Source: Streptomyces roseochromogenus subsp. oscitans DS 12.976 (lineage in GTDB: Bacteria > Actinomycetota > Actinomycetes > Streptomycetales > Streptomycetaceae). Taken from it: 64,000 bases of DNA. Position 1 is the first letter of the stretch; every line of letters starts with the position of its first letter. The notes under the pieces are model-generated. The model was not told the DNA's origin. It saw nothing but the letters and a program-made list of their open reading frames with translations, and searched no databases. This document shows, piece by piece, positions 1 to 64,000 of this stretch. The position numbers and the translations under genes are program-made. Where the stretch lies: NCBI RefSeq assembly GCF_000497445.1, contig NZ_CM002285.1:8597305-8661304 (forward strand), in the 5' to 3' direction.

Positions 1-2
1 TC

Positions 3-1313
3 CAGGGCGCGTATCTGGGGCAGCTGGAGGCCAACGAGGGGGAGGGGGAACCGCCGAGGATCCGGCTGGTGCTGGCCAACCCCGGGCAGGACTACCGGCA
101 CCAGTCGACGGTCGTGGACACCTTGCTGCGCATGGCCGACTCGCCCAAGGACCGGCTGCGCGCCGTCACCGGCTTCAACCTCAGCCTCGATGCCACGCGG
201 CAGGCCGTCAGGCGGCTGACGGAACACAGGATTCCGGTATTGGCCTCCCGCATCACCGGAGACCAGATCTCGAACGCGGACGCGGCGGACGGCATGGCGA
301 ACCCGCAGTTCCCCGGCCTGGCCCGGATCATCCCCACCAACCACGACGCGGCCCAGGCGCTGGCCGACTTCAACGGTGAACAGGGCCGGGAGGACCGCAG
401 GACGGTGCTGGTCTACGACACGCGTCCGGACGGCTACGTCGACTCGCTGGCGAAGGCGTTCAACGGGATCAAGGAGACGGGGCCGCCCGGTCCCGCCGCG
501 ATGTCCTTCACCTCCCCGGCGATCGACGAGGCCGGTTCGACCGGCAACCAGTTCACCCAGATAGCCAACAACATCTGCGACACCGAGGCCGACACCGTCT
601 ACTTCGCGGGGCGCGCACTGCACCTGAGGCTCTTCGCCCTCAAGCTCGCTCAGCTGAGCTGCGAGAACCGGCACTACACCATCATCAGCGGTGCCGACGG
701 CGCCTCGCTGCGACAGACCATGTCGGAGAAGGACTGGGCGCAGCTGCGCGGCGCCGACGGCAAGGCGAAGGTGACGGTGCAGTACGCCGCCCCCGCGCAC
801 CCGGACGCCTGGAGCACCGAACTGGCCGCCTGGGGCGAGAAGTTCGAAGCGAGCCACCACCGCAAGCCCATGGCCGACGAACTGCCCCAGTACCTCACCG
901 AGCCCAAGGCGGCCCTGGACAACCTGAACAAGCTGATCCAGAACACGCTCCACCAGGGGACGAACCTCGGCTCCACCCCGACTCTGGAGGACTCCCGGAC
1001 GATGCTCGTGTACGACGGCCTGGTCACCATCGGCACGGCCCTGCACCAGGTACAGAGTGGCGACGCCACGAAGGTGCCGAGCCTGGAGGATGTGAGCGGG
1101 GAGTGGCCACAACTCCAGTCCCGGCACCGGGTGCAGGGCACGAGCGGCCTGATCTGCCTGACCAGCGGCGGCAATCCGTACGACAAGCCGGTCGCGGTCG
1201 TCGAGCTGGATCCGGGCCGACAGGGCCCGGGAAGGCTGCAGTTCGTCGGCCTCGGCTGGCCCACCGGCCAGGAACAACCGAAGAACTGCGTCATCCCCAG
1301 CCGCACCCCCTGA
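3..1313 (+). CDS. Receptor-like ligand-binding protein, 3' part (5' end outside window)
   Basis: The reading frame is open from base 3, so only the last 436 or so residues of a longer protein are visible. Alternating hydrophobic beta-strand and helix segments (IRLVLANPG, ITGDQISNADAADG, RTVLVYDTRPDGYVDSLAKAF, DTVYFAGRAL) are typical of periplasmic binding protein type I folds, as in branched-chain amino acid receptors. No transmembrane segment is visible in this part; the anchor would lie upstream. No other transporter component lies downstream, so a sensory or receptor-like role is as likely as transport. The ligand cannot be read from the sequence. The gene ends before a strong hairpin. Confidence 0.75.
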   Translation, partial: QGAYLGQLEANEGEGEPPRIRLVLANPGQDYRHQSTVVDTLLRMADSPKDRLRAVTGFNLSLDATRQAVRRLTEHRIPVLASRITGDQISNADAADGMANPQFPGLARIIPTNHDAAQALADFNGEQGREDRRTVLVYDTRPDGYVDSLAKAFNGIKETGPPGPAAMSFTSPAIDEAGSTGNQFTQIANNICDTEADTVYFAGRALHLRLFALKLAQLSCENRHYTIISGADGASLRQTMSEKDWAQLRGADGKAKVTVQYAAPAHPDAWSTELAAWGEKFEASHHRKPMADELPQYLTEPKAALDNLNKLIQNTLHQGTNLGSTPTLEDSRTMLVYDGLVTIGTALHQVQSGDATKVPSLEDVSGEWPQLQSRHRVQGTSGLICLTSGGNPYDKPVAVVELDPGRQGPGRLQFVGLGWPTGQEQPKNCVIPSRTP

Positions 1314-1666
1314 CATGCCCCACCTCGACCGGTGGCTCGCGCCATCGTGAGGCCGGACTGTCACAGCGTCCCTATAAGATCCACACGGCGGGAGAAGCTG
1401 TGGTAACCACCGACCCCGTACAGCCCGGCGCCCGGGGCACGGCTTCCCGGCTCGTCCCCGCCGCCCAGCATCGCGTCCTGGATCTTCAGGCCCGCGCCGA
1501 CGGCGCGTTCGTCGCCCTGCGCGAAGAACCACAGGATCCGGCGAAGACCACGGAGGTCCGCCGGCTCACTGTCCAGGTCCGCCCCGCGGGCAGCAGCACC
1601 GCGTGGGCCGCGCTCCGAACGCTGACCAGCGCCCCGCACCACAGGGTCACCCCTGCTGCCCGTATC
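1314..1666. other. Intergenic stretch, no supportable gene
   Basis: The 350 bases after the receptor-like gene hold only overlapping open frames on both strands without convincing start sites. A minus-strand frame at 1361-1684 contains a plausible protein-like stretch (ILWFFAQGDERAVGAG), which could be a decayed gene, but I cannot assign it to a family. Confidence 0.5.
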
Positions 1667-1707
1667 CCCCACTGCCGGCCGCACCCCCGTGACGGCCGGC
1701 AGTGGGG
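1667..1707. terminator. Strong hairpin terminator, 15-bp perfect stem
   Basis: CCCCACTGCCGGCCG at 1667-1681 pairs perfectly with its reverse complement at 1693-1707 across an 11-base loop. There is no U tract, as is common for actinobacterial terminators. It separates the upstream gene from the regulatory region of the quinone oxidoreductase. Confidence 0.8.
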
Positions 1708-1777
1708 AAAGTGCCTGGCAAACGAGGCGGGATCACTATGTCTCGCTGAAAGGGTCAATTGCAACCCGCTTATTTCG

Positions 1778-1857
1778 CTTCTCATCTCGCGAGAAGTTCA
1801 AGGCCGAACCTTCTCGCCGAGTGAGAAATGGGCCGCCCTTTCTCACCTCGTGAGAAA
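1778..1857. promoter_or_regulatory. Three tandem palindromic operators before quinone oxidoreductase
   Basis: Three related palindromes follow each other: 1778-1796 (CTTCTC..GAGAAG), 1811-1827 (TTCTC..GAGAA) and 1839-1857 (TTTCTCAC-CTC-GTGAGAAA, 8-bp perfect arms). Centres are about 32 and 29 bp apart, near three helical turns, so bound dimers would lie on one face of the DNA. The stretch is more AT-rich than its surroundings and ends about 90 bp before the GTG start at 1950. The regulator is unknown; the IclR gene just downstream is one candidate. Confidence 0.7.
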
Positions 1858-1949
1858 GATGCATAAGGCAAGGTGCCCAGGTCGGGGGCGTGAGGCGGAT
1901 GTCCTAGCCTGTCGTGGGTACAGGTCCGGCCTGCATCGATAGGAGTGCT

Positions 1950-2900
1950 GTGCGCGCCATTGTCATGAGGGAATTCGGCGGCCCCGAGGTCTTGCGACTG
2001 GAGGACGTCCCCGACCCCGAGCCCGCACGCGGGGAAAACCTGCTGGACGTGCGGCTGGCGGGTGTCAACTACGCAGATGTCCATGCCCGGGGAAACACCT
2101 ACCTCGCACCGGTCGAGCTGCCCTACATCCCCGGCAACGAGGTCGTCGGCACCACACCGGACGGCAAACGCGTCGTGGCGCTGACCCGGGGCGGCGGCTA
2201 CGCGCAGAAGGCGGCCGTCCACCGCAGGCTGCAATGGGAGATTCCCGACGAGGTCACCGACGAACAGGCGGTGCCGCTGGCACTGCAGGGAAACAGCGCG
2301 TACCACCTCCTCTTCACGGTCGCCCAGATCACCAAGGGGCAGACCGTCGTCATCCCCGCCGCGGCCGGCGGCGTCGGCACGCTGGCCGTTCAGTTGGCGC
2401 ACCGGGCGGGCGCCCGGGTCATCGCCCTCGCCGGCACGGACGAGAAGCGTCGGCTGGCCCTGGAACTCGGGGCGACGGCTGCCGTCGACTCCTCCGACGA
2501 GTACGGCCTGGCCGAGCGGATCCTCGATGCGGCGGGAGGGCCGGTGCACGCCGCGTTGGAGATGACCGGCGGCGCCACGCTGCGCCAGACCCTCGACGCA
2601 GTCGGCCCGCGCGGCAGGCTCGTCGTGTACGGCTTCGCCGGCGGGCAGCTCGCCGACGTCCCCGTACACACGCTGCTCCAGAAGTCCATCACTGTCGCCG
2701 GTTTCTGGCTCCCCCATCTGTACTCCGACCGGACGCTCCCGCTGGCCGCGTCCATGAGGCAGCTCTTCGACGCCGTAGCCAACGGCACGCTCAAGATCGT
2801 GACTGGTGGGATCCACCCGCTGGCCGACGCGGCAAAGGTGCATGGAGTGCTCAACAGTCGTACGGGAACGGGCAAGTTCAGTCTCGACCCCACCACGTAA
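1950..2900 (+). CDS. NAD(P)H:quinone oxidoreductase, zinc-independent MDR family
   Basis: This 316-residue protein belongs to the medium-chain dehydrogenase/reductase superfamily, quinone oxidoreductase branch, which reduces quinones or enones with NADPH in the cytosol. The N-terminal GroES-like domain contains GVNYADVHARG, and the nucleotide-binding domain has the AAAGGVGTLAVQLA loop. Zinc-ligand cysteines are absent. The GTG start at 1950 is chosen because AGGAG lies at 1941-1945; an open frame extends to 1914 but has no ribosome site. Three palindromes upstream imply tight transcriptional control, possibly by quinone or oxidative stress. An IclR regulator follows 93 bp downstream in the same direction. 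Confidence 0.88.
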   Translation: MRAIVMREFGGPEVLRLEDVPDPEPARGENLLDVRLAGVNYADVHARGNTYLAPVELPYIPGNEVVGTTPDGKRVVALTRGGGYAQKAAVHRRLQWEIPDEVTDEQAVPLALQGNSAYHLLFTVAQITKGQTVVIPAAAGGVGTLAVQLAHRAGARVIALAGTDEKRRLALELGATAAVDSSDEYGLAERILDAAGGPVHAALEMTGGATLRQTLDAVGPRGRLVVYGFAGGQLADVPVHTLLQKSITVAGFWLPHLYSDRTLPLAASMRQLFDAVANGTLKIVTGGIHPLADAAKVHGVLNSRTGTGKFSLDPTT

Positions 2901-2993
2901 TAGTCTTGTACCCCCCGTGTGGGGTGGCACCGGCACCGTGTGCCACCGAAGCCCAGGAGGACGGGCGCGGGCGCATCGAAGGGGGTACGGCTG

Positions 2994-3797
2994 ATGAGTG
3001 GACAGCGTGGAACCGGGACCAGCTACGCCGACCGCTTCATGCGGGTGCAGCAGGCGTTCATCACGCTGGGCCCCGGTGCCCACCGGCTGTCCGAGATCGC
3101 CAAGACCGCCGATCTCGACGACTCCACCACCGGCCGCATGCTCACCGCCGGCACCTACAACAACACCTTCGTCCGCATCGACCGAGGCCTCTACCAGCTC
3201 GGCAGTACGGTCGGCGATCTCGGGCTCCACGCACTCGCCGAGGACAACCTCTCCGGCAGCGAGGCCACCGAGGTCCTGCAGAGCCTGCGCAGGGCGACCG
3301 ACGACGGCTTGGTCTTCCTGTACATGAGAGCCCCGTTCGGCATCGCGGGCAGACAGTGCCTGGACATGGCCGTGGGGGATTCCGATCTCGTCGAGCTCGG
3401 CATGACGCCGCGTGACGTCCTCTCGGTCACCCGGTCGCTGCGCACCGGCGCCTCGGGCCGGACGATCCTCGCCTTCCTGCCCGAGCAGATCCAGCAGCGG
3501 GTGGCCGCCGATCCGGTCCCGGAGGAAGCCGGTCCCGGCGTCATCCGGGACGGCGACGAGCTGCTCGCCTCGCTCGTCGACATCCGCGACCAGGGGTACG
3601 CCTTGGGGTACCAGGAGTGCATGGCGAAGTGGAACTCCGTCGCCGCCCCAGTCCTCTGGGACGGCTCGATCTGGGGCGCGGTTCTGCTGCTCAAGCCCAT
3701 GGACGTCATGCCCCAGGCTCCGCTGCACTACATCTACGCCACCATCACGGCGGCCGCCGCACTCAGCCGACTCGGCGGAGCCTGGCCGGCCGACTGA
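2994..3797 (+). CDS. IclR-family transcriptional regulator
   Basis: A 267-residue cytosolic regulator. The first 75 residues form a winged helix-turn-helix (HRLSEIAKTADLDDSTTGRML), followed by a wing ending in a YQLG motif typical of IclR. The rest is the GAF-like effector-binding domain. The ATG at 2994 is preceded by GAAGGGGG at 2978-2985 at good spacing, so the longer open frame from 2919 is not used. It may control the quinone oxidoreductase upstream or the dehydrogenase whose remnant lies directly after it; IclR genes often sit next to catabolic targets. Its ligand is unknown. Confidence 0.85.
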   Translation: MSGQRGTGTSYADRFMRVQQAFITLGPGAHRLSEIAKTADLDDSTTGRMLTAGTYNNTFVRIDRGLYQLGSTVGDLGLHALAEDNLSGSEATEVLQSLRRATDDGLVFLYMRAPFGIAGRQCLDMAVGDSDLVELGMTPRDVLSVTRSLRTGASGRTILAFLPEQIQQRVAADPVPEEAGPGVIRDGDELLASLVDIRDQGYALGYQECMAKWNSVAAPVLWDGSIWGAVLLLKPMDVMPQAPLHYIYATITAAAALSRLGGAWPAD

Positions 3798-3839
3798 TCA
3801 CCCGTCGTCACCTTCTCTCCCCTACTCGCGCATCTGCGC

Positions 3840-4049
3840 GAAGTACTCATAGGCGTGTTCCCCGTCGACCCGGTACCGGTCGGCTCGCGCCTGCTGTCCG
3901 CCCCGGGCGTCGTCCTCACCCCGCACATCGCCGGCGCGAGCCGCGAGGTCGCCCACAAGGCCGCCCGGATCGTCGCCTTCGAGGCCGGCCGCTTCCTCCT
4001 CGGCGAGTCACTGGCCCACTGCGCCAACCCCGAGGTCAGGGGAGGCTGA
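3840..4049 (+). pseudogene. C-terminal remnant of D-2-hydroxyacid dehydrogenase
   Basis: About 65 residues match only the end of a D-isomer-specific 2-hydroxyacid dehydrogenase: the substrate-domain return segment VFPVDPVP, then LLSAPGVVLTPHIAGAS with the family's catalytic histidine, then the closing helix. The NAD-binding core and N-terminus are missing, and the preceding bases show no similarity. A GTG at 3855 opens the frame but has no ribosome site. The intact family member at 10041-11057 shows the same ending (LLSLPNVLVTPHIAGAQ) and helped identify it. It probably marks an old deletion that removed the IclR regulator's target gene. Confidence 0.75.
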
Positions 4050-4128
4050 AAGGGCGCCTTCTGCAGCACAGTTGCTGTGGACGACCCCTTCTGGAGAACG
4101 CTGCTGCCGGGGCGTCGCCTGTCCCCTC

Positions 4129-4171
4129 GGGACGGCCGGGCAGTCACTCCCCAGTGGTGCCCGGCCGTCCC
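4129..4171. terminator. Bidirectional hairpin terminator
   Basis: GGGACGGCCGGGCA at 4129-4142 pairs perfectly with 4158-4171. The inner bases (CACT/AGTG) can extend the helix. It lies between the plus-strand remnant and the 3' end of the minus-strand exporter gene, so it can serve both. Confidence 0.8.
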
Positions 4172-4204
4172 GCTCGCCGAAGCGGAGGCTGATGCGGCCG
4201 GGGC

Positions 4205-5920
4205 TCAGTGCCCCGCGGACCCCTCGGGGCGTGCATGGCGCGGCAGGAGGAAGGCGAGCAGGAAGGTCAGGGCGAGCATGCCGTCGACGATCCACAGGAT
4301 GGTCCGCATGACGGTGCCGAAACCGCTCCGGAAGGCCGATGACGAGGTGGCCTGCAGCGCGGCGGGTATTCGCGCGCCGGCCTGAGGTGAGGTCACGGCG
4401 GACCGGGTGTCATTCTCCAGGCGGGTACAGGAGGCCGGGGTCGCGGCGGGGTCCTTGGCGACGGCGCGGTCCGAGGCGCAACGGCGCAGGTCCGCCACGA
4501 TGCGTTCCCGAGCAGCGGGTGCGACGTGCGCGGCGGCCAACTGCCCGCGCAGGCCGTCCGCGTGGTGGTCGACGGCGGTGGCGATCCCGCCGCCCAGCAG
4601 ACCGAAGAACACGGTGCCGAGGAGCGCCACGCCGAACGCGCCGCCGAGCTGCTGCACCGCGGTCATCGTGCCGGATGCCGAGCCCGTCTCGTGCGGCTCG
4701 ACGCTGGCGAGCACGATGTCGAAGAACGGCGCCATGAGCAGGCCCATACCGATGCCGGTGACGAGCAGGGACGGCACGAGCTGCCAGGGGCCGACGCCGC
4801 TGCCCACCAGGTCGAGGGTCAGCCACACGCCGAATACGCCGACGGCCATGACGAGCGCGCCCGCCTGCAGCACGGCTCGCCCGAACCGGGTGAGACCCTG
4901 AGCGACGCCGAAGCCGACGATCATGCCGCCCGACCAGGGCACCATCACCAGGCCCGCCTTGAGCGGCGAATAGCCGAGGCCGATCTGGGTGTACAGGTTG
5001 AAGACCAGCATGAAGCCCTGCATGGTCGAGAAGAAGACCAGCCCGAGGGTCATACCGCCGCTGAATCCACGCTTGCGGAAGAGGCTCGGCACGACCAGCG
5101 GGTCCCGACCGGCCCTGCTGCGGCGCGACTCGTACGTGCCGAAGGCGGCGAAGACGACCACCGAGGCGGCCATCATCAGGAACGTCCACAGGGGCCAGTC
5201 GTACTCACGGCCCTGGACCAGCGGGAAGATGATGAGCAGTGCGCCCAGTGAGACGAGGAGCATGCCGGGGATGTCCAGGCGCGGCCTGCTGCCGGACCTG
5301 CCCCTCGGCAGATAGCGCAGGGCTCCGAGGAAGGCCGCGGTACCCAGCGGCAGGTTGATCAGGAAGATCATCCGCCAGCCGGTGCCGAAGTAGTCGGCGT
5401 CCACGAGCCAGCCCGCCAGGATCGGCCCGCACACCGCGGACAGTCCCATGACCGGTCCGAACATGCCGAAGGCCTTCTGCGACTCCTTCGGCGGGAACAT
5501 CTCCTTGATCATGCCGAGGCCTTGCGGCAGCATCACCGCGCCGAACAGGCCCTGGACCACGCGTGCGGCGATCAGCATCTCGGGCGACACGGACAGCGCG
5601 CACAGCAGCGAACCAAGGGTGAAGCCGGCAGCTCCCACCAGGAACATCCGGCGCCGCCCGTGAATGTCCCCGAGCCGCCCCCCTGTGACGAGCCCGACGG
5701 CCATCGAGAGCGTGTAGGCGGCGGCGAGCCACTGCAGAGTGGAGGCACCGCCGCCGAGGTCGGCCCGCATGGAGGGGCCGGCGATGTTCGTGACTACGGC
5801 GTCGAGGAGATCCATGACCTCGGCCGCCAGGATCACGAAGAGCGCAGCCCAGCGCCACCGGTAGGGCGCTGGTGAGTCGGTGAGCGGCGCCTCGGCGGAC
5901 GCGACACCGGTGGTGGACAT
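4205..5920 (-). CDS. DHA2-family MFS multidrug exporter (EmrB/QacA type)
   Basis: A 571-residue inner-membrane proton-coupled exporter with about 14 hydrophobic helices. Motif A appears as GGRLGDIHGRRRMF, and motif C-like glycines as GPILAGWLV in helix 5, typical of drug:H+ antiporters. The start at 5920 (MSTTGVAS) follows GAGGAG at close spacing; an open frame extends far upstream but crosses the operator region. A large extracytoplasmic loop between the last helices contains an ADLRRCASD..C segment. It is divergent from a TetR gene with repeated operator boxes, a standard repressor-exporter arrangement in which the TetR ligand is likely the exported drug. Confidence 0.92.
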   Translation of the reverse strand: MSTTGVASAEAPLTDSPAPYRWRWAALFVILAAEVMDLLDAVVTNIAGPSMRADLGGGASTLQWLAAAYTLSMAVGLVTGGRLGDIHGRRRMFLVGAAGFTLGSLLCALSVSPEMLIAARVVQGLFGAVMLPQGLGMIKEMFPPKESQKAFGMFGPVMGLSAVCGPILAGWLVDADYFGTGWRMIFLINLPLGTAAFLGALRYLPRGRSGSRPRLDIPGMLLVSLGALLIIFPLVQGREYDWPLWTFLMMAASVVVFAAFGTYESRRSRAGRDPLVVPSLFRKRGFSGGMTLGLVFFSTMQGFMLVFNLYTQIGLGYSPLKAGLVMVPWSGGMIVGFGVAQGLTRFGRAVLQAGALVMAVGVFGVWLTLDLVGSGVGPWQLVPSLLVTGIGMGLLMAPFFDIVLASVEPHETGSASGTMTAVQQLGGAFGVALLGTVFFGLLGGGIATAVDHHADGLRGQLAAAHVAPAARERIVADLRRCASDRAVAKDPAATPASCTRLENDTRSAVTSPQAGARIPAALQATSSSAFRSGFGTVMRTILWIVDGMLALTFLLAFLLPRHARPEGSAGH

Positions 5921-5985
5921 CGGAACTCCTCGTGAAAGGGCCGCGCGGCGGTGGGCCGCGCGCGGGTGGGCTGATGGCATCCAGA

Positions 5986-6034
5986 GAACGCTGTTCACCC
6001 TAACAGAACAGTGCTCACCAGAAGAACGATGTTC
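5986..6034. promoter_or_regulatory. Cluster of three TetR-type operator boxes
   Basis: Three 11-bp boxes of the form GAAC-NNN-GTTC occur at 5986-5996 (GAACGCTGTTC), 6006-6016 (GAACAGTGCTC, one arm imperfect) and 6024-6034 (GAACGATGTTC), spaced 20 and 18 bp. They sit just upstream of the exporter start and match a fourth box before the TetR gene. The spacing suggests side-by-side dimers. Confidence 0.8.
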
Positions 6035-6120
6035 ATTAAGATATAGCGCAATCCCTGGCTGTCGGACAAGATATATCGCGTCTTCGTTGCCTCGCCATCC
6101 CTGTGGACGCCGCTCGCCGA

Positions 6121-6139
6121 GGGAGAACACTGTTCTCCC
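6121..6139. promoter_or_regulatory. Fourth TetR operator, near-perfect palindrome
   Basis: GGGAGAACA-C-TGTTCTCCC has 9-bp perfect arms around one base and contains the same GAACACTGTTC core as the boxes near the exporter. It ends 18 bp before the TetR ATG, so it likely overlaps that promoter and gives autorepression. Confidence 0.82.
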
Positions 6140-6157
6140 GACGCTTAGACTGTGGTC

Positions 6158-6988
6158 ATGAGTGACGCGGCCGCCGGTACCCCGACACCTCCTCCGCCGT
6201 CCCCCTGGGAACGCGGACGTCCCGCTCGCGCCCACGTCGTCCCCGCGCGCACACCGCTGTCGCGCGAACGGGTCGTCGAGGCCGCCTTCACCGTGCTGGA
6301 CCGCCAGGGCCTCGACAGGCTGTCGATGCGTCAGGTGGCCGCCGAGCTGGGGGTCGCGGTCTCCGCCCTCTATGCCCATGTCCGCTCCAAGGACGACCTC
6401 CTGGAGTTGATGTACACCCGGCTCTTCGACGGCTTCGAGATGCCCGAACCCGACCCGGAGCGATGGCAGGAGCAGGTGCGGGACTACGCCCGCTCCGGAC
6501 GGCGGCGCCTGCGGTCCCACCGGGACATGGCCCGGATCTCCATGGCCCATGTCCCCTTCACCGCCGAACTGCTGCCCCACGTCGAGACGTTGCTCGCCGT
6601 CTTCCGGACGGCCGGGCTGCCCGACCGCATCGCGGCGGAGGCCGGTGACCTCATCTCCACCTATATCGACGGGTTCGTCCTGGAGGAGGGCATGTGGCAG
6701 GACCGCGCCGCCGGAGGCGGCGGTGACGGTTCGTCACTGGCCCGCCCAGACTGGCGCGAGATGGCCGACGAGATGCGGAACTACTTCGCGTCCCTGCCCG
6801 CGACGGACTTTCCCCATCTGCGCGCCCTGGCCGGGCTGATCGTGTCGGACTCCTCCGACGAGCGCTTCGACATCGGCCTGGAGATCATCCTGCGCGGCCT
6901 GGCGAGCTACCTGCCGGACTCGTCGGCCTCCGCGAGCCCTGACACCGGCCGAGTTCCGGACTCCGGCGGGGTTCCGGACTCCGGCTGA
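6158..6988 (+). CDS. TetR-family repressor with TetR_C-type ligand domain
   Basis: A 276-residue regulator. After about 30 proline- and arginine-rich residues comes the helix-turn-helix (LSRERVVEAAFTVLDRQGLDRLSMRQVAAELGVAVSALYAHVRSKDDL, split here only for recognition of LSMRQVAAELGV and ALYAHVRSK). The C-terminal domain resembles tetracycline-repressor-type ligand domains. The tail contains a duplicated VPDSG motif. The ATG at 6158 lies 18 bp after a palindromic operator. Transcribed divergently from the exporter at 4205-5920, it most likely represses both genes until a toxic ligand binds. Confidence 0.88.
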   Translation: MSDAAAGTPTPPPPSPWERGRPARAHVVPARTPLSRERVVEAAFTVLDRQGLDRLSMRQVAAELGVAVSALYAHVRSKDDLLELMYTRLFDGFEMPEPDPERWQEQVRDYARSGRRRLRSHRDMARISMAHVPFTAELLPHVETLLAVFRTAGLPDRIAAEAGDLISTYIDGFVLEEGMWQDRAAGGGGDGSSLARPDWREMADEMRNYFASLPATDFPHLRALAGLIVSDSSDERFDIGLEIILRGLASYLPDSSASASPDTGRVPDSGGVPDSG

Positions 6989-7000
6989 TCCCCGCTTCGG

Positions 7001-7420
7001 TCAGTCCGCCGTGGCGCCGTCGGCCGGCTCGCCGAGGTGCTCGGCGAGCTGGAACGGAGCGGGCAGTGCGTCCGTGATGGCCGCCCGGGCGCTGTCGTCG
7101 AGGGCGGCCAACGCGCCGTCGATACGGCGTTCGTGGGCGTGGTCCAGGCGGCGAGCTTCTCGCGCCCGGCGTCGGTGAGGGTGACGACGGAGGCCCGGCG
7201 GTCGGCCGAGTCCATGTCACGCGCCACCAGCCCCGAGGTGATCATCTGGCCGATCAGTCCGCTGACCGTGCTCGGGGCCAAGCGGCGGGCGGCGAGGTCG
7301 CTGATCCGTGCGGGGGAGTGTTCGCCGAGCACCTGGAGCACCTCGACACAGCCCACACCGGCGCAGCCGGGCAACTCGGCCACGTCGATCGCCGCGTTCA
7401 GCGTGCGGGGCTTGCCGGGG
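7001..7420 (-). pseudogene. MarR-family regulator broken by a frameshift
   Basis: A minus-strand frame reads as a MarR winged helix (GCVEVLQVLGEH, ISDLAARRLAPSTVSGLIGQM, a wing with DRRASVVTLTDAGREK) and then loses sense near 7155. A shifted frame continues with a sensible C-terminal helix (DHAHERRIDGALAALD, then QLAEHLGE) ending at a TGA at 7001-7003. The natural protein thus needs one frameshift to be restored. No start codon with a ribosome site is clear; the frame runs without a stop into the truncated asparagine synthase upstream. It could be a sequencing error, but the decayed surroundings favour a real mutation. Confidence 0.7.
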
Positions 7421-7504
7421 CCGGGCAGGGACAGACCGCGGAGCCCCAGCGCGGGCAGCCGGTCCGCCGCCCGGCGCAGCAGCGCCCGCAGCTGTCGTAC
7501 GGAC

Positions 7505-8258
7505 CGGCCTCCTCCCGCGCCGACGACCCCTGCATGCCGACGAAACGCACCAGGGGGCGTTCGGATGGGCCTCGACCGTCTCGCGACGCGTTCCAGCAGC
7601 GCGTCCAGCTGCTCCTTTCTGCTCGGCGAGCGTGCCCCGGACGCGACCGTCGTGCCGTCCGGCAGCACCTGCCGCACCGGGACCGACCAGGGCGGCGTCG
7701 GACGGAACCCCCGGGCCATCGTCTTGCGCACATGATGCGTCAGAAACGATTCGCCGGAGCGTCGGCGGCCACGGACCGGCAGCGGCTCGTTGAGGCGTAC
7801 GGGCGGGCTCTGCCACAGCGACCCGGCCGGATCGCGGGCCAGCACGAGGGTGCCGGCCCGCGTGTCGTGCGGGGCGAAGGCGAACATGCCCCGCACCCGG
7901 TGCAGCATGTCCAGGCCGTGCCGCTCGTACAGTTCCACCAGTTCCACGACGACTTCGGTGTAGCTGTCCGTGCGCAGCGCCGTGCCGGCCGCGGGCAGCG
8001 CGTGGCGCAGCTCGGCGTGGTTGTAGATCTCGCCGTTGAGGACGCGGGCCGTGACGCCGCTCGCGGAGAGGAACGGCTGGCGGCCGCGGGGCGGGTCGCT
8101 GAAGGCCGGCGCGCAGTGCGCGAAGGTCACACCTCGGTGACGGCACCCGTCGGAGCCGCCCGGGCCGCGGTGCGCGACGGCGGCCAGCATCCGCTCGGCC
8201 GTGCGCGGGCAGCATCGAGCCCGCCACCGGCGTCGGTGAATCCCACGAGACCGCACAT
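7505..8258 (-). pseudogene. Truncated, frameshifted asparagine synthase (glutaminase domain)
   Basis: The start at 8258 gives MCGLVGF, with the Cys2 nucleophile of class II glutamine amidotransferases as in AsnB. After about 15 residues the frame breaks near 8210. A second frame then continues with VAHRGPGGSDG, LNGEIYNHAELR and MFAFAPHDTRAGTLVLARD, which are amidotransferase landmarks. Toward 7500 similarity becomes patchy, and the ATP-pyrophosphatase synthetase half is missing. Function is lost. It starts 5 bp after the epimerase stop, so the two were probably cotranscribed in a sugar or secondary-metabolite cluster. Confidence 0.75.
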
Positions 8259-8263
8259 GCCGG

Positions 8264-9283
8264 CTACGACCGGCGGGTGGGCGTCATCCCGACGGACGAG
8301 GCGGCCTGCCGTGGCGGTGTCCCGGCCAGCGACCGCCGGGTCCACTCGATCTGTGCGGCCAGCCCCGTCCGCAGGTCGGTGCGGGCGCGGAAACCGAGGC
8401 GGAGCCGGGCGCGGCCGACATCGGCCGTGGTCGCGCGCACATCGCCGAGGCGCGCCGGGCCGTACCGGGCGTCAGGCACCAGACCGGTCAACTCCCCGGT
8501 GAGGGCGAGGACTTCGTTGACCGAGACGGCGTGGCCCGTGCCGATGTTCAGGACGCCGCACGCGGGGGCAGTCGCGGCCAGTTGCAGCGCGCGCACCACA
8601 TCGGAGACATGGACGAAGTCACGGATCTGGGCGCCGTCGCCGAAGATCTCGACGGGCTCACCGCCGAGGGTGGCGCGGATGACCCGGGAGATGAACATGT
8701 CCGGGCGCTGGCCGGGGCCGTAGACCGTGAAGAAACGCAGAGCGGTCACCGAGAGCGCGGCGTCCGGGCGCGCGGCGAAGGCGAGGGCGAGCCGTTCGGC
8801 GGCGAGCTTGGTGACCCCGTAGGGGGACAGCGGGTGCGGGATGTCGTCCTCGTTCATCGCGCCGTCCGCGACACCGCCGTAGACACTGGAGGAGGAGGCC
8901 ACGACCACGCGCGGGACGCCCAGGCGGACACAGGCGTCCAGCAGGCGCTGCGTGGCCAGCACATTGCAGTGCAGATACTCGGGAAATTGCGTCCAGGACG
9001 GCCGGACGCCTGGTAACGCGGCTAAGTGGAAAACCGCGGAGGCGTTTTTCAGACAGATATCGAGATCGGCTGAGACAAGATCTCTTCGAATCGTACGGAG
9101 GTATCCCAGTCCGTCCGACGCTGAGATCTCGACTTCCGGCCAACCGGTTTTCCGGTCAATCCCCACCACGTTTTTTCCGGACCGCCGCAACTCCTCGACG
9201 AGATGGGATCCGATGAAACCCGCCGCACCGGTGACCACGACGTTCGTACCTGTGTCGGCCCCGTCGCGCGCGTCATCCGACAT
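8264..9283 (-). CDS. NAD-dependent NDP-sugar epimerase/dehydratase (extended SDR)
   Basis: A 339-residue extended short-chain dehydrogenase. The Rossmann motif GAAGFIG is near residue 19, the catalytic serine region is VVASSSSVYGG, and the YGVTK motif supplies catalytic Tyr and Lys. The C-terminal half has the sugar-nucleotide pocket (FFTVYGPGQRPDM). The family includes UDP-glucose 4-epimerase and related enzymes; the substrate cannot be read here. The ATG at 9283 follows AAGGGG. The N-terminal third is less GC-rich than neighbouring genes, suggesting acquisition from elsewhere. Downstream lies the truncated asparagine synthase. Confidence 0.87.
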   Translation of the reverse strand: MSDDARDGADTGTNVVVTGAAGFIGSHLVEELRRSGKNVVGIDRKTGWPEVEISASDGLGYLRTIRRDLVSADLDICLKNASAVFHLAALPGVRPSWTQFPEYLHCNVLATQRLLDACVRLGVPRVVVASSSSVYGGVADGAMNEDDIPHPLSPYGVTKLAAERLALAFAARPDAALSVTALRFFTVYGPGQRPDMFISRVIRATLGGEPVEIFGDGAQIRDFVHVSDVVRALQLAATAPACGVLNIGTGHAVSVNEVLALTGELTGLVPDARYGPARLGDVRATTADVGRARLRLGFRARTDLRTGLAAQIEWTRRSLAGTPPRQAASSVGMTPTRRS

Positions 9284-9756
9284 GAGAATACCCCTTGTTG
9301 GTACGTGGTACCCGGTTATTCAAGGCGGTGCTCTGTGAAATGTGGCCGAGATCGTGCGGTGCGCTCGATGGGCGCACGAAGCCAAATGGCCCAGAAGACC
9401 CGAGGAGTCTAACAGCGAGGTGAATCGGCGGCAACGGCCCTGGGTGATCGCTGAACTGCTGAACCAAGCGGCGGTTATCGTTCCGCATGTGGACGCGTTT
9501 TACGTGTCATTCCCCCTGCGGGCGGCGGACTTTATGCTGGGGAATCCGCCGTCCGGCGAACGGCGCGGGACGCGTTGGCAGGCGGCCCGTTACGCAGTCC
9601 GCTACGGCAGCCTTCCCCGCTGGTCCGTCATCTGCGCGGCGAACGGCCGGCCGTCCTCCTGCTCGCCCCCGCGGTGATCGGCCGCCCGGCACGGCCAGGA
9701 GATCTGCGCGGTCATCGTCCCCCGTCACCGGTCCGCGGGAGGCGGGACTGCGGGTC
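9284..9756. other. AT-richer intergenic region with one palindrome
   Basis: No supportable gene. GGTACGTGGTACC at 9300-9312 (arms GGTAC/GTACC) lies just upstream of the epimerase ribosome site and could be an operator. The rest, to about 9560, is noticeably less GC-rich than the flanks and has only short frames. Confidence 0.5.
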
Positions 9757-9963
9757 GGCTGCGCGCCCGACACCGTCCTCGGTGCGGGAACTCAGGCCGC
9801 ACGCAGGGCAGTTGATGACGGACTGGTCGGCCGACCGGTCGCGGCCACCGCCTTCATGACCAGCGCGGGCCACGAGAAGTGGCACCCGGACCCGGAGTTC
9901 TACCACCAGCCGGGCGGCGGCCCGCTGCTCGACATGGGCCCTTACTACCCCTCGGCCTCCACG
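9757..9963 (+). pseudogene. Gfo/Idh/MocA oxidoreductase fragment
   Basis: A short stretch, readable as [20 protein letters not shown] followed by [20 protein letters not shown] and [19 protein letters not shown], is characteristic of the middle of Gfo/Idh/MocA NAD(P)-dependent sugar oxidoreductases. The Rossmann N-terminus and the C-terminal half are missing, and after PYY the sequence becomes unrelated. The intact D-2-hydroxyacid dehydrogenase starts 78 bp later; these two families are often neighbours in sugar-acid pathways, so the fragment is probably the remains of the original operon. Confidence 0.75.
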
Positions 9964-10040
9964 ACGCCTCTATGGTCAAAAGCTGACTGACATACGACTG
10001 CAATACGACCGAAATGCGAACCGAAAGAGGACCACACCAC

Positions 10041-11057
10041 ATGGCTGCCCGCCCCGACCGCCCCGACCTGCCCGTGGCGGTCTGCGTCATGGACCCCTCC
10101 ATCGTCGGCCAGGTGCTCCCCGCAGAGCTGCGCGAACGCCTCTCCGCCCGCGTCCGGCTCGCTCCCGTCCAGGAGGGCTCGGCTCCGCGGGCGATGTTCC
10201 CCGCCGAGTTCGCCGAGGCGGAGATCCTCATCAGCGGCTGGGGCTGCCCCCGGCTCACGCCCGACGTCCTGGCCGGGGCGCCCCGGCTGCGCGCGGTGAT
10301 GCACGCCGCCGGCACCGTCAAGTCGCTGGTGAGCGACGCGGTATGGGAACGGGGCATCGTCGTGTCGTCGGCCGCCGACGCCAACGCCGGCCCCGTCGTC
10401 GCTTACACGCTGGCCCTCATCGCCCTCGCCACCCGGCGCACCCTGACCATGGCGGCCCGCTACGAAGACGGCTGGCCGGCTTCCGAATACCGTTCCGGTG
10501 CCGACGGCAGCACGGTGGGTATCGTGGGCGCCTCACGCATCGGCCGCGGCGTGCTGGCCGCTCTACGGCGGTCCGACGCGGGCCACCGGTTGCTCCTTAC
10601 CGATCCGTATGTGACGGACGACGAGACACGCCGCCTCGGCGCGGAGCGGGTCGAACTGGCCGAGCTGTGCCGTCGGTCGGCGGTGGTGAGCGTCCACGCG
10701 CCGCTGCTGCCGGAGACGACCGGGCTGCTGGACGCCGCGATGCTGGGGCTCATCCCGGACGGCGGTGTGCTCATCAATACGGCCCGGGGCGCCATCGTCG
10801 ACACGGAGGCGCTGACCCATGAGTGCGCGTCCGGGAGGCTGGAGGCGTACCTGGATGTGACGGACCCCGAACCGCTGCCGCCCGGCCATCCGTTGCTCTC
10901 CCTGCCCAACGTGCTGGTCACCCCGCACATCGCCGGTGCACAGGGCAGTGAGGTGCAGCGGCTCGGACGGTACGCGGTGGCGGAGGTCGATCGGTGGGTG
11001 ACGGGCGAGCCACTGCTCGGCGCGGTCACCCGCGAGGCCCTGTCACACCTGGCCTGA
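10041..11057 (+). CDS. D-isomer-specific 2-hydroxyacid dehydrogenase
   Basis: A complete 338-residue NAD-dependent dehydrogenase acting on D-2-hydroxyacids. The NAD-binding motif is VGIVGASRIGRGVL. The catalytic arginine lies in INTARGAIVD, the glutamate in DVTDPEPLP and the histidine in TPHIAGA. The ATG at 10041 has AAGAGGA at 10025-10031; an in-frame ATG at 10014 lacks a ribosome site. The upstream Gfo/Idh/MocA fragment suggests a sugar-acid catabolic role, but the substrate is not readable. It is the only intact enzyme of this decayed stretch. Confidence 0.88.
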   Translation: MAARPDRPDLPVAVCVMDPSIVGQVLPAELRERLSARVRLAPVQEGSAPRAMFPAEFAEAEILISGWGCPRLTPDVLAGAPRLRAVMHAAGTVKSLVSDAVWERGIVVSSAADANAGPVVAYTLALIALATRRTLTMAARYEDGWPASEYRSGADGSTVGIVGASRIGRGVLAALRRSDAGHRLLLTDPYVTDDETRRLGAERVELAELCRRSAVVSVHAPLLPETTGLLDAAMLGLIPDGGVLINTARGAIVDTEALTHECASGRLEAYLDVTDPEPLPPGHPLLSLPNVLVTPHIAGAQGSEVQRLGRYAVAEVDRWVTGEPLLGAVTREALSHLA

Positions 11058-11089
11058 GCGACGCAACTCGCCGCGGTGACGTCGGAAGC

Positions 11090-11295
11090 GTGGACGTCTG
11101 ACCATTGATCAGATGTACATGCTCGTACCGGTTCGGGTGGTCGTCGAGTCGGTGAACCTTGCGGACGACCGCAGCGGTGATGTCGTGGTGCGCCGGTTCG
11201 AGGCGTAGCGCCACGTCGGCGTCGGCCTCGGTCAGGGTGACGCAGTTCCAGAAGGGGAACCGGCAGTCGGCCCAGCGGACGGTGATGCCTGGCGG
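11090..11295 (-). pseudogene. Minus-strand coding fragment, possibly inverted N-terminal part of the GNAT gene
   Basis: The minus strand reads WADCRFPFWNCVTLTEAD and continues in a charged stretch (HHDITAAVVRKVHRL) without a recognisable fold. From memory, the first part resembles the N-terminal region of the GNAT family whose C-terminal domain starts on the opposite strand at about 11300. If so, a local inversion has flipped the N-terminal coding segment. Alternatively it is a remnant of an unrelated minus-strand gene. There is no credible start codon. Confidence 0.35.
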
Positions 11296-11302
11296 GTCCC
11301 GC

Positions 11303-11755
11303 ATGGCCGGGAGCGTCATCCCCCTGCCCGAGCCGTCCCAGCCCGATCTGACGTTCGTGCGCGTGACCACCGACGAACAGCTGCGGGCGTACGCCGACTT
11401 GAACTCCCGCGCTTACGGATTCCCGCTGGAAGCCGGCCGCGACGGTCTCCTCGGTTCCACGCTGTGGAAGAACGAGGTGCACGCCTACCTGAGGGTGCGG
11501 GACGGCGTCCCGGTGACGTGCGCCGCGACGGTGGAGGCCGACCGCCGTCTCTTCGTCGTGCTCGTCGCCACCCCCCCGGAGTGGCAGCGCCGTGGCTACA
11601 CGGAGGCGGTCACGCGCAAGGCTCACTTCGAGGGCGCCCGGGCCACCGGCCTGACCCGCGCAACCCTGCACGCGACCGCGGCCGGTGCGCCCGTCCATCC
11701 CCGCATCGGCTTCCAGCCGGACTCGCCGATGCAGTTCTACGCCCTGAAGGGCTGA
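11303..11755 (+). pseudogene. GNAT acetyltransferase lacking its N-terminal domain
   Basis: The readable 150 residues contain a GNAT domain: LFVVLVATPPEWQRRGYTEAVTRK holds the acetyl-CoA pyrophosphate loop (Q-R-R-G-Y), followed by LTRATLHATAAG and HPRIGFQPDSP. Upstream of the ATG at 11303 the frame has no sense and no ribosome site, and the first residues (MAGSVIPLPEPS) look like an internal linker. The usual N-terminal half of this family, about 100 residues, is missing or displaced. It may still fold as a minimal GNAT, but I treat it as broken. Confidence 0.6.
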
Positions 11756-11781
11756 CCTCCCGGCCGCGCGCGCAGTGGGCT

Positions 11782-13485
11782 CTAAGTGACGGCGAAGTCG
11801 TCGGCGTGGACGTCGGACTGGCCGTACCAGCCGTGGACGTAGACGGTGACGGTTCCGCTGCTGCCGGTGGTGAAGTTGACCGTCAGCTGGTTCCAGCTCG
11901 TGTTGTTCGACCACGTGCTGGCGGTGGCGCCGCCGCTGACCCCGATGTAGGCGTAGGGGCCCTGGACCCAACCGGTGAGCGTGTAGCTGTGGCTGGGGGA
12001 CAGGGTCACGGTCTGGTCGCACTCACCGGTGCCGCTGGAGCTGGGCGTGACCTGGAGGGCGTGGCTGCCGGTGTGGACCGGGGCCGAGACCACCGTGCTG
12101 CCGCCCGTGCAGGTCCAGGGGCTCGGACTGCCGGTCTCGAACCCGGCGTTGGTCAGCGAGCCCCCGCCGCCTCCGCCCCCACCGGACGTGACGGTGAGCG
12201 TGAAAGTCGCGCTGTGGCTGCCGCCGGCGGCCGTGCCGGTGACGGTGATCGGGTAGGTGCCCGCGGCCACGGACGACCCGACCGTCGCCGTCAGCGTCGA
12301 ACTGCCGCCGGACGTGATCGAGGCGGGGCTGAAGGAGACGCCGACACCCGAGGGCGCGCCCGAGGCGGAGAGGCTGACGGACTCGGCGCTGCCGGAGGTG
12401 ACGGCCGAGGAGACCGTCGCGGTGGCGGAGCCGCCCTGCGCGACCGAGGCGGAGCCGGGCGCCAGGGACAGGGAGAAGTCACTGGTCGTGCCTCCGCCCC
12501 CGCCCGTGCTGCCCTCATAGGGCACGAACGCGTCCGTGAACGCGAGGCTGTTCTGGCTGATCTCGCTGCAGGTGGGAAGGGAGTTGGCGCTTCCGCTGCA
12601 CGGCTGGTCCCGGTTGACCGACCAGAACGCCAGCCGCCCGACACCGTTCTGCGCCGCGAAACTCTCCACCGTCTGGGCATCGGCCAGGGTGAAGGTGGAA
12701 CCGTCGTCGTTCTTGCCGATCATCGGGGTGATCCCGAGGTTGGCGTAGGTGTACGAGGAGTCGACGGACTGCATCTGCGCCAGCGTGGCCCGGGCGGCGT
12801 CGACCGCGCCCTGGCCCATCTCGGTGCCGGTGCCCGCGTAGTAGTCCATGGCCATGACGTTGACCACGTCGATCTTGATGCCCGCGTTCTTGGCGGCCTT
12901 GAGGATGTTGACGCCGTCGCCCGTCAGACCGGTCGTCAGCACCGGCAGCGTCATGGAGAACTGCAGGCCCGGGTTGGACGCCTTGAGGTCCTTCATCGCC
13001 TGCATCTGGCGGGCCGCGGCCGCGGTGTCCGCGACGGCGGCACCCTCGACGTCGAAGTCGAGCTGGGTGACGCCGTAGTCGTTGATGATGGCCTGGTATC
13101 CGGCGTCGATGCTGCTCTGGGTGGAACACGTCCAGGCGAGCGGCTCACCGCTCGCGCCGCCGGAGGAGATGATGACGGAGGCGCCCTCGGACTTCGCCTT
13201 GGCGATCTCGGGGTCGGTGTAGGAGTCGTTGCCGATGGGGAGCGTGTCGCCCCAGATCTGGTTGCAGCCTTCGCCGAGTACGAAGGCCGCGGTGTAGGCC
13301 TTGAGATGGTGTCCGGTGACGGCGGTGTCGAGCATGCCCTCCTGACTGTTCGACATGTCGACATACGGAGCCACGGAGTAGACGCTGCTCGTCGCGGCGC
13401 TGCCGGCGGGTGCCAGAGCGACGGCGACGCCGGTGGCCGCGAGCGCGAGCGCGCAGACGGAAGCGCCAAATCTTGCCAGGTGCAT
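11782..13485 (-). CDS. Secreted GH18 chitinase with Ig-like and carbohydrate-binding modules
   Basis: A 567-residue exported enzyme. The first 30 residues are a signal peptide ending near APAGSA-AT. The GH18 domain fills about residues 35-330; LDFDVEG at 142-148 is the DxDxE motif with Glu147 as proton donor, and MAMDYY forms a further active-site strand. After a glycine-rich linker comes an Ig-like domain (about 338-430), a nine-glycine linker, then a beta-sandwich carbohydrate-binding module (LTNAGFETGSPSPW to the end). It hydrolyses extracellular chitin. GAGAGGGGAA precedes the ATG. A DasR-like box adjoins the -35 region, fitting N-acetylglucosamine-dependent control. Confidence 0.92.
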   Translation of the reverse strand: MHLARFGASVCALALAATGVAVALAPAGSAATSSVYSVAPYVDMSNSQEGMLDTAVTGHHLKAYTAAFVLGEGCNQIWGDTLPIGNDSYTDPEIAKAKSEGASVIISSGGASGEPLAWTCSTQSSIDAGYQAIINDYGVTQLDFDVEGAAVADTAAAARQMQAMKDLKASNPGLQFSMTLPVLTTGLTGDGVNILKAAKNAGIKIDVVNVMAMDYYAGTGTEMGQGAVDAARATLAQMQSVDSSYTYANLGITPMIGKNDDGSTFTLADAQTVESFAAQNGVGRLAFWSVNRDQPCSGSANSLPTCSEISQNSLAFTDAFVPYEGSTGGGGGTTSDFSLSLAPGSASVAQGGSATATVSSAVTSGSAESVSLSASGAPSGVGVSFSPASITSGGSSTLTATVGSSVAAGTYPITVTGTAAGGSHSATFTLTVTSGGGGGGGGSLTNAGFETGSPSPWTCTGGSTVVSAPVHTGSHALQVTPSSSGTGECDQTVTLSPSHSYTLTGWVQGPYAYIGVSGGATASTWSNNTSWNQLTVNFTTGSSGTVTVYVHGWYGQSDVHADDFAVT

Positions 13486-13559
13486 GACAGTTCCCCTCTC
13501 GGGGTGCCTCTAGGGCGTGGGGTGGTGGGGTGGTGGGGTGGTGCCGTGCCGGGCCCGCG

Positions 13560-13610
13560 TTGGTACATACCAAACAGCCGCCGCGCCGCCCCGTCAAGAG
13601 GACTAGACCA
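13560..13610 (-). promoter_or_regulatory. Chitinase promoter with DasR-responsive-like element
   Basis: On the minus strand TGGTCTAGTCCT (13610-13599) matches the DasR consensus TGGTCTAGACCA at 10 of 12 positions. One base later comes a -35-like TTGACG (13597-13592). About 18 bp further, TTGGTA begins a perfect palindrome TTGGTA-TG-TACCAA (13573-13560) that overlaps the expected -10 region. Known Streptomyces chitinase promoters carry such boxes at the -35 region. The second palindrome may bind another regulator. Confidence 0.65.
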
Positions 13611-13862
13611 ACTTCAACCAGGTGGATTCACGATGCCTGTCCCGCCGTCACGCAGGGCGGAACTCGGTCGCGGCGAGGGCGAGTTGGCCGGGCCGTGCCC
13701 GCCCCGCCCGCCCCGGCGGCAGCGGGCGACGTCCGGCGACTGGCCGGTCGTGACGTCCCGCGGTGGCCGTTGGTTGGTTGCTCGCGGGCGGTATTAGGCT
13801 GGGTGACCGGTGAAACCGGCATGTTGACGACCGCGCCGGGCTCGAGCGTCAGGGAGTGACCG

Positions 13863-14384
13863 ATGGCAGTGGGAACCGAGCGGGCCGTACTGGCCGGCGG
13901 TTGTTTCTGGGGCATGCAGGATCTGATCCGCAAGCAGCCGGGCGTGGTGTCCACGCGCGTCGGCTACAGCGGTGGCGACACGCCGAACGCGACGTACCGC
14001 GATCACGGCGACCACGCCGAGGCCATCGAGATCCTCTTCGACCCCACGGCTACGAGCTACCGCGACATCCTGGAGTTCTTCTTCCAGATCCACGATCCGA
14101 CCACGCGGGACCGCCAGGGCAACGACATCGGGCGCAGCTACCGGTCCGCGATCTTCTACGGCGACGAGGAACAGCACCGCGTCGCCCTGGACACGATCGC
14201 CGACGTCGAGGCGAGCGGGCTGTGGCCGGGGAAGGTGGTCACGGAGGTGGAGCCCGTGAGTGACTTCTGGGAGGCGGAACCCGAGCACCAGGACTACCTG
14301 GAGCGCTATCCCAACGGCTACACCTGCCACTTCCCGCGCCCGAACTGGAAGCTGCCGCGGCGAGGGCCGGCGACGACGAACTGA
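13863..14384 (+). CDS. msrA: Peptide methionine-S-sulfoxide reductase
   Basis: A 173-residue cytosolic repair enzyme that reduces the S-epimer of methionine sulfoxide using thioredoxin. The signature GCFWG places the catalytic cysteine at residue 14. Further landmarks are [32 protein letters not shown] and [11 protein letters not shown]. The length is normal for the family. The ATG at 13863 has AGGGAG about 7 bases upstream. It stands alone between the divergent chitinase and a membrane protein gene, so it is probably transcribed singly. Confidence 0.96.
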
Positions 14385-14517
14385 ACCACCCCTGTCTCCG
14401 CCGCACGGGGGAGCGCGATCCGACCCGCGCGGGATGTGACCGGTCCGCCCGGTGACGAGTCTGGGTCTGCGGAGGCAGCCGCACGAGCGCGGTGCCTGCG
14501 GAGAGACGGGGGACTCG

Positions 14518-15522
14518 GTGGACCGGTTGGGCTCAGGGGACCACTTCGACCGGCTGGGTCGGCTGGCGGCGTACGCGGCGGCGGCGGTGATGACGCCGTA
14601 CGCGTTGATCAAGGTCTCATGGGTGGTCGGCGCGATCGCGGGGGTGCTGCCCATCGGTGACGGCTTCGGCCTGGCCGGCTGGGTCGCGCTCAACACAGCG
14701 ACCATCGGCATGGCCGGCCTCGGCATCGCCGTGGCGCTGGCCCTGGTACGGCCCTGGGGCCTGCGCCTGCCGGTCCGGTGGGTCGCGGGCGTCGCCTGGG
14801 TGGGTACGGGCTTCCTCGTCCCCCTGCTGCCGTACGCCGTACTCGACTCGTTGCTGGGGCTGCCGGACGGCGCGCCACGGCACCGGCACGACGGTGGCCC
14901 GGCCATGCCGGGCTGGGAAGCCGTGCTGATCCAGACGAGCTTCGTGGGCATGGGACTCGGTCTCGCGGTCGCCCTGCCCGCGCACCTACGACGACGCCGG
15001 CCGGAGGTGTTCGCCGGCCGGGTCGGCGACGCGGGCCGCGGCTTCGCCCGCCCGGTGCGGTGGGCAGTGGGCGCCGGTGCGGTGATCGGGGCAGTATGGG
15101 CCTACTGGGCGCTCGGCGGTACGGCCGGTGTCGCGCATCCGGCACAACGGGGCGTCGGCGAGCGGCTGTTGACCGGCCTGTGGGGGCTGTGGGGGCTCAC
15201 CGCCGCGGCGGCCACCTGGACCGTCGGCCGCGGCCGGCCCGCCCGGCTGCGCCACTGGATCCCCTTGACGCTCGGCTGGCTGGGGACGGGGTCGCTGTGC
15301 GCGTGGAGCGGCTGGCAGCTGCCGTTCGTCCTGTACGTGGCGTTGGCCCACCCCGCCGGTACGGCCCTGCCGGAGAACCTCGCGGTCGCGGCCGTGCTGC
15401 ACGTCGCCGCCGTCGCCGCGGGCGCGGTCATGCTGCGGGCGCTCGTCCGTGCCCGCGGATCCGTTACCGCAGCCGAGGCCGCACCCGAGACCGTGGACGA
15501 CACCGGCAGCCGTCTGTCGTAA
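14518..15522 (+). CDS. Polytopic membrane protein of unknown function
   Basis: A 334-residue integral membrane protein with about eight to nine hydrophobic helices (for example YAAAAVMTPYALIKVSWVVG and MAGLGIAVALALV) and short charged loops. A loop around residue 130 holds a histidine-rich PRHRHDGG stretch. I recognise no family motif. GTG at 14518 is chosen because GAGACGGGGGA precedes it; an open frame reaches back to 14452 without a ribosome site. It lies 130 bp after msrA and converges with the NAD kinase gene. Confidence 0.75.
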   Translation: MDRLGSGDHFDRLGRLAAYAAAAVMTPYALIKVSWVVGAIAGVLPIGDGFGLAGWVALNTATIGMAGLGIAVALALVRPWGLRLPVRWVAGVAWVGTGFLVPLLPYAVLDSLLGLPDGAPRHRHDGGPAMPGWEAVLIQTSFVGMGLGLAVALPAHLRRRRPEVFAGRVGDAGRGFARPVRWAVGAGAVIGAVWAYWALGGTAGVAHPAQRGVGERLLTGLWGLWGLTAAAATWTVGRGRPARLRHWIPLTLGWLGTGSLCAWSGWQLPFVLYVALAHPAGTALPENLAVAAVLHVAAVAAGAVMLRALVRARGSVTAAEAAPETVDDTGSRLS

Positions 15523-15581
15523 AACGGGCAGAACCGCGTATCACGCCCCGCAGCAGGCCTGGCCGCCCTCAGCTGAGGACG

Positions 15582-16655
15582 TCACAGCGGCCGAGGGCCG
15601 TCCCCAGGCGCCGGGGGCAGCGCGAGGTGGGCCAGGTCGCCCGGCGGAGGTGAGGTCACCGGCCACAGGGGCGCGGCCTCGCCGTCGGCGAGGGCAGCCG
15701 GCGCGTCGGTGAGGTTCATGCGCTCGCGCAGTCGGCCGTAGAAGTCCGTCGGGCCCAGCCGGACCGCCTTCAGCCGGCGCGGTGCGGCGTACACGCCGAT
15801 CCAGTCCCCGGGGCTCAGCACGCCCCGGAGCTGGCCGTCGATGCTGACGGCGGCCTGCCCGGACCGCTCCAGGACGCGCAGCGCGACGGGTTCGTCGGGG
15901 GCGGCCACGACCGAGCGGTTGAACACCATGTGCGGGGCGACCGGCGTGAAGACCAGACCCGCCGCGCGCGGCGAGACGACCGGGCCGCCGGCGGCGAAGC
16001 TGTACGCCGTGGAGCCCGTGGGCGTGGCCACCAGCAGCGCGTCGGCCGAGTAGCAGGCCAGGAGCCGGCCGGACAGATAGACACCGACCGACACCTGCCG
16101 GTCCCGGGCGAGCTTCTCCACGACGACGTCGTTCAGTGCGGTGACGTTCAGCGCGACGCCCCAGTTGTCCCCCGTCTCGCACTCCACCCGCACCCGGGGC
16201 GGAGGCAGCATCGGCCCGCGGCCGTACTTCAGCAGGGTCTCCATCTGCGCGGGCACCTCCAGGCGGCACGACGCCCGCATGGTGAGGAGCATCCGGCTCT
16301 CGACGGTGATGCGCTCGGACCGGACCGCGTCCAGCGCCGCGCGCACCGCCGAGGCCGGGACCTCGGTGAGGAAGCCGACCCGGCCGAGGTCGACGCCGAG
16401 CACCAGGGCGTCGTTCTCGGCCGCCAGCCGGGCGCCGCGCAGAAAGGTGCCGTCGCCGCCGAGGGTGACGATGAGATCCGGATCGCCTGCGGCGTCCAGT
16501 TCCTCCCGGGCGCTGTGCCGCGCCCCCTCCTGCCACACGTCGATGTCGGCGCACCCCACGGCGTGTTCCGCACACCACGCGCGCACCGCGTGAGCGGCGG
16601 CCACGGCCTCGGCGCGGCCGCCGTGCACCACCAGGCCGATACGGTTCACCGTCAT
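15582..16655 (-). CDS. nadK: NAD kinase
   Basis: This 357-residue cytosolic enzyme phosphorylates NAD to NADP. The signature GGDGT is at residues 66-70 (VTLGGDGTFLRGAR). The second conserved block TPTGSTAYSFAAGGPVVSP forms the NAD site, and APHMVFNRSVV a later core strand. The ATG at 16655 follows GGGAGG. It is longer than the usual roughly 300 residues because of a C-terminal proline-rich tail. Streptomyces usually have a core NAD kinase elsewhere, so this may be a second copy. The region upstream of its start is the large minisatellite, which must contain or border its promoter. Confidence 0.92.
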   Translation of the reverse strand: MTVNRIGLVVHGGRAEAVAAAHAVRAWCAEHAVGCADIDVWQEGARHSAREELDAAGDPDLIVTLGGDGTFLRGARLAAENDALVLGVDLGRVGFLTEVPASAVRAALDAVRSERITVESRMLLTMRASCRLEVPAQMETLLKYGRGPMLPPPRVRVECETGDNWGVALNVTALNDVVVEKLARDRQVSVGVYLSGRLLACYSADALLVATPTGSTAYSFAAGGPVVSPRAAGLVFTPVAPHMVFNRSVVAAPDEPVALRVLERSGQAAVSIDGQLRGVLSPGDWIGVYAAPRRLKAVRLGPTDFYGRLRERMNLTDAPAALADGEAAPLWPVTSPPPGDLAHLALPPAPGDGPRPL

Positions 16656-16729
16656 ATCCGCCTCCCAGCCGGCCTCTCCCGCTCGCCATCCTCACCGCGC
16701 ACCCCCCAGCCTCGGCACACGCCACGCCG

Positions 16730-17236
16730 ACGAGCACCCCGCCGAGGAGCCACTGGACCGGCGATGCACGCGGGGCGCTTCGCCGAGGGGCGACTGTGAC
16801 CCGGCGATGTACGCGGGGTGCTCCGTCGAGGGGCGACTGTGACCCGGCGGCGCACGCGGGGTGCTTCGTCGAGGGGCGACCGGGGCGGCGATGTACGCGG
16901 GGTACTCCGTCGGGGGGGCCAACGGACCGGCGGCGCACGCGGGGCGCTTCGTCGGGGGGCCAACCGACTGGCGGCGATGCACGCGGGGTATTCCGTCGAG
17001 TGGCGACCGGGGCGGCGATGTTCGCGGGGTACTTCGTCGGGGGTCAACGGACTGGCGGCGCACGCGGGGTGCTCCGTCGAGGGGCGACTGTGACCCGGCG
17101 ATGTACGCGGGGTACTCCGTCGGGGGCCAACGGACCGGCGGCGCACCCGGGGTACTCCGCCGAGGAGCCGCCGGACCGGCGACGCGCCGGGTGCGCTCCG
17201 TCGAGGGGCGACCGGGACCCGGCGGCGCACCCGGGA
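16730..17236. repeat. Minisatellite: about 12 tandem units of 40-44 bp
   Basis: Units begin with a core like ACGCGGGGTRCTYCGTCG and end CGGCGATGT or CGGCGGCGC. The first clear unit starts at 16768; a degenerate one precedes it from 16730, and the last full one ends at 17228. Three middle variants alternate: GAGGGGCGACTGTGACC, GAGGGGCGACCGGGG and GGGGCCAACGGACC. Unit lengths of 40-44 are not multiples of three, so the long open frames crossing it on both strands are artefacts of GC richness. It separates the start of the NAD kinase gene from the 3' end of the AraC gene. Function is unknown. Confidence 0.9.
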
Positions 17237-17242
17237 CGCGGG

Positions 17243-18004
17243 TCAGCCGGACGGCCCGTCGGCGCTTGTCGGGCGGGTGCCCGGCGTGTGGCCGAAGGTG
17301 CGGCGGAACACGTCGATGAAGGCGCTGGCCGAGGACCAGCCGCACCGGTGCGCCACCGTGGTCACCGGCGTCCGCTCGGCCAGCAGGACCAGCGCGTGGT
17401 GCAGCCGCAACTGGGTGCGCCACTGCGGGAACGTCATCCCGAGGTCCCGGCGGAACAGCCGCGACAGGGTACGGTCACTCGCCCCGACCTCCCGGCCCAG
17501 CTCGGCCAGGGTGCGGTCGTCGGCCGGATCGGCGCGCAGGATGCCGCACAGCGTGCGCAGCACAGGCGAGTCGGGCGTGGGCAGATGCAGCGGCTGCTGC
17601 GGCGAGGCCCGCAGCTGGTCGAGCAACACCGCGCGCAGCCGGGCCCGTTCGGGACTGCCGTCATCCGGTGTACTGGTGTGGGCGATGATCAGCTCGCGCA
17701 GCAACGGACCCACGGCCAGCACCGTCGGCGTGTCCAGGGCCAGCGGGTTCTCCGTCGCCGGCAGCCCCATCAGATGCAGTTCCAGCTCGCCGTGCGCCTC
17801 GTGGGCGTGGACCGTGCCGGCCGGCACCCAGATGGCGCGGGTGGCGGGGGCGACCCAGGAACCGGCGCCGGTGGTGACGGCCACGACTCCGCGGCCTGCG
17901 TAGACGATCTGGTGGTCGTCGTGCCGGTGGGCCTCGATCGCCGCTCGGGGTGCCAGCCGCCGGGTGTGTGTCGGAGCCGTCGGCATATGGCGGATTTCCG
18001 TCAT
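17243..18004 (-). CDS. AraC-family transcriptional regulator
   Basis: A 253-residue regulator with an N-terminal cupin-like sensing domain (EAHRHDDHQIVYAGRGVV, then WVAPATRAIWVPAGTVHAH) and a C-terminal double helix-turn-helix (LAELGREVGASDRTLSRLF, then TTVAHRCGWSSASAFIDVFR). The FGHTPG ending is typical. The start at 18004 (MTEIRH) is preferred; an internal ATG at 17986 is possible. It is divergent from an MFS transporter 46 bp away, which is its likely target. The 3' end abuts the minisatellite. Confidence 0.9.
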   Translation of the reverse strand: MTEIRHMPTAPTHTRRLAPRAAIEAHRHDDHQIVYAGRGVVAVTTGAGSWVAPATRAIWVPAGTVHAHEAHGELELHLMGLPATENPLALDTPTVLAVGPLLRELIIAHTSTPDDGSPERARLRAVLLDQLRASPQQPLHLPTPDSPVLRTLCGILRADPADDRTLAELGREVGASDRTLSRLFRRDLGMTFPQWRTQLRLHHALVLLAERTPVTTVAHRCGWSSASAFIDVFRRTFGHTPGTRPTSADGPSG

Positions 18005-18050
18005 CCTGTGGCAGCTTATCGGAAGTACGACAGCCTGGCGGGGCCGGAGC

Positions 18051-19301
18051 ATGACGGGGGTGCGAAGGAACAACACATCGATCACCCTGCTGTCCGTCGG
18101 GCATGCCTGCGTCGACGTCTACCAAGGCGCCGTGGCGTCCCTGATCCCGTTTCTCGTCGCCCAGCGCGGCTACGGCTATGCCGCCTCCTCCGGCGTCGTC
18201 CTGGCCGCCTCCCTGCTGTCGTCCGTGGCGCAGCCGTTCTTCGGTGCCCTCACCGACCGCCGGGCGGCACCCTGGCTGCTCCCGGTCAGTACGCTCCTGG
18301 CCGGCGTCGGCATCGCGCTGAGCGGACTCGGCGGCGCCTACAGCCTCACCCTGCTGTGCGTGGCGCTGTCCGGGATCGGCGTGGCCGCCTACCACCCCGA
18401 GTCCGCCCGGGTCGCCCGGCAGGCGGCCCGGGGTGAGCACAGCGGCATGGGCTGGTTCTCGCTGGGCGGCAACGTGGGCTTCGCCCTGGCCCCGCTCCTG
18501 GTCGCCGCCGTCGTGGGCACGGGCGGGCTGCGCCGGACCCCGCTGCTGGTGCTGCCGGCCCTCGTCGGCACCGCGTTGTGCCTGGTCGTACTGCGCACAC
18601 CGGGACGACGGCCGGCCGCACGTGCCGGTACGGCGCCGCCCGGCCAGGGCGACGACAAGGCGTCGTTCGTGAAGCTGTCGCTGGCCGTGACGTGCCGTTC
18701 GATCGTGTTCATCGGCCTGAGCTCCTTCCTCTCCCTGTACGCCGAGCAGCGGCTGGGCGGGAGCGCGGCCGCCGGCACCGCCGCGCTGTTCCTGCTCTAT
18801 CTCGGCGGCGCCGTCGGCTCCGTGCTGGGCGGCGCGCTGGCGGAGCGCTGGGACCGGGTCACGGTGTGCCGCTGGTCCTATCTGGTCTCGGTCATGGCGG
18901 TCGCGGGCGTCGTGTTCGTCCCCGGCCCGGCGCTGTACGGGTGCATAGCGCTGACCTCCGCCGGTCTGTATGTGCCGTTCTCCCTCCAGGTCACGCTCGG
19001 CCAGGACTATCTGCCGTCCCGGGTCGGCACGGCCGCCGGGATCACCCTCGGTCTGGCCGTCAGCGTCGGCGGTCTGACGAGCCCGCTCATCGGCCGGCTC
19101 GCCGACGCCACGTCCCTGCGGACCGCACTCGCCCCGCTCGTCCTGATGCCGGTGCTGTGCTGGCTGCTGCTGCGCACCCTGCCCGAGCCTGCCGCCCCGC
19201 GGCCCTTGGCCGACCTGCCCGCAGAGCATGCCGAAGTGCTCCCGGCGGGAGCCCCGGCGCATCGTGTCCGCCGCCGTAAAGACGGTGAAACGGCGCAGTA
19301 A
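18051..19301 (+). CDS. MFS transporter, fosmidomycin-resistance-like
   Basis: A 416-residue inner-membrane transporter with about 12 helices. GHACVDVYQGAVASLIPFLV and the AAYHPESARVARQA loop resemble the fosmidomycin resistance (Fsr) branch. The central cytoplasmic loop is at about residues 180-215. The ribosome site before ATG 18051 (GGAG, very close) is weak, so the true start could be slightly different. It is divergent from the AraC gene, which probably controls it. Substrate is unknown; efflux of a small drug or metabolite is likely. Confidence 0.85.
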   Translation: MTGVRRNNTSITLLSVGHACVDVYQGAVASLIPFLVAQRGYGYAASSGVVLAASLLSSVAQPFFGALTDRRAAPWLLPVSTLLAGVGIALSGLGGAYSLTLLCVALSGIGVAAYHPESARVARQAARGEHSGMGWFSLGGNVGFALAPLLVAAVVGTGGLRRTPLLVLPALVGTALCLVVLRTPGRRPAARAGTAPPGQGDDKASFVKLSLAVTCRSIVFIGLSSFLSLYAEQRLGGSAAAGTAALFLLYLGGAVGSVLGGALAERWDRVTVCRWSYLVSVMAVAGVVFVPGPALYGCIALTSAGLYVPFSLQVTLGQDYLPSRVGTAAGITLGLAVSVGGLTSPLIGRLADATSLRTALAPLVLMPVLCWLLLRTLPEPAAPRPLADLPAEHAEVLPAGAPAHRVRRRKDGETAQ

Positions 19302-19371
19302 TGGCGCGGCGCGAACCTTCCCTGCAACGCCTCGGCACCCACCGGGGCGGACCGCAGGAAGGGGAGCAGCC

Positions 19372-21075
19372 GTGACGGACACCGTCGACCAGCAGGCGCA
19401 AGAGGCGCCACCCGCCCCGCCGTCCTCACCGGGCGGCCGGACGTACAACGGGTGGACCCAGAACGACACGCTGGAGGACTACTCGCTGCGCTACGCGCCC
19501 AAGTCCTTCCGGCGCTGGACGCCGTACGTCGTGGCCACCACGGCCCTCGGCGGCATCGCCTATCTCGCGGACTTCGCCATCGGCGGCTCGATCGCCGTCT
19601 CCCACGGCTTCTCCAGCGCGATGGTGGCGATCCTGACCGCGGCCCTGGTCATCTTCCTCACCGGCATCCCGATCGCGTACTACTCGGCGAAGTACTCCAT
19701 CGACATGGACCTGCTGACCCGCGGCGCCGGATTCGGCTATCTGGGCTCCACGTTGACCTCGGTGATCTACGCGAGCTTCACCTTCATCTTCTTCGCCCTC
19801 GAAGGCTCCATCATGGCCCAGGCCCTCGAACTGGGCCTGCACATCCCGCTCCCCGTCGGCTACCTCGTCTGCTCGCTGATCATCCTTCCGCTCGTCGTCT
19901 ACGGCATGACCGCGCTGTCGAAGATGCAGGTCTGGACCCAGCCGGTCTGGCTGGTCCTGATGGTCGCACCGTTCGTCTCCATCGCCGTCCAAGACCCGGG
20001 AAGGTTCGCGGAGTTCACGCACTTCGCCGGTGACTCGCCGACCGGAGCCGGTATCAGCGTGCTCGGCGTCGGGGCGGGCGCGGGCGTCGCGCTGTCGCTG
20101 ATCGCGCAGATCGGGGAGCAGGTCGACTATCTGCGCTTCATGCCCGACAAGACGGCCGGGAACGGCAGGCAGTGGTGGACGGCGGTGCTCGGCGCGGGCC
20201 CCGGCTGGGTGGTGCTGGGCGCCCTGAAGCAGATCGGCGGTGCCTTCCTCGCCTTCACCGTCGCCGGAAGTGTCGGCCTGGCCAAGGCCAACGAGCCGAT
20301 CCAGCAGTACGTCCACGGGTTCAGCACATTCGCCGCGCCCGTCGCCCTCGGGCTGGCCACGTTCTTCGTCATCCTCTCCCAGATAAAGATCAACTCGACG
20401 AACGCGTACTCCGGTTCGCTGTCCTGGTCGAACTTCTTCTCCCGGCTGACCCACCGTCACCCCGGCCGTGTGGTCTACATCTTCCTCAACGTGGGCATCG
20501 CGCTCGCCCTGATGGAGGGCGGCGTCTTCGGCTTCCTCAACACCGTCCTCGGCTTCTACTCCAACGTGGCGATCGCCTGGATCGGCGCGGTGGTCGCCGA
20601 CTTGGTCATCAACAAACCGCTGAAGCTGAGCCCGTCGTACATCGAGTTCAAGCGGGCCCATCTGTACCACTTCAACCCCGTCGGCTTCGGCTCCATGCTG
20701 ATCGCGTCGGCGGTCTCCATCGCCGCGTACTTCGACGCCTTCGGCGCCTACGGCAAGGCGTTCTCACCGTTCATCGCGCTGTTCCTGGCCATGGTGCTCT
20801 CGCCGCTGTGCGCGGTGCTGACCAAGGGCGCGTACTACATCGCCCGCGCCGACGGCCTCGACGAGCCGCTGCTCGGTCCTGATGGTCTGCCCTCGGCGGC
20901 CGTCCTGACCTGCTCGGTGTGCGCGACCGGCTTCGAGCGGCCGGACATGGCGGGCTGCCCCTTCCACCAGGGCGCGATCTGCTCGCTGTGCTGCAGCCTG
21001 GAGAAGGACTGCCACGACAGGTGCAAGACCGGGGGAGCGGTGGTGTTCCTTGACGCCCCCCGTGGCCCGGCCTAG
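19372..21075 (+). CDS. NCS1-type permease with cysteine-rich C-terminal domain
   Basis: A 567-residue protein. Residues 1-25 are a proline- and glutamine-rich cytoplasmic tail, then comes a 12-helix purine-cytosine permease (NCS1) core. The last 60 residues are soluble and contain eight cysteines spaced C-x2-C-x11-C-x7-C-x2-CC-x5-C-x3-C (CSVC to CHDRC), plus histidines, which looks like a zinc-binding or redox domain. A similar tail is, from memory, found between transporter and kinase domains of some sensor kinases, so this could be a sensing permease. GTG 19372 follows GGAAGGGGAG. A second NCS1 gene follows 68 bp downstream. Confidence 0.85.
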   Translation: MTDTVDQQAQEAPPAPPSSPGGRTYNGWTQNDTLEDYSLRYAPKSFRRWTPYVVATTALGGIAYLADFAIGGSIAVSHGFSSAMVAILTAALVIFLTGIPIAYYSAKYSIDMDLLTRGAGFGYLGSTLTSVIYASFTFIFFALEGSIMAQALELGLHIPLPVGYLVCSLIILPLVVYGMTALSKMQVWTQPVWLVLMVAPFVSIAVQDPGRFAEFTHFAGDSPTGAGISVLGVGAGAGVALSLIAQIGEQVDYLRFMPDKTAGNGRQWWTAVLGAGPGWVVLGALKQIGGAFLAFTVAGSVGLAKANEPIQQYVHGFSTFAAPVALGLATFFVILSQIKINSTNAYSGSLSWSNFFSRLTHRHPGRVVYIFLNVGIALALMEGGVFGFLNTVLGFYSNVAIAWIGAVVADLVINKPLKLSPSYIEFKRAHLYHFNPVGFGSMLIASAVSIAAYFDAFGAYGKAFSPFIALFLAMVLSPLCAVLTKGAYYIARADGLDEPLLGPDGLPSAAVLTCSVCATGFERPDMAGCPFHQGAICSLCCSLEKDCHDRCKTGGAVVFLDAPRGPA

Positions 21076-21143
21076 CGTGAACGGGCGTGCACGGACACGT
21101 CTAGACAGGTCACGTCTGGACAGGCAAGGCAGGTGGCTCGGCG

Positions 21144-22658
21144 ATGAGGCAACCGCAGGACCCCGTCGACGGTACCGACGGCAGATCCACCGGCCGCCCG
21201 CTACAGGTGGAGACACACGGACTCGACGTGATCGGGGACGCGGAGCGCAAAGGCGCCCCGCGCACGCTGTTCTGGCCCTGGTTCGGGGCGAACGTCTCCG
21301 TCCTCGGCCTGAGTTACGGCGCCTTCGCGTTCGGCTTCGGCATCTCCTTCTGGCAGGCCCTCGCCGCCGGCGTGCTCGGCATCGTCGTGTCGTTCCTGCT
21401 CTGCGGGTTCATCGCGGTCGCCGGCAAGCGCGGCTCGGCACCTACGATGGTGCTGAGCCGGGCGGCGTACGGGGTGCGCGGCAACCGGCTGCCGTCCGTG
21501 ATCTCCTGGATGCTCACCGTCGGCTGGGAAACAGTCCTCACCGCGCTCGCCACGATGGCCACCGCCACCGTCTTCGGCCGCCTCGGCTGGGGCGGCGGCA
21601 CCGGGACCAAGGTGGTCGCCCTGATGGTCGTGGCCGCGCTGACCGTCGTAGGCGGCGTCATGGGTTTCGACCTGATCATGCGGCTGCAGACGGCCATCAC
21701 CGTGATCACGGGCGCCCTCACCGTCGTCTATGTCGCCCTCGTCGCCGACCACATCCACTGGGCCACCGTCAGCGCCCTCCCGGCCGGATCCGCGCAGCAG
21801 TTCATCGGTGCCCTGGTGTTCATGATGACCGGCTTCGGCCTCGGCTGGGTCAACGCTGCCGCCGACTACTCCCGCTATCTGCCCCGGAGTTCGTCCAGCC
21901 GGGGTGTGATCGGCTGGACCGCCTTCGGCGCCTCCGTGGCCCCGCTGCTCCTGCTGGTCTTCGGCCTGCTGCTGGCCGGTTCCTCGGGGACGCTGAGCAA
22001 GGCCATCGCGGCCGACCCGATCGGGGCGCTCACCACGATCCTGCCCACCTGGTTCCTGGTGCCGTTCGCCGTGGTCGCCGTCCTCGGCCTGGTCGGCGGC
22101 GCCGTCCTCGACATCTACTCCTCCGGCCTGGCCCTGCTCTCGGCCGGCCTGCCGGTCCCGCGCTATCTGGCCGCCCTCGTCGACGGTGTCCTGATGATCG
22201 CCGGCTCGGTCTACATCGTGTTCTTCGCCGGCGACTTCCTCGGCCAGTTCATGGGATTCCTCACCACGCTCGGCGTCCCCATCGCCGCCTGGTGCGGCAT
22301 CATGCTCGCCGACCTCGCCCTGCGCCGCCGCGACTACGACGAGGGCGACCTCTACCGTCCGCACGGCCGCTACGGCGACATCCCGCTGCCGCCGCTGCTC
22401 CTCACCCTCGCCGCCACGGCCGTCGGCTGGGGCCTGGTCACCAACACCGCCGCCAGCTGGCTCACCTGGCAGGGCTACCTCCTCGGCCCGCTCGGCCTCG
22501 GCGGCAAGTCCGGCGCCTGGGCCTACGCCAACCTCGGCGTCCTGGTCGCGCTGGCCCTCGCCTTCCTCGGCACCCTGCTCACGGGCCGCGGCCGGGTCCG
22601 CGCGCAGGAGGCGCGGGAACCGGGCCCGGTGACCGACGAGGGGGTGCTGAACCCATGA
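21144..22658 (+). CDS. NCS1 purine/cytosine-family permease
   Basis: A 504-residue, roughly 12-helix permease of the nucleobase:cation symporter-1 family. Landmarks are FWPWFGANVSVLGLSYGAF, the GKRGSAPTMVLSRAAYGVRGN loop and AAADYSRYLP. Substrates in this family are purines, pyrimidines, hydantoins or vitamins; the exact one is not readable. Its TGA overlaps the ATG of the cysteine hydrolase (ATGA), which overlaps the GntR gene in the same way, so the three form one coupled operon for import, hydrolysis and control. Start at 21144 with AGGTGG upstream. Confidence 0.9.
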   Translation: MRQPQDPVDGTDGRSTGRPLQVETHGLDVIGDAERKGAPRTLFWPWFGANVSVLGLSYGAFAFGFGISFWQALAAGVLGIVVSFLLCGFIAVAGKRGSAPTMVLSRAAYGVRGNRLPSVISWMLTVGWETVLTALATMATATVFGRLGWGGGTGTKVVALMVVAALTVVGGVMGFDLIMRLQTAITVITGALTVVYVALVADHIHWATVSALPAGSAQQFIGALVFMMTGFGLGWVNAAADYSRYLPRSSSSRGVIGWTAFGASVAPLLLLVFGLLLAGSSGTLSKAIAADPIGALTTILPTWFLVPFAVVAVLGLVGGAVLDIYSSGLALLSAGLPVPRYLAALVDGVLMIAGSVYIVFFAGDFLGQFMGFLTTLGVPIAAWCGIMLADLALRRRDYDEGDLYRPHGRYGDIPLPPLLLTLAATAVGWGLVTNTAASWLTWQGYLLGPLGLGGKSGAWAYANLGVLVALALAFLGTLLTGRGRVRAQEAREPGPVTDEGVLNP

Positions 22659-23206
22659 TCGCCGGACACCTCGCCGTCATCGACATGCAGCGTGTCTTCG
22701 CCGACCCGGCGAGCCCCTGGGCCACCCCCCGGTACGCCGACGCGGCGGCCGGCGTCCACAGCCTTCTGCCGGCCTTCGCCGACCGCGTCACCTTCACGCG
22801 CTTCCTCGCCCCCGCGAACCCGGCGGGAGCCTGGCGCGCCTACTACGACCGCTGGACCTTCGCCCTGCAGCCGCCGGACGCCGAACTGTGGTGTCTCTCC
22901 GACGAGTTCGCCGACCGCGCCGTGCACGTCGTGGACGCCACCACCTTCGGCAAGTGGACCCCGGAACTCGCCGCCCGCGTCGCCCCGGACGGCCGCCTGG
23001 TCCTGGCCGGTGTCAGCACCGACTGCTGTGTGCTGTCCACCGCCCTGGCCGCCGCCGACGCCGGCGCCGAGGTGCTGGTGGTCGCGGACGCCTGCGCGGG
23101 TGTGGACGACGACTCCCACCTCAAGGCCCTGCAGATCATGGAACTGTACCGGCCGCTCGTCCGTGTCACCACCGTCGGCGACCTGCTCGCGGCGGCCGGA
23201 CCATGA
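22655..23206 (+). CDS. Isochorismatase-fold cysteine hydrolase
   Basis: A 183-residue cytosolic hydrolase. The catalytic triad of the cysteine-hydrolase/isochorismatase-like family is visible: Asp10 in AVIDMQ, a lysine in TTFGKWTPEL, and the nucleophile cysteine in GVSTDCCVLST. Members cleave amides such as ureidoacrylate, biuret, N-carbamoyl compounds or nicotinamide. Translationally coupled to the upstream permease and downstream GntR, it probably attacks the imported nitrogen compound. Short relative to isochorismatase proper and lacking an acyl-carrier domain, so siderophore synthesis is unlikely. Confidence 0.88.
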   Translation: MIAGHLAVIDMQRVFADPASPWATPRYADAAAGVHSLLPAFADRVTFTRFLAPANPAGAWRAYYDRWTFALQPPDAELWCLSDEFADRAVHVVDATTFGKWTPELAARVAPDGRLVLAGVSTDCCVLSTALAAADAGAEVLVVADACAGVDDDSHLKALQIMELYRPLVRVTTVGDLLAAAGP

Positions 23207-23910
23207 CCGGCGTCCCGCTCAAGCACCAGCGGATCAGCCGGATCCTGGCCCAGGAGATCCGCGCTGGCAGCTACCCGGCCGGCGAGCCGCTGCCCGGCGA
23301 ACACGCCCTGGCCCAGCGGTTCGGAGTCAGCCGTACGACCATCCGCGCGGCCCTCGCCGAACTCACCGAGGAGAGCCTGATCACCACCCGCACCGGCAAG
23401 GGCTCCTACGTCCGCTTCGACGCCCGCCCCCCGGACGACCGGCTCGGCTGGGCCCGCCCCCGGGCCGTGCACGGCGCGGGCACCACTGTACGGACCCTCG
23501 CCGTACGCGAGACCCGAGACGGCGCCCTCGCCGCCGAACTCGGCCTGGAGAAGGACGTGTTCGTGTGCGTGGAACGGACCTGTGAGCTGGTCACGGACGC
23601 CACCGTCGTCTCGTACGAGCGCAGCTTCCTGCCGCCGGTGCCCGGCATCCGCGAGCTGCCCGCCCACGGCTTCGGCCAGGACCCGCCCACCGAACTGCTG
23701 CGACGCGCCGGGCTGCGGCCCGACCACGGGGAACAGCGGGTCTCCGGGCGGCCGGTCGACACCCACGAGGCGGAGCTGCTGCGGCGCGCGCCGGGGGATT
23801 GGTTCCTGCAGACGCGGCGGACCAGCCGGGCGGCCGACGGCTCCTTCGTCGAACACGTCGTCAGCCTCCTCGACCCCGACCACTTCGAACTGACGCTCAC
23901 GTTCGGCTGA
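23203..23910 (+). CDS. GntR-family regulator with UTRA domain (HutC type)
   Basis: A 235-residue repressor. The winged helix occupies residues 1-75 (GEHALAQRFGVSRTTIRAALAEL) and the UTRA ligand-binding domain about 85-235. It begins within an ATGA overlap with the hydrolase gene and so is the last gene of the permease-hydrolase operon, which it most likely autoregulates in response to the transported compound or its product. Confidence 0.9.
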   Translation: MTGVPLKHQRISRILAQEIRAGSYPAGEPLPGEHALAQRFGVSRTTIRAALAELTEESLITTRTGKGSYVRFDARPPDDRLGWARPRAVHGAGTTVRTLAVRETRDGALAAELGLEKDVFVCVERTCELVTDATVVSYERSFLPPVPGIRELPAHGFGQDPPTELLRRAGLRPDHGEQRVSGRPVDTHEAELLRRAPGDWFLQTRRTSRAADGSFVEHVVSLLDPDHFELTLTFG

Positions 23911-24240
23911 CCCGCCACAGAGTGCCTGCCCGACCCGCTACGCCACGTCCGGCCGGCCGGGAACGGAATGTCCGGATCGCCCCGACGGTACTCGCCCGGC
24001 GCCTGGTGGCCTGGTGGCCTGGGAGCAGGACATGCGTGCGTGCGGCGGCGTCGACCTGGTCGGCCCTTCCACCTGCTCGGCCCTTCCACGAAACGAGCCG
24101 GGTCACCCACCACACCGGTGTCGCCCGGCCCGTGCCGCGGCGGTGGCCGCCGTCGACGCGGCCGAACGGATCGTACGGGCTGCGGGAACGGCCGGGTGTG
24201 CCCTGCCGGATGACCAACTCTGCGACCGTGTGACTACCAG
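23911..24240. other. Intergenic stretch without a supportable gene
   Basis: Short frames on both strands only. The plus strand near 24125-24235 reads AVAAVDAAERIVRAAG and LPDDQL, which could be decayed coding sequence belonging to the remnant that follows, but no family is recognisable. Confidence 0.45.
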
Positions 24241-24440
24241 TTGGTGAACACCAGCCTCGCCACCCGGCAGTCCGTGCCCGCCACCTCCGTCGGCGGCGAC
24301 TGTGACACCATCGCCGCGCTCACCGGCGCCTGCCACGGCGCCGGTGCCCTCCCCGCCGGCTGCGACCCCCTCGTACAAGCCAACCCGAAGCTGACCCTCG
24401 ACGCCACTGCCACCGCCGCGGCCCTCCTGGCACTCCGCGA
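24241..24440 (+). pseudogene. ADP-ribosylglycohydrolase (DraG-like) C-terminal remnant
   Basis: TSVGGDCDTIAALTGACHGAG matches the metal-binding signature at the end of ADP-ribosylglycohydrolases (GGD-x-DT-x-A with two aspartates), followed by LPAGCDPLVQANPKLTLDA as in the closing helices. The preceding 250 residues of the family are absent, so this fragment cannot be functional. Normal members remove ADP-ribose from proteins. Confidence 0.7.
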
Positions 24441-24619
24441 CCCCACACGACCATGTGGGCTGCACCGTCCCAGCGACCACGCGGACCGGACCACCACCGG
24501 ATCTCCCGCAGGTCCGCACGCATGTCCCGCGGCCCACCGGGTACGCGAGCCGCGAGCACGCCCGGGCGCGGATCCGCCCCCGGGTGGCCCGTACGACCGC
24601 CGCTACCTGGGGATATGCC

Positions 24620-25018
24620 ATGGAGACATCCGCACACGACGACCTGCCGACGCCGGCCCAGCAGGCGCTGGACGCGCTGGCCGAGAACGCCGAGGACCAG
24701 GCCGCGCTGGACGTCCTCGCCCACAGTGACGTGCTCGTCCCTGTGCCGGACGACGCGGTCGGCAGGGAGGGCGCGGACGCCACGTCCGTGGCCCTGCCCG
24801 TTCTCGAACAGCCCGGCGGCGAGCCGGTCGTCCCCGTGTTCACCACGGAGGGCGAGATGGCCGAGTTGCTGCCGTTCGTCTCCCACTACCGCCTCATACC
24901 CCTGGGCGCCCTCGCCTCCCAATGGCCCGACGAGGACCTCTCCCTGGCCATCGACGGCAACTCCACCCACGCCTTGACGCTCACGTCACAGGGGGTACGC
25001 ACGCTGCTGGCCCGGTGA
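24620..25018 (+). CDS. SseB-like small protein
   Basis: A 132-residue acidic cytosolic protein resembling the SseB N-terminal domain: DVLVPVPDDA, PVFTTEGEMAEL and the ending ALTLTSQGVRTLL fit that fold. The function of actinobacterial members is unknown. The ATG at 24620 has GGGGA about 8 bases upstream; the frame extends back to 24455 without a ribosome site. It is shorter than many homologues, possibly a single-domain form. Confidence 0.75.
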   Translation: METSAHDDLPTPAQQALDALAENAEDQAALDVLAHSDVLVPVPDDAVGREGADATSVALPVLEQPGGEPVVPVFTTEGEMAELLPFVSHYRLIPLGALASQWPDEDLSLAIDGNSTHALTLTSQGVRTLLAR

Positions 25019-25030
25019 CCAACGCCCTGA

Positions 25031-25117
25031 AGGGGCGCGGGGCTGTGACGATATGCGGCTCCGCCGCGACGGGGGTTCCCCGGGTCGAGCGAAGCCGAGA
25101 ACTCCCACCCCCGTGGG
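25031..25117 (+). repeat. Dispersed Streptomyces-type repeat, copy A
   Basis: The core AGGGGCGCGGGGCTGT, then ATGCGGCTCCGCCGCG, recurs with small changes at 33021-33160 and inverted at 42625-42718. Copies A and B also share the following block (GGGGGTTCCCCGGGT, GAAGCCGAGAAC). It fills the gap between the SseB-like gene and the membrane protein. The GCGGC..GCCGC parts can form hairpins, so it may act in termination or RNA stability. Confidence 0.8.
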
Positions 25118-25133
25118 CGACAAAAATGAGCCC

Positions 25134-26246
25134 ATGGAACACATCGTCGGCGCGGCAGGGGCACTAGTCCTGGTGCTGGTCCTGACCAGTATCCTCCGCA
25201 CGCTCGTGGTACCCAGAGGCCTCTACTCCGCGCTGGTCTTCCGCCTGTGGTGGAGCCTGCGCAGACTCCTGCGCCTCACAGCCCTCCGCGGCGGCTACGA
25301 CGCGGTGGACCGCGCGCAGACGTGGCTCGCCCCGCTGATGCTCATCGCCATGCTCGCCAGCTGGCTCGCCGGTGCCCTGCTCGGCTTCGGCCTCCTGCTG
25401 TACTCGCTGTCCCCGCTGTCCTGGACCATCGCGTTCCGGGAGGCGGGGTCCAGCCTGTTCACGCTCGGTTTCGCCAGCGGAGCCCGGCTGAAACTGTCGG
25501 TGCTCGACTTCGTGGCCGCGGCCACCGGCCCGGTCCTGATCGCCCTGCAGATCGCCTACCTGCCCACCCTGTACGCCGCCTACAACCGCCGCGAACTGGA
25601 GGTCACCCTGCTCCAGGCGCGGGCCGGCGAGCCGGCGTGGGGGCCGGAGATCCTCGCCCGGCAGTGGCTGGTCGACACCGAGACCGCGTTGCCGGCGCTG
25701 TACCGGGCCTGGGAGCGGCTCGCCTCGGACATGGGCGAGAGCCACTCGACGTACCCCGTCCTGCTGACCTTCCGTTCCCCGCGCCCGCACCGCAGCTGGC
25801 TGGTCGGGCTGGTCGCCGTGATGGACGCGGCGGCGATGCAGCTGGCCCTGGACCCTCGGCTCGCTCCGCCGGAGGCCCGGCTGGTGCTGCGGGCCGGCTT
25901 CACCGCCCTGCGCGACATCGCCCGCGCGCTGCGCATCCCCTTCGACGCGGACCCGTCGCCGGACGCGACGATCCTGCTGTCCTTCGCCGAGTTCGACGCG
26001 GCTGTGGACATGCTGGAGTCGGCCGGGTTCCACGCCGAGCGGTCGCCTGAGGAGGCCTGGCCGCACTTCCAGGGCTGGCGGGTCAACTACGAGGCGATCG
26101 CCTATGAACTGTGCCGCCGCTGCGACGCCGTACCCGCGCTGTGGACCGGCCCCCGCGACTTCCCCGGCGGCCCGATCCCGCCCGCGCGCCCTGCGGACCG
26201 GCGGCCCGGCGAAGGACGGCCGGAACTGCCCCCCGCCGCCGGGTAG
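25134..26246 (+). CDS. Integral membrane protein with large cytosolic domain
   Basis: A 370-residue protein. Hydrophobic segments lie at about residues 5-22, 65-95 and 125-145 (VLVLVLTSILRTLVVP, LMLIAMLASWLAG, FVAATGPVLIAL-like). The remaining 220 residues are soluble and helical with conserved-looking WGPEILARQWLVDTE and a C-terminal proline-rich tail. It resembles channel-like uncharacterised Streptomyces membrane proteins, but I cannot name a family. ATG at 25134; the copy-A repeat lies just upstream. It is followed after 62 bp by pqqB, possibly in one transcript. Confidence 0.75.
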   Translation: MEHIVGAAGALVLVLVLTSILRTLVVPRGLYSALVFRLWWSLRRLLRLTALRGGYDAVDRAQTWLAPLMLIAMLASWLAGALLGFGLLLYSLSPLSWTIAFREAGSSLFTLGFASGARLKLSVLDFVAAATGPVLIALQIAYLPTLYAAYNRRELEVTLLQARAGEPAWGPEILARQWLVDTETALPALYRAWERLASDMGESHSTYPVLLTFRSPRPHRSWLVGLVAVMDAAAMQLALDPRLAPPEARLVLRAGFTALRDIARALRIPFDADPSPDATILLSFAEFDAAVDMLESAGFHAERSPEEAWPHFQGWRVNYEAIAYELCRRCDAVPALWTGPRDFPGGPIPPARPADRRPGEGRPELPPAAG

Positions 26247-26308
26247 TCCACGGCCTGCGGCGGGAAGATCCCAGCGGAGAATCGTCCACGCGCGCGTGTA
26301 AGGAGCCG

Positions 26309-27205
26309 ATGGTCGTGAGGGTCGTCCTGCTGGGCACCGCCGCCGGGGGCGGCTTCCCGCAGTGGAACTGCGCCTGCTCGCTGTGCACGGCCGCCCGGGA
26401 CGGCAAGCTGCCCTCCCGCACCCAGGAGTGCGCCGCCGTCACCGGCAACGGCCGCGACTGGTGGCTGCTGAACGCCTCGCCCGATCTGCGTACCCAGCTC
26501 AGCGCCACTCCGGCGCTGTGGCCCGGCCCCGGCCCCCGGGACACCCCGCTGCGCGGTGTCCTGCTCACCGACGCCGAGGCGGACCATGTCACCGGCCTGG
26601 CCGAGCTGCGCGGAGCGGCGGGCCTGAAGGTCTACGCCGCCCCGCCCGTCCGCGCCGTCCTGGGCCCGGCCCGCGCCGCCCTGGACCGCTACGCCCCCTG
26701 GGAGTGGGCGGACAGCCTGGCCGACGGCGGATTCGTGCTGGCCGGCGGACTGGTGGTCACGGCCCATCCGGTGGGCGTGAAGATCCCCAAGTACGTGCCG
26801 ACGCAAGGGTTCGGGCCCGCGGGCCCGTGGGTGACGGCGTATCGCATCGAGAACCTGTCCAGCGGGGGAGTGCTGGTGTACGCGCCCTGCGTCGGCGCCT
26901 GGAGCCCGGAGCTGGACGAGCTGTGCGCCGAGGCCGACTGCGTCCTGCTGGACGGCACCTTCTTCGCGGCCGGCGAGATGAGCACGGCGGTGCGGTCCGG
27001 CGCCGGCCAGGCCGCCGTGGGACACCTTCCGGTCACGGGCCCGGACGGCACGCTCGCGGCCCTGGCCCGTCACCCGGGCGCACGGCGCGTCTACACCCAC
27101 CTCAACAACACGAACCCGCTGCTCGACCCGGAGTCACCGGCACGCGCGCGTATCGCCGAGGAGGGCATCGAGGTCCTGCCCGACGGGGCCGAGCTGCTGC
27201 TCTGA
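26309..27205 (+). CDS. pqqB: PqqB-like metallo-beta-lactamase-fold protein
   Basis: A 298-residue protein. The opening LLGTAAGGGFPQWNCACSLC is the PqqB signature, including three closely spaced cysteines. LTDAEADHVTGL replaces the usual HxHxDH zinc motif of the fold, as in PqqB proteins, and VKIPKYVPTQGF and THLNNTNPLLD are further family landmarks. In PQQ synthesis PqqB is implicated in tyrosine hydroxylation of the PqqA peptide. No pqqA, C, D or E is present here, so its role is uncertain. ATG 26309 follows AAGGAG closely; GTG 26315 has better spacing. Downstream are 20-bp repeats. Confidence 0.88.
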   Translation: MVVRVVLLGTAAGGGFPQWNCACSLCTAARDGKLPSRTQECAAVTGNGRDWWLLNASPDLRTQLSATPALWPGPGPRDTPLRGVLLTDAEADHVTGLAELRGAAGLKVYAAPPVRAVLGPARAALDRYAPWEWADSLADGGFVLAGGLVVTAHPVGVKIPKYVPTQGFGPAGPWVTAYRIENLSSGGVLVYAPCVGAWSPELDELCAEADCVLLDGTFFAAGEMSTAVRSGAGQAAVGHLPVTGPDGTLAALARHPGARRVYTHLNNTNPLLDPESPARARIAEEGIEVLPDGAELLL

Positions 27206-27206
27206 C

Positions 27207-27366
27207 GTTCCCGTCCGGTCCCTGACGTTCCTGCCGGGTCTCTGACGTTCCTGCCGGGTCTCTACCGTTCCTGCCGGGTCTCTGACGTTCCTGCCGGGTC
27301 TCTACCGTTCCTGCCGGGTCTCTACCGTTCCTGCCCGGTCTCTACCGTTCCTGCCCGGTGAGCATG
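27207..27366. repeat. Eight tandem 20-bp units spanning the 3' end of a MarR gene
   Basis: Units of GTTCCTGCCGGGTCTCTGAC or ...TACC repeat eight times; the first and last are diverged. On the minus strand each unit encodes GQER or RQER then a stop in one frame, and the last units include the actual C-terminus and TAG of the MarR gene at 27342. The array therefore probably arose by duplication of that gene's 3' end. As 20 is not a multiple of three, slippage in copy number can change the frame only after the stop. Confidence 0.9.
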
Positions 27367-27740
27367 CGCTCCAGCACGGCGCGCTGCAGCGGCTGCACCT
27401 CGGCGTGCAGCGTGCGGCCCCTCGGAGTGAGGGCCACCCACACCCCGCGCCGGTCCTCCGCGCACACCGAGCGCTCCACCAGACCGTCCTTCTCCAGCCG
27501 GCCGATGAGCCGGGACAGCGCGCTCTGGCTGAGATGGACCCGACCGACCAGATTCTGCACCCGGCACTGGTCGCCCTCCGCGGGCGACTCGGTGGCCAGG
27601 ATGTCCAGCACCTCGAAGTCGCTGGCGCCCAGTCCGTGCGGGTGCAGGGCCCGGTCGATCTCGCACATCGTGTGCGCGTGCACGGCGAGGATGTCCCGCC
27701 ACCGTTCCTCGAGCCGGGCGTCGGCCGTCTTGACTGCCAT
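27342..27740 (-). CDS. MarR-family transcriptional regulator
   Basis: A 132-residue winged-helix regulator: FEVLDILATES, VQNLVGRVHLSQSALSRLIGRLEKDGLVERSV and the wing DRRGVWVALTPRGRTL are typical of MarR. The start at 27740 is followed by a normal-length protein ending LTGQER, whose last codons are part of the 20-bp tandem repeat. The VOC-family gene lies just upstream on the same strand with 85 bp between, so the pair may share control. Ligand unknown. Confidence 0.88.
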   Translation of the reverse strand: MAVKTADARLEERWRDILAVHAHTMCEIDRALHPHGLGASDFEVLDILATESPAEGDQCRVQNLVGRVHLSQSALSRLIGRLEKDGLVERSVCAEDRRGVWVALTPRGRTLHAEVQPLQRAVLERMLTGQER

Positions 27741-27825
27741 ACCCGCACCGTAGCACCGATCCGGCCAATCATTGAGTGTGCAACTAGTGCGGGAGCAGGC
27801 GGGGCCGGCCGCGGGTGGCAGGTGC

Positions 27826-28176
27826 TCAGGCGGCGGGGTCCTGGAGCAGGCCGATCAGATTGCCGTCGGGGTCCTTCACGGAGGCGATCAGCCGCCCGTT
27901 GCCGACGTCCCGCACATCCTGGACGACCTCGGCGCCCGCCGCCAGCAGAGCCGCGAGCCGCTCTCGGAGATCGGTGACATGCCAGAACGGCACCGGCCCG
28001 GTCAGGCCCTGAGCGTGCCCGTTGGGGTCGAGGCCGACGTCCTGCCCCTCGGCCTTGAAGCCGACGTAGTAGGGCTGGTCCGCGTACGGCTCGACACCCA
28101 GCAGGGCGGTGAACAGGGCCTTGGCACGGTCCTTGTCCTTGACGGGGTAGATGATCGTCTGCACGCCTGCGCTCAT
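27826..28176 (-). CDS. VOC-family (glyoxalase/bleomycin-resistance-fold) protein
   Basis: A 116-residue single-domain protein with the beta-alpha-beta-beta-beta pattern of vicinal-oxygen-chelate proteins. IIYPVKDKDRAKALFTALLG opens the fold and IASVKDPDGNLIGLLQ closes it, including the metal-ligand glutamate/asparagine region. Members act as glyoxalases, dioxygenases or drug-binding proteins; no specific function can be read. ATG 28176 has GAGGAG at 8-base spacing; an upstream in-frame GTG overlaps that site and is rejected. Confidence 0.88.
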   Translation of the reverse strand: MSAGVQTIIYPVKDKDRAKALFTALLGVEPYADQPYYVGFKAEGQDVGLDPNGHAQGLTGPVPFWHVTDLRERLAALLAAGAEVVQDVRDVGNGRLIASVKDPDGNLIGLLQDPAA

Positions 28177-28305
28177 GAAACTCACTCCTCGTGGTGCGTG
28201 GTCCGACGGGTGTCCCGTCGGCGCACTTCACGCTAGGACCGGGGAGCCCGCTCCGGCTTCTTCGATCCTGACCGGTTGCGGGCTCCGCACGGTGCCGTCA
28301 TTCGC

Positions 28306-30618
28306 TTATTCGCTGTGCAACACCTCCGCCACGGTGAGACGGGCCGCCCGCCGGGCGGGGATCAGGGCGCCCATGACGGCGATCAGGAGACCTGCGAGGG
28401 CCAGGAGCGTCAGGGTCGGCGCGTGCCAGACGTCTGTCATGTACGACGGCAGGGTGATGTCGACCCCAGCGGCCATCCGGGGGACGACCACCTCGTAGGC
28501 GGCGATGCCCAGCGGGATGCCCAGCACCGACCCGATCACGCCGAGCAGCGCCATCGACGTCACCGTCATCACCGTCACCTGGCGCGGGGTCATGCCGATC
28601 GACTTCAGCATGCCGAGGTCGCGGCGCCGGTCGTGGGTGTTGAGCACGGCCGTGTTGAACACCCCGAGGGAGGCGACCAGGGACAGCGCCAGGGTGAGGG
28701 CGGTCGCGGAACCGACGATGGTGGCGGTGACGCTGTTCGGGCCGCTCAGCTGGACGGACAGACCAGGGTCGGCGGCCCGGACCGCGCGCGCGTAGGCCTC
28801 CTGGTCCGCCTCCGTGCCCTCGCGCAGCAGGACGTGGTATGCGATGGGCCTCGCGTCAGGCATCAGGGCGGTGACCGTCGGCCAGGCACCGGTGATCTTC
28901 CGGTCGTTGTCGTCCATCGTCTCGCCGACGACGGTCACCTCCGCTTCGCGGCCGGCCTGCCGCAGTCGCAGATGGTCCCCGAGGCGCACTCCGTTCCGGC
29001 GCATGAACGCAGACGCGGCCACGACCTCTCCGGTGCGGTGCATCCAGCGGCCGCCGGTGAGCACGCTGTCCAGGGGCACGTTTCCGCGCCGGCCCTCGAA
29101 CATGACCACTTGGGTGGTGCCGACCAGGAGCGCATCGTCGTCCGACCGTGCGGTCACCCGGGTCGCGCCCGGCAGCGAACCCAGCAGCGACTGGAGCTGC
29201 CGATCGGTGTGCACGGGCTTGATTTCCTTGCCGTGCCGGAAATTGCCGACGTACACGGTGACGTCGTAGACACGTTTCCCGTGCCCGAACGCGGTCATCG
29301 TCGCCGCCAGGCCGGTCGCGAACGTCACCGTCGTCACGCCCAGAACCACGGCGGCCAGCGTGAGCGCACTGCGCGCCGGACGGGCGAACGGCAGTCCCGC
29401 GCCGAGGCTCACCGACCGGGGCAACCGGGCACTGGCCAGGCGCCGTTGGACACCCAGCGCCCGTCCGGCACGCGGTGCACTGCCCGCGCTGATGGCCCGC
29501 GCCGCCGACAACCGCTGCGCCCGCACCGAAGGGCCGAGCGCGGCCAGTACACAGACGAGCGGCATGCCGAGCAGGGCGAGCACGTTCACCCAGGGCGCGA
29601 TGCCGACGCTGTCGTGGAACACTCCCGAGCTGGGCCCGGTGAACACGAACTGGAAGAAGGGATGGGCCAGGAGGTTCCCGGCGAGCGTGCCGAGCGCGCA
29701 GCCCAGCAGAGACGGTACGGAGATCATCACCAGGTACACGGCGAGCACTTGCCCTGGCGCGAAGCCAAGTGCCTTGAGGATGCCGATGTGCCGGAAACCG
29801 GAGACCACCGCACCACCCACCACATTGGCGACGATCAGCACCGCCACCAGGATGCCGAGGATGCCGAACGCCATCAGGTAGGGGGCGTACGCGCGCGCGT
29901 TGCTGCCGATCCGGTGTCTGAGCGACAGATACGACTGTGACCCGGCGAAGGTGCCTTTCGGCAGCCCCGCGGTCACCTTGGCCAGTTCCGTGCGCAGCGC
30001 ACTCTCCGACGAGGCGTCCCGGAACCGGAACAGCATCTGCGTGCCGGTAGGGTGCAGAGCCTGGATCTGCACCGGGGCGACCCACACGTCGGCGGAGTGG
30101 CTCAGGTCGAAGGCGAACCCGACGATCTTGAGTGTGGGCCCCGACGGCACGTGGAACGTCCTGCCCAAGTCGTCGGCCGTCCAGTCGGACTCCCGGTTCA
30201 GGACCATCTCGCCCGGCCGGGTGGGCCACCGGCCCGCCCACAGGTCCACCCGGTCCACCGGGCCGCCGGGCCCCGGCCGGCCCACCACGGTGACCTCGCC
30301 GCCGAGGCCGAAGTCGCCCGCCCCGCGCGGAATCTCCATCGACGCCTGGGGAAACGGTCCGGCCACCGCCTCCACTCCCGGCTCCCGGGCCGCGTCCACC
30401 AGGCGGGCGTCCGACACCCTGCCCCGGTCGAACGCTGCCACCACATGCGGCCCGTGCTGCTTGCCGAAAGCGTGGTCGAACGGCGCCGACGCCGCGTCCA
30501 CCAGCCCCAGCGCGACCACCATCGACCCGGTCGACACCAGCGTGACCAGCCAGATCACCAGCGTCTGCAGTCTCCGCCTGCGCACGGCCGCCCGCGCGGC
30601 CTTCCACACCGCCCTCAT
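28306..30618 (-). CDS. ABC exporter permease (FtsX/MacB type)
   Basis: A 770-residue inner-membrane protein with an N-terminal helix, a large extracytoplasmic domain, a block of three helices around residues 245-345, a further helix near 420-440, a second extracytoplasmic domain and three C-terminal helices, the duplicated FtsX layout. It overlaps the ATPase gene by ATGA. Such permeases export or extract peptides, lipids or antibiotics. A NarL-type two-component system is transcribed divergently from the ATPase, suggesting signal-dependent expression. Confidence 0.92.
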   Translation of the reverse strand: MRAVWKAARAAVRRRRLQTLVIWLVTLVSTGSMVVALGLVDAASAPFDHAFGKQHGPHVVAAFDRGRVSDARLVDAAREPGVEAVAGPFPQASMEIPRGAGDFGLGGEVTVVGRPGPGGPVDRVDLWAGRWPTRPGEMVLNRESDWTADDLGRTFHVPSGPTLKIVGFAFDLSHSADVWVAPVQIQALHPTGTQMLFRFRDASSESALRTELAKVTAGLPKGTFAGSQSYLSLRHRIGSNARAYAPYLMAFGILGILVAVLIVANVVGGAVVSGFRHIGILKALGFAPGQVLAVYLVMISVPSLLGCALGTLAGNLLAHPFFQFVFTGPSSGVFHDSVGIAPWVNVLALLGMPLVCVLAALGPSVRAQRLSAARAISAGSAPRAGRALGVQRRLASARLPRSVSLGAGLPFARPARSALTLAAVVLGVTTVTFATGLAATMTAFGHGKRVYDVTVYVGNFRHGKEIKPVHTDRQLQSLLGSLPGATRVTARSDDDALLVGTTQVVMFEGRRGNVPLDSVLTGGRWMHRTGEVVAASAFMRRNGVRLGDHLRLRQAGREAEVTVVGETMDDNDRKITGAWPTVTALMPDARPIAYHVLLREGTEADQEAYARAVRAADPGLSVQLSGPNSVTATIVGSATALTLALSLVASLGVFNTAVLNTHDRRRDLGMLKSIGMTPRQVTVMTVTSMALLGVIGSVLGIPLGIAAYEVVVPRMAAGVDITLPSYMTDVWHAPTLTLLALAGLLIAVMGALIPARRAARLTVAEVLHSE

Positions 30619-31322
30619 ACCGACGGCTCCAGGGTGTGCTCACCGGTGACCCGCCCGTCCGCCAGCTGCACCAGGCGACTCGCGCAGCGCTGCGCAAGAT
30701 GCTCGTCGTGCGTGACGATGACCAGCGTCTGGCCGATCTGGTTCAGGTCGATCAGCAGATCCATCACCTGCTCCCCGGCCCGGCTGTCCAGCGCGCCGGT
30801 CGGCTCGTCGGCCAGTAGCAGGGCCGGCCGGTTCATCAACGCCCGTGCCACGGCGACCCGTTGCCGCTCACCACCGCTGAGCACCGCCGGATAGGCGTTG
30901 CGGCGGTCCGCGATGCCCAGCTCCTCGAACAGCTCCAGGGCGCGCCGCCGGGCCTGCCGGGCCGGAGTGCCGGTCAGCTGTGCGGCCAGCGCCACATTGT
31001 CCAGGGCCGACAGATCATCGATCAGGTTGAAGAACTGGAAGATCATGCCGATCCGGCGCCGCCGGTACAGTGCGAGCCCCTTCTCGCTCAGCTCACCCAC
31101 GTTCTCGCCGTGTACGACGACACCGCCGGCCGTCGGCCGGTCCAGCCCGGCGATCATGTTGAGCAGCGTCGACTTGCCGCACCCCGAGGGGCCCATCACC
31201 GCGACCGCCTCCCCGGCGCGGATCTCCAGCGACACCCCGTCGAGTGCGACCGTCTCGCCGTACTCCTTGCGCACACCGTCGAGCCGTACGACGGTGTCTC
31301 CCGTTCTCACCTCGGTGACCAT
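30615..31322 (-). CDS. ABC transporter ATP-binding protein (LolD/MacB type)
   Basis: A 235-residue cytosolic ATPase. Walker A is GPSGCGKS at residues 44-51, the signature is LSGGERQR, Walker B LLLADEPTGALD, and the H-loop THDEHLA. The Q-loop FQFFNLI is typical of the LolD/MacB/BceA group. It energises the FtsX-type permease whose gene overlaps its stop. ATG 31322 has no strong ribosome site; an in-frame extension to 31376 is less likely. The two-component genes start about 140 bp away in the other direction. Confidence 0.92.
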   Translation of the reverse strand: MVTEVRTGDTVVRLDGVRKEYGETVALDGVSLEIRAGEAVAVMGPSGCGKSTLLNMIAGLDRPTAGGVVVHGENVGELSEKGLALYRRRRIGMIFQFFNLIDDLSALDNVALAAQLTGTPARQARRRALELFEELGIADRRNAYPAVLSGGERQRVAVARALMNRPALLLADEPTGALDSRAGEQVMDLLIDLNQIGQTLVIVTHDEHLAQRCASRLVQLADGRVTGEHTLEPSV

Positions 31323-31462
31323 GGACAGGACGCTAAGCGGGAGAGCGGGCCTGGGGCATCCCTCCCTGGATGGCATCCCGGCCGGCGCCTCATCCTGGGG
31401 ATGCAGGAGGCTGAATCCCCAGGCCGATGCGGATGTCAGTGCCGTCTGCGAATATCAAGGCC

Positions 31463-32335
31463 ATGGGGGAGTATGACGTGTTGGCGGCGGCGCTCGCGGT
31501 GGTGTGCGCGGCCGTTCTGGGGCTGACGGCGGCGCTGGTGCGCATCCGGCGCCGCTGGCAGGCGGCGGTCGGGGAGCGCGGCTGGCTGCTGGAGCGGGAG
31601 CGGGAGAGCGCGGCGGAGGCCGCGATCGCGGCCGAACGTGACCGGATCGCCCGCGAGTTGCACGACATCGTCAGTCACAACGTCAGCCTCATGGTCGTCC
31701 AGGCGAGCGCCGCGCGCGAGGTGCTGGGCACGATGCCGGACGAGGCGGCGAAGGCACTGCGAGCCGTCGAGGACGCAGGCCGGGGCGCGATGACGGACCT
31801 CAGACATCTGCTGGGGCTGCTGGCCCCCGCGCAGGACGGCTCGGACACCGACCCCGGCCAGGGATCGGGCGGCGCCGACGCGGTGAGCACGCCCCTCACC
31901 CCCCAGCCCGGCCTCGACCGGCTCGGCCCGCTCGTGGACCGGATATCGTTCGCCGGGCTGCCGGTGGAGGTCCGTATCTCCGGCGAGCCGCGCCCGCTGC
32001 CCCAGGGCATCGACGTGACCGCCTACCGCATCATCCAGGAGGCCCTGACCAATGTGCTCCGGCACGGCGACGGCGGCAAGGCGGAGGTGACCGTGCGGTA
32101 CGCCGACCACGCCCTGCGCGTCGAGGTCCTGAACACCGGCCCCAGCGCGCTGACCGGCACGGCCCCGGCCGCGCCGAAACCTCGGGCTGCGCCGAGAAGC
32201 CCGGCCGCCGGCACCGGCCGCGGCCTGCTCGGCCTGCGCGAGCGGGTCGCCGTCTACGGGGGTGACCTGGACGCCCGCCGCAGACTCGGCGGCGGCTACC
32301 GCGTCCGCGCCCGCATTCCCCTGGACCGCCCATGA
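31463..32335 (+). CDS. NarL-type sensor histidine kinase
   Basis: A 290-residue kinase with one N-terminal transmembrane segment (about residues 8-28) and almost no extracytoplasmic part. The HisKA_3 motif ARELHDIVSHNVSLMVVQ holds the phosphorylated His67. The HATPase domain follows, with YRIIQEALTNVLRHG (N box), GTGRGLLGLRERV (G boxes) and an alanine/proline-rich insertion before it. With so small an outside region it may sense stress inside the membrane or through the neighbouring ABC exporter. It is coupled to the response regulator by ATGA. Start could also be 31427 or 31433. Confidence 0.9.
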   Translation: MGEYDVLAAALAVVCAAVLGLTAALVRIRRRWQAAVGERGWLLERERESAAEAAIAAERDRIARELHDIVSHNVSLMVVQASAAREVLGTMPDEAAKALRAVEDAGRGAMTDLRHLLGLLAPAQDGSDTDPGQGSGGADAVSTPLTPQPGLDRLGPLVDRISFAGLPVEVRISGEPRPLPQGIDVTAYRIIQEALTNVLRHGDGGKAEVTVRYADHALRVEVLNTGPSALTGTAPAAPKPRAAPRSPAAGTGRGLLGLRERVAVYGGDLDARRRLGGGYRVRARIPLDRP

Positions 32336-33015
32336 CGGGGGACGCGCCCGAGCGGGCGCCCCGGGTGCTGATCGCCGACGACCAGACGCTGATCCGGACC
32401 GGCTTCCGGCTGATCCTCACCGCCCGAGGCATCGAGGTGGCCGGCGAGGCCGCCGACGGAGCGGAAGCGGTCGCCGCCGTCCGTGAACTCGCTCCGGACG
32501 TCGTGCTGATGGACATCCGCATGCCGGTCATGGACGGCCTGGAGGCCACCCGGCGGATCCTGGAGAAGTCCCCGGACTGCAAGGTGCTGATGCTGACCAC
32601 CTTCGACCTGGACCGTTACGTCTACACGGCCCTGTCGCTGGGGGCCAGCGGCTTCCTGCTCAAGGACGTCACCCCGGAGCACCTGGCGGCGGCCGTACGG
32701 CTCGTCGGCACCGGTGACGCCCTGCTGGCACCGCAGATCACCCGGCGCCTGGTGGAGCGGTACGCGGCCGAGGCCGAGCGGACGGCCGTGACCGTCCCCG
32801 TCGGCCTGGCCGCACTCACCCCCCGCGAGCGCGAGGTGCTGACCCTGCTGGGCCGAGGCCTGTCCAACACAGAGCTGGCCACCGAGCTGACCCTGAGCGA
32901 GGCCACGGTCAAGTCCCACGTGGCCCGCATCTTCGCCAAGCTGGGCCTACGCGACCGTGCCCAGGCGGTGGTCCTGGCCTATGAGACCGGGCTGGTCCGG
33001 CCGGGGGCGCGGTAG
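32332..33015 (+). CDS. NarL/FixJ-family response regulator
   Basis: A 227-residue regulator. The receiver domain has acidic residues in IADDQ, the phosphoacceptor Asp61 in VLMDIRMP, a threonine in LTTF and lysine in LLKD. The LuxR-type helix-turn-helix is LTPREREVLTLLGRGLSNTELATEL to SHVARIFAKLGLRDR. It pairs with the overlapping kinase and likely activates the divergent ABC exporter genes. Confidence 0.93.
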   Translation: MTGDAPERAPRVLIADDQTLIRTGFRLILTARGIEVAGEAADGAEAVAAVRELAPDVVLMDIRMPVMDGLEATRRILEKSPDCKVLMLTTFDLDRYVYTALSLGASGFLLKDVTPEHLAAAVRLVGTGDALLAPQITRRLVERYAAEAERTAVTVPVGLAALTPREREVLTLLGRGLSNTELATELTLSEATVKSHVARIFAKLGLRDRAQAVVLAYETGLVRPGAR

Positions 33016-33020
33016 CGCCC

Positions 33021-33160
33021 AAGGGCCGCGAGGCTGTGTTGAACATGCGGCTCGGCCGCGATGGGGGTCCCCCGGGTTCGAGTGAAGCCGAGAACTTGGG
33101 GGATCGACCAGCCACAACGGCGCCGCAGACGCCCGACGGCCCTTACAGGCAACCCGCGAG
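33021..33160 (+). repeat. Dispersed repeat, copy B
   Basis: AGGGCCGCGAGGCTGT, ATGCGGCTCGGCCGCG and a GGGGGTCCCCCGGGTTCGAG block match copy A at 25031. The following GACCAGCCACAACGG and CCGCAGACGCCCGACGG match the distal part of copy C at 42625. Copy B thus has the most complete form. It lies directly after the response regulator gene. Confidence 0.8.
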
Positions 33161-33239
33161 GCGCCCGGCACCTCTGTGGGCGCTCACGCTCTGGCAACCC
33201 GTGACGCGCCCCGCACCCCCGTGGGCGCTCCCGCTCAAG
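33150..33239. repeat. Two 45-bp direct repeats at the LacI 3' end
   Basis: 33150-33194 and 33195-33239 both read CAACCCG, GCGCC, CACC, GTGGGCGCTC and CGCTC at the same positions, with about seven differences. The second copy overlaps the last bases of the LacI fragment. It is a tandem duplication adjoining copy B of the dispersed repeat. Confidence 0.75.
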
Positions 33240-33645
33240 CCGAGTCGCGCCGCACCAACTCCGTAGGAAGGATCACCGCAGCCGGTTCCTCGCCGCCGAT
33301 CTGCGCGAGCAGCACCCGCACCATCTCGTTGCTGATCCGGTCCCACGGCTGCCGGATCGTGGTCAGCTCCGGGGTGACGGCCGTCGCCGCCGGGGAGTCG
33401 TCGAAGCCGCCGACAGCGATGTCGTCCGGCACCCGCTTCCCGGCCCGGTGCAGCGCCGCCAGCACGCCCTGCGCCATCAGGTCCGAGGCGACGAACACCG
33501 CGTCCATGTCCGGGGCCTGCGCCAGCAGCCGCTCCGCACCCGCCTCACCGCTGGCCCGGCTGTAGTCACCGGAGACGATCAGGCTCCCGTCGACCCCGAT
33601 GCCGGCCTCGGCCAGCACCTCCTTGTACCCGGCGAGCCGCTCCAC
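33235..33645 (-). pseudogene. LacI-family regulator lacking its DNA-binding half
   Basis: Only the last 136 residues remain: the second lobe of the sugar-binding domain (MDAVFVASDLMAQGVLAAL, DDIAVGGFDDSPAATAVTPELTT) and the usual C-terminus (PTELVRRDSA). The helix-turn-helix and first lobe are missing. At about 33646 the sequence switches to the tail of a beta-galactosidase on the other strand. In related actinobacteria such regulators are divergent from a galactosidase gene, so one deletion removed the starts and promoters of both. The fragment cannot bind DNA. Confidence 0.85.
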
Positions 33646-33649
33646 ACCA

Positions 33650-33811
33650 CCCGGGGTGTCCGGGACCTACCTCTTCGCGATCAACCACACCGCCGGCGAC
33701 ACCAAGGTGCCGCTGGACACGCCCGGCACCGAGCTGCTGACGGGCGAACGCGCCGCGGGCCGCCTTCCGGTCCCCGCGGGAGCCGTCCGGGTCGTACGAC
33801 TCGACGGCTGA
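33650..33811 (+). pseudogene. Beta-galactosidase C-terminal remnant
   Basis: About 50 residues (GTYLFAINHTAGDTKVPLD, then ELLTGERAAGRLPVPAGAVRVVRL) match the small C-terminal beta domain of GH42 beta-galactosidases. Everything before is gone; the frame starts at the junction with the LacI fragment. It was likely the first gene of an operon with the galactanase at 33921, supplying galactose release inside the cell. Confidence 0.8.
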
Positions 33812-33920
33812 GCCGGCTCCCCTCCGTCCGCGTGTGCCACGAGAGCCGCGGGCGGAGGGGTTCTCCTCCAGCCCCCACTGGCGGACACCCCTCCCCGTTC
33901 AGTCGAAGGGACGACGGACG

Positions 33921-35483
33921 ATGAAGTTCCATCCCAGACGCACCATCAGGGGCCTGCTGCTGCCGCTCGCCGCCGGGCTCGCCCTCACCGTTCTGCCCGC
34001 CCGGACCGCCTCCGCCGCGAGCACCCTCACCAACGGTGGCTTCGAGTCCGACGGCACCGGCACCGCCACCCCCAGCGGCTGGTCCGAGTACGGCGACACC
34101 GGCGCCTCGTACACCGAGTCCGGCGGCCACAGCGGGAGTTACCGCCTCACCCAGTACTCGTCCTCGGCCTACAAGGTCGAGACGTACCAGTACCTGTCGG
34201 GCCTGACCAACGGCAACTACACCTTGACCGTGTGGGTCCGTTCCAGTGGCGGGCAGAACGCCGCGTACATGGCGCTCAAGAATTGCGGGAGCGCGGAGCA
34301 GCGCACCGATCTGCCCATATCGTCCAGTGGGTGGATCCGTATCGTCACGCCGATCAAGGTGACGAACAACCAGTGCACCATCAGCATCAACAGTGACGCG
34401 AACGCCGGCAACTGGATCAATGTCGACGATGTGACCTTCACGTCCGGCACCACCGGTTCGTCCATCCACGGCGCCGACATCTCCTCCCTCGCCAAGAGCG
34501 AGGCCAAGGGCGGTGTCTACAAGACGAGTTCGGGTGCCACCGGCGACGCGCTCGCCATCCTGAAGTCGTACGGCATGAACTACGCCCGCCTGAAGGTCTG
34601 GGTGAACCCCGCCGACGGCTTCAACGACAAGACGCACGTCCTCGCGATGGCCAAGCGCATCAAGGCTCAGGGCATGAAGCTCCTGGTCGACTTCCACTAC
34701 TCGGACACCTGGGCCGACCCCGGCGCCCAGACCAAACCGGCCACCTGGATGGGCCATACATACAGTCAACTCAAGACAGACGTGTACAACCACACGTACG
34801 ACGTGTTGAACGCCTTGAAGGCTCAAGGCACTACCGCCGACATGGTCCAGATCGGCAATGAGATCAACGCCGGCATCCTGTGGTCCGAGGGATCGACGTC
34901 CACCTGGAGCCAGCTCGCCGGGCTCCTCAACTCCGGCTACGACGCGGCCAAGGCGGTTTCCTCGTCCACCGTGGTGGCATTGCACCTGGCCAAGGGCGGT
35001 GACGACGCCGGCACCAAGTCCTGGTTCGACACCGCGGTGTCCAACGGCGTCAAGTTCGACGCGATCGGCCTGTCGTACTACGGCTACTGGCACGGTCCGC
35101 TGTCCGACTTCCAGACCACGATCGACGACGCGGCCTCCCGCTACGGCAAGCCGGTCTTCGTCGCCGAGACCGCCTATCCCTTCACCCTGGCCAACAACGA
35201 CTCGCTGGAGAACCAGATCGACACCACCGCCGAACTGGTCTCCGGCTACCCGGCGACCGTGGCCGGCCAGACCAAGTGGATGAACGACGTGGCGAGCATC
35301 GTCGAGGCCGTCCCGAACGGCCGCGGCCTCGGCGTCTTCTACTGGGAGGCGACCTGGACCGCCGTCAGCGGCAACGGCTGGGACCCGACCGACGCCACCT
35401 CAGGCAACGGCTGGGAGAACCAGGCCCTGTTCGGCTACGACGACAAGGCGCTCTCCTCCATGACGTGGTTCAGCCACCGCTGA
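33921..35483 (+). CDS. Secreted GH53 endo-beta-1,4-galactanase with N-terminal CBM
   Basis: A 520-residue exported enzyme that cleaves arabinogalactan. A signal peptide covers residues 1-34 (RTIRGLLLPLAAGLALTVLP, ending TASA-AS). Residues 35-185 form a beta-sandwich module starting LTNGGFESDG and ending NWINVDDVTF. The GH53 barrel follows: IHGADISSLAKSEAKGG, the acid/base Glu in VQIGNEINAG and the nucleophile Glu in FVAETAYPF. ATG 33921 has GAAGGGA. Its former regulator and partner galactosidase upstream are broken, so it may now be expressed differently. A hairpin terminator follows. Confidence 0.93.
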   Translation: MKFHPRRTIRGLLLPLAAGLALTVLPARTASAASTLTNGGFESDGTGTATPSGWSEYGDTGASYTESGGHSGSYRLTQYSSSAYKVETYQYLSGLTNGNYTLTVWVRSSGGQNAAYMALKNCGSAEQRTDLPISSSGWIRIVTPIKVTNNQCTISINSDANAGNWINVDDVTFTSGTTGSSIHGADISSLAKSEAKGGVYKTSSGATGDALAILKSYGMNYARLKVWVNPADGFNDKTHVLAMAKRIKAQGMKLLVDFHYSDTWADPGAQTKPATWMGHTYSQLKTDVYNHTYDVLNALKAQGTTADMVQIGNEINAGILWSEGSTSTWSQLAGLLNSGYDAAKAVSSSTVVALHLAKGGDDAGTKSWFDTAVSNGVKFDAIGLSYYGYWHGPLSDFQTTIDDAASRYGKPVFVAETAYPFTLANNDSLENQIDTTAELVSGYPATVAGQTKWMNDVASIVEAVPNGRGLGVFYWEATWTAVSGNGWDPTDATSGNGWENQALFGYDDKALSSMTWFSHR

Positions 35484-35493
35484 GCCACAGCTG

Positions 35494-35535
35494 AGGGGGC
35501 CCGGGCGCAAGGGGCGGCCGGGCCTCCCCTATTTT
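35494..35535 (+). terminator. Hairpin terminator with T-run
   Basis: AGGGGGCCCGG (35494-35504) pairs with CCGGGCCTCCCCT (35518-35530) with a small bulge, followed by ATTTT. It ends the galactanase transcript. Confidence 0.75.
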
Positions 35536-35672
35536 CCGGGGGCATATGCACCCCCCCGGGTCGCACGGCCGTTCGGTACCGGACAACGGTCACGGAGTGC
35601 CGGACGCGGCGGCGTCGCCCGGTCCACAGTGGGAACACTGCGTACGAGGAGGTCAGGGACGGAGGCGGACGG

Positions 35673-35960
35673 ATGATGGGAACCCCCTCGGGCCGGATGC
35701 GGCAGACGATTCTGGAATGGCTCAAGGACCCCGCGGCCCACTTCTCGGCGCCCGGTCGCCGCGATCCCGCCGAGACCGGAGTCACCGCGCGTGCCGTGGC
35801 CGCCAAGCTGGGCGTGCGCCACCGGACCGCCCGCGCCCACCTGGACTTCCTCACCCGGCTCGGCGTGCTGCGCACCCGCCGCCTGCGCTGCCGTACCTAC
35901 TACCGGCGCGACGAGATCCGCATCGCCGAGGTGGCGCGCGTGTTCGAGAAGGGGTGGTGA
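35673..35960 (+). CDS. Small ArsR/MarR-like winged helix protein
   Basis: A 95-residue probable DNA-binding protein. VTARAVAAKLGVRHRTARAHLDFLTRLGVLRTRR has the helix-turn-helix and following wing pattern of ArsR-like regulators, and the wing ends TYYRRDE. No metal-binding cysteines of ArsR are present, apart from one in the wing. Start at 35673 or 35676 after GGAGGCGG. It could regulate the following SMP-30-like gene 122 bp downstream or act elsewhere. Confidence 0.78.
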   Translation: MMGTPSGRMRQTILEWLKDPAAHFSAPGRRDPAETGVTARAVAAKLGVRHRTARAHLDFLTRLGVLRTRRLRCRTYYRRDEIRIAEVARVFEKGW

Positions 35961-36082
35961 GGAAAGCGCTGGTGAGCCGGGGTCGGACCGGGCGGAGCGG
36001 GGCAGGATGAAGGGAGGGGAGGACTCGGCGAACACTCGGCCTACCGGCGGGAGAGGCCGGCTGACGGCGAAGGGCATCGCAC

Positions 36083-37054
36083 ATGGACCGACCGACGGCA
36101 CTCGTCCCGCTCCACTACGTCTCCCTCGGCGCCCGCGGCCCCGAGGACGTGGTGGCCGACGCACACGGGCGCGTCCTGACCGGAGTGCGGGACGGCCGGA
36201 TCCTGCGCCTCCACGACCTCGGAGACCCGCGGACGGCCCGCGTGGAGGTGCTGGCCGAGACCGGCGGCCGTCCCCTCGGACTCGAACCGCTGCCGGACGG
36301 CGGTCTGCTGGTGTGCGACGCGGAACGCGGCCTGCTGCGCGTCGACCCCGGTCCCGGCCCCGGCGGCGGCACCGTCCGCGTCCTCGCGGACTCGGCGGCG
36401 GGGGAGCGGCTCCGCTTCTGCAGCAACGTCGTCGCCCTGCCGGACGGCACCGTGTACTTCACCGTCTCCAGCCGCCGCTACCCACTGGAGCACTGGATCG
36501 GCGACATCGTCGAACACACCGGCACCGGACGGCTGCTGCGCCTGCCGCCCGGGGGCAGCGCACCCGAAGTCCTGCTGGACGGGCTGCAGTTCGCCAACGG
36601 GCTGGCGGTCGGCGGCGACGGCTCCTTCCTGGTGATCGCCGAGACCGGCGCCTGCCGTCTCACCCGCTACCACCTCACCGGCCCGCACGCGGGCCACACC
36701 GACCTCTTCGCCGTGCTGCCCGGTATGCCGGACAACATCTGGCGCGAGGGCGCCGACGGCCCGATCTGGGTCGCGCTCGCCAGTCCGCGGGTCCCGCCGC
36801 TGGACCTCCTGCACCGCACCCCGCCCGGCATGCGCGGCGCCGCCGCCCGGGCCGCCGTCCATGCGCCGTACCGCCCGAGCGGAACGATCGGGGTGGTGGC
36901 CCTCGACGACAACGGCCGCACCGTCGGCCATCTCGTCCGCCGCCGCTCCGGCTTCCGCATGGTCACCGCCGTCTGCGCGACCGGCGGCCACCTCGTGCTC
37001 GGCAGCCTCCGGGAGCCCGGCGTCGCGGTCTGCGCGCGGCCCGGCGCCCGCTGA
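36083..37054 (+). CDS. SMP-30/gluconolactonase-like beta-propeller protein
   Basis: A 323-residue protein built of repeated four-stranded blades ([80 protein letters not shown]). The Asn in FANGLAV and Asp in MPDN correspond to metal ligands of the SMP-30/strictosidine-synthase-like family, which are calcium-dependent lactonases or related enzymes. No signal peptide is visible, so it is probably cytosolic. The substrate is unknown. Confidence 0.87.
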
Positions 37055-37142
37055 CCCGGCGGTAGGCTGGTGCCCGGCCGTGATCACCCGGCGGGGCAGG
37101 CCGAGCACCCCCAGGGCCCGGCCGAACAGGAGACGTGAGCGC

Positions 37143-37604
37143 ATGACAGCCCCGGAAGCCGAGAGCCTCCGAGTCCGCCCCACGCCGCGCCGGCGGTCCG
37201 AGTGGCGTACCCAGGCACCCGTAGTCGCGGTGGTCGCCCTCGGCGGCGCCCTGGGCGCCTGCGCCCGCTACGGCCTCACCCTCGCCTGGCCCACGCCGCC
37301 CGGCGCCTTCCCCTGGGCGACCTTCTGGACCAACGTGAGCGGCTGCGCGGTGATCGGGGTCTTCATGGTGCTCATCACCGAGGTGTGGGCCGCCCACCGG
37401 CTCATACGGCCCTTCTTCGGCACGGGCGTCCTCGGCGGTTTCACCACGTTCTCCACCTACGCCGTCGACATCCGCAGGCTGGTCGACGGCGGCCGCCCCG
37501 GCCTGGGGCTCGGCTATCTCGCCGCGACGCTGTGCGCGGCCCTCGCCGCGGTGTGGCTCGCCTCGGTCGCCGCCCGCCGGGTGCTGATCAGGAGGCAGCG
37601 ATGA
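37143..37604 (+). CDS. crcB: Fluoride exporter subunit (CrcB/Fluc), first copy
   Basis: A 153-residue, four-helix membrane protein. [15 protein letters not shown], the asparagine of the [13 protein letters not shown] helix and [15 protein letters not shown] are hallmarks of Fluc fluoride channels, which assemble as antiparallel dimers. It carries a 25-residue charged N-terminal extension absent from the second copy. AGGAG precedes the ATG. It overlaps the DUF190 gene by ATGA. No fluoride riboswitch consensus is evident in the 88 bp upstream. Confidence 0.95.
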
Positions 37605-37981
37605 CGTCACTCACCGGCCGCGCCCTCAGGCTGACCGTCTACATCGGCGAGGACGACACCTGGCACCACAAGCCCCTCTACTCCGAGATCGTGCACCGCG
37701 CACACGCGGCCGGACTCGCCGGGGCGAGCGTCTTCAGGGGCATCGAGGGCTTCGGCGCCTCCTCCCGCATCCACACCTCCCGCCTGCTGTCCCTGAGCGA
37801 GGACCTGCCCGTGGCCGTCGTCGTCGTGGACACCGAGGAGCGCGTACGGGCGTTCCTGCCGCAGCTCGACGAACTCGTCGACGAAGGGCTCATCACGCTG
37901 GAGGAGTGCGAGGTCGTCCGGTACGTGGGACGCACGGGCGGCCCGGGGGACAAGAAACCGAAGGGTAAGAAGTCGTTGTGA
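37601..37981 (+). CDS. DUF190 family protein
   Basis: A 126-residue cytosolic protein of the DUF190 family, which has a PII-like ferredoxin fold: [27 protein letters not shown] and [12 protein letters not shown] are diagnostic. It lies between two crcB genes with four-base overlaps at both ends, so all three are made together. By analogy with PII proteins it may regulate the fluoride channel, but this is inference. The tail is lysine-rich (KKPKGKKSL). Confidence 0.92.
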
Positions 37982-38352
37982 ACTGGCTGCTGGTGATCGC
38001 GGGGGCCGTGATCGGCGCACCCTTGCGCTACCTCACCGACCGTGCCGTGCAGGCCCGCCACGACTCGGTCTTCCCCTGGGGCACTTTCGTGGTGAACGTC
38101 TGCGGATGCCTGGTCCTCGGGCTGCTCACGGGTGCGGTCTCCGCCGGGGCCGCCGGACCCCATCTGCAGCTCCTCGTCGGCACGGGGCTGTGCGGCGCGC
38201 TGACGACGTACTCGACCTTCTCCTACGAGACGCTGCGGCTCGCCGAGGCCGGCTCCGGCCTCTACGCTGCCGTGAACGTCGTCGCGAGCGTGCCGGCAGG
38301 GCTCGCCGCGGCGTTCGCCGGTGTCTCACTCGCCGGAGTCCTGTGGGCCTAG
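37978..38352 (+). CDS. crcB: Fluoride exporter subunit (CrcB/Fluc), second copy
   Basis: A 124-residue four-helix protein with [31 protein letters not shown] and [15 protein letters not shown]. Two different Fluc subunits encoded together usually form heterodimers with fixed opposite orientation. GTG 37978 overlaps the DUF190 stop. A weak hairpin (TGCCGT/ACGGCA, 38357-38373) follows. Confidence 0.94.
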
Positions 38353-38437
38353 TGCCTGCCGTATAGCACGGCAAAGCAAGGGCACCGCAAGTACTGTCTA
38401 CAGCACTGTCGACCAACTCTCCCCAGAACTGGATCCC

Positions 38438-39274
38438 ATGAGCGCCATCTCCGTCGGTCAAGCCGTCGTCCTCGGAGTCGTCGAGGGGGTGACCGAGTTC
38501 CTCCCGGTGTCCTCCACCGGTCACCTGAAGATCACCGAGGGACTCATGAACATCCCCGTCGACGACAAGTCCGTCGTCGGCTTCTCCGCCGTCATCCAGG
38601 TCGGCGCCATCGCCGCCGTGCTCGTGTACTTCTTCAAGGACATCAAGCGGATCGTCTCCGCGTGGTTCCGCGGCCTGGTCAACCGCGAGGAGCGCTACCA
38701 CCACGACTACAAGTTCGCCTGGTGGGTGATCGCCGCCACCATCCCGATCGTCATCGTGGGTCTGGCCGCCAAGCCGCTGATCGACGGCGCGCTCGGCTCC
38801 CTGTGGGTGGTGGCCGGCTCGCTGATCGTCGGCTCCGGTGTGATGTGGGCTGCCGACCAGATGGGCCGGCACAAGCGCGGCGAGGACGACACCTCGTTCC
38901 AGGACGCGATGTGGGTCGGCTGCTCCCAGATCCTCGCCCTGCTCTTTCCCGGCTTCTCCCGCTCCGGCGCCACCATGTCCACCGCGCTCATCAGGGACCT
39001 GGACCGTGTCGCCGCCACCCGCCTGTCGTTCTTCCTCGGCATCCCGGCCCTGACCGGCGCGGGTCTGTACGAGCTGAAGGACGCCCTCGGCGCGGGCGTG
39101 GGCGCCGCTCCGCTGGCCGTCGGCACCATCGTCTCCTTCGTGGTCGCCTACGCCTCCATCGCCTGGCTGCTGAAGTTCGTCGCCAAGCACTCCTTCAACG
39201 CCTTCGTGATCTACCGCGTCATCATCGGCGTGGGCCTGCTCGGCCTGCTCGCCACCGGCGTGCTCAGCGCCTGA
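38438..39274 (+). CDS. uppP: Undecaprenyl-diphosphatase
   Basis: A 278-residue membrane enzyme of the BacA/UppP family that recycles the undecaprenyl carrier for cell-wall synthesis and gives bacitracin tolerance. GVVEGVTEFLPVSSTGHL and FPGFSRSGATMS are the two active-site loops. About eight helices are predicted. The ATG at 38438 has only a weak GGA upstream. The gene is monocistronic: a hairpin lies before it and a strong terminator after it. Confidence 0.96.
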   Translation: MSAISVGQAVVLGVVEGVTEFLPVSSTGHLKITEGLMNIPVDDKSVVGFSAVIQVGAIAAVLVYFFKDIKRIVSAWFRGLVNREERYHHDYKFAWWVIAATIPIVIVGLAAKPLIDGALGSLWVVAGSLIVGSGVMWAADQMGRHKRGEDDTSFQDAMWVGCSQILALLFPGFSRSGATMSTALIRDLDRVAATRLSFFLGIPALTGAGLYELKDALGAGVGAAPLAVGTIVSFVVAYASIAWLLKFVAKHSFNAFVIYRVIIGVGLLGLLATGVLSA

Positions 39275-39293
39275 CCGAACCCTCCTGATCACC

Positions 39294-39335
39294 CACGGGG
39301 TGCGGATGCCTGCATTCAGGGCGCCGCACCCCGTG
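39294..39335. terminator. Hairpin terminator after uppP
   Basis: CACGGGGTGCGG at 39294-39305 pairs perfectly with 39324-39335 across an 18-base loop; TGTTTCC follows. Confidence 0.82.
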
Positions 39336-39356
39336 AATGTTTCCTTACGGGACGTC

Positions 39357-39410
39357 TTGACAGTCCCGGCGGGCAACCCGCAGGATCGCTCCCGTGAACC
39401 TGTCAGACAG
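39357..39410 (+). promoter_or_regulatory. Promoter and operator of a leaderless GntR gene
   Basis: TTGACA (39357-39362) and CAGGAT (39381-39386) are spaced 18 bp. Transcription would begin close to the GTG at 39394, giving a leaderless message; no ribosome site is present. The palindrome CTGTC-A-GACAG at 39400-39410 lies immediately downstream, inside the first codons, and a further GACAGG follows. It is a likely autoregulatory site for the FadR-type protein. Confidence 0.65.
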
Positions 39411-40128
39411 CCAGACAGGTGGCCTGGTCCCGCGGCGCGTCAGCGCCATGGAAGCGGTCCTCGGCCACCTCCGCGGCGCCATCGAACGCGGTGAGTACGC
39501 CATAGGCGACAAGCTCCCCTCCGAGGCCGAGCTGTGCCGCACCCTCGAGGTGTCCCGGCCCGTGCTGCGCGAGGCGCTGCGCGCGCTGCAGACGATGGGC
39601 CTCACGGTCTCCCGGACCGGCAAGGGCACCTTCGTCGTCGCGAACGCCGTCGAGGACCCCACCTTCGGCGACTACGCGGCCAGCGACCTGCTCGAGGTGC
39701 GCCGGCACATCGAGATCCCGGTCGCCGGATACGCGGCCGCGCGCCGCACCCCGGAGAACCTGGACCACCTGGCCCATCTGCTCGACCGCATGGAGCGGGA
39801 GACGGACACCACGGCCTGGGTCGCGATGGACACGCTGTTCCACCTCGCGATCGCCGAGGCCGCCCAGAACCCGGTCTTCCGCCGGGTCATCGAGGAGATC
39901 CGCGACGCACTGGCGCGTCAGTCGGCCTTCCTCAACGAACTGGGCGGGCGCCGCGAGCAGTCCAACCGCGAGCACCGGGCGATCGTCGAGGCGCTGGTCG
40001 ACGGTTCCGAACACGACGCGGTGGAGGCCATGAGCCACCACCTGGACCGCGTCGAGACGACCCTCACCGACATCGTGCGTCCCCAGCGGACGGACGACCT
40101 CCCCACGGAAGGCGGACCCGAGGCGTGA
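39394..40128 (+). CDS. FadR-type GntR regulator of the amino-acid catabolic island
   Basis: A 244-residue regulator. The winged helix (residues 15-85) reads [28 protein letters not shown] and ends in [10 protein letters not shown]. The FCD ligand domain follows, with metal-binding histidines in [23 protein letters not shown] and MSHHLDRV. It overlaps the permease gene by GTGA, so it heads the operon and likely responds to an amino acid or dicarboxylate intermediate. The GTG start coincides with the predicted transcription start. Confidence 0.9.
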
Positions 40129-41564
40129 GCGAGCAGCACCTCAAAGACGAGACGCGCCCCTCGTCCGGCCATGTCGACGCCGGAGACGCCGGCTACAGCA
40201 AAGGCCTGAAGCACCGGCACGTCAACATGATCGCCATCGGCGGAGCCATCGGCACCGGCCTCTTCCTCGGCGCGGGCGGCCGGCTCGCCGACGCCGGACC
40301 CTCCCTGTTCATCGCCTACGCCGTCTGCGGCGTCTTCGCCTTCCTGGTCGTACGCGCCCTCGGTGAACTCGTCCTGTACCGCCCGTCCTCCGGCGCCTTC
40401 GTGTCGTACGCGCGGGAGTTCCTGGGCGAGAAGGGCGCCTACACCGCGGGCTGGATGTACTTCCTGAACTGGGCGACCACCGGTATCGCCGACATCACCG
40501 CGGTCGCCACCTACACGCATTACTGGGGCATGTTCTCCGACATCCCGCAGTGGGTGATCGCGCTCATCGCGCTGGCCGTCGTCCTGACCGTGAACCTGAT
40601 CTCGGTCAAGATCTTCGGCGAACTGGAGTTCTGGTTCGCGATCGTCAAGGTCAGCGCGCTCGTGGTCTTCATGTGCATCGGCATCTTCCTGCTGGTCACC
40701 CAGCACCCGGTCGACGGCCACCACCCCGGTCCGTCCCTGATCACCGACAACGGCGGCGTCTTCCCTAACGGCCTGCTGCCGATGCTGCTGATCATCCAGG
40801 GTGTCGTCTTCGCCTACGCCTCCGTCGAACTGGTCGGCGTGGCCGCCGGAGAGACCGAGAACCCCGAGAAGATCATGCCGAAGGCGATCAACTCGATCAT
40901 GTGGCGTGTGGGCCTGTTCTACGTCGGCTCCGTCGTCCTGCTGTCCATGCTGATGCCCTGGAACGCGTACAGCGCCGGCCAGAGCCCCTTCGTGACGGTC
41001 CTGTCGCACATCGGCATCCCCGCGGCCGGTGACGTGATGAACCTGGTCGTGCTCACCGCCGCCATGTCCTCGCTCAACTCCGGCCTGTACTCCACCGGCC
41101 GCATCCTGCGCTCCATGGCCATGAGCGGCTCGGCGCCCAAGTTCACGGGGCGGATGAGCCGAAGCCAGGTCCCGTACGGCGGAATCCTGCTCACCAGCGG
41201 TATCTGTGTCCTCGGCGTGGGCCTCAACTACGTCGTCCCCGCCGACGCGTTCGAGATCGTCCTCAACTTCGCGGCGATCGGTATCCTCGCGACCTGGGGC
41301 ATGATCATGATCTGTCACCTGCTCTTCTGGCGGAAGACCCGGCGGAGCGAACTGATCCGGCCGTCCTACCGGCTGCCGGGCTCCCCCTGGACCGAAGTCG
41401 TGACGCTGGCGTTCCTCGCCTCCGTCCTGGTCCTCATGTACGCCGACGGCGGCGCCGGACGCACCACCGTGCTCTGTCTGCCGCTGATCGTCGCAGCGCT
41501 GGTCGCGGGCTGGTACGCCATCCGCGGCCGCATATCCCGCACGTCCACCGGCGCCGACGCGTGA
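40125..41564 (+). CDS. ansP: APC-family amino acid permease, asparagine-permease-like
   Basis: A 479-residue, 12-helix permease. [20 protein letters not shown] is the first-helix substrate-binding region of the amino-acid transporter family, with [21 protein letters not shown], and [19 protein letters not shown] in the helix 6-7 loop. The gene order regulator-permease-asparaginase-aspartase supports asparagine or aspartate as substrate; the symbol is inferred from this context. GTG start overlaps the regulator stop. Confidence 0.85.
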
Positions 41565-41604
41565 CCCGCGTACCGGCCGACCCCGACTCACGATTCAGGC
41601 AGTG

Positions 41605-42621
41605 ATGTACAGCAGTTCCCCCGCCGGCGCCCCCGTCGTCCGCGAACCCCTCCACGCCCCCGTCGCCCACCTCGTCCGCGGCGGGGTCGTCGAGGGCATC
41701 CACTACGGCTCGGTCGTCGTCCTCGGCGCCGACGGCCGGGTGGAGTTCCAGCTCGGCGACATCGAGGCCGCCTTCTACCCGCGCTCGGCAGTCAAGCCCC
41801 TCCAGGCCGTGGCCATGCTGCGGGCCGGGCTGCCGCTCGACGGCGCACTGCTGTCGCTGGCCGCCGCGAGCCACTCCGGCGAGGAACGCCACCTCGCCGG
41901 CACCCGGCGCATCCTCGAACTCGCCGGGCTCACCGAGGACGATCTGCGCAACGTCCCCGACATGCCGTTCGACCCGGTCGTCCGGGACGCCTGGGTGCGC
42001 GAGGGCCGTCTGCCCTCCCGGCTCGCCCAGAACTGCTCCGGCAAGCACGCGGCCATGCTGTGGACCGCCCGGCTCAACGGCTGGTCCCTCACGGACTACC
42101 TCGACCCCGGGCACCCGCTGCAGCAGGCGATCCAGGAGATCGTCGAGGACCTGACCGGCCAGCGGGTCGCCCGCGTCACCGTCGACGGCTGCGGCGCGCC
42201 GCTGTTCTCCATCTCCCTGCACGGCCTGGCCCGCGCCCTGTCCCGGATCACCTCGGCCGCCCCCGGCACCCCCGAGGCGCAGGTGGCCGACGCGATGCGC
42301 GAGCACGCCGAGATGGCCTCCGGCTCCGGCCGCGATGTCGCTTCGCTGATGCGAGCCGTGCCGGGGCTGCTGGCCAAGGACGGGTTCGAGGGCGTTCAGG
42401 TCGCCGCGCTGCCGGATGGCCGGGCCATCGCCGTGAAGATCGCCGACGGGGCGAACCGGGCGCGGATCCCGGTCGCGGCGGCGGCGCTCGCCCGTGTGGG
42501 CGTCGACCCGGAGCTGCTCACCGAGTTCGCGGGGGAACCGCTGCTCGGGGGCGGGGAGCCGGTGGGGTGCGTGCGCGCTGTCCGCGCCCTTGACCCGGTT
42601 CCACTCGCTGCCTCCGCGTAG
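41605..42621 (+). CDS. L-asparaginase (thermolabile AsnA/type II-like actinobacterial family)
   Basis: A 338-residue cytosolic hydrolase of the asparaginase family related to plant-pathogen and Rhizobium asparaginase II. HLVRGGVVEGIHYGSVVVL and the lysine in FYPRSAVKPLQA, then AAASHSGEERH, the cysteine in AQNCSGKHAAML and VDGCGAPLF, are family landmarks. It releases ammonia and aspartate from asparagine, feeding the aspartase encoded next. The start may be GTG 41602 or ATG 41605. It follows the permease by 40 bp. Confidence 0.9.
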   Translation: MYSSSPAGAPVVREPLHAPVAHLVRGGVVEGIHYGSVVVLGADGRVEFQLGDIEAAFYPRSAVKPLQAVAMLRAGLPLDGALLSLAAASHSGEERHLAGTRRILELAGLTEDDLRNVPDMPFDPVVRDAWVREGRLPSRLAQNCSGKHAAMLWTARLNGWSLTDYLDPGHPLQQAIQEIVEDLTGQRVARVTVDGCGAPLFSISLHGLARALSRITSAAPGTPEAQVADAMREHAEMASGSGRDVASLMRAVPGLLAKDGFEGVQVAALPDGRAIAVKIADGANRARIPVAAAALARVGVDPELLTEFAGEPLLGGGEPVGCVRAVRALDPVPLAASA

Positions 42622-42624
42622 TGC

Positions 42625-42718
42625 TCCGCTGGATCGGCCGTCTTGGATCCGCGGGTCCGTTGTGGCTGGTCGCGCCCGCGCGGCGGAGCCGCACATCTGA
42701 TACAGCCCCGCGCCCCTT
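42625..42718 (-). repeat. Dispersed repeat, copy C (inverted)
   Basis: Read on the minus strand it gives AAAGGGGCGCGGGGCTGT, ATGTGCGGCTCCGCCGCG, GACCAGCCACAACGG and CCGCGGATCC, matching copies A (25031) and B (33021). It lies between the asparaginase and aspartase genes and could form hairpins in their shared transcript. Confidence 0.8.
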
Positions 42719-42755
42719 TGACACCTCAGTACCCCAGAAAGAGGACCGCACCCTC

Positions 42756-44165
42756 ATGACCGCCACCACCCGCAGCGAACACGATCTGCTCGGCGACCGT
42801 GACATCCCCGCCGACGCCTACTGGGGTGTGCACACCCTGCGTGCGACGGAGAACTTTCCCATCACCGGTACGCCGATCTCCGCGTACCCGCATCTGATCG
42901 ATGCCCTGGCCGCAGTCAAGGAGGCCGCCGCGCTCGCCAACGCGGAACTCGGGCTGCTGCCGCCCGAGAAGGCGGACGCGATCGTCGCCGCCTGCCGGGA
43001 GATACGCACCGGCAAGCTGCACGACCAGTTCGTCGTCGACGTCATCCAGGGCGGCGCCGGCACGTCCACCAACATGAACGCCAACGAGGTTGTGGCGAAC
43101 CGCGCGCTGGAACTCCTCGGCCACGAGAAGGGGCAGTACACGTATCTGCACCCCAACGAGGACGTCAACCTGGGTCAGTCAACCAATGACGTCTACCCGA
43201 CCGCCGTCAAGACAGCGACCGTGTTCGCGGTACGTGGACTGCTCAAGGCGATGGCTGTACTGCAGGACTCGTTCGCCCGTAAGGCCGTCGAGTTCCGTGA
43301 CGTGCTCAAGATGGGCCGTACTCAGCTGCAGGACGCCGTGCCGATGACGCTGGGTCAGGAGTTCTCCGCCTATGCCGTCATGATCGAGGAGGACCGCAGC
43401 CGTCTCGCCGAGGCCGTCGAGCTGATCCATGAGATCAACCTCGGTGCCACGGCGATCGGTACCGGGCTCAACGCCCCCGCCGGATACGCCGAGGCCGCCC
43501 GCCGGCACCTGTCGGAGATCACCGGGCTGCCGCTGGTCACCGCCGCCAACCTGGTCGAGGCCACCCAGGACTGCGGTGCCTTCGTCCAGATGTCGGGTGT
43601 GCTCAAGCGGATCGCGGTCAAGCTCTCCAAGAGCTGCAACGACCTCAGGCTGCTGTCCTCCGGTCCGCGCGCGGGCCTCGGCGAGATCAACCTGCCGCCG
43701 GTGCAGGCGGGTTCGTCCATCATGCCGGGCAAGGTCAACCCGGTGATCCCCGAGGTGGTCAACCAGGTCGCCTTCGAGGTGATCGGCAACGACGTCGCCA
43801 TCACCATGGCCGCCGAGGCCGGACAGCTCCAGCTGAACGCCTTCGAGCCGATCATCCTGCACTCCCTGTCGGAGAGCATCACGCACCTGCGGAGCGCCTG
43901 CCTCACGCTGGCCGAGCGCTGCGTCGACGGCATCACCGCCAACACCGAGCGGCTGCGCGCCACCGTGGAGAACTCCATCGGCCTGGTCACCGCGCTCAAC
44001 CCGCACATCGGCTACACGGCCGCGACCGACATCGCCAAGGAGGCCCTCGTCACGGGCCGTGGGGTGGCCGAACTGGTGCTGGAGAAGGGGCTGCTGCCCG
44101 CCGAGAGGCTCGCCGAGCTGCTGCGCCCCGAGGTCGTCGCGGGCAGCGGGGCACCGGCCGCCTGA
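42756..44165 (+). CDS. aspA: Aspartate ammonia-lyase
   Basis: A 469-residue enzyme converting aspartate to fumarate and ammonia. The fumarase/aspartase signature GSSIMPGKVNP with the catalytic serine is present, with GAGTSTNMNANEV, HPNEDVNLGQSTNDVYPT and VGRTQLQDAVP-like (MGRTQLQDAVPMTLGQEF) blocks. The length is normal. ATG 42756 follows AGAAAGAGGA. The GntR-permease-asparaginase genes upstream make it the last step from asparagine to the TCA cycle. Confidence 0.95.
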   Translation: MTATTRSEHDLLGDRDIPADAYWGVHTLRATENFPITGTPISAYPHLIDALAAVKEAAALANAELGLLPPEKADAIVAACREIRTGKLHDQFVVDVIQGGAGTSTNMNANEVVANRALELLGHEKGQYTYLHPNEDVNLGQSTNDVYPTAVKTATVFAVRGLLKAMAVLQDSFARKAVEFRDVLKMGRTQLQDAVPMTLGQEFSAYAVMIEEDRSRLAEAVELIHEINLGATAIGTGLNAPAGYAEAARRHLSEITGLPLVTAANLVEATQDCGAFVQMSGVLKRIAVKLSKSCNDLRLLSSGPRAGLGEINLPPVQAGSSIMPGKVNPVIPEVVNQVAFEVIGNDVAITMAAEAGQLQLNAFEPIILHSLSESITHLRSACLTLAERCVDGITANTERLRATVENSIGLVTALNPHIGYTAATDIAKEALVTGRGVAELVLEKGLLPAERLAELLRPEVVAGSGAPAA

Positions 44166-44218
44166 CCTGCGGAGACGCACACCCGATTACGTTCCGGGAC
44201 CGGCCGGGAGGCACAATA

Positions 44219-45154
44219 GTGATCATGACAACGACGTCGTCCCTCACCTTTCTGCCGGTCCTGGAGCGCATCGCCGAGGAGATAGGACGCACGCCCGGCC
44301 GCGGCCGGGCCGCCGACTACATCCCGGCCCTCGCCGCCCGCGACCCCCGCCGGTTCGGTATGGCCGTGGCCGAGCTGGACGGCACGGTGTACGGGGTGGG
44401 GGACTGGCGTGAGCCGTTCTCCGCGCAGTCCATCACCAAGGTCTTCACACTCGCCCTGGACCTGGCCCGCGAGGGCGACGAACTCTGGGAACACGTGGGC
44501 CGCGAGCCCTCCGGCAACCCCTTCAACTCCCTGGTCCAGCTGGAGTACGAGAACGGCATCCCGCGGAACCCCTTCATCAACGCGGGCGCCCTCGTCGTCA
44601 CCGACCGCCTCCAGACCCGTACCGGAGACGCCGCGGGCGAGCTGCTGGCCTTCCTGCGCGCCGAGAGCGGCAATGCCGGACTGGACTTCGACCTGGACGT
44701 CGCCGCCTCCGAGACCGCGCACGGCGACCGCAATGCCGCCCTCGCCCATTTCATGGCGTCCTACGGCAACATCGACAACGACGTGCCGGCTCTGCTCGAC
44801 CAGTACTTCCGGCAGTGCTCCGTCACCGCGTCCTGCGCCGATCTGGCCCTCGCCACCGGCTTCCTCGCCCGGCACGGCATCCGCGCCGACGGCGGCCGGC
44901 TGCTCACCCGCAGCCAGGCCAAGCAGGTCAACGCGGTGATGCTGACCTGCGGGACGTACGACGCGGCCGGGGACTTCGCCTACCGCGTGGGGCTGCCCGG
45001 CAAGAGCGGGGTCGGCGGCGGGATCATCGCGGTCGTACCGGGCCGGTGCACGCTGTGCGTGTGGAGTCCGGGCCTGGACGAACGGGGCAACTCGGTGGCG
45101 GGGGTGGCGGCCTTGGACCGCTTCACGACCCTGACGGGCTTGTCGGTCTTCTGA
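44219..45154 (+). CDS. glsA: Glutaminase
   Basis: A 311-residue serine-dependent beta-lactamase-related glutaminase. SITK at residues 71-74 is the catalytic Ser-x-x-Lys; NPFNSLVQLEYENGIPRNPFINAGA and SYGNIDNDVPALLDQYFRQCS are diagnostic. It hydrolyses glutamine to glutamate and ammonia. GTG 44219 has GGGAGG seven bases upstream; ATG 44225 would be too far. It follows aspA by 53 bp and completes the amide-nitrogen cluster. Confidence 0.95.
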   Translation: MIMTTTSSLTFLPVLERIAEEIGRTPGRGRAADYIPALAARDPRRFGMAVAELDGTVYGVGDWREPFSAQSITKVFTLALDLAREGDELWEHVGREPSGNPFNSLVQLEYENGIPRNPFINAGALVVTDRLQTRTGDAAGELLAFLRAESGNAGLDFDLDVAASETAHGDRNAALAHFMASYGNIDNDVPALLDQYFRQCSVTASCADLALATGFLARHGIRADGGRLLTRSQAKQVNAVMLTCGTYDAAGDFAYRVGLPGKSGVGGGIIAVVPGRCTLCVWSPGLDERGNSVAGVAALDRFTTLTGLSVF

Positions 45155-45311
45155 GGGGGGCACTTTCCAGCACAGGGCGGGGCAATCAGCCTCACCCGCA
45201 GCCGGCGACGCACCGTGGCCCACCCCCCGCGGTCACATCTCGGCCCCCGCCCGGAGGGCTGCGCGTCGCTTTCCGGCCACCCTGCGTTGACACGCTGAGC
45301 CAGTGTTGGCC

Positions 45312-46715
45312 ATGGCATTCCCCCTCGATCTCCGCCGCTGTCAGCTGCTCGGGCTGGCCGGTACCGCCTTCCTCGCGCTGGGCGGTGAGACCGCCGGTGC
45401 CCTTCCGGTGCAGAACCTGCTGGCGCCTGCCTCGGCCCAGGCGGCGCTCGGGCTGGTGGGGGTCTACTTCGGAGTCGTCCTGCTGATAGCGGCCTGGGTG
45501 CTCCTCGGCCGCCTGGTGCGCGGACCGCAGCCGCCCACCCCGCGCACCCTGCTGCTCGTGCTGGCCGTGTGGGCGGCACCGCTGCTGCTCGCGCCGCCGT
45601 TGTTCAGCCGGGATGTCTACAGCTACCTGGCGCAGGGCGCCATGGCTCATGCCCATATGAACGTCTACGCCCACGGCCCCGCCCAGCTCGGCGGCCCGCT
45701 CGCCGACGAGGTCGCCCCGATGTGGCAGCACACCGGCGCCCCCTACGGCCCCGCCTTCCTGGGACTGGCCTCCGCGCTGACCGGCCTGACCCGCGGCGAA
45801 CTGCCCGCCGGACTGCTCGGCATGCGCCTGGTCGCCCTGCTCGGTGTGGCCCTGATGGCGCTGGCGCTGCCGCGGCTGGCCCGGCACAGCGGCGCCGACC
45901 CGGCCGCCGCCCTCTGGCTCGGCGCACTCAACCCGCTCGTCCTGCTGCACCTGGTCGCGGGCGCCCACAACGACGCCCTGATGCTGGGTCTGCTGGGGCT
46001 CGGCCTGGTCGCCGCACGCGGGGACCGGCCGGCCGGCGGTGTGGTCGGGGCGGTCCTCGTGACCCTGGCCGCCCTGGTCAAGGCGCCGGCCGCGCTCGGA
46101 CTGCTGGCGGTCGTGGCTCTCCAGGTCCGCTCCGGCCGGCGCCCGCTGCCGGCCGCCGCGACCACGGCGGCGGCCTCCGCCGTGAGCACGGTCGTCGCGA
46201 CGGCCATCGCCGGCACCGGCTACGGCTGGATCGGCGCCCTGAACACCCCGGTCTCTCCGCACAACTGGGCCCTGACCAGCCTGCTCGGCCGCGCCACCGG
46301 TGCCCTGCTGGAACACCTCGGCAGCAGCCTGGCCCCGCTGGCCGTCCCGGCCTGGCATGCGCTCGGCCTGGCCGCCACCGCCGTCGCCGTGGCGCTGATA
46401 TGGCGCCGACTACGCCTCAGACCCGTGTACGCACTCGGGCTCAGCCTGCTGACGGTCGCCGTGTTCGGTCCCGCGATCCGCCCCTGGTACGTGCTGTGGG
46501 GGCTGTTCCTCATCGCCGCCGCCGCACCGAACACCTCCGTACGGCACCGGGTCGCGGCCCTGACGGGCGTCCTCGCCCTCGCCGTCCTGCCGAGCGGCGG
46601 CCCCGCCGACCTCGGGCAGCTGGTGCTCGCCGTCTCCGGCGGGGTGCTCGGCGTGGTCGTCCTGTGGCAGGCCCACCAGGCGGCCCAGGCCCCGGTACCG
46701 GGACGTACGGCGTGA
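45312..46715 (+). CDS. Polyprenol-phosphate-mannose-dependent alpha-1,6-mannosyltransferase (MptB-like)
   Basis: A 467-residue GT-C glycosyltransferase with about 12 helices. The first outside loop has FSRDVYSYLAQGAMAHAHMNVY with the acidic residue of the GT-C active site; GPAQLGGPLADEVAPMW and AHNDALMLGLLGLG are typical of MptB-like proteins. It extends mannans using lipid-linked mannose. It overlaps the next GT-C gene by GTGA. ATG 45312 or GTG 45303; neither has a strong ribosome site. Confidence 0.85.
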   Translation: MAFPLDLRRCQLLGLAGTAFLALGGETAGALPVQNLLAPASAQAALGLVGVYFGVVLLIAAWVLLGRLVRGPQPPTPRTLLLVLAVWAAPLLLAPPLFSRDVYSYLAQGAMAHAHMNVYAHGPAQLGGPLADEVAPMWQHTGAPYGPAFLGLASALTGLTRGELPAGLLGMRLVALLGVALMALALPRLARHSGADPAAALWLGALNPLVLLHLVAGAHNDALMLGLLGLGLVAARGDRPAGGVVGAVLVTLAALVKAPAALGLLAVVALQVRSGRRPLPAAATTAAASAVSTVVATAIAGTGYGWIGALNTPVSPHNWALTSLLGRATGALLEHLGSSLAPLAVPAWHALGLAATAVAVALIWRRLRLRPVYALGLSLLTVAVFGPAIRPWYVLWGLFLIAAAAPNTSVRHRVAALTGVLALAVLPSGGPADLGQLVLAVSGGVLGVVVLWQAHQAAQAPVPGRTA

Positions 46716-48103
46716 GCGGGCTGCCGCGCCCCCTCACGGACCGCGGCCGGGCGCTGCTCGTCCTCGCCCTCGTCGCGGCCGTGACGGTCTTCACCGCCAC
46801 CGTGCCGCTGCTGCGCGGCTTCTTCGACCTGCGCGTCTACTACGGCGCCGTGCACACCTGGGTGCACCACGGCGGCCGGATCTACGACTACCACGTGCCG
46901 GGCACCACCTACGGCTTCACCTATCCGCCGTTCGCGGCGGTCACCATGCTGCCGCTGGCCCTGCTGGGCCGGACCTCGGCGATCGTGGCGTCCCTGCTGG
47001 TCAACCTGGCTGCGCTGGCGGTGGTCCTGCGGATCCTGAGCGGGCCGGACTGGCGTCGGCACGGCTGGTTCCGCTGGTCGCTGTGCCTGTGTCTGCTCGC
47101 GCTGTTCGAGCCGCTGCGGGACACCTTCAGCTTCGGCCAGGTGAACCTGGTGCTGCTCGCGCTCGTCCTCGGCGACTGCTGGCTGCTGGCCACCGGCCGG
47201 GGGCGCTGGGCGGGCGCCGGGATCGGGCTCGCCGCCGCGGTGAAGCTGACACCTGCCCTGTTCATCGGCCTGCTGCTGCTCGCCGGGCGCCGCCGGGCGG
47301 CCGGTGCCGCAACGGCCGTCGCCGCCGCGGCGACCGCGCTGGCTGTCTGGGCGGACCCTCGGGCGTCCCGTTTCTACTGGACCGAGGCCCTGTGGGACAC
47401 CGGCCGGGTGGGCCGGCTCGACTATGTGTCGAACCAGTCGCTGCAGGGAGTGCTGGCCCGCCTCGGCGAGACCGGCCGTCCGCTGTGGGCGACGGCGGTC
47501 CTGCTGACGCTGTGCGTCTGGGCGTGGCGGACCCGAGGGGCGGTGCAGGCCGGCGACTGGACGGCGGCCTTCGCGCTCACCGGGGCGGCGGCCTGCCTGG
47601 TCAGCCCCATCACCTGGGTGCACCACCTGGTGTGGCTGCTGCCGTCCTTCGCCGTGCTGCTGCGTACCGGGCACCCGCGGATCGCGGGCGCCCTGTACGC
47701 GGTGCTGTGCACGAGCGTGGTCTGGCTGTGGTTCGACGACGCCTCCGGCATCGGCGGCTTCCTCGGCAGCAACACCTACACCTGGATCACACTGGGTCTG
47801 CTGCTCGGTCTGCCGACGGGTCAGTCACGCGTGGTGCGCCTGCCCTTGCCCCGCAGTCTCAGTACCACAGCCACGGCGCCGAGCCCGCAGAGCCCCGCGA
47901 CGACGCCGGGGACCGTCCAGTCCGAGTCGTCGTCCGCCGGCCGGGATGTGGCCGCGGCGACCACCGGCGCGGCCGGCGACGCCTGCCTCGACTTGGCACG
48001 CAGCCCGTCCAGCGAACCGACCGGATCCACGTGCCCGGCGGCTTCGAAGCCCCAGTCGAGCAATTCGCGGGCCTCGTCGTACACGGTGGACCCGCCTGCC
48101 TGA
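46712..48103 (+). CDS. GT87-family mannosyltransferase (PimE-like)
   Basis: A 463-residue GT-C enzyme. DLRVYYGAVHTWVHHGGRIYDY supplies the active-site aspartate in the first loop, FTYPPFAAVTMLPLALL and FGQVNLVLLALVLGDCW are GT87 landmarks, and the last helices end around LLLGLP (residue 368). The remaining 90 residues, proline- and serine-rich, are antisense to the 3' end of the carboxypeptidase gene and are probably junk or recently gained by stop loss. Coupled to the MptB-like gene, it likely acts in the same glycan pathway. Confidence 0.85.
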   Translation: MSGLPRPLTDRGRALLVLALVAAVTVFTATVPLLRGFFDLRVYYGAVHTWVHHGGRIYDYHVPGTTYGFTYPPFAAVTMLPLALLGRTSAIVASLLVNLAALAVVLRILSGPDWRRHGWFRWSLCLCLLALFEPLRDTFSFGQVNLVLLALVLGDCWLLATGRGRWAGAGIGLAAAVKLTPALFIGLLLLAGRRRAAGAATAVAAAATALAVWADPRASRFYWTEALWDTGRVGRLDYVSNQSLQGVLARLGETGRPLWATAVLLTLCVWAWRTRGAVQAGDWTAAFALTGAAACLVSPITWVHHLVWLLPSFAVLLRTGHPRIAGALYAVLCTSVVWLWFDDASGIGGFLGSNTYTWITLGLLLGLPTGQSRVVRLPLPRSLSTTATAPSPQSPATTPGTVQSESSSAGRDVAAATTGAAGDACLDLARSPSSEPTGSTCPAASKPQSSNSRASSYTVDPPA

Positions 48104-48996
48104 GGGTTCATCACGGTCACCAGCAGCGTGCGCCCGTCCCGGCGGGCCGCGGCGACCAGGGTGTTGCCCGCGTTGGTGGTGTAGCCGTTCTTGATGCCGA
48201 TCAGCCCCGGATACCGCTCCACCCCGCCCGCGCCGGTCAGCAGCTTGTTGGTGTTCCGGATGCCGTACGACCATCCGTCGCCGGGGAACATGGCTTCCGC
48301 GGTGGAGCAGTAACGGGCGAAGTCGCGGTTGCGCAGCCCCGCCCGGCCGAAGACGGCCAGGTCGAAGGCGGAGGACACCTGGCCGTCCTCGTCGTAGCCG
48401 TCGGGGGAGACCACATGGGTGTCCAGGGCGCCGAGCGAACGTGCCTTGGCCTGCATCTGCTTGGCCGTGACCGCCCAGCCGCCGTTCAGCGCGGCCAGCA
48501 CATGCACGGCGTCGTTGCCGGAGCTGAGGAAGACACCGCGCCACAGGTCGGCCACCTCGTAGGAGTGTCCCTCCTTGACGCCGACCATGCTGCTGCCCGC
48601 GCCGATGTCCGCCAGTTCTTCGTCGCGCACGGTGTGCCTCATTCCAGCGGGCAGGGTCGGCAGCACGGTCAGCGCGAACAGTGTCTTCAGGGTGCTCGCG
48701 GGCGGCAGCTTGCGGTGCGCGTCGTTCGCGGCCAGCACCTCGCCGCTGCCGGCGTCGGCCACCACCCAGGACAGCGCCGACACCTCGGGCACCTCGGGCG
48801 CGCCCCGGCGCAGCCGGACCTGGGTGCCGGAGTCGTAGAGCAGGGACGGGCCGGGCATCGCCGCCCGGGGAGCGGGCGGGGCGGGTTCCCCGGCCCGGGT
48901 CCCGGCGGTGGAGGTGGCCGGCATGAACGCCAGCACGCCCGCCACGCATAGGGAACAGGCCGACACGGCCGCCCGATGAGAGAATCCGGTGATCAT
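47821..48996 (-). CDS. dacC: D-alanyl-D-alanine carboxypeptidase
   Basis: A 391-residue penicillin-binding protein. A signal peptide covers about residues 1-32. The active-site motifs are STLK (101-104), SSGND and KNGYTT. A C-terminal transmembrane anchor (VPGVVAGLCGLGAVAVVLRLRG) follows a serine/alanine-rich stalk, as in membrane-anchored DacA/DacC. It trims peptidoglycan side chains. ATG 48996 starts the frame. Its last 283 bp are also open on the opposite strand as the tail of the GT87 gene. The symbol is provisional. Confidence 0.92.
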   Translation of the reverse strand: MITGFSHRAAVSACSLCVAGVLAFMPATSTAGTRAGEPAPPAPRAAMPGPSLLYDSGTQVRLRRGAPEVPEVSALSWVVADAGSGEVLAANDAHRKLPPASTLKTLFALTVLPTLPAGMRHTVRDEELADIGAGSSMVGVKEGHSYEVADLWRGVFLSSGNDAVHVLAALNGGWAVTAKQMQAKARSLGALDTHVVSPDGYDEDGQVSSAFDLAVFGRAGLRNRDFARYCSTAEAMFPGDGWSYGIRNTNKLLTGAGGVERYPGLIGIKNGYTTNAGNTLVAAARRDGRTLLVTVMNPQAGGSTVYDEARELLDWGFEAAGHVDPVGSLDGLRAKSRQASPAAPVVAAATSRPADDDSDWTVPGVVAGLCGLGAVAVVLRLRGKGRRTTRD

Positions 48997-49097
48997 ATGC
49001 TCAACGTACGAACGGGTCCGGTATCCCTCGCGCTGTGCGGGGCCGTTCGGCCCATCCGGGGAACCCGAATGCCCGAGCCGCCCTGTTCGGAGCGGGG

Positions 49098-50246
49098 TCA
49101 GCCGGTGGGCAGGGTGGGCCGGATCTGCCGCAGGAACGCGGCGTTGCCGGGGGTGGAGCGCAGCCGCTCCAGCAGCGTCTCCAGACCGGACGGTCCGCCC
49201 TCGCGGGAGCGCAGGACCCGGCGCAGACCGTGTACGGCCGTCAACTCGGCCGGGGTGAGGAGCAGCTCCTCGCGGCGGGTGCCGGTGGCGTCGAGGTCCA
49301 CGGCGGGGAAGAGACGCCGGGCGGCGGATTCCCGGTCGAGCCGCAGCTCCATGTTGCCGGTGCTCTTCAGCTCCTCGAAGTAGTAGCCGTCGGCGCGGGA
49401 TCCGGTGTCCACCAGCACGGTGGCGAGGATGGTCAGCGAGCCGCCTTCCTCGGCCTGGCGGGCGGCGCCGAAGAACCGCTTGGGGCCGAGCAGCGCGCCC
49501 GCGTCGACACCGCCGCTCAGGGTACGGCCGCCGGCGGCGGAGGCGTTGTTGTGCGCCCGGCACAGCCGGGTCAGCGAGTCCAGCAGGATCACGACGTCCT
49601 CGCCGGCCTCCACCCGGCGCTTGGCCCGCTCGACGACGAGCTCGGCGAGGGCGATGTGTTCCTTGGGCGTCCGGTCGAAGGTGGAGGCGTACACCTCGCC
49701 GCGCACGGAGCGGCGCATCTCGGTTACTTCCTCGGGGCGTTCGTCCAGTAGCAGGACCATCAGCCGGCACTCCGGGTGGTTGCCGGCCACGGCGGCGGCG
49801 AGCTGCTGGAGCAGCACCGTCTTGCCGCTCTTCGGCGGGGCCACGATGAGTCCGCGCTGGCCCTTGCCGACCGGCGCGAGGAGGTCGGTGACGCGCCCGG
49901 CCAATCCGGACGCGGGGTGTTCGAGGCGGATGCGGTCGTGCGGGTGAAGCGAGGTGAGGTCGCGGAAGTGGCGCCGGCCCCGGAGGTCCGCCGGGTCGCG
50001 TCCGTCGACGCCCGTGACCTCGATCAGGGCGCGTTGAGCGCCCCGGACGCCCTCGACGAGGTCGCCCTTGCGCAGACCGTGGCGCCGGATCAGCGCCGCC
50101 GGGACCTGCGGATCGATGGGGGAGGGCAGCAGACTCGCGGCCCGCAGCTGCCCCTTCCCGTGCGCGTCGATGTCGAGGACACCCGTGACGAGCCGGGCGG
50201 CCGGGGCCTGCTGGACCACGGGAGGGTGTTCGAGTGTGGTGGTCAT
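49098..50246 (-). CDS. rho: Transcription termination factor Rho, compact second form
   Basis: A 382-residue ATP-dependent RNA translocase. The ATPase core is intact: Walker A APPKSGKT (136-143), LLLDERPEEVTEM, Walker B VVILLDSLTRL, GGVDAGALLGPKRFFGAAR, and the arginine finger in TGTRREELLL. It lacks the N-terminal helical domain and the long arginine-rich insert of the usual actinobacterial Rho. In the RNA-binding domain the RNP1 motif GFGFLR is replaced by GKGQLR, losing both stacking phenylalanines. It is probably a paralogue of the essential Rho, with altered RNA loading. A 230-nt pyrimidine-rich leader precedes the ATG at 50246. Confidence 0.93.
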   Translation of the reverse strand: MTTTLEHPPVVQQAPAARLVTGVLDIDAHGKGQLRAASLLPSPIDPQVPAALIRRHGLRKGDLVEGVRGAQRALIEVTGVDGRDPADLRGRRHFRDLTSLHPHDRIRLEHPASGLAGRVTDLLAPVGKGQRGLIVAPPKSGKTVLLQQLAAAVAGNHPECRLMVLLLDERPEEVTEMRRSVRGEVYASTFDRTPKEHIALAELVVERAKRRVEAGEDVVILLDSLTRLCRAHNNASAAGGRTLSGGVDAGALLGPKRFFGAARQAEEGGSLTILATVLVDTGSRADGYYFEELKSTGNMELRLDRESAARRLFPAVDLDATGTRREELLLTPAELTAVHGLRRVLRSREGGPSGLETLLERLRSTPGNAAFLRQIRPTLPTG

Positions 50247-50478
50247 GGTGGGAAGTCCTTTCAAGGACGGAAGAAGTGCGGGGGAAGGGGGGAGAGCCGT
50301 GAGCGGGAGGCGGTGACAGCTGCCTCCGGGCGGCGGGAACGGCACCTCGGGTACGGCGGAAACGCCCTGGTCACGAGGTGGTGCAGAGAAGAAGCCCGGG
50401 CCGGTCTGGAGCCTCGGCCGAGGGGCTGATGGAGAAGAAGCGGCACCGGTGTCCGTACGACGGGACACGCACACGCGC
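50247..50478 (-). promoter_or_regulatory. Long pyrimidine-rich leader of the compact rho gene
   Basis: About 230 nt separate the predicted transcription start from the rho ATG. The RNA contains C/U-rich runs (CCGCTTCTTCTCC, CTTCTTCTCTGC, CTCTCCCCCCTTCCCCCGCA), resembling Rho loading sites. This suggests autogenous attenuation, as known for other rho genes. The stretch is also open in the rho frame back to 50474 (MCVSRRTDTG), so an N-terminal extension or leader peptide is possible. Confidence 0.55.
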
Positions 50479-50485
50479 TGATCGC

Positions 50486-50513
50486 ACTATACCCGTGCGG
50501 CTGTCTCGGTCAA
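50486..50513 (-). promoter_or_regulatory. Vegetative promoter of the compact rho gene
   Basis: On the minus strand TTGACC (50513-50508), a 16-bp spacer and TATAGT (50491-50486) form a near-consensus -35/-10 pair, unusually strong for this genome. Transcription would start near 50479. Confidence 0.75.
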
Positions 50514-50850
50514 CATGAAGCCGTCCGCGTCTGTTCCCGCCCCGCGGTGGCCCCGGTGCACTGTCCGGCGGGATCGAGGGGGTGGCCGTACTCGGGCACG
50601 AGGCGCCGACGACCGCTGACGGCGAGGACCGCCGGCGGTTGCGGTTCCTGGTCGGCTGGGCCTTCACGCCTCGCCGCGCGGAGCAACTACGGCTCTGGGC
50701 CGAGCAGTTGACTGAGATTTTGCCGGACGGCCTGGCCCGCGCAGCGGCCGCCGGAATCGGAGTCGCGACCTGCGGCGGCACTTCGCGCTGCCCCTGCCGA
50801 CGGGGGCATCTGCGAACTCCTCGGCGTGGGCGTCGAGATCATCCTGCAGA
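50514..50850. other. Region without supportable genes
   Basis: Only short overlapping frames. A plus-strand stretch reads GWAFTPRRAEQLRLWAEQL, which may be decayed coding sequence, but no family is recognised. Confidence 0.4.
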
Positions 50851-50859
50851 TGATCGAGC

Positions 50860-51112
50860 TGGACGACCCGGGCCCGGTCAATGTACGTGCTGGGCATCGT
50901 CACCAACAGCGTGCAGGTGGCCGTCAACAACGGTGTCGTCGTCCGGCTGACCGACGGCTGGACGTGGACGGTCACCGGCACCTCGTACCCGGCCCGGCGC
51001 GGCCGTGCGGGCCCCGCTCTGCAGGTCCCTGGCGATGACGGTCGACGGCACCGCGACCGCCGTCACGCCCGGCAAGACCTACACAGGGGCCATCACGCTG
51101 ACGGTCGGCTGA
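50860..51112 (+). pseudogene. C-terminal remnant of a secreted polysaccharide-active protein
   Basis: In two plus-strand frames the sequence reads VVRLTDGWTWTVTGTSYPAR and, shifted, LAMTVDGTATAVTPGKTYTGAITLTVG ending in TGA at 51110-51112. Beta-strand repeats with this ending are common at the C-terminus of secreted polysaccharide lyases and glycosidases in Streptomyces. The required frameshift and missing N-terminus show it is decayed. Family assignment is tentative. Confidence 0.45.
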
Positions 51113-51134
51113 CGGCCACGGGACGGAGGCGCGC

Positions 51135-51533
51135 TCACGCCGACCGCGCCTCCGCCTCCTTCACGATGTCGGCGAACCGCGCGCCCATCGCCTCGGCGAG
51201 GGCGTGTGCGCCGGACAGCGGCCGGACCATGACCATGAGGTCGTCGATCAGGCCGTCCTCGTTCACATGGATGAAGTCGCAGCCGGTTAGCTCGCGGTCG
51301 CCCACCCGGGCCGTGAAGACCAGCGCGTGGTCGGGGCCGGCCGGGTCGCCGATCTCACGGTCGTACCGGAAGTCCTCGAACACCTGGGAGACCGCGCGCA
51401 GGATCGCCGCGGTGATCGCCTTGCCCGGATACGGCTTGAAGACGACCGGGCTGGTGAAGACGACGTCCTCGGCCAGCAGCGCCTCGACGGCATCGATGTC
51501 CCCGGCCTCGACCGCCCTGCGGAACGCGTGCAT
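51135..51533 (-). CDS. SnoaL-like/NTF2-fold protein
   Basis: A 132-residue protein of the NTF2-like superfamily: MHAFRRAVEAGDIDAVEALLAEDVVF is the cone-forming first helix pair and DFIHVNEDGLIDDLMVMVRPL closes the sheet. Members are isomerases, cyclases or ligand-binding proteins; function is unknown here. ATG 51533 follows GAGGTGG; the longer frame to 51554 crosses the operator. It is divergent from a PadR regulator, which likely controls it. Confidence 0.87.
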   Translation of the reverse strand: MHAFRRAVEAGDIDAVEALLAEDVVFTSPVVFKPYPGKAITAAILRAVSQVFEDFRYDREIGDPAGPDHALVFTARVGDRELTGCDFIHVNEDGLIDDLMVMVRPLSGAHALAEAMGARFADIVKEAEARSA

Positions 51534-51550
51534 CGGACCACCTCGTATAG

Positions 51551-51562
51551 TCAACTAATTGA
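51551..51562. promoter_or_regulatory. Palindrome between SnoaL-like and PadR genes
   Basis: TCAA-CTAA-TTGA is a palindrome in an AT-rich stretch, between divergent starts at 51533 and 51606. It is a candidate PadR operator. Confidence 0.5.
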
Positions 51563-51605
51563 ATAGGTGCGGATGAGATTAATCAACGGCTGTTAGCCTG
51601 TCCAC

Positions 51606-52169
51606 ATGTCGCTCAAGTACGCCGTCCTGGCCGCCCTGCTGGAGGGTGAGGCCTCGGGCTACGAGCTGTCGAAGGCGTTCGACGTCTCGCTCGCGAACTT
51701 CTGGCCCGCAACTCCGCAGCAGCTCTACCGTGAGCTGGAGCGCCTCGCTCAGGACGGGCTGGTCCAGGCCCGGACCGTGCAGCAGGAACGGCGGCCGAAC
51801 AAGCGGATGTTCACGCTCACCGAGGCCGGCCGGACCGAGCTGGGCGCGTTCGCCGCCGAGCCCCCGAAACGGCCCACGGCCATCCGCGACGAACTCCTCA
51901 TCAAGATCCAGGCGATGGACGGCGGCGACACCGGGGTCACCCGCGCGCTGATCGAGGAGCGCAGGGGCTGGGCCCAGGGCAAGCTGGACCGCTACCGCCG
52001 GGTACAGGACCGCCTCCTCGACGGCCGCACCGAGGACGAGTACCTCCGCGAGGCCGACCGTATCGGCCCGTATCTCACGCTCGTGGCGGGGATCGCCTTC
52101 GAGGAGGAGAACCTGCGCTGGTGCGAACGGGTCCTCGCGGTGCTGCGGCAGCGGGTGGCCCTAGGCTGA
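51606..52169 (+). CDS. PadR-family transcriptional regulator
   Basis: A 187-residue regulator. The winged helix starts directly at the N-terminus (LKYAVLAALLEGEASGYELSKAF, then TPQQLYRELERLAQDGLV, the wing KRMFTLTEAGRTEL) as in PadR-s2 proteins, and the C-terminal helical dimerisation domain follows (from about residue 95). Divergent from the SnoaL-like gene 72 bp away, which is its probable target, and followed 4 bp later by a methyltransferase gene in the same direction. Confidence 0.92.
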   Translation: MSLKYAVLAALLEGEASGYELSKAFDVSLANFWPATPQQLYRELERLAQDGLVQARTVQQERRPNKRMFTLTEAGRTELGAFAAEPPKRPTAIRDELLIKIQAMDGGDTGVTRALIEERRGWAQGKLDRYRRVQDRLLDGRTEDEYLREADRIGPYLTLVAGIAFEEENLRWCERVLAVLRQRVALG

Positions 52170-52173
52170 GGAG

Positions 52174-52926
52174 ATGTTCGGTCCCGAAGGCCCCAGCCTG
52201 CGTGAACTCGCCGTGCAGGCGCTGTCGTCCGTCGAGCGTGGCTACGACCTGCTCGCCCCGAAGTTCGATCACACGCCGTTCCGGACGCCCGACGAGGTGC
52301 TGCGGTCCGTGGCGAAGGCGCTCGCCCCGCTCGGCCCCTTCGAGGACGGGCTCGACCTGTGCTGCGGCACGGGCGCGGGCGCCGAGGTGCTGACCGGGCT
52401 GTGCCGCCGCGGCGTCACCGGGGTCGACTTCAGCGCGGGCATGCTCGACGTCGCCCGGCAGCGGGTGCGGCCCGCCGGCGGGCCCGGGGTCGCCTGGGTG
52501 CGCGGCGACGCCCGTTCCCTGCCGTTCGGCTCCGCCTTCGATCTCGTGGTGTCCTTCGGCGCGTTCGGTCACTTCCTGCCACGGGAACTGCCGGGGCTGT
52601 TCGCCCAGGTCCACTCCGTCCTGCGGCCGGGCGGCCGGTTCGCCTTTCCGGTGTTCGCCCCGCCCCGTCCGACGCGGGCCGGTTTCTGGATGCTGCTCGG
52701 CTTCGACACGGTGATGCGGGTGCGCAACGCGCTGTGGCGGCCGCCGTTCGTCATGTACTACCGGGCCTTCCGGCTCGGCGCCGTACTCGGGGAGTTGGAG
52801 CGGGCGGGGTTCGCCGTCGACCTGTACGCCCTGCCCGAGTTCGGGTGGCGCGGCGACGGCAGCCCACGGGCCCGGCTGGTGGTGGCCCGGCGGGCTCAGC
52901 CGGCCGCGGGCAGCGTGAACTCGTAG
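52174..52926 (+). CDS. Class I SAM-dependent methyltransferase
   Basis: A 250-residue Rossmann-fold methyltransferase. Motif I is LDLCCGTGAGAEVL, motif II GVDFSAGML, then WVRGDARSLPFGSAFDLVVSFGAFGH and LRPGGRFAFPVF. The helix-rich cap near residues 165-205 probably sets substrate choice, which is not readable. It starts 4 bp after the PadR gene, so they are cotranscribed. Its last 31 bp overlap the 3' end of the convergent GntR gene. Confidence 0.9.
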   Translation: MFGPEGPSLRELAVQALSSVERGYDLLAPKFDHTPFRTPDEVLRSVAKALAPLGPFEDGLDLCCGTGAGAEVLTGLCRRGVTGVDFSAGMLDVARQRVRPAGGPGVAWVRGDARSLPFGSAFDLVVSFGAFGHFLPRELPGLFAQVHSVLRPGGRFAFPVFAPPRPTRAGFWMLLGFDTVMRVRNALWRPPFVMYYRAFRLGAVLGELERAGFAVDLYALPEFGWRGDGSPRARLVVARRAQPAAGSVNS

Positions 52927-53636
52927 ACCAGGGCGTCCCGTCCGGCGTCCACCACCAGATCCGTGATCTCCAGCGGCCGGGCGTACTGGTCGTGGACGCG
53001 CCGGGTCACCCGCATCGAGGAGGCGTCGGCCTGGCTGATGGAGTCGCGGTGGTGCAGGCACAGACCGGCCTTGCGCATCCAGTCGTAAGCCCGCCGCAGT
53101 TGCGCCGGGGTGGCGCCGTCGGCCCGGCCCCGGTACCGGGCCAGCTCCGCGACCTCGGCCAGCGCGACCGCCGAGAACGACGTCACCGCCGTCCGCAGCG
53201 ACCGGCCGTCCGGCGTGGCCGACCGGTAGCGGTGCACCAGCGTCGGCCGGAGCGGCGCCAGGCCCAGCGCCTGCGCGTGCTCCGGCGGTGGCGCCTCCCA
53301 GGTCACCGTGGCCAGGTCGACCGCGGACGGGTCCGCCGAGCGGGCGCCCAGCGGGAAGACCGGTGTCCCCTGGGCCCCGACCGGCAGGCCGGGCAGCGTG
53401 GCATGGCTGCCCCGCCGGTCGGTGGCGATCAGGCCGCTGCGCCGCAGCAGCTCCAGCGCCTGCCTGACGGTCTCCCGGCTGACCTGGAAGTGCGCGGCCA
53501 AGTGCCGCTCGCCCGGCAGCCGTTCACCGGGCGGAATGGTGCCGTCGCGCAGTTCGTCGAGCAGCAGCGCCGCGATCCGTCCGTACAGGGGCCGGTCGTC
53601 GCTCGGTGCGGGTTCGTGCGGGGTGGTGCGGGCCAT
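52896..53636 (-). CDS. GntR-family regulator with UTRA domain
   Basis: A 246-residue HutC-type repressor. The winged helix is in residues 15-85 (GERHLAAHFQVSRETVRQALELL, wing TDRRGSHAT), and the UTRA sensing domain follows, ending DQYARPLEITDLVVDAGRDALVYEF. The ATG at 53636 has GGAGGG upstream; the frame extends to 53693 without support. The acetyl xylan esterase-family gene lies just upstream on the same strand and may be a target. It converges on the methyltransferase gene with a short overlap. Confidence 0.9.
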   Translation of the reverse strand: MARTTPHEPAPSDDRPLYGRIAALLLDELRDGTIPPGERLPGERHLAAHFQVSRETVRQALELLRRSGLIATDRRGSHATLPGLPVGAQGTPVFPLGARSADPSAVDLATVTWEAPPPEHAQALGLAPLRPTLVHRYRSATPDGRSLRTAVTSFSAVALAEVAELARYRGRADGATPAQLRRAYDWMRKAGLCLHHRDSISQADASSMRVTRRVHDQYARPLEITDLVVDAGRDALVYEFTLPAAG

Positions 53637-53828
53637 GCCGCGCCCTCCTGTTGTGACAAGACGTAGCCGTGCGGGCTCATTGCGCGACCACAATTAGCAT
53701 TGGTCTAAACCACGAGGGAAGAGCACCCTGCGGGTTCGGCCGAAACCCACCCACACCTGCCTCGGCTTCGGCGAACCCGGTGTCCCGTGCGCGGACGGGA
53801 GGCCCTGTCCGTGCCCGCGCCCGTTGTC

Positions 53829-54797
53829 TCAGGCGTACGACCGCAGCCAGCGCACCTGCTCCGCCTCGTGGAACGGGCCGCCGCCCTCGTGGTCGTTGAA
53901 GTCGTAGACCTCGATCGCCTTGTCCTCGTGCGCCCAGGCGTTGAACGCGGCGAACACCGTCGACGGCGGGCAGGTCTGGTCCTCCAGCGCCGCCGAGAAC
54001 AGCGCCGGCGCCCGGCCCCGCGCCGCGAAGTGCACCCCGTCGAAGTACGACAGCGTGCGCCGCACCTCCGCCGAGCGGCCGCGATGCGTCTTGAGGAACA
54101 GGCCGATCTCACGGTACGGATGACGGACCGTCAGCGTCATCGCGCGCGGGAAGTCGCACAGGAAGGGCACGTCCGGCGCCACCGCGACCAGATCGGGCAC
54201 CAGCGCGCCGACGGCCAGGGTGATGCCGCCGCCCTGGCTCGCGCCGAGCGCCACGGTCCGCGCCGCGTCGGTCAGCGGGTGCGCACGGGCCGCCTCGACG
54301 GCGCGTACGGCGTCCGTGAACACCCGGCGGTAGTAGTAGTTCTCAGGCGCGTCGACGCCGCGTGTCATGAAGCCGGGGTACGCCGGAGCCGCGCCCACCG
54401 GGTCCGGCGTGCCACCACCGGCGCCCCAGGCGCTGCCCTGGCCGCGGGTGTCCATCACGAAGTGCGCCCGGCCCGTCGACGCCCAGAGCAGGTTCTCGTG
54501 CGGCAGGCCGCGCCCGCCGCCGTAGCCGATGAACTCCACGACCAGCGGCAGGGGTTGGTCCGCCCCGACGGGCAGCCGCAGCCAGCCCTTGACCGGGTGG
54601 CCGCCGAACCCGGCGAACGTCACGTCGTACACCTCGACCGTGGACAGCCCGGCGTCCACCGGCTCGAATCGGGCGTCCAGCGCGTGCTCGCGTGCCTCCG
54701 CCAAGGTCTTGTCCCAGAAGGCGTCGAAGTCCTCGGGCTCGACGGACTCGCTGCGGTGGGTGCGGAGCTCGTCGAGGGGAAGGTCGAACAGGGCCAT
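53829..54797 (-). CDS. Acetyl xylan esterase / cephalosporin-C deacetylase family hydrolase
   Basis: A 322-residue alpha/beta hydrolase of the AXE1 family (carbohydrate esterase 7). FDAFWDKTLAEA is the typical N-terminal helix, VMDTRGQG lines the active site and GASQGGG carries the nucleophile serine; the aspartate in ALEDQTCPP and a histidine in FNDHEGGG complete the triad. There is no signal peptide, so it deacetylates imported acetylated xylo-oligosaccharides or similar esters in the cytosol. AAAGGCGG precedes the ATG at 54797. Confidence 0.93.
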   Translation of the reverse strand: MALFDLPLDELRTHRSESVEPEDFDAFWDKTLAEAREHALDARFEPVDAGLSTVEVYDVTFAGFGGHPVKGWLRLPVGADQPLPLVVEFIGYGGGRGLPHENLLWASTGRAHFVMDTRGQGSAWGAGGGTPDPVGAAPAYPGFMTRGVDAPENYYYRRVFTDAVRAVEAARAHPLTDAARTVALGASQGGGITLAVGALVPDLVAVAPDVPFLCDFPRAMTLTVRHPYREIGLFLKTHRGRSAEVRRTLSYFDGVHFAARGRAPALFSAALEDQTCPPSTVFAAFNAWAHEDKAIEVYDFNDHEGGGPFHEAEQVRWLRSYA

Positions 54798-54903
54798 CAG
54801 CAACCGCCTTTGTGAGGAAAACAGCGTCAGCTCACCGTACGCGGAGGTTCGGAGAACGGAACGGCAAGCTTTTGCCCCCTGCCCCTCGGCGGCCGGGTCA
54901 CTC

Positions 54904-55488
54904 TCACGCCTGTGGCTGGGTCCACCTCGGTCCCGTGCGCTCCCACTCCCGCTCCCACTCCGCGAGCCGGTGCCGCAGCGCGATCCGCCGCTCGACGGCG
55001 TGTCCGAGGAGTACGACGGCCGCCGCACCGCCCGCCGCGCACACCCCGACGGTCACCGCGTGCTGCAGGACCGCCGCCCGGTCCGGCGGCGGCGCGACAC
55101 CGCGGCCGCGGGCGTCGAACCACACCGTGACCGTGCTTCCGGTCCGGGTCCCGGCCGGCACCCGGGCCCACGCCGTACGGGTCCCCTTGCCGGGCTCGGT
55201 CCAGCGGACCTGGGCACGGTACGGATGCTCGCGGTCGCTCTGCACGGCGGACACCGGCTCGGCCCGGTCGCCGATCACCAGCGCCCGCACCTGGTGGCGT
55301 TCGGCCCGCTGTGCGGCCGCGAGGGTCCGGGCATGGTCAAGAGCGTGCAGCCCCGCGGCCACGCCGACCAGAGGCGTGACGACGAACAGCAGGACGGCGA
55401 CGATCAGCACCGTCCACGCCTCGATGACATCCGAGCGGCGCCGCAGCGGATTGCCCTGCCAGCGCCAGCCGCGCACCCGGGTACGCAT
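54904..55488 (-). CDS. Rv1733c-like two-helix membrane protein
   Basis: A 194-residue membrane protein. One helix spans about residues 25-45 (VLIVAVLLFVVTPLVGVAAGL), an extracytoplasmic domain of about 90 residues follows (YRAQVRWTEPGKGTRTAWARVP, VTVWFDARG), and a second helix spans 140-165. This is the layout of the Rv1733c family common in actinobacteria, function unknown. ATG 55488 has GAGGAGG; the frame open to 55638 is not needed. Confidence 0.85.
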   Translation of the reverse strand: MRTRVRGWRWQGNPLRRRSDVIEAWTVLIVAVLLFVVTPLVGVAAGLHALDHARTLAAAQRAERHQVRALVIGDRAEPVSAVQSDREHPYRAQVRWTEPGKGTRTAWARVPAGTRTGSTVTVWFDARGRGVAPPPDRAAVLQHAVTVGVCAAGGAAAVVLLGHAVERRIALRHRLAEWEREWERTGPRWTQPQA

Positions 55489-55681
55489 GCCCACCTCCTC
55501 GCACCGTCGGAGCCGGAGAGCAGCCGAGCCGGTCGCCGGCCCGCCACCCCCACCGCTCACGCACACGAGCGTCCACACACGTCTCGTACCCCGTACGGAG
55601 CACCTCGCCCACACGACGAACCGCGAGTTCGAGCCCACCTGGAGCGCGGAATCACGCCACGCGCCCCACGATCACGTGGCC

Positions 55682-55705
55682 GACCCCGGCGCTCGAACCG
55701 GGGTC
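55682..55705. terminator. Hairpin terminator of the oxidoreductase operon
   Basis: GACCCCGG (55682-55689) pairs perfectly with CCGGGGTC (55698-55705) with an 8-base loop. It begins at the flavin reductase stop codon on the minus strand. Confidence 0.72.
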
Positions 55706-56505
55706 AGCCGAAGCGCTCGATACGGATCCGGTCCACCGGCTGGCCCGCGGCGACCAGCAGCCGGGACGCGTGTTCGGCGAAACCATTGGATCCGCACACA
55801 TAGGCCTCCCACCCACCGGAAGGCTCCTCGGCCAGGAGCGGCGCCACATGTGCGGCCGCCAGACGTCCCACCGCCATCCCCTGCGGGGCGCTGCGGGTGA
55901 AGACGGGCGTCGTCTCCGCGCCCAGCTCGGAGGCGTAGATCAGCTCCTTGGGGCTGCGCGCCGACACCAGCATGCGCAGCGGCACGGTGAGGCCGTGCCC
56001 GCGGTGGTGCCGCACCATCGACATCAGCGGGACGATCCCCGAGCCGGCGCCGAGCAGCAGCGCGGGCCGGTCGCCCGGCCAGGCGAAGAAACCGCTGAGC
56101 GGTCCGCGCACCTCGACCGTGTCACCGGGGCGGGCCACGGTGTGGAACCAGCCGGAGACCTCGCCGTCCGGCACATGGTCCAAGGTCAGCTCGATGTGCC
56201 CGGAGCCGTCCGGCGCCGACGCGATCGAGTAGTGACGCTGCGCCACATAGCCGTCCGGCGCGGTCAGCCGCAGCATCAGGTGCTGGCCGGGCAGATGCCC
56301 CGCCCAGCCCGGCACCGCCAGCCGGAAGGTGGCCGCCTGCGGGGTCTCGCGCCGGATCTCCGTCAGCGTGGCGGTCTGCCACACCGCCGCCGCCTGCTCG
56401 CTCACCGCGATGCGCCCGGGCACCGCGAACCGCGCGGCCGGAGCGCCTGAACCGGTTGCCGGGGCGATCGGGTCCGGCGCTGCCGGGTCGCTCGTCGTCA
56501 CCGTG

Positions 56506-56513
<8 letters not shown>
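55704..56513 (-). CDS. Ferredoxin-NADP reductase-like flavoprotein
   Basis: A 269-residue reductase. After about 35 variable residues, RHYSIASAPD is the FAD-binding RxYS motif, VEVRGPLSGFF continues the flavin domain, LLLGAGSGIVPLMSMVRH is the nucleotide-binding GxGxxP block and YVCGSNGFAEHASRLL the C-terminal pyridine-nucleotide motif. There is no 2Fe-2S domain. GTG 56513 overlaps the stop of the molybdopterin oxidoreductase gene by eight bases, so the proteins likely form an electron-transfer pair. Confidence 0.88.
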
Positions 56514-57111
<598 letters not shown>

Positions 57112-57296
57112 ACTTCAACCGTACGCTGTCGTACCGGGTGCTCCGTCCCTGGTCATAGCGCCGATGATGGCCTGGTCACCGCCCGATGATTGCGTGCTTA
57201 TGAACTCTTTCGGCCCAGGGGAATAGCTCTGCGGCGCTTCTCCTTTGCCCTCGGTGCCGGCACCGGTACACCGGTGACAGCGCGAGAGAGCGAGGT

Positions 57297-58226
57297 ATGA
57301 GCATGCCCAAGGCGTATGTCTACACGCGGCACGGAGGACCGGAGACCGAGGCGCTGATCGACCTGGACCGCCCGAGTCCCGGCCCCGGCGAGATCCTGAT
57401 CGCGGTCCGCGCGGCGGGCGTCAATCCCGTCGACTGGAAGATGCGCCAGGGTTTCCGCAGCCCCGGCGAGGACGAGCGCGTCTTCCCCATGGTCTTCGGC
57501 AGCGAGGCGGCCGGCGTCGTGGAGGAGGCCGGCGCGGGGGTCTCCGGATTCGCCGCCGGCGACGAGGTGTTCGGCAGCACCACCCGTGGCGGGTACGCCG
57601 AGTACGCCCTGCTGGCCGCCGGTGTGACCGCCCACAAGCCTGCCGCGCTGTCCTTCCGCGACGCCGCCACGCTCCCGGTCGCCGCCGCCACCGCCTACGA
57701 CGGTCTCCGCCAGCTCGACCTGCCCGCAGACGCGACCCTGCTGGTGACGGGCGCGGGCGGCGGGGTCGGCAGCGCGGTCGTGCAGATCGCCCGCGCCTTC
57801 GGACTGCGCGTCGTGGGCGTGGCGAGCGCGGGCAAGAAGGACTTCGTGGCGTCCCTCGGCGCGGTGCACGTGTCCTCCGGGCCCGAACTGGCCGAGCGGG
57901 TGCGGGCCGTCGCCCGCGACGGCATCGACGGGGTGTACGACCTGGTGGGCGGCCCGGTGCTCACCGAGGCCGCCGAGTTGCTCAAGGACCGCAGCAAGCT
58001 GGTCACCGCCGGCTCCCCGCAGGAGACCGTCGCCGCGCTCGGCGGCGACCGCGTCCAGCGCGCCCGCACCGCCGCCGTCCTGGAGGCGGTGGCCGACCTC
58101 GCCGTGCGCGGCGCGCTGAATCCGCACGTGACCCGTGCCTTCCCGCTTCAGGAGGCAGGCGCGGCGCTGCGCGCCGTCGAGGACGGGCACACCCTCGGCA
58201 AGATCGTGATCGAGGTGGGCGCGTGA
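57297..58226 (+). CDS. NADP-dependent zinc-free MDR oxidoreductase
   Basis: A 309-residue quinone oxidoreductase-like enzyme. GVNPVDWKMRQG in the GroES domain and VTGAGGGVGSAVVQIA in the Rossmann domain define it. Unlike the enzyme at 1950 it belongs to the NADP-dependent reductase subgroup with ending LGKIVIEV. The start may be 57297 or 57303 (GAGG at 57292-57295 suits the second). It is coupled to the following GNAT gene by GTGA. Confidence 0.9.
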   Translation: MSMPKAYVYTRHGGPETEALIDLDRPSPGPGEILIAVRAAGVNPVDWKMRQGFRSPGEDERVFPMVFGSEAAGVVEEAGAGVSGFAAGDEVFGSTTRGGYAEYALLAAGVTAHKPAALSFRDAATLPVAAATAYDGLRQLDLPADATLLVTGAGGGVGSAVVQIARAFGLRVVGVASAGKKDFVASLGAVHVSSGPELAERVRAVARDGIDGVYDLVGGPVLTEAAELLKDRSKLVTAGSPQETVAALGGDRVQRARTAAVLEAVADLAVRGALNPHVTRAFPLQEAGAALRAVEDGHTLGKIVIEVGA

Positions 58227-58984
58227 GCGTCATAGCCGGCCCGGGCGTCGGCGAGCAGACCCCCGCTGACGCCCCGCACGTCCTCGACAACCCCGCCCTC
58301 GCCTCACTGACCGGCCCGCACGCCCGCTTCGCCGAGCGGCGCGGCCGGGTGCTGCGCTATCCCGTCGACGTGTCGCCCTGGCTGGCGCTGCCCGACGCAC
58401 CGGACGCACGGGACTGGGCGGACCTTGCCGCGCTCGCCGGTCCCGGCGCGGAGATCCCGCTGCCGGGCTACCGGGGTGAGCTCCCGGACGGCTGGGAGAT
58501 CACCTTCCGGGTCGAAGGCGTGCAGTTCGTGGACGACGGCCTGGCCGCCGCGCCGGACGCGGAGGCGGTCGCCCTCGGCCCGGCGGACGTCCCCGAGATG
58601 CTCGACCTCGTGGCCCGCACCCAGCCCGGCCCCTTCGAGCCGCGCACCATCGAACTCGGCACCTACCTCGGCATCCGCCGAGACGGCGCGCTGATCGCCA
58701 TGGCGGGGGAGCGGCTGCACCCGCCGGGCTGGACCGAGATCAGCGCGGTCTGCACCGACCCGGCCTTCCGCGGCGAGGGCCTCGCCACCCGGCTCGTCCT
58801 CGCGGTCGCGCACGGCATACGGATGCGCGGCGAGACACCGTTCCTGCACACCGGCGCCCACAACACTCACGCGATCCGGCTGTACGAATCCCTGGGCTTC
58901 CGGCTGCGCCGGCGTACGGCCTTCCTCGCGGCCCGCGCCCCGGAGCGACTGGCGGACGACCGGGCCGCGGTGCCGGTGGCGTGA
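58223..58984 (+). CDS. GNAT acetyltransferase (FR47-like)
   Basis: A 253-residue protein. The N-terminal 110 residues form a degenerate GNAT-like half; the C-terminal half is a standard acetyl-CoA-binding domain (EISAVCTDPAFRGEGLATRLVLAVAHGI, then HNTHAIRLYESLGFRLRRRT). The pyrophosphate loop is F-R-G-E-G-L-A. Its GTG lies inside the stop of the oxidoreductase gene. Substrate unknown; possibly detoxification. Confidence 0.9.
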   Translation: MSVIAGPGVGEQTPADAPHVLDNPALASLTGPHARFAERRGRVLRYPVDVSPWLALPDAPDARDWADLAALAGPGAEIPLPGYRGELPDGWEITFRVEGVQFVDDGLAAAPDAEAVALGPADVPEMLDLVARTQPGPFEPRTIELGTYLGIRRDGALIAMAGERLHPPGWTEISAVCTDPAFRGEGLATRLVLAVAHGIRMRGETPFLHTGAHNTHAIRLYESLGFRLRRRTAFLAARAPERLADDRAAVPVA

Positions 58985-59044
58985 CCGCCACGAGCGCGAG
59001 CGCCCGCGCCCGGTGACCTCGGGACAGGCGCCGCGAGCGGCGGG

Positions 59045-59494
59045 TCACGCGGGTCGGTCGGACCCGGTCTCGCCCGGACCCGCGTTGTACCGCTCCAGGT
59101 AGGCCGCGAAGCGCACCAGGTCCTCCTCCGGCCAGTCCGCCAGCCGCTCGCGGAACGCGGCCCGGCGGCTGCGGGTGACCTGGGCGAGGATCTCCCGGCC
59201 GGCTTCTGTCAGATGCAGCACCTGGACCCGGTGGTCCTCCGGGTCCAGGCGGCGCTCGATCAGCCCGGCCCGCTCCAGCGCGGACACCTGGCGGCTGACC
59301 GTGGACTTGTCGAGCGCGTAGTGCGCCGCCAGGTCCGTGGCCCGGCAGCCGTCGCGCTCCTCCAGATGGCCGAGCAGGGTGTACGACACCAGCGACAGCT
59401 CGGGGTGCATACGGCCCGCCGAGGCACGGGCCCGGCGGGCGAAGATGGTCATCTCGCGCTGGATCGTCTCGACGGCCGACTCCGCTGCGCTCAC
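59045..59494 (-). CDS. MarR-family regulator divergent from a membrane export protein
   Basis: A 149-residue regulator. CRATDLAAHYALDKSTVSRQVSALERAGLIERRLDPEDHRVQVLHLTEAG is a canonical MarR DNA-binding domain with wing. GTG 59494 follows GGAGG. It faces a membrane protein gene whose promoter region holds two similar palindromes, so it most likely represses both. No redox cysteine is present, so a small-molecule ligand is likely. Confidence 0.92.
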   Translation of the reverse strand: MSAAESAVETIQREMTIFARRARASAGRMHPELSLVSYTLLGHLEERDGCRATDLAAHYALDKSTVSRQVSALERAGLIERRLDPEDHRVQVLHLTEAGREILAQVTRSRRAAFRERLADWPEEDLVRFAAYLERYNAGPGETGSDRPA

Positions 59495-59518
59495 GGGAAT
59501 ACCTCCTCCGGCGTTCTA

Positions 59519-59559
59519 GTTGTATAGTACAACTTGAAATGGAAGTTGCATAAGCCAAC
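59519..59559. promoter_or_regulatory. MarR operator pair
   Basis: GTTGTA-TAG-TACAAC (59519-59533) is a perfect palindrome of the size MarR dimers bind. A weaker second site, GTTGCATAAGCCAAC (59545-59559), follows 26 bp later. Both lie between the divergent MarR and membrane protein starts in an AT-rich gap. Confidence 0.78.
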
Positions 59560-59577
59560 CTTTGGAGGTCGCCCGCG

Positions 59578-60663
59578 ATGAGGTCACCGGCACTGCGCCA
59601 TGTGCTCACGCACCTGATCACCCCGCTGCTGATGTGCATAGGCATGGGGCTCGCATACATGGGTGCCTTCGTCACCCCCGAGCCGCACCACCTGCCGGTC
59701 GCCGTCGTCGGCACCACCCCGCAGGCGAAGGTCTTCGCCCAGTCGGTCAAGGACACCGCCGGGGACAAGCTCGACGTCCGCACGGTCGCCACCCGCGCCG
59801 ACGCCGTCGGCCTGCTCAAGTCCCGCGCTGTGACCGGCGCCTATGTGCCGAGCGCACACACGCCCGAGCTGCTGGTGGCGAGCGCCGCCTCCGACATGGG
59901 CGCGACGGCCGTCGAGAAGGTGTTCACGCCGGTCGCCGCCAAGGAGGGCGTGCCGCTGAAGGTCACCGACGTGGCCGCGCCGGTCGCCGACGACCCCACC
60001 GGCCAGGGCCTGTTCTTCCTGCTGATCGCCCTCAGCATCGGCTCCTACGCCTCGGTCGCCGCCCTCGGTGCCGCGGGCGCCGGGCTCGCCATGCGGGTTC
60101 GGGCGCTGCTCGTGCTCGGCGTCTCCGCCGTGGTCAGCGGCATCGGCGCGCTGCTCGCAGGACCGGTCTTCCACCTCGCGCACCACGACCTCGCGGGCGT
60201 GTGGGGCATGGCCTGGCTGTACTCGGCCGGCATCCTCTTCATCGGCGTCGGCCTGCACACCTTCCTCAAGCGGTGGACGACGCTCACCATGATGGTGCTG
60301 TTCGTCATGCTCAACTTCACCAGCTCCGGCGGGTTGTTCCGCCCCGAGCTGCAGAACGGCTTCTTCGGCACCCTGCACGCCTTCTGGAACGGCGCCGGCT
60401 TCGTCGAGGGCATCCGCAGCCTGCTGTACTTCGGCGACGACGGCCTCGCACGCAACGTGTGGACCCTCGTGGTCTGGCTGCTGGTGGGCCTGGTGGTGAC
60501 CGGCATCGCGGCCCTGTACGAGCGGCCCCGGAAGGCCCGGCACGCGGCCGGCCACGGCGAGCCCGCCGCGCAGACGGCTGCAGTGCCGATCCCCGCGCGG
60601 CCCGCTGAGCAGGAAGCCGCGGAAGAGATCGAAGAAGAGGTCGAGGAGACGGTCGGCGTCTGA
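59578..60663 (+). CDS. YhgE/Pip/ABC-2-like membrane protein (DUF3533-like)
   Basis: A 361-residue membrane protein with one N-terminal helix (residues 12-30), an extracytoplasmic domain of about 110 residues, then five or six helices (from about 145 to 315), and an acidic C-terminal tail (EEIEEEVEETV). This is the layout of ABC-2 permease-like YhgE/Pip proteins linked to export or phage/drug sensitivity. GGAGG precedes ATG 59578. It is likely controlled by the divergent MarR protein. Confidence 0.82.
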   Translation: MRSPALRHVLTHLITPLLMCIGMGLAYMGAFVTPEPHHLPVAVVGTTPQAKVFAQSVKDTAGDKLDVRTVATRADAVGLLKSRAVTGAYVPSAHTPELLVASAASDMGATAVEKVFTPVAAKEGVPLKVTDVAAPVADDPTGQGLFFLLIALSIGSYASVAALGAAGAGLAMRVRALLVLGVSAVVSGIGALLAGPVFHLAHHDLAGVWGMAWLYSAGILFIGVGLHTFLKRWTTLTMMVLFVMLNFTSSGGLFRPELQNGFFGTLHAFWNGAGFVEGIRSLLYFGDDGLARNVWTLVVWLLVGLVVTGIAALYERPRKARHAAGHGEPAAQTAAVPIPARPAEQEAAEEIEEEVEETVGV

Positions 60664-60710
60664 CCCGATACCGGCCAGGGACGGGTATCTGATCTGTCGT
60701 CGGCCACGGG

Positions 60711-60748
60711 CAGGGAGCGCGCCCGGCGCTGACGGGCGCGGCTCCCTG
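60711..60748. terminator. Bidirectional hairpin terminator
   Basis: CAGGGAGCGCGCCCG (60711-60725) pairs with CGGGCGCGGCTCCCTG (60733-60748) with one bulged base. It separates two convergent genes. Confidence 0.8.
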
Positions 60749-60764
60749 CCGGCGCGTCATCCCC

Positions 60765-62018
60765 TCATCGCATCCCTCGTCCCGCCGCCGACCCGATCGT
60801 CACCACCCGCGCCCACGCCGGCGGCACGTCCGGCCGGTAACCCGGATCGTTCTCGTCGTACGACCCACCGGCCCGCGGGAACAGCCCCACCACCGTCCGG
60901 CAGGCCGGCCGTGCCTCGGGCCACGGCGTCTGCCCGTCGGTCAGGACGACCACCACGTCGGGGCGCGTCCGCAGCGCCCGCGCGAACCCGGTGCGCAGAT
61001 CCGTCCCGCCGCCGCCCACCAGCTCGATGCCCTCCGTCCGGCACAGCGGCTGCACGGTCCGGGCCGCGGCATCGCAGGACAGCACGGAGACCAGGTCCCG
61101 CCGGCCGCCCACGGCCCGGCAGATCGCGGCCACCTCCAGCAGCGCGCTGCCCAGTTCGGCGTCACTGACCGACCCCGACGTGTCGACGACCACGCACACC
61201 CGGGGCGGCCGGCGGCGCAGACTCGGCAGGACGACCCGGGGCAGCCCGGCCGAGCGCCGCGCCGGACGGCCGTAGTGGTAGTCCTCGCCCGCACCCGGTC
61301 CGGAGACTGCCGAGCGGAGCGCCGAGCCCAGCAACTGGCGCCATGGCTGCGGCGGATGGAACACCTCCTCCGCCCACCGCCGCCAGCCCTGCGGGGCGCT
61401 GCCCGGAGCGCCCCTGATGCCCTGCGCCACCCGGAACCGGATCGCGTCCCGCTCCTGTTCGCTCAGCCCGTGCGCGCCGTCCGGCCCCAGCTCCCACCCC
61501 CGGTCCAGCCCGTCGGCGCCGCTGCCGCAGTCCAGCCAGGCCAGCCGCTCCAGGCCCGGCCCGAGCCGGAACTGCCGCAGGTAGTCCTCCATCAACTCGC
61601 CTTCAGAAAGCCCCAGTCGGTGCGGTGTCACGCAGTCCTCGGGCCGCGCCAGCCCCTCGCCGTACACGTCGTCGTTGATCTCGCAGTCCGCGGCGATGTT
61701 CATCCGCAAGCGCTCCCCGGGACCGGTCAGCCGGTGCTCGCGGGCGTACCGGTCGCTGCGCCCGTGATGGTCGCGCAGCAGGTGGGCCACCTCGTGCACC
61801 CACACCGCGGCCAGCTCCGCCACCGGTGTGCGGTCCACGAACGCCGGGGACACATAGCAGCGCCAGTACCGGTCGACCCCCATCGTCGGCACCTCCCGCG
61901 ACTCCACGGGCCGCAGCGCGAACAACGCCGTCGCCAGGTACGGGCGGACGCGGGCCGCGTGCAGCCGCGCGGCGAAGAGCTTGCCGAGGTCCAGTGCGCC
62001 CGGCGCCTCCGCCGTCAT
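60765..62018 (-). CDS. DUF2201/VWA metallopeptidase-like protein, MoxR partner
   Basis: A 417-residue cytosolic protein. The N-terminal DUF2201 domain has a zinc-metallopeptidase motif HEVAH at residues 75-79 with later NIAADCEIND. The C-terminal von Willebrand A-like domain has the MIDAS start DTSGSVSD and GGGGTDLRTGF, VVVLTDGQTPWP. Its ATG overlaps the MoxR stop by ATGA. MoxR-VWA pairs act as metal-insertion or complex-assembly chaperones; the target here is unknown. Confidence 0.9.
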   Translation of the reverse strand: MTAEAPGALDLGKLFAARLHAARVRPYLATALFALRPVESREVPTMGVDRYWRCYVSPAFVDRTPVAELAAVWVHEVAHLLRDHHGRSDRYAREHRLTGPGERLRMNIAADCEINDDVYGEGLARPEDCVTPHRLGLSEGELMEDYLRQFRLGPGLERLAWLDCGSGADGLDRGWELGPDGAHGLSEQERDAIRFRVAQGIRGAPGSAPQGWRRWAEEVFHPPQPWRQLLGSALRSAVSGPGAGEDYHYGRPARRSAGLPRVVLPSLRRRPPRVCVVVDTSGSVSDAELGSALLEVAAICRAVGGRRDLVSVLSCDAAARTVQPLCRTEGIELVGGGGTDLRTGFARALRTRPDVVVVLTDGQTPWPEARPACRTVVGLFPRAGGSYDENDPGYRPDVPPAWARVVTIGSAAGRGMR

Positions 62019-63268
62019 CGGCGGGCCCCGGTGGTGCGCGCTGCCCGACGAGCGGCCTCGTCGGCGCGCCGGGACAGCGACACCGCCCCGGCGAGCTGCT
62101 CGATCGCCGCCGGTACGGCCCAGTCCTCCCGGCGCAGGGAGGCCAGCGTGGTCGCCGGGACGACCACCACGTCCGGTGCCCCGGTCTCCATCGCCCGCAC
62201 CAGCAAGGCCCAGGCGGCGTCCCAGCGAGCACGCTCCGGACGCCTGCGGACCGCGGCCACCACACCGTCCAGCACGGCCTGCCGCAGATCCCCGCGCTCG
62301 GGCAGCCCGGCACCCGCCGGGTCGGCGAGCAGCATCTCGGGATCGGGCAGGTCCATCCGGTCCAGGCTCGCCAGCAGCTCCAGCCCGGGACCGTCGCCCA
62401 CGGTGCCCCGGACCAGCAGCGACAGCACGTCCCGGGACGATCCGGCGGCGGTCGCGAAGGCGATCAGCCGCAGCGTCGCCTCCCAGCTGCGCGGCGACGG
62501 CCAGGCGCCGCCCCGGCGGCTCTCGCCGTTCGGCAGCCGGTGGACCAGCCCCGGCCGCGCGACGAGGAACTCGCACACCACGCGCCGGGCGAACGCCACG
62601 GCCTCGGGCAGCCGTTCCGGGTCGAGCGCGGGCAGGGTCGCCCGCGGCCAGGTCCCGCCGAGGCCTCGTACGACGACGTCGTGGTCGTGCGCCCATTGCA
62701 GATGCACGAACCGGTTGGCCAGCGGCGGGCTCAGCTCCCAGCCGTCGGCCGCCGAGGAGCGCGGGTTGGCCGCGGCCACGATCCGCACCCCGGGCGGCAG
62801 CCGCAGGGCGCCGATCCGCCGCTCCAGCACGAGCCGCAGCAGGGCCGCCTGCACGGCCGGGGGAGCGGTGGACAGCTCGTCCAGGAACAGCAGCCCCCGC
62901 CCGGCCCGCACGAGCCGCACCGCCCAGTCGGGCGGGGCCATCGGCACGCCCTGCACAGCGGGGTCGTCGCCTACGACGGGCAGGCCGGAGAAGTCGGACG
63001 GCTCGTGGACGCTCGCGATCACGGTGGTCAGCGGCAGGTCCAGGGCGGTGGCGAGCTGGGTCAGCGCCGCCGTCTTGCCGATGCCGGGCTCACCCCACAG
63101 CAGCACCGGAAGATCGGCCGCCACGGCCAGGGTCAGCGCCTCCAGCTGGATATCGGCGCGGGGTTCGGTGGTGGTATCCCGCAGCAGGGTCAACAGAGCA
63201 CCGGCAACGGCGAGTTGAGGGGCGTCCGGCCGGCCTGCCGGCAGGGTGTCGGAAGGGCACGAGGGCAT
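62015..63268 (-). CDS. MoxR-family AAA+ ATPase
   Basis: A 417-residue ATPase. Walker A GEPGIGKT is at residues 59-66, Walker B GLLFLDELSTA near 125-135, sensor 1 AAANPRSSA and the arginine-finger region PLANRFVHLQW follow; a lid domain with an extra C-terminal region of about 150 residues completes it. MoxR proteins remodel client complexes with VWA partners, here the overlapping downstream gene. The start at 63268 is preceded by a purine-rich stretch. Confidence 0.92.
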   Translation of the reverse strand: MPSCPSDTLPAGRPDAPQLAVAGALLTLLRDTTTEPRADIQLEALTLAVAADLPVLLWGEPGIGKTAALTQLATALDLPLTTVIASVHEPSDFSGLPVVGDDPAVQGVPMAPPDWAVRLVRAGRGLLFLDELSTAPPAVQAALLRLVLERRIGALRLPPGVRIVAAANPRSSAADGWELSPPLANRFVHLQWAHDHDVVVRGLGGTWPRATLPALDPERLPEAVAFARRVVCEFLVARPGLVHRLPNGESRRGGAWPSPRSWEATLRLIAFATAAGSSRDVLSLLVRGTVGDGPGLELLASLDRMDLPDPEMLLADPAGAGLPERGDLRQAVLDGVVAAVRRRPERARWDAAWALLVRAMETGAPDVVVVPATTLASLRREDWAVPAAIEQLAGAVSLSRRADEAARRAARTTGARR

Positions 63269-63340
63269 GAAGGCATCACCTGAGGTGTGAAGTCGCGGGA
63301 AAGGAAAGGAGGTTCAGAGGAACTGAAAGGGAACGGGGGT

Positions 63341-64000
63341 TCAGAAGAAGGCGACCGTGCGGGCCTGGCTCCGGGTGGGGCGGCGGCTCCGGTCGGCGTG
63401 GCGGCTGCGGGTGGTGGAGGCGCTGCCGCCGGGGCCGGTCAGACCCGCCCGGTACAGCCCGTGGGCGATACGTCGCTCGGCGGCCGCCGCCAGCTCGTCC
63501 CGCAGCGGCCCCGCGCGCAGCACCGCACCGGGGCCCAGCAGCCCCTCGACCACGGCCAGGGCGCCGTCCGTGTCACCGTGGTCCAGCCGTTCCCGTACAC
63601 CGGTGAGGCAGTCCGGACGCCGGTGCGCCTCGTCGATGACCCGCAGACAGGGCAGTGGCGGCCCGCCGAGCGCGACCAGCAGCTCCTCGCGGCGGATCTC
63701 GTCCGGCTCGTGGTCCAGCGGGACCAGGACGCCGTCGACCAGACCGAGCCGGTGCGTGGCTCCCCGGCACTCCACGAGCCGCGCCCGCGCCACCGGGTCC
63801 GCGTCCTCGCGGAGACCCTCCGCCCGGTGAGCGGGCGCCAGCGCGGCGGCGACCAGCGGATGCAGCCGGTCCGGCGTGAGCAGCCCGGCGCGCAGCAGTT
63901 CGAGGTCGGGCGGGACCCAGGTCGCCGCGTCGGGCAGCACCGGCACGGCGGAGAGACCACCCGGCGGAAGCCCGGCGGAGCCCCGAAGGCTCGCCGCACC
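63341..64000 (-). CDS. Hypothetical protein upstream of moxR, 5' end outside window
   Basis: The frame is open through the window end, so the start is not visible; 219 residues are seen. The visible part is mostly alpha-helical with leucine/alanine-rich segments (DLELLRAGLLTPDRLHPLVAAAL, VRERLDHGDTDGALAVVEGLLG) and an arginine-rich tail. An internal GTG at 63946 could also start it. It lies 72 bp upstream of moxR on the same strand and is probably the first known gene of that operon. No family recognised. Confidence 0.7.
   Translation of the reverse strand, partial: GAASLRGSAGLPPGGLSAVPVLPDAATWVPPDLELLRAGLLTPDRLHPLVAAALAPAHRAEGLREDADPVARARLVECRGATHRLGLVDGVLVPLDHEPDEIRREELLVALGGPPLPCLRVIDEAHRRPDCLTGVRERLDHGDTDGALAVVEGLLGPGAVLRAGPLRDELAAAAERRIAHGLYRAGLTGPGGSASTTRSRHADRSRRPTRSQARTVAFF

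Follow-up and report, generated by a model that had tools for sequence, protein, structure and literature searches.

The rho2 locus

The window, a stretch of 64,000 nucleotides from Streptomyces roseochromogenus subsp. oscitans DS 12.976, carries on its minus strand a compact Rho paralogue (gene rho2, product Rho2) preceded by a promoter and a long leader (Table 1). Proteins of this kind usually bear the database name transcription termination factor Rho. A PF07497 profile search of the genome gave two matches, rho2 and a full-length main Rho (G000:C1:2984459, an 885-codon open frame), so that the gene is a second Rho and not the only one, as the earlier note on this DNA had held. Identity of the two products is 57% over the readable core of the main Rho. 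The Rho RNA-binding domain (PF07497) is recognised in Rho2 at 39.6 bits (cut-off 27). The N-terminal domain is absent, again as had been noted; the OB domain begins at about residue 18–21. A structure model (mean pLDDT 64.3), used solely for recognising the OB domain and the Rho fold, displays both.

Table 1. Features of the rho2 locus in window coordinates (A2 and A3 are the leader alignments described under Leader RNA)
Feature	Position	Strand	Basis or remark
rho2, compact Rho paralogue	49098..50246	minus	382 aa; ATG at 50246
Codon of Ser295 (= E. coli 337)	49362..49364	minus	alignment; coordinates from the ATG
RNP1-equivalent GKGQLR, residues 30–35	50142..50159	minus	translation aligned to E. 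coli Rho; coordinates from the ATG
5' leader, C-rich, G-poor, about 233 nt	50247..50480	minus	predicted start about 50479
H5, small GUCC..GGAC hairpin around the ribosome-binding site GAAAGGA (50262–50256)	50255..50268	minus	predicted in A2 and A3
C/U-rich segment between H4 and H5, candidate Rho-loading stretch	50269..50296	minus	leader composition
H4, outer GCCG/CGGC pairs conserved, inner stem variable	50296..50334	minus	outer pairs predicted in A2
H3, possible hairpin GCACCACCTCG...CGAGGTGC	50342..50384	minus	by eye only
H1, 5'-terminal hairpin, two stems and a 7-nt/3-nt internal loop (NYGUGUA / CCG)	50443..50478	minus	covariation
-10 TATAGT	50486..50491	minus	16-nt spacing from TTGACC
-35 TTGACC	50508..50513	minus	also read in L004, L005, L019; not conserved across the alignment

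A longer reading frame from GTG 50474 (458 aa) was considered and rejected. It is interrupted by an in-frame stop ahead of the start codon in 52 of 101 orthologous leaders and is therefore not a conserved extension, which supports ATG 50246. The 76 residues upstream of this ATG have no Pfam match. An origin of the gene from phages or plasmids was likewise rejected: 15 phage records match Rho2, none at 60% identity or more, and of 83 matching plasmid records only one reaches that level, a rho 69% identical to Rho2 on a 616-kb plasmid of S. angustmyceticus (NZ_CP104318.1:100066-101157).

Motor and RNA-binding residues of Rho2

Rho2 sequences (147 rows) were aligned with 21 Streptomyces main Rho and E. 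coli Rho; 145 rows remained after removal of the duplicates L113 and L179. Positions in the comparisons follow E. coli Rho numbering. Catalytic residues 184, 185, 210–212, 265, 266, 269 and 366 are invariant in 145/145, and Walker A and B, the catalytic Glu and the arginine finger are all present, in agreement with the intact ATPase motifs described earlier for the window's protein. Lys181 is replaced by Arg in 23 of the 145.

The primary-site pocket of E. coli Rho is taken here to consist of F62, F64, Y80, E108, R109 and Y110. Rho2 does not belong among the proteins that have this pocket. An aromatic residue is found in 0/145 Rho2 at position 62, in 29 at 64, in 6 at 80 and in 0 at 110; 116 have none at any of the four positions (8 of the 145 are gapped at one of them). 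The loop 102–107 is fully gapped in 133/145. Replacement is patterned, with Lys (87) or His (25) prevailing at 62 and Gln (95) at 80. GKGQLR, pointed out in the earlier note as a degenerate RNP1, is thus confirmed, and close homologues deviate likewise instead of having the normal motif. Six rows from another family of the order (L164–L169) retain F64 and Y80, so that erosion of the pocket looks stepwise.

The motor domain has marks of its own. Cys271 and Leu335 occur in 145/145 Rho2, position 327 is Ala (142) or Gly (3), and aromatic residues stand at 330 (144/145) and 331 (145/145); Streptomyces main Rho (n = 21) has Gly271, Phe335 and Met327. A Rho that translocates but loads RNA differently, as was proposed for this gene, would fit a motor left intact in a clade that has lost the primary pocket and the N-terminal domain. 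The overall interpretation of the earlier note is in this way supported in part.

Bicyclomycin pocket

Positions 337 and 210 are assumed to line the bicyclomycin pocket, 266 is presumably a further pocket position, and G337S is taken to be a bicyclomycin-resistance substitution in E. coli Rho. Position 337 is Ser in 110/145 Rho2, the window's protein included, and Gly in 35/145. Ser337 occurs in 0/21 Streptomyces main Rho and in 0/16 main Rho of other actinobacteria; all 37 have Gly. Leu320 is retained in 145/145 Rho2, and the L320M-type resistance change is absent. The statement that the inhibitor-contact residues seem conserved is therefore partly wrong, residue 295 (337) of the window's protein being Ser versus Gly in the main Rho. 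A resistance role had been called weak on the strength of that statement; yet position 337 is changed. Rho2-like proteins of another family (L260–L263) keep Gly337 and have D210G in 4/4 (GERPEEV). Gly stands at 266 in 2/16 main Rho of other actinobacteria (rows L264–L279).

Clade, range and neighbourhood

A tree was built from 81 rows, of which 51 are Rho2. Rho2 forms one side of a branch with support 99, separate from main Rho; L260–L263 branch beside it (support 88). The gene is present in at least 107/199 genomes of the genus, a lower bound, with listed rho2 matches reaching E of about 4.5e-120. All 107 have Cys271 and Leu335. Carriers include S. canus, S. lincolnensis, S. coeruleorubidus, S. 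hygroscopicus and S. griseofuscus. Beyond the genus, at least 6/14 genomes from another family of the order carry rho2, as does a further genus of the same family. Among the matches listed, no rho2 appears in 92/199 genomes, so that Rho2 alone cannot account for the genus-wide insensitivity to bicyclomycin. A decayed rho2 is seen at L334 (G160:C50:31079-35122), where a remnant of the leader hairpin is closely followed, within the 4 kb read, by a C-terminal fragment matching residues 340–382 only.

Among 89 loci with a rho2 frame the commonest neighbours, named from reading of the sequences and not from a family scan, are a D-Ala-D-Ala carboxypeptidase-like gene downstream (38) and methyltransferase-like (40) and PadR-like (20) genes upstream. 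These are replaced elsewhere, and no conserved operon partner was found over the 89 loci. The leader stays with rho2 while the neighbours differ between subclades.

Promoter and leader composition

TTGACC-16-TATAGT at 50513–50486 answers to the near-consensus promoter of the earlier note. An extended -10 (TGnTAnnnT) occupies the aligned position in 97/107 loci, with the H1 hairpin directly behind it; the window's own GGGTATAGT is outside the 97. The start of the transcript is predicted from the -10 box. The 237-nt stretch 50480–50244 contains C 104, G 59, U 48 and A 26. Over the whole leader the median C-minus-G is 0.156 in 101 leaders and 0.004 in 293 intergenic controls, which are stretches before frames from a simple script and not mapped UTRs. 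Whole leaders exceed the 95th percentile of the controls in 82/101 cases; for the best 78-nt stretch only 0.41 of the leaders are above the control line. Composition supports a Rho-loading-like leader, as had been suggested, over the whole length more than in the best stretch, and the C-richness could serve other ends. A leader peptide was rejected: by a simple pattern, a frame with a ribosome-binding site is found in 12/101 leaders, differing in position and sequence. Folding of the window's leader is no more favourable than that of shuffled versions (z -0.90).

Leader RNA

Leaders of 107 loci were aligned. L015, L091, L094, L096, L097 and L104 were excluded (motif absent at the place, or poor alignment), leaving 101, an exclusion that favours the H1 pairing figures given below. 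Alignment A1 holds 70 of the 101 (near-copies and some irregular leaders left out), A2 holds 44 and the divergent set A3 21.

With no structure supplied, RNAalifold returns from the 70 sequences both of the H1 stems drawn by hand, GCAC/GUGC and (Y)GCCC/GGGC(R), with NYGUGUA facing CCG; in longer leader alignments it adds pairs within the internal loop. In the 101 leaders 96.8% of 880 cells are paired, double changes occur in 6/9 pairs, and 38 double-change cells stand against 4.5 in shuffles (0/500 as high), a control inflated by relatedness. When the partner is slid by 1–3 columns pairing falls to 23–62%, a control in which any structure derived from the consensus is likely to do better than its slid versions; neither figure is a probability. 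The 70-row set gives 97.5% paired, 6/9 pairs and 32 double-change cells versus 3.9.

H3 is not predicted by RNAalifold in A2 or A3 and has no comparative support. At H4 a GGGGCG/CGCCCC stem is predicted in A3. H5 is nearly invariant and therefore without covariation support.

A covariance model of H1 gave, over 199 genomes, 95 matches upstream of rho2 (95/107 rho2 genomes, median distance 237 nt) and 12 elsewhere. Matches of 34 bits or more number 87, all at rho2; the best elsewhere has 33.9 bits, the 34-bit line having been set after the scores were seen. No match at rho2 was obtained in 12/107 rho2 genomes at E 0.001 with stricter filters. One of the 12 matches elsewhere (L334) adjoins the decayed rho2, and the other 11 have no rho2 within about 2 kb; several fall in long high-GC3 frames. 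L330, L332 and L339 are weak matches in one similar, repeated and apparently coding sequence, which gives rise to false hits. A general regulatory role of H1 was rejected; the next match in the own genome after rho2 has only E 0.09. In G101:C1:1032333-1035134 (gene in L015) H1 precedes rho2 by 1656 nt, which looks like an insertion into the leader.

Further loci were searched with the same model. H1 was found in 65/67 of them (67 used out of 80, 13 being judged genome repeats or incomplete; some may share species with training rows). Outside Streptomyces, one genus also gave a match (E 6.5e-7). It gave no convincing score in a more distant family, several loci of which have by eye a GCA- or GCG-headed stretch after the -10. 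A 5'-proximal CGCAC/GUGCG hairpin is seen by eye in L260, L261 and L263. Rfam (4227 covariance models) gave only sub-threshold matches in window positions 49900–50800 (best E 0.11), and six orthologous loci gave no match with an E of 0.5 or below.

Proposed role and alternatives

The preferred reading, held tentatively and at somewhat less than an even chance, is that Rho2 serves as a backup Rho: Rho-dependent termination within its own leader would keep it off, and a fall in Rho activity would release it. Rho2 would be an auxiliary motor whose sequence-specific loading on RNA has been lost; the bicyclomycin pocket is altered in most members. During ordinary growth the rho2 mRNA would start at H1 and run into the C-rich leader, where the main Rho would load and stop transcription ahead of rho2. 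A drop in main Rho activity (drug, stress, mutation) would let polymerase read through, and the Rho2 then made would supply a low-specificity, bicyclomycin-tolerant Rho function. The reading is supported by the invariant catalytic residues, a leader that travels with the gene, the covariation and specificity of H1, the C-minus-G excess, Ser337 and D210G. It is supported also by published facts, as given in the accessible parts of the sources: bicyclomycin is inactive on Streptomyces, yet the Rho ATPase of S. lividans is sensitive in vitro (PMC6934819), S. lividans can do without rho (PMC5379054), and a Rho duplicate of S. lividans has changes at bicyclomycin and RNA sites (PMC8269248, citing D'Heygere 2013). 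Against it stand the 35/145 Rho2 with Gly337, the 92/199 genomes without a listed rho2, the 12/107 without an H1 match at rho2, the unexceptional folding of the window's leader (z -0.90) and the presence of rho2, among the matches listed, in only one (G064) of the three genomes that have bicyclomycin-cluster-like loci. Lack of the primary site might moreover make a Rho terminate poorly.

The main rival, possible but doubtful, makes Rho2 a specialised motor under another signal. It would load outside rut sites with the help of a partner protein, or by way of an R-loop or some particular RNA, it would serve a narrow set of transcripts, and H1 would bind a protein or ligand. The patterned replacements at 62 and 80 and the clade-specific changes at 271, 335 and 327 favour such a motor, and the conserved internal loop of H1 is what a binding site would be expected to have; but no neighbour or partner gene is conserved over the 89 loci, and no particular set of transcripts is indicated. 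Antagonism is unlikely. Rho2 would then enter mixed hexamers with the main Rho, weaken primary-site binding and increase read-through. Shared interfaces are plausible from the core identity and the intact ATPase and arginine finger, but a pure poison subunit would not require the catalytic residues to be kept in every one of the 145 proteins. That the leader is a plain long 5' UTR, with rho2 simply transcribed from its promoter and H1 a stabiliser against 5'-to-3' decay rather than a switch, is judged quite unlikely: H1 does lie at the predicted 5' end and the z of -0.90 suits this explanation, but a stabiliser would not need conserved internal-loop letters, further conserved blocks or a hairpin at the ribosome-binding site.

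Self-resistance of bicyclomycin producers is very improbable as the function of rho2. CDPS genes (PF16715) are present in 68/199 genomes, and 20 of their neighbourhoods, taken mostly from weaker PF16715 matches, were read; four mutually similar genes, dioxygenases by eye, occur in three of the 20 (G165, G139, G064). The pocket change at 337 and the Ser337 Rho2 (row L100) of the presumptive producer G064 speak for this function. Against it, G165 and G139 have no Rho2 among the matches listed, so that Rho2 looks unnecessary in producers; the main Rho of G165 has the usual residues at 210, 266, 320 and 337; rho2 of G064 lies about 200 kb from the cluster; and rho2 is far commoner than bicyclomycin-cluster-like loci. 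The own genome has, outside the window, two cyclodipeptide synthase genes (G000:C1:8892097-8892747 and G000:C1:8234823-8235476); no array of four similar genes was found near the second cyclodipeptide synthase gene (L325).

Returning to the backup Rho, a bolder form of the proposal is speculative, and we would rather bet against it. The H1 leader would represent a new class of cis-acting RNA, one that senses the Rho activity of the cell, through binding of Rho2 to it or through a put-like action on polymerase, and that switches on a loading-defective, drug-tolerant Rho exactly when the main Rho fails. If this were true, H1 and rho2 would form a target-bypass circuit for a global transcription factor.

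As an RNA motif, the leader is bound up with a single gene family. A second Rho with its own RNA leader may help to explain why Streptomyces tolerates loss or poisoning of the main Rho. The published oddity, seen in the available text of the sources, is that Streptomyces is unaffected by bicyclomycin although S. lividans Rho is sensitive in vitro (PMC6934819), and that S. lividans can dispense with rho (PMC5379054); a second Rho that has a changed drug pocket and a conserved leader of its own opens it to direct test. A Rho lacking the primary RNA site would also reveal what the motor is capable of when choice of RNA is impossible.

Comparison with known systems

E. coli Rho (PDB 1PV4, 3ICE, 6XAS) is among the closest solved sequences and folds to Rho2 and shares with it the OB domain, the RecA-type motor, the catalytic residues and the arginine finger. 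Rho2 differs from it in the absence of the N-terminal domain and of most of F62, F64, Y80, E108 and Y110, and in the clade-specific changes of the motor domain at 271, 327, 330, 331 and 335.

Rho duplicates of actinobacteria are another close system. A Rho duplicate of this kind is already published for S. lividans (PMC8269248); from the accessible part of that source, which gives it changed bicyclomycin and RNA sites as in Rho2, it very likely belongs to the Rho2 family. The same part makes no mention of a leader RNA, a clade signature or a range. No mention of a second rho was found in the available portions of PMC8079986, PMC4681348 and PMC6742748, and literature searches, worded for leaders only in part, returned no description of a leader RNA of the Streptomyces rho duplicate. 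The new part is thus the leader RNA; its conserved, structured 5' hairpin H1 had escaped the earlier note.

M. tuberculosis Rho resembles Rho2 in coming from an actinobacterium and in having an altered drug pocket; according to the part of PMC8828861 available it is bicyclomycin-resistant through Leu-to-Met at E. coli position 320, a replacement given there for various Corynebacteriales. In contrast, Rho2 keeps Leu320 and is changed at 337, and M. tuberculosis Rho is not a compact paralogue.

The rho gene of E. coli is autoregulated and has a long leader for which Rho-dependent control has been proposed. A long leader is common to both genes; that of rho2 differs in having no conserved peptide and in possessing a covarying 5'-terminal hairpin. 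The put RNAs of phage HK022 are bulged hairpins at the start of the transcript that act in cis against termination. H1 resembles them in being a bulged hairpin at the predicted 5' end.
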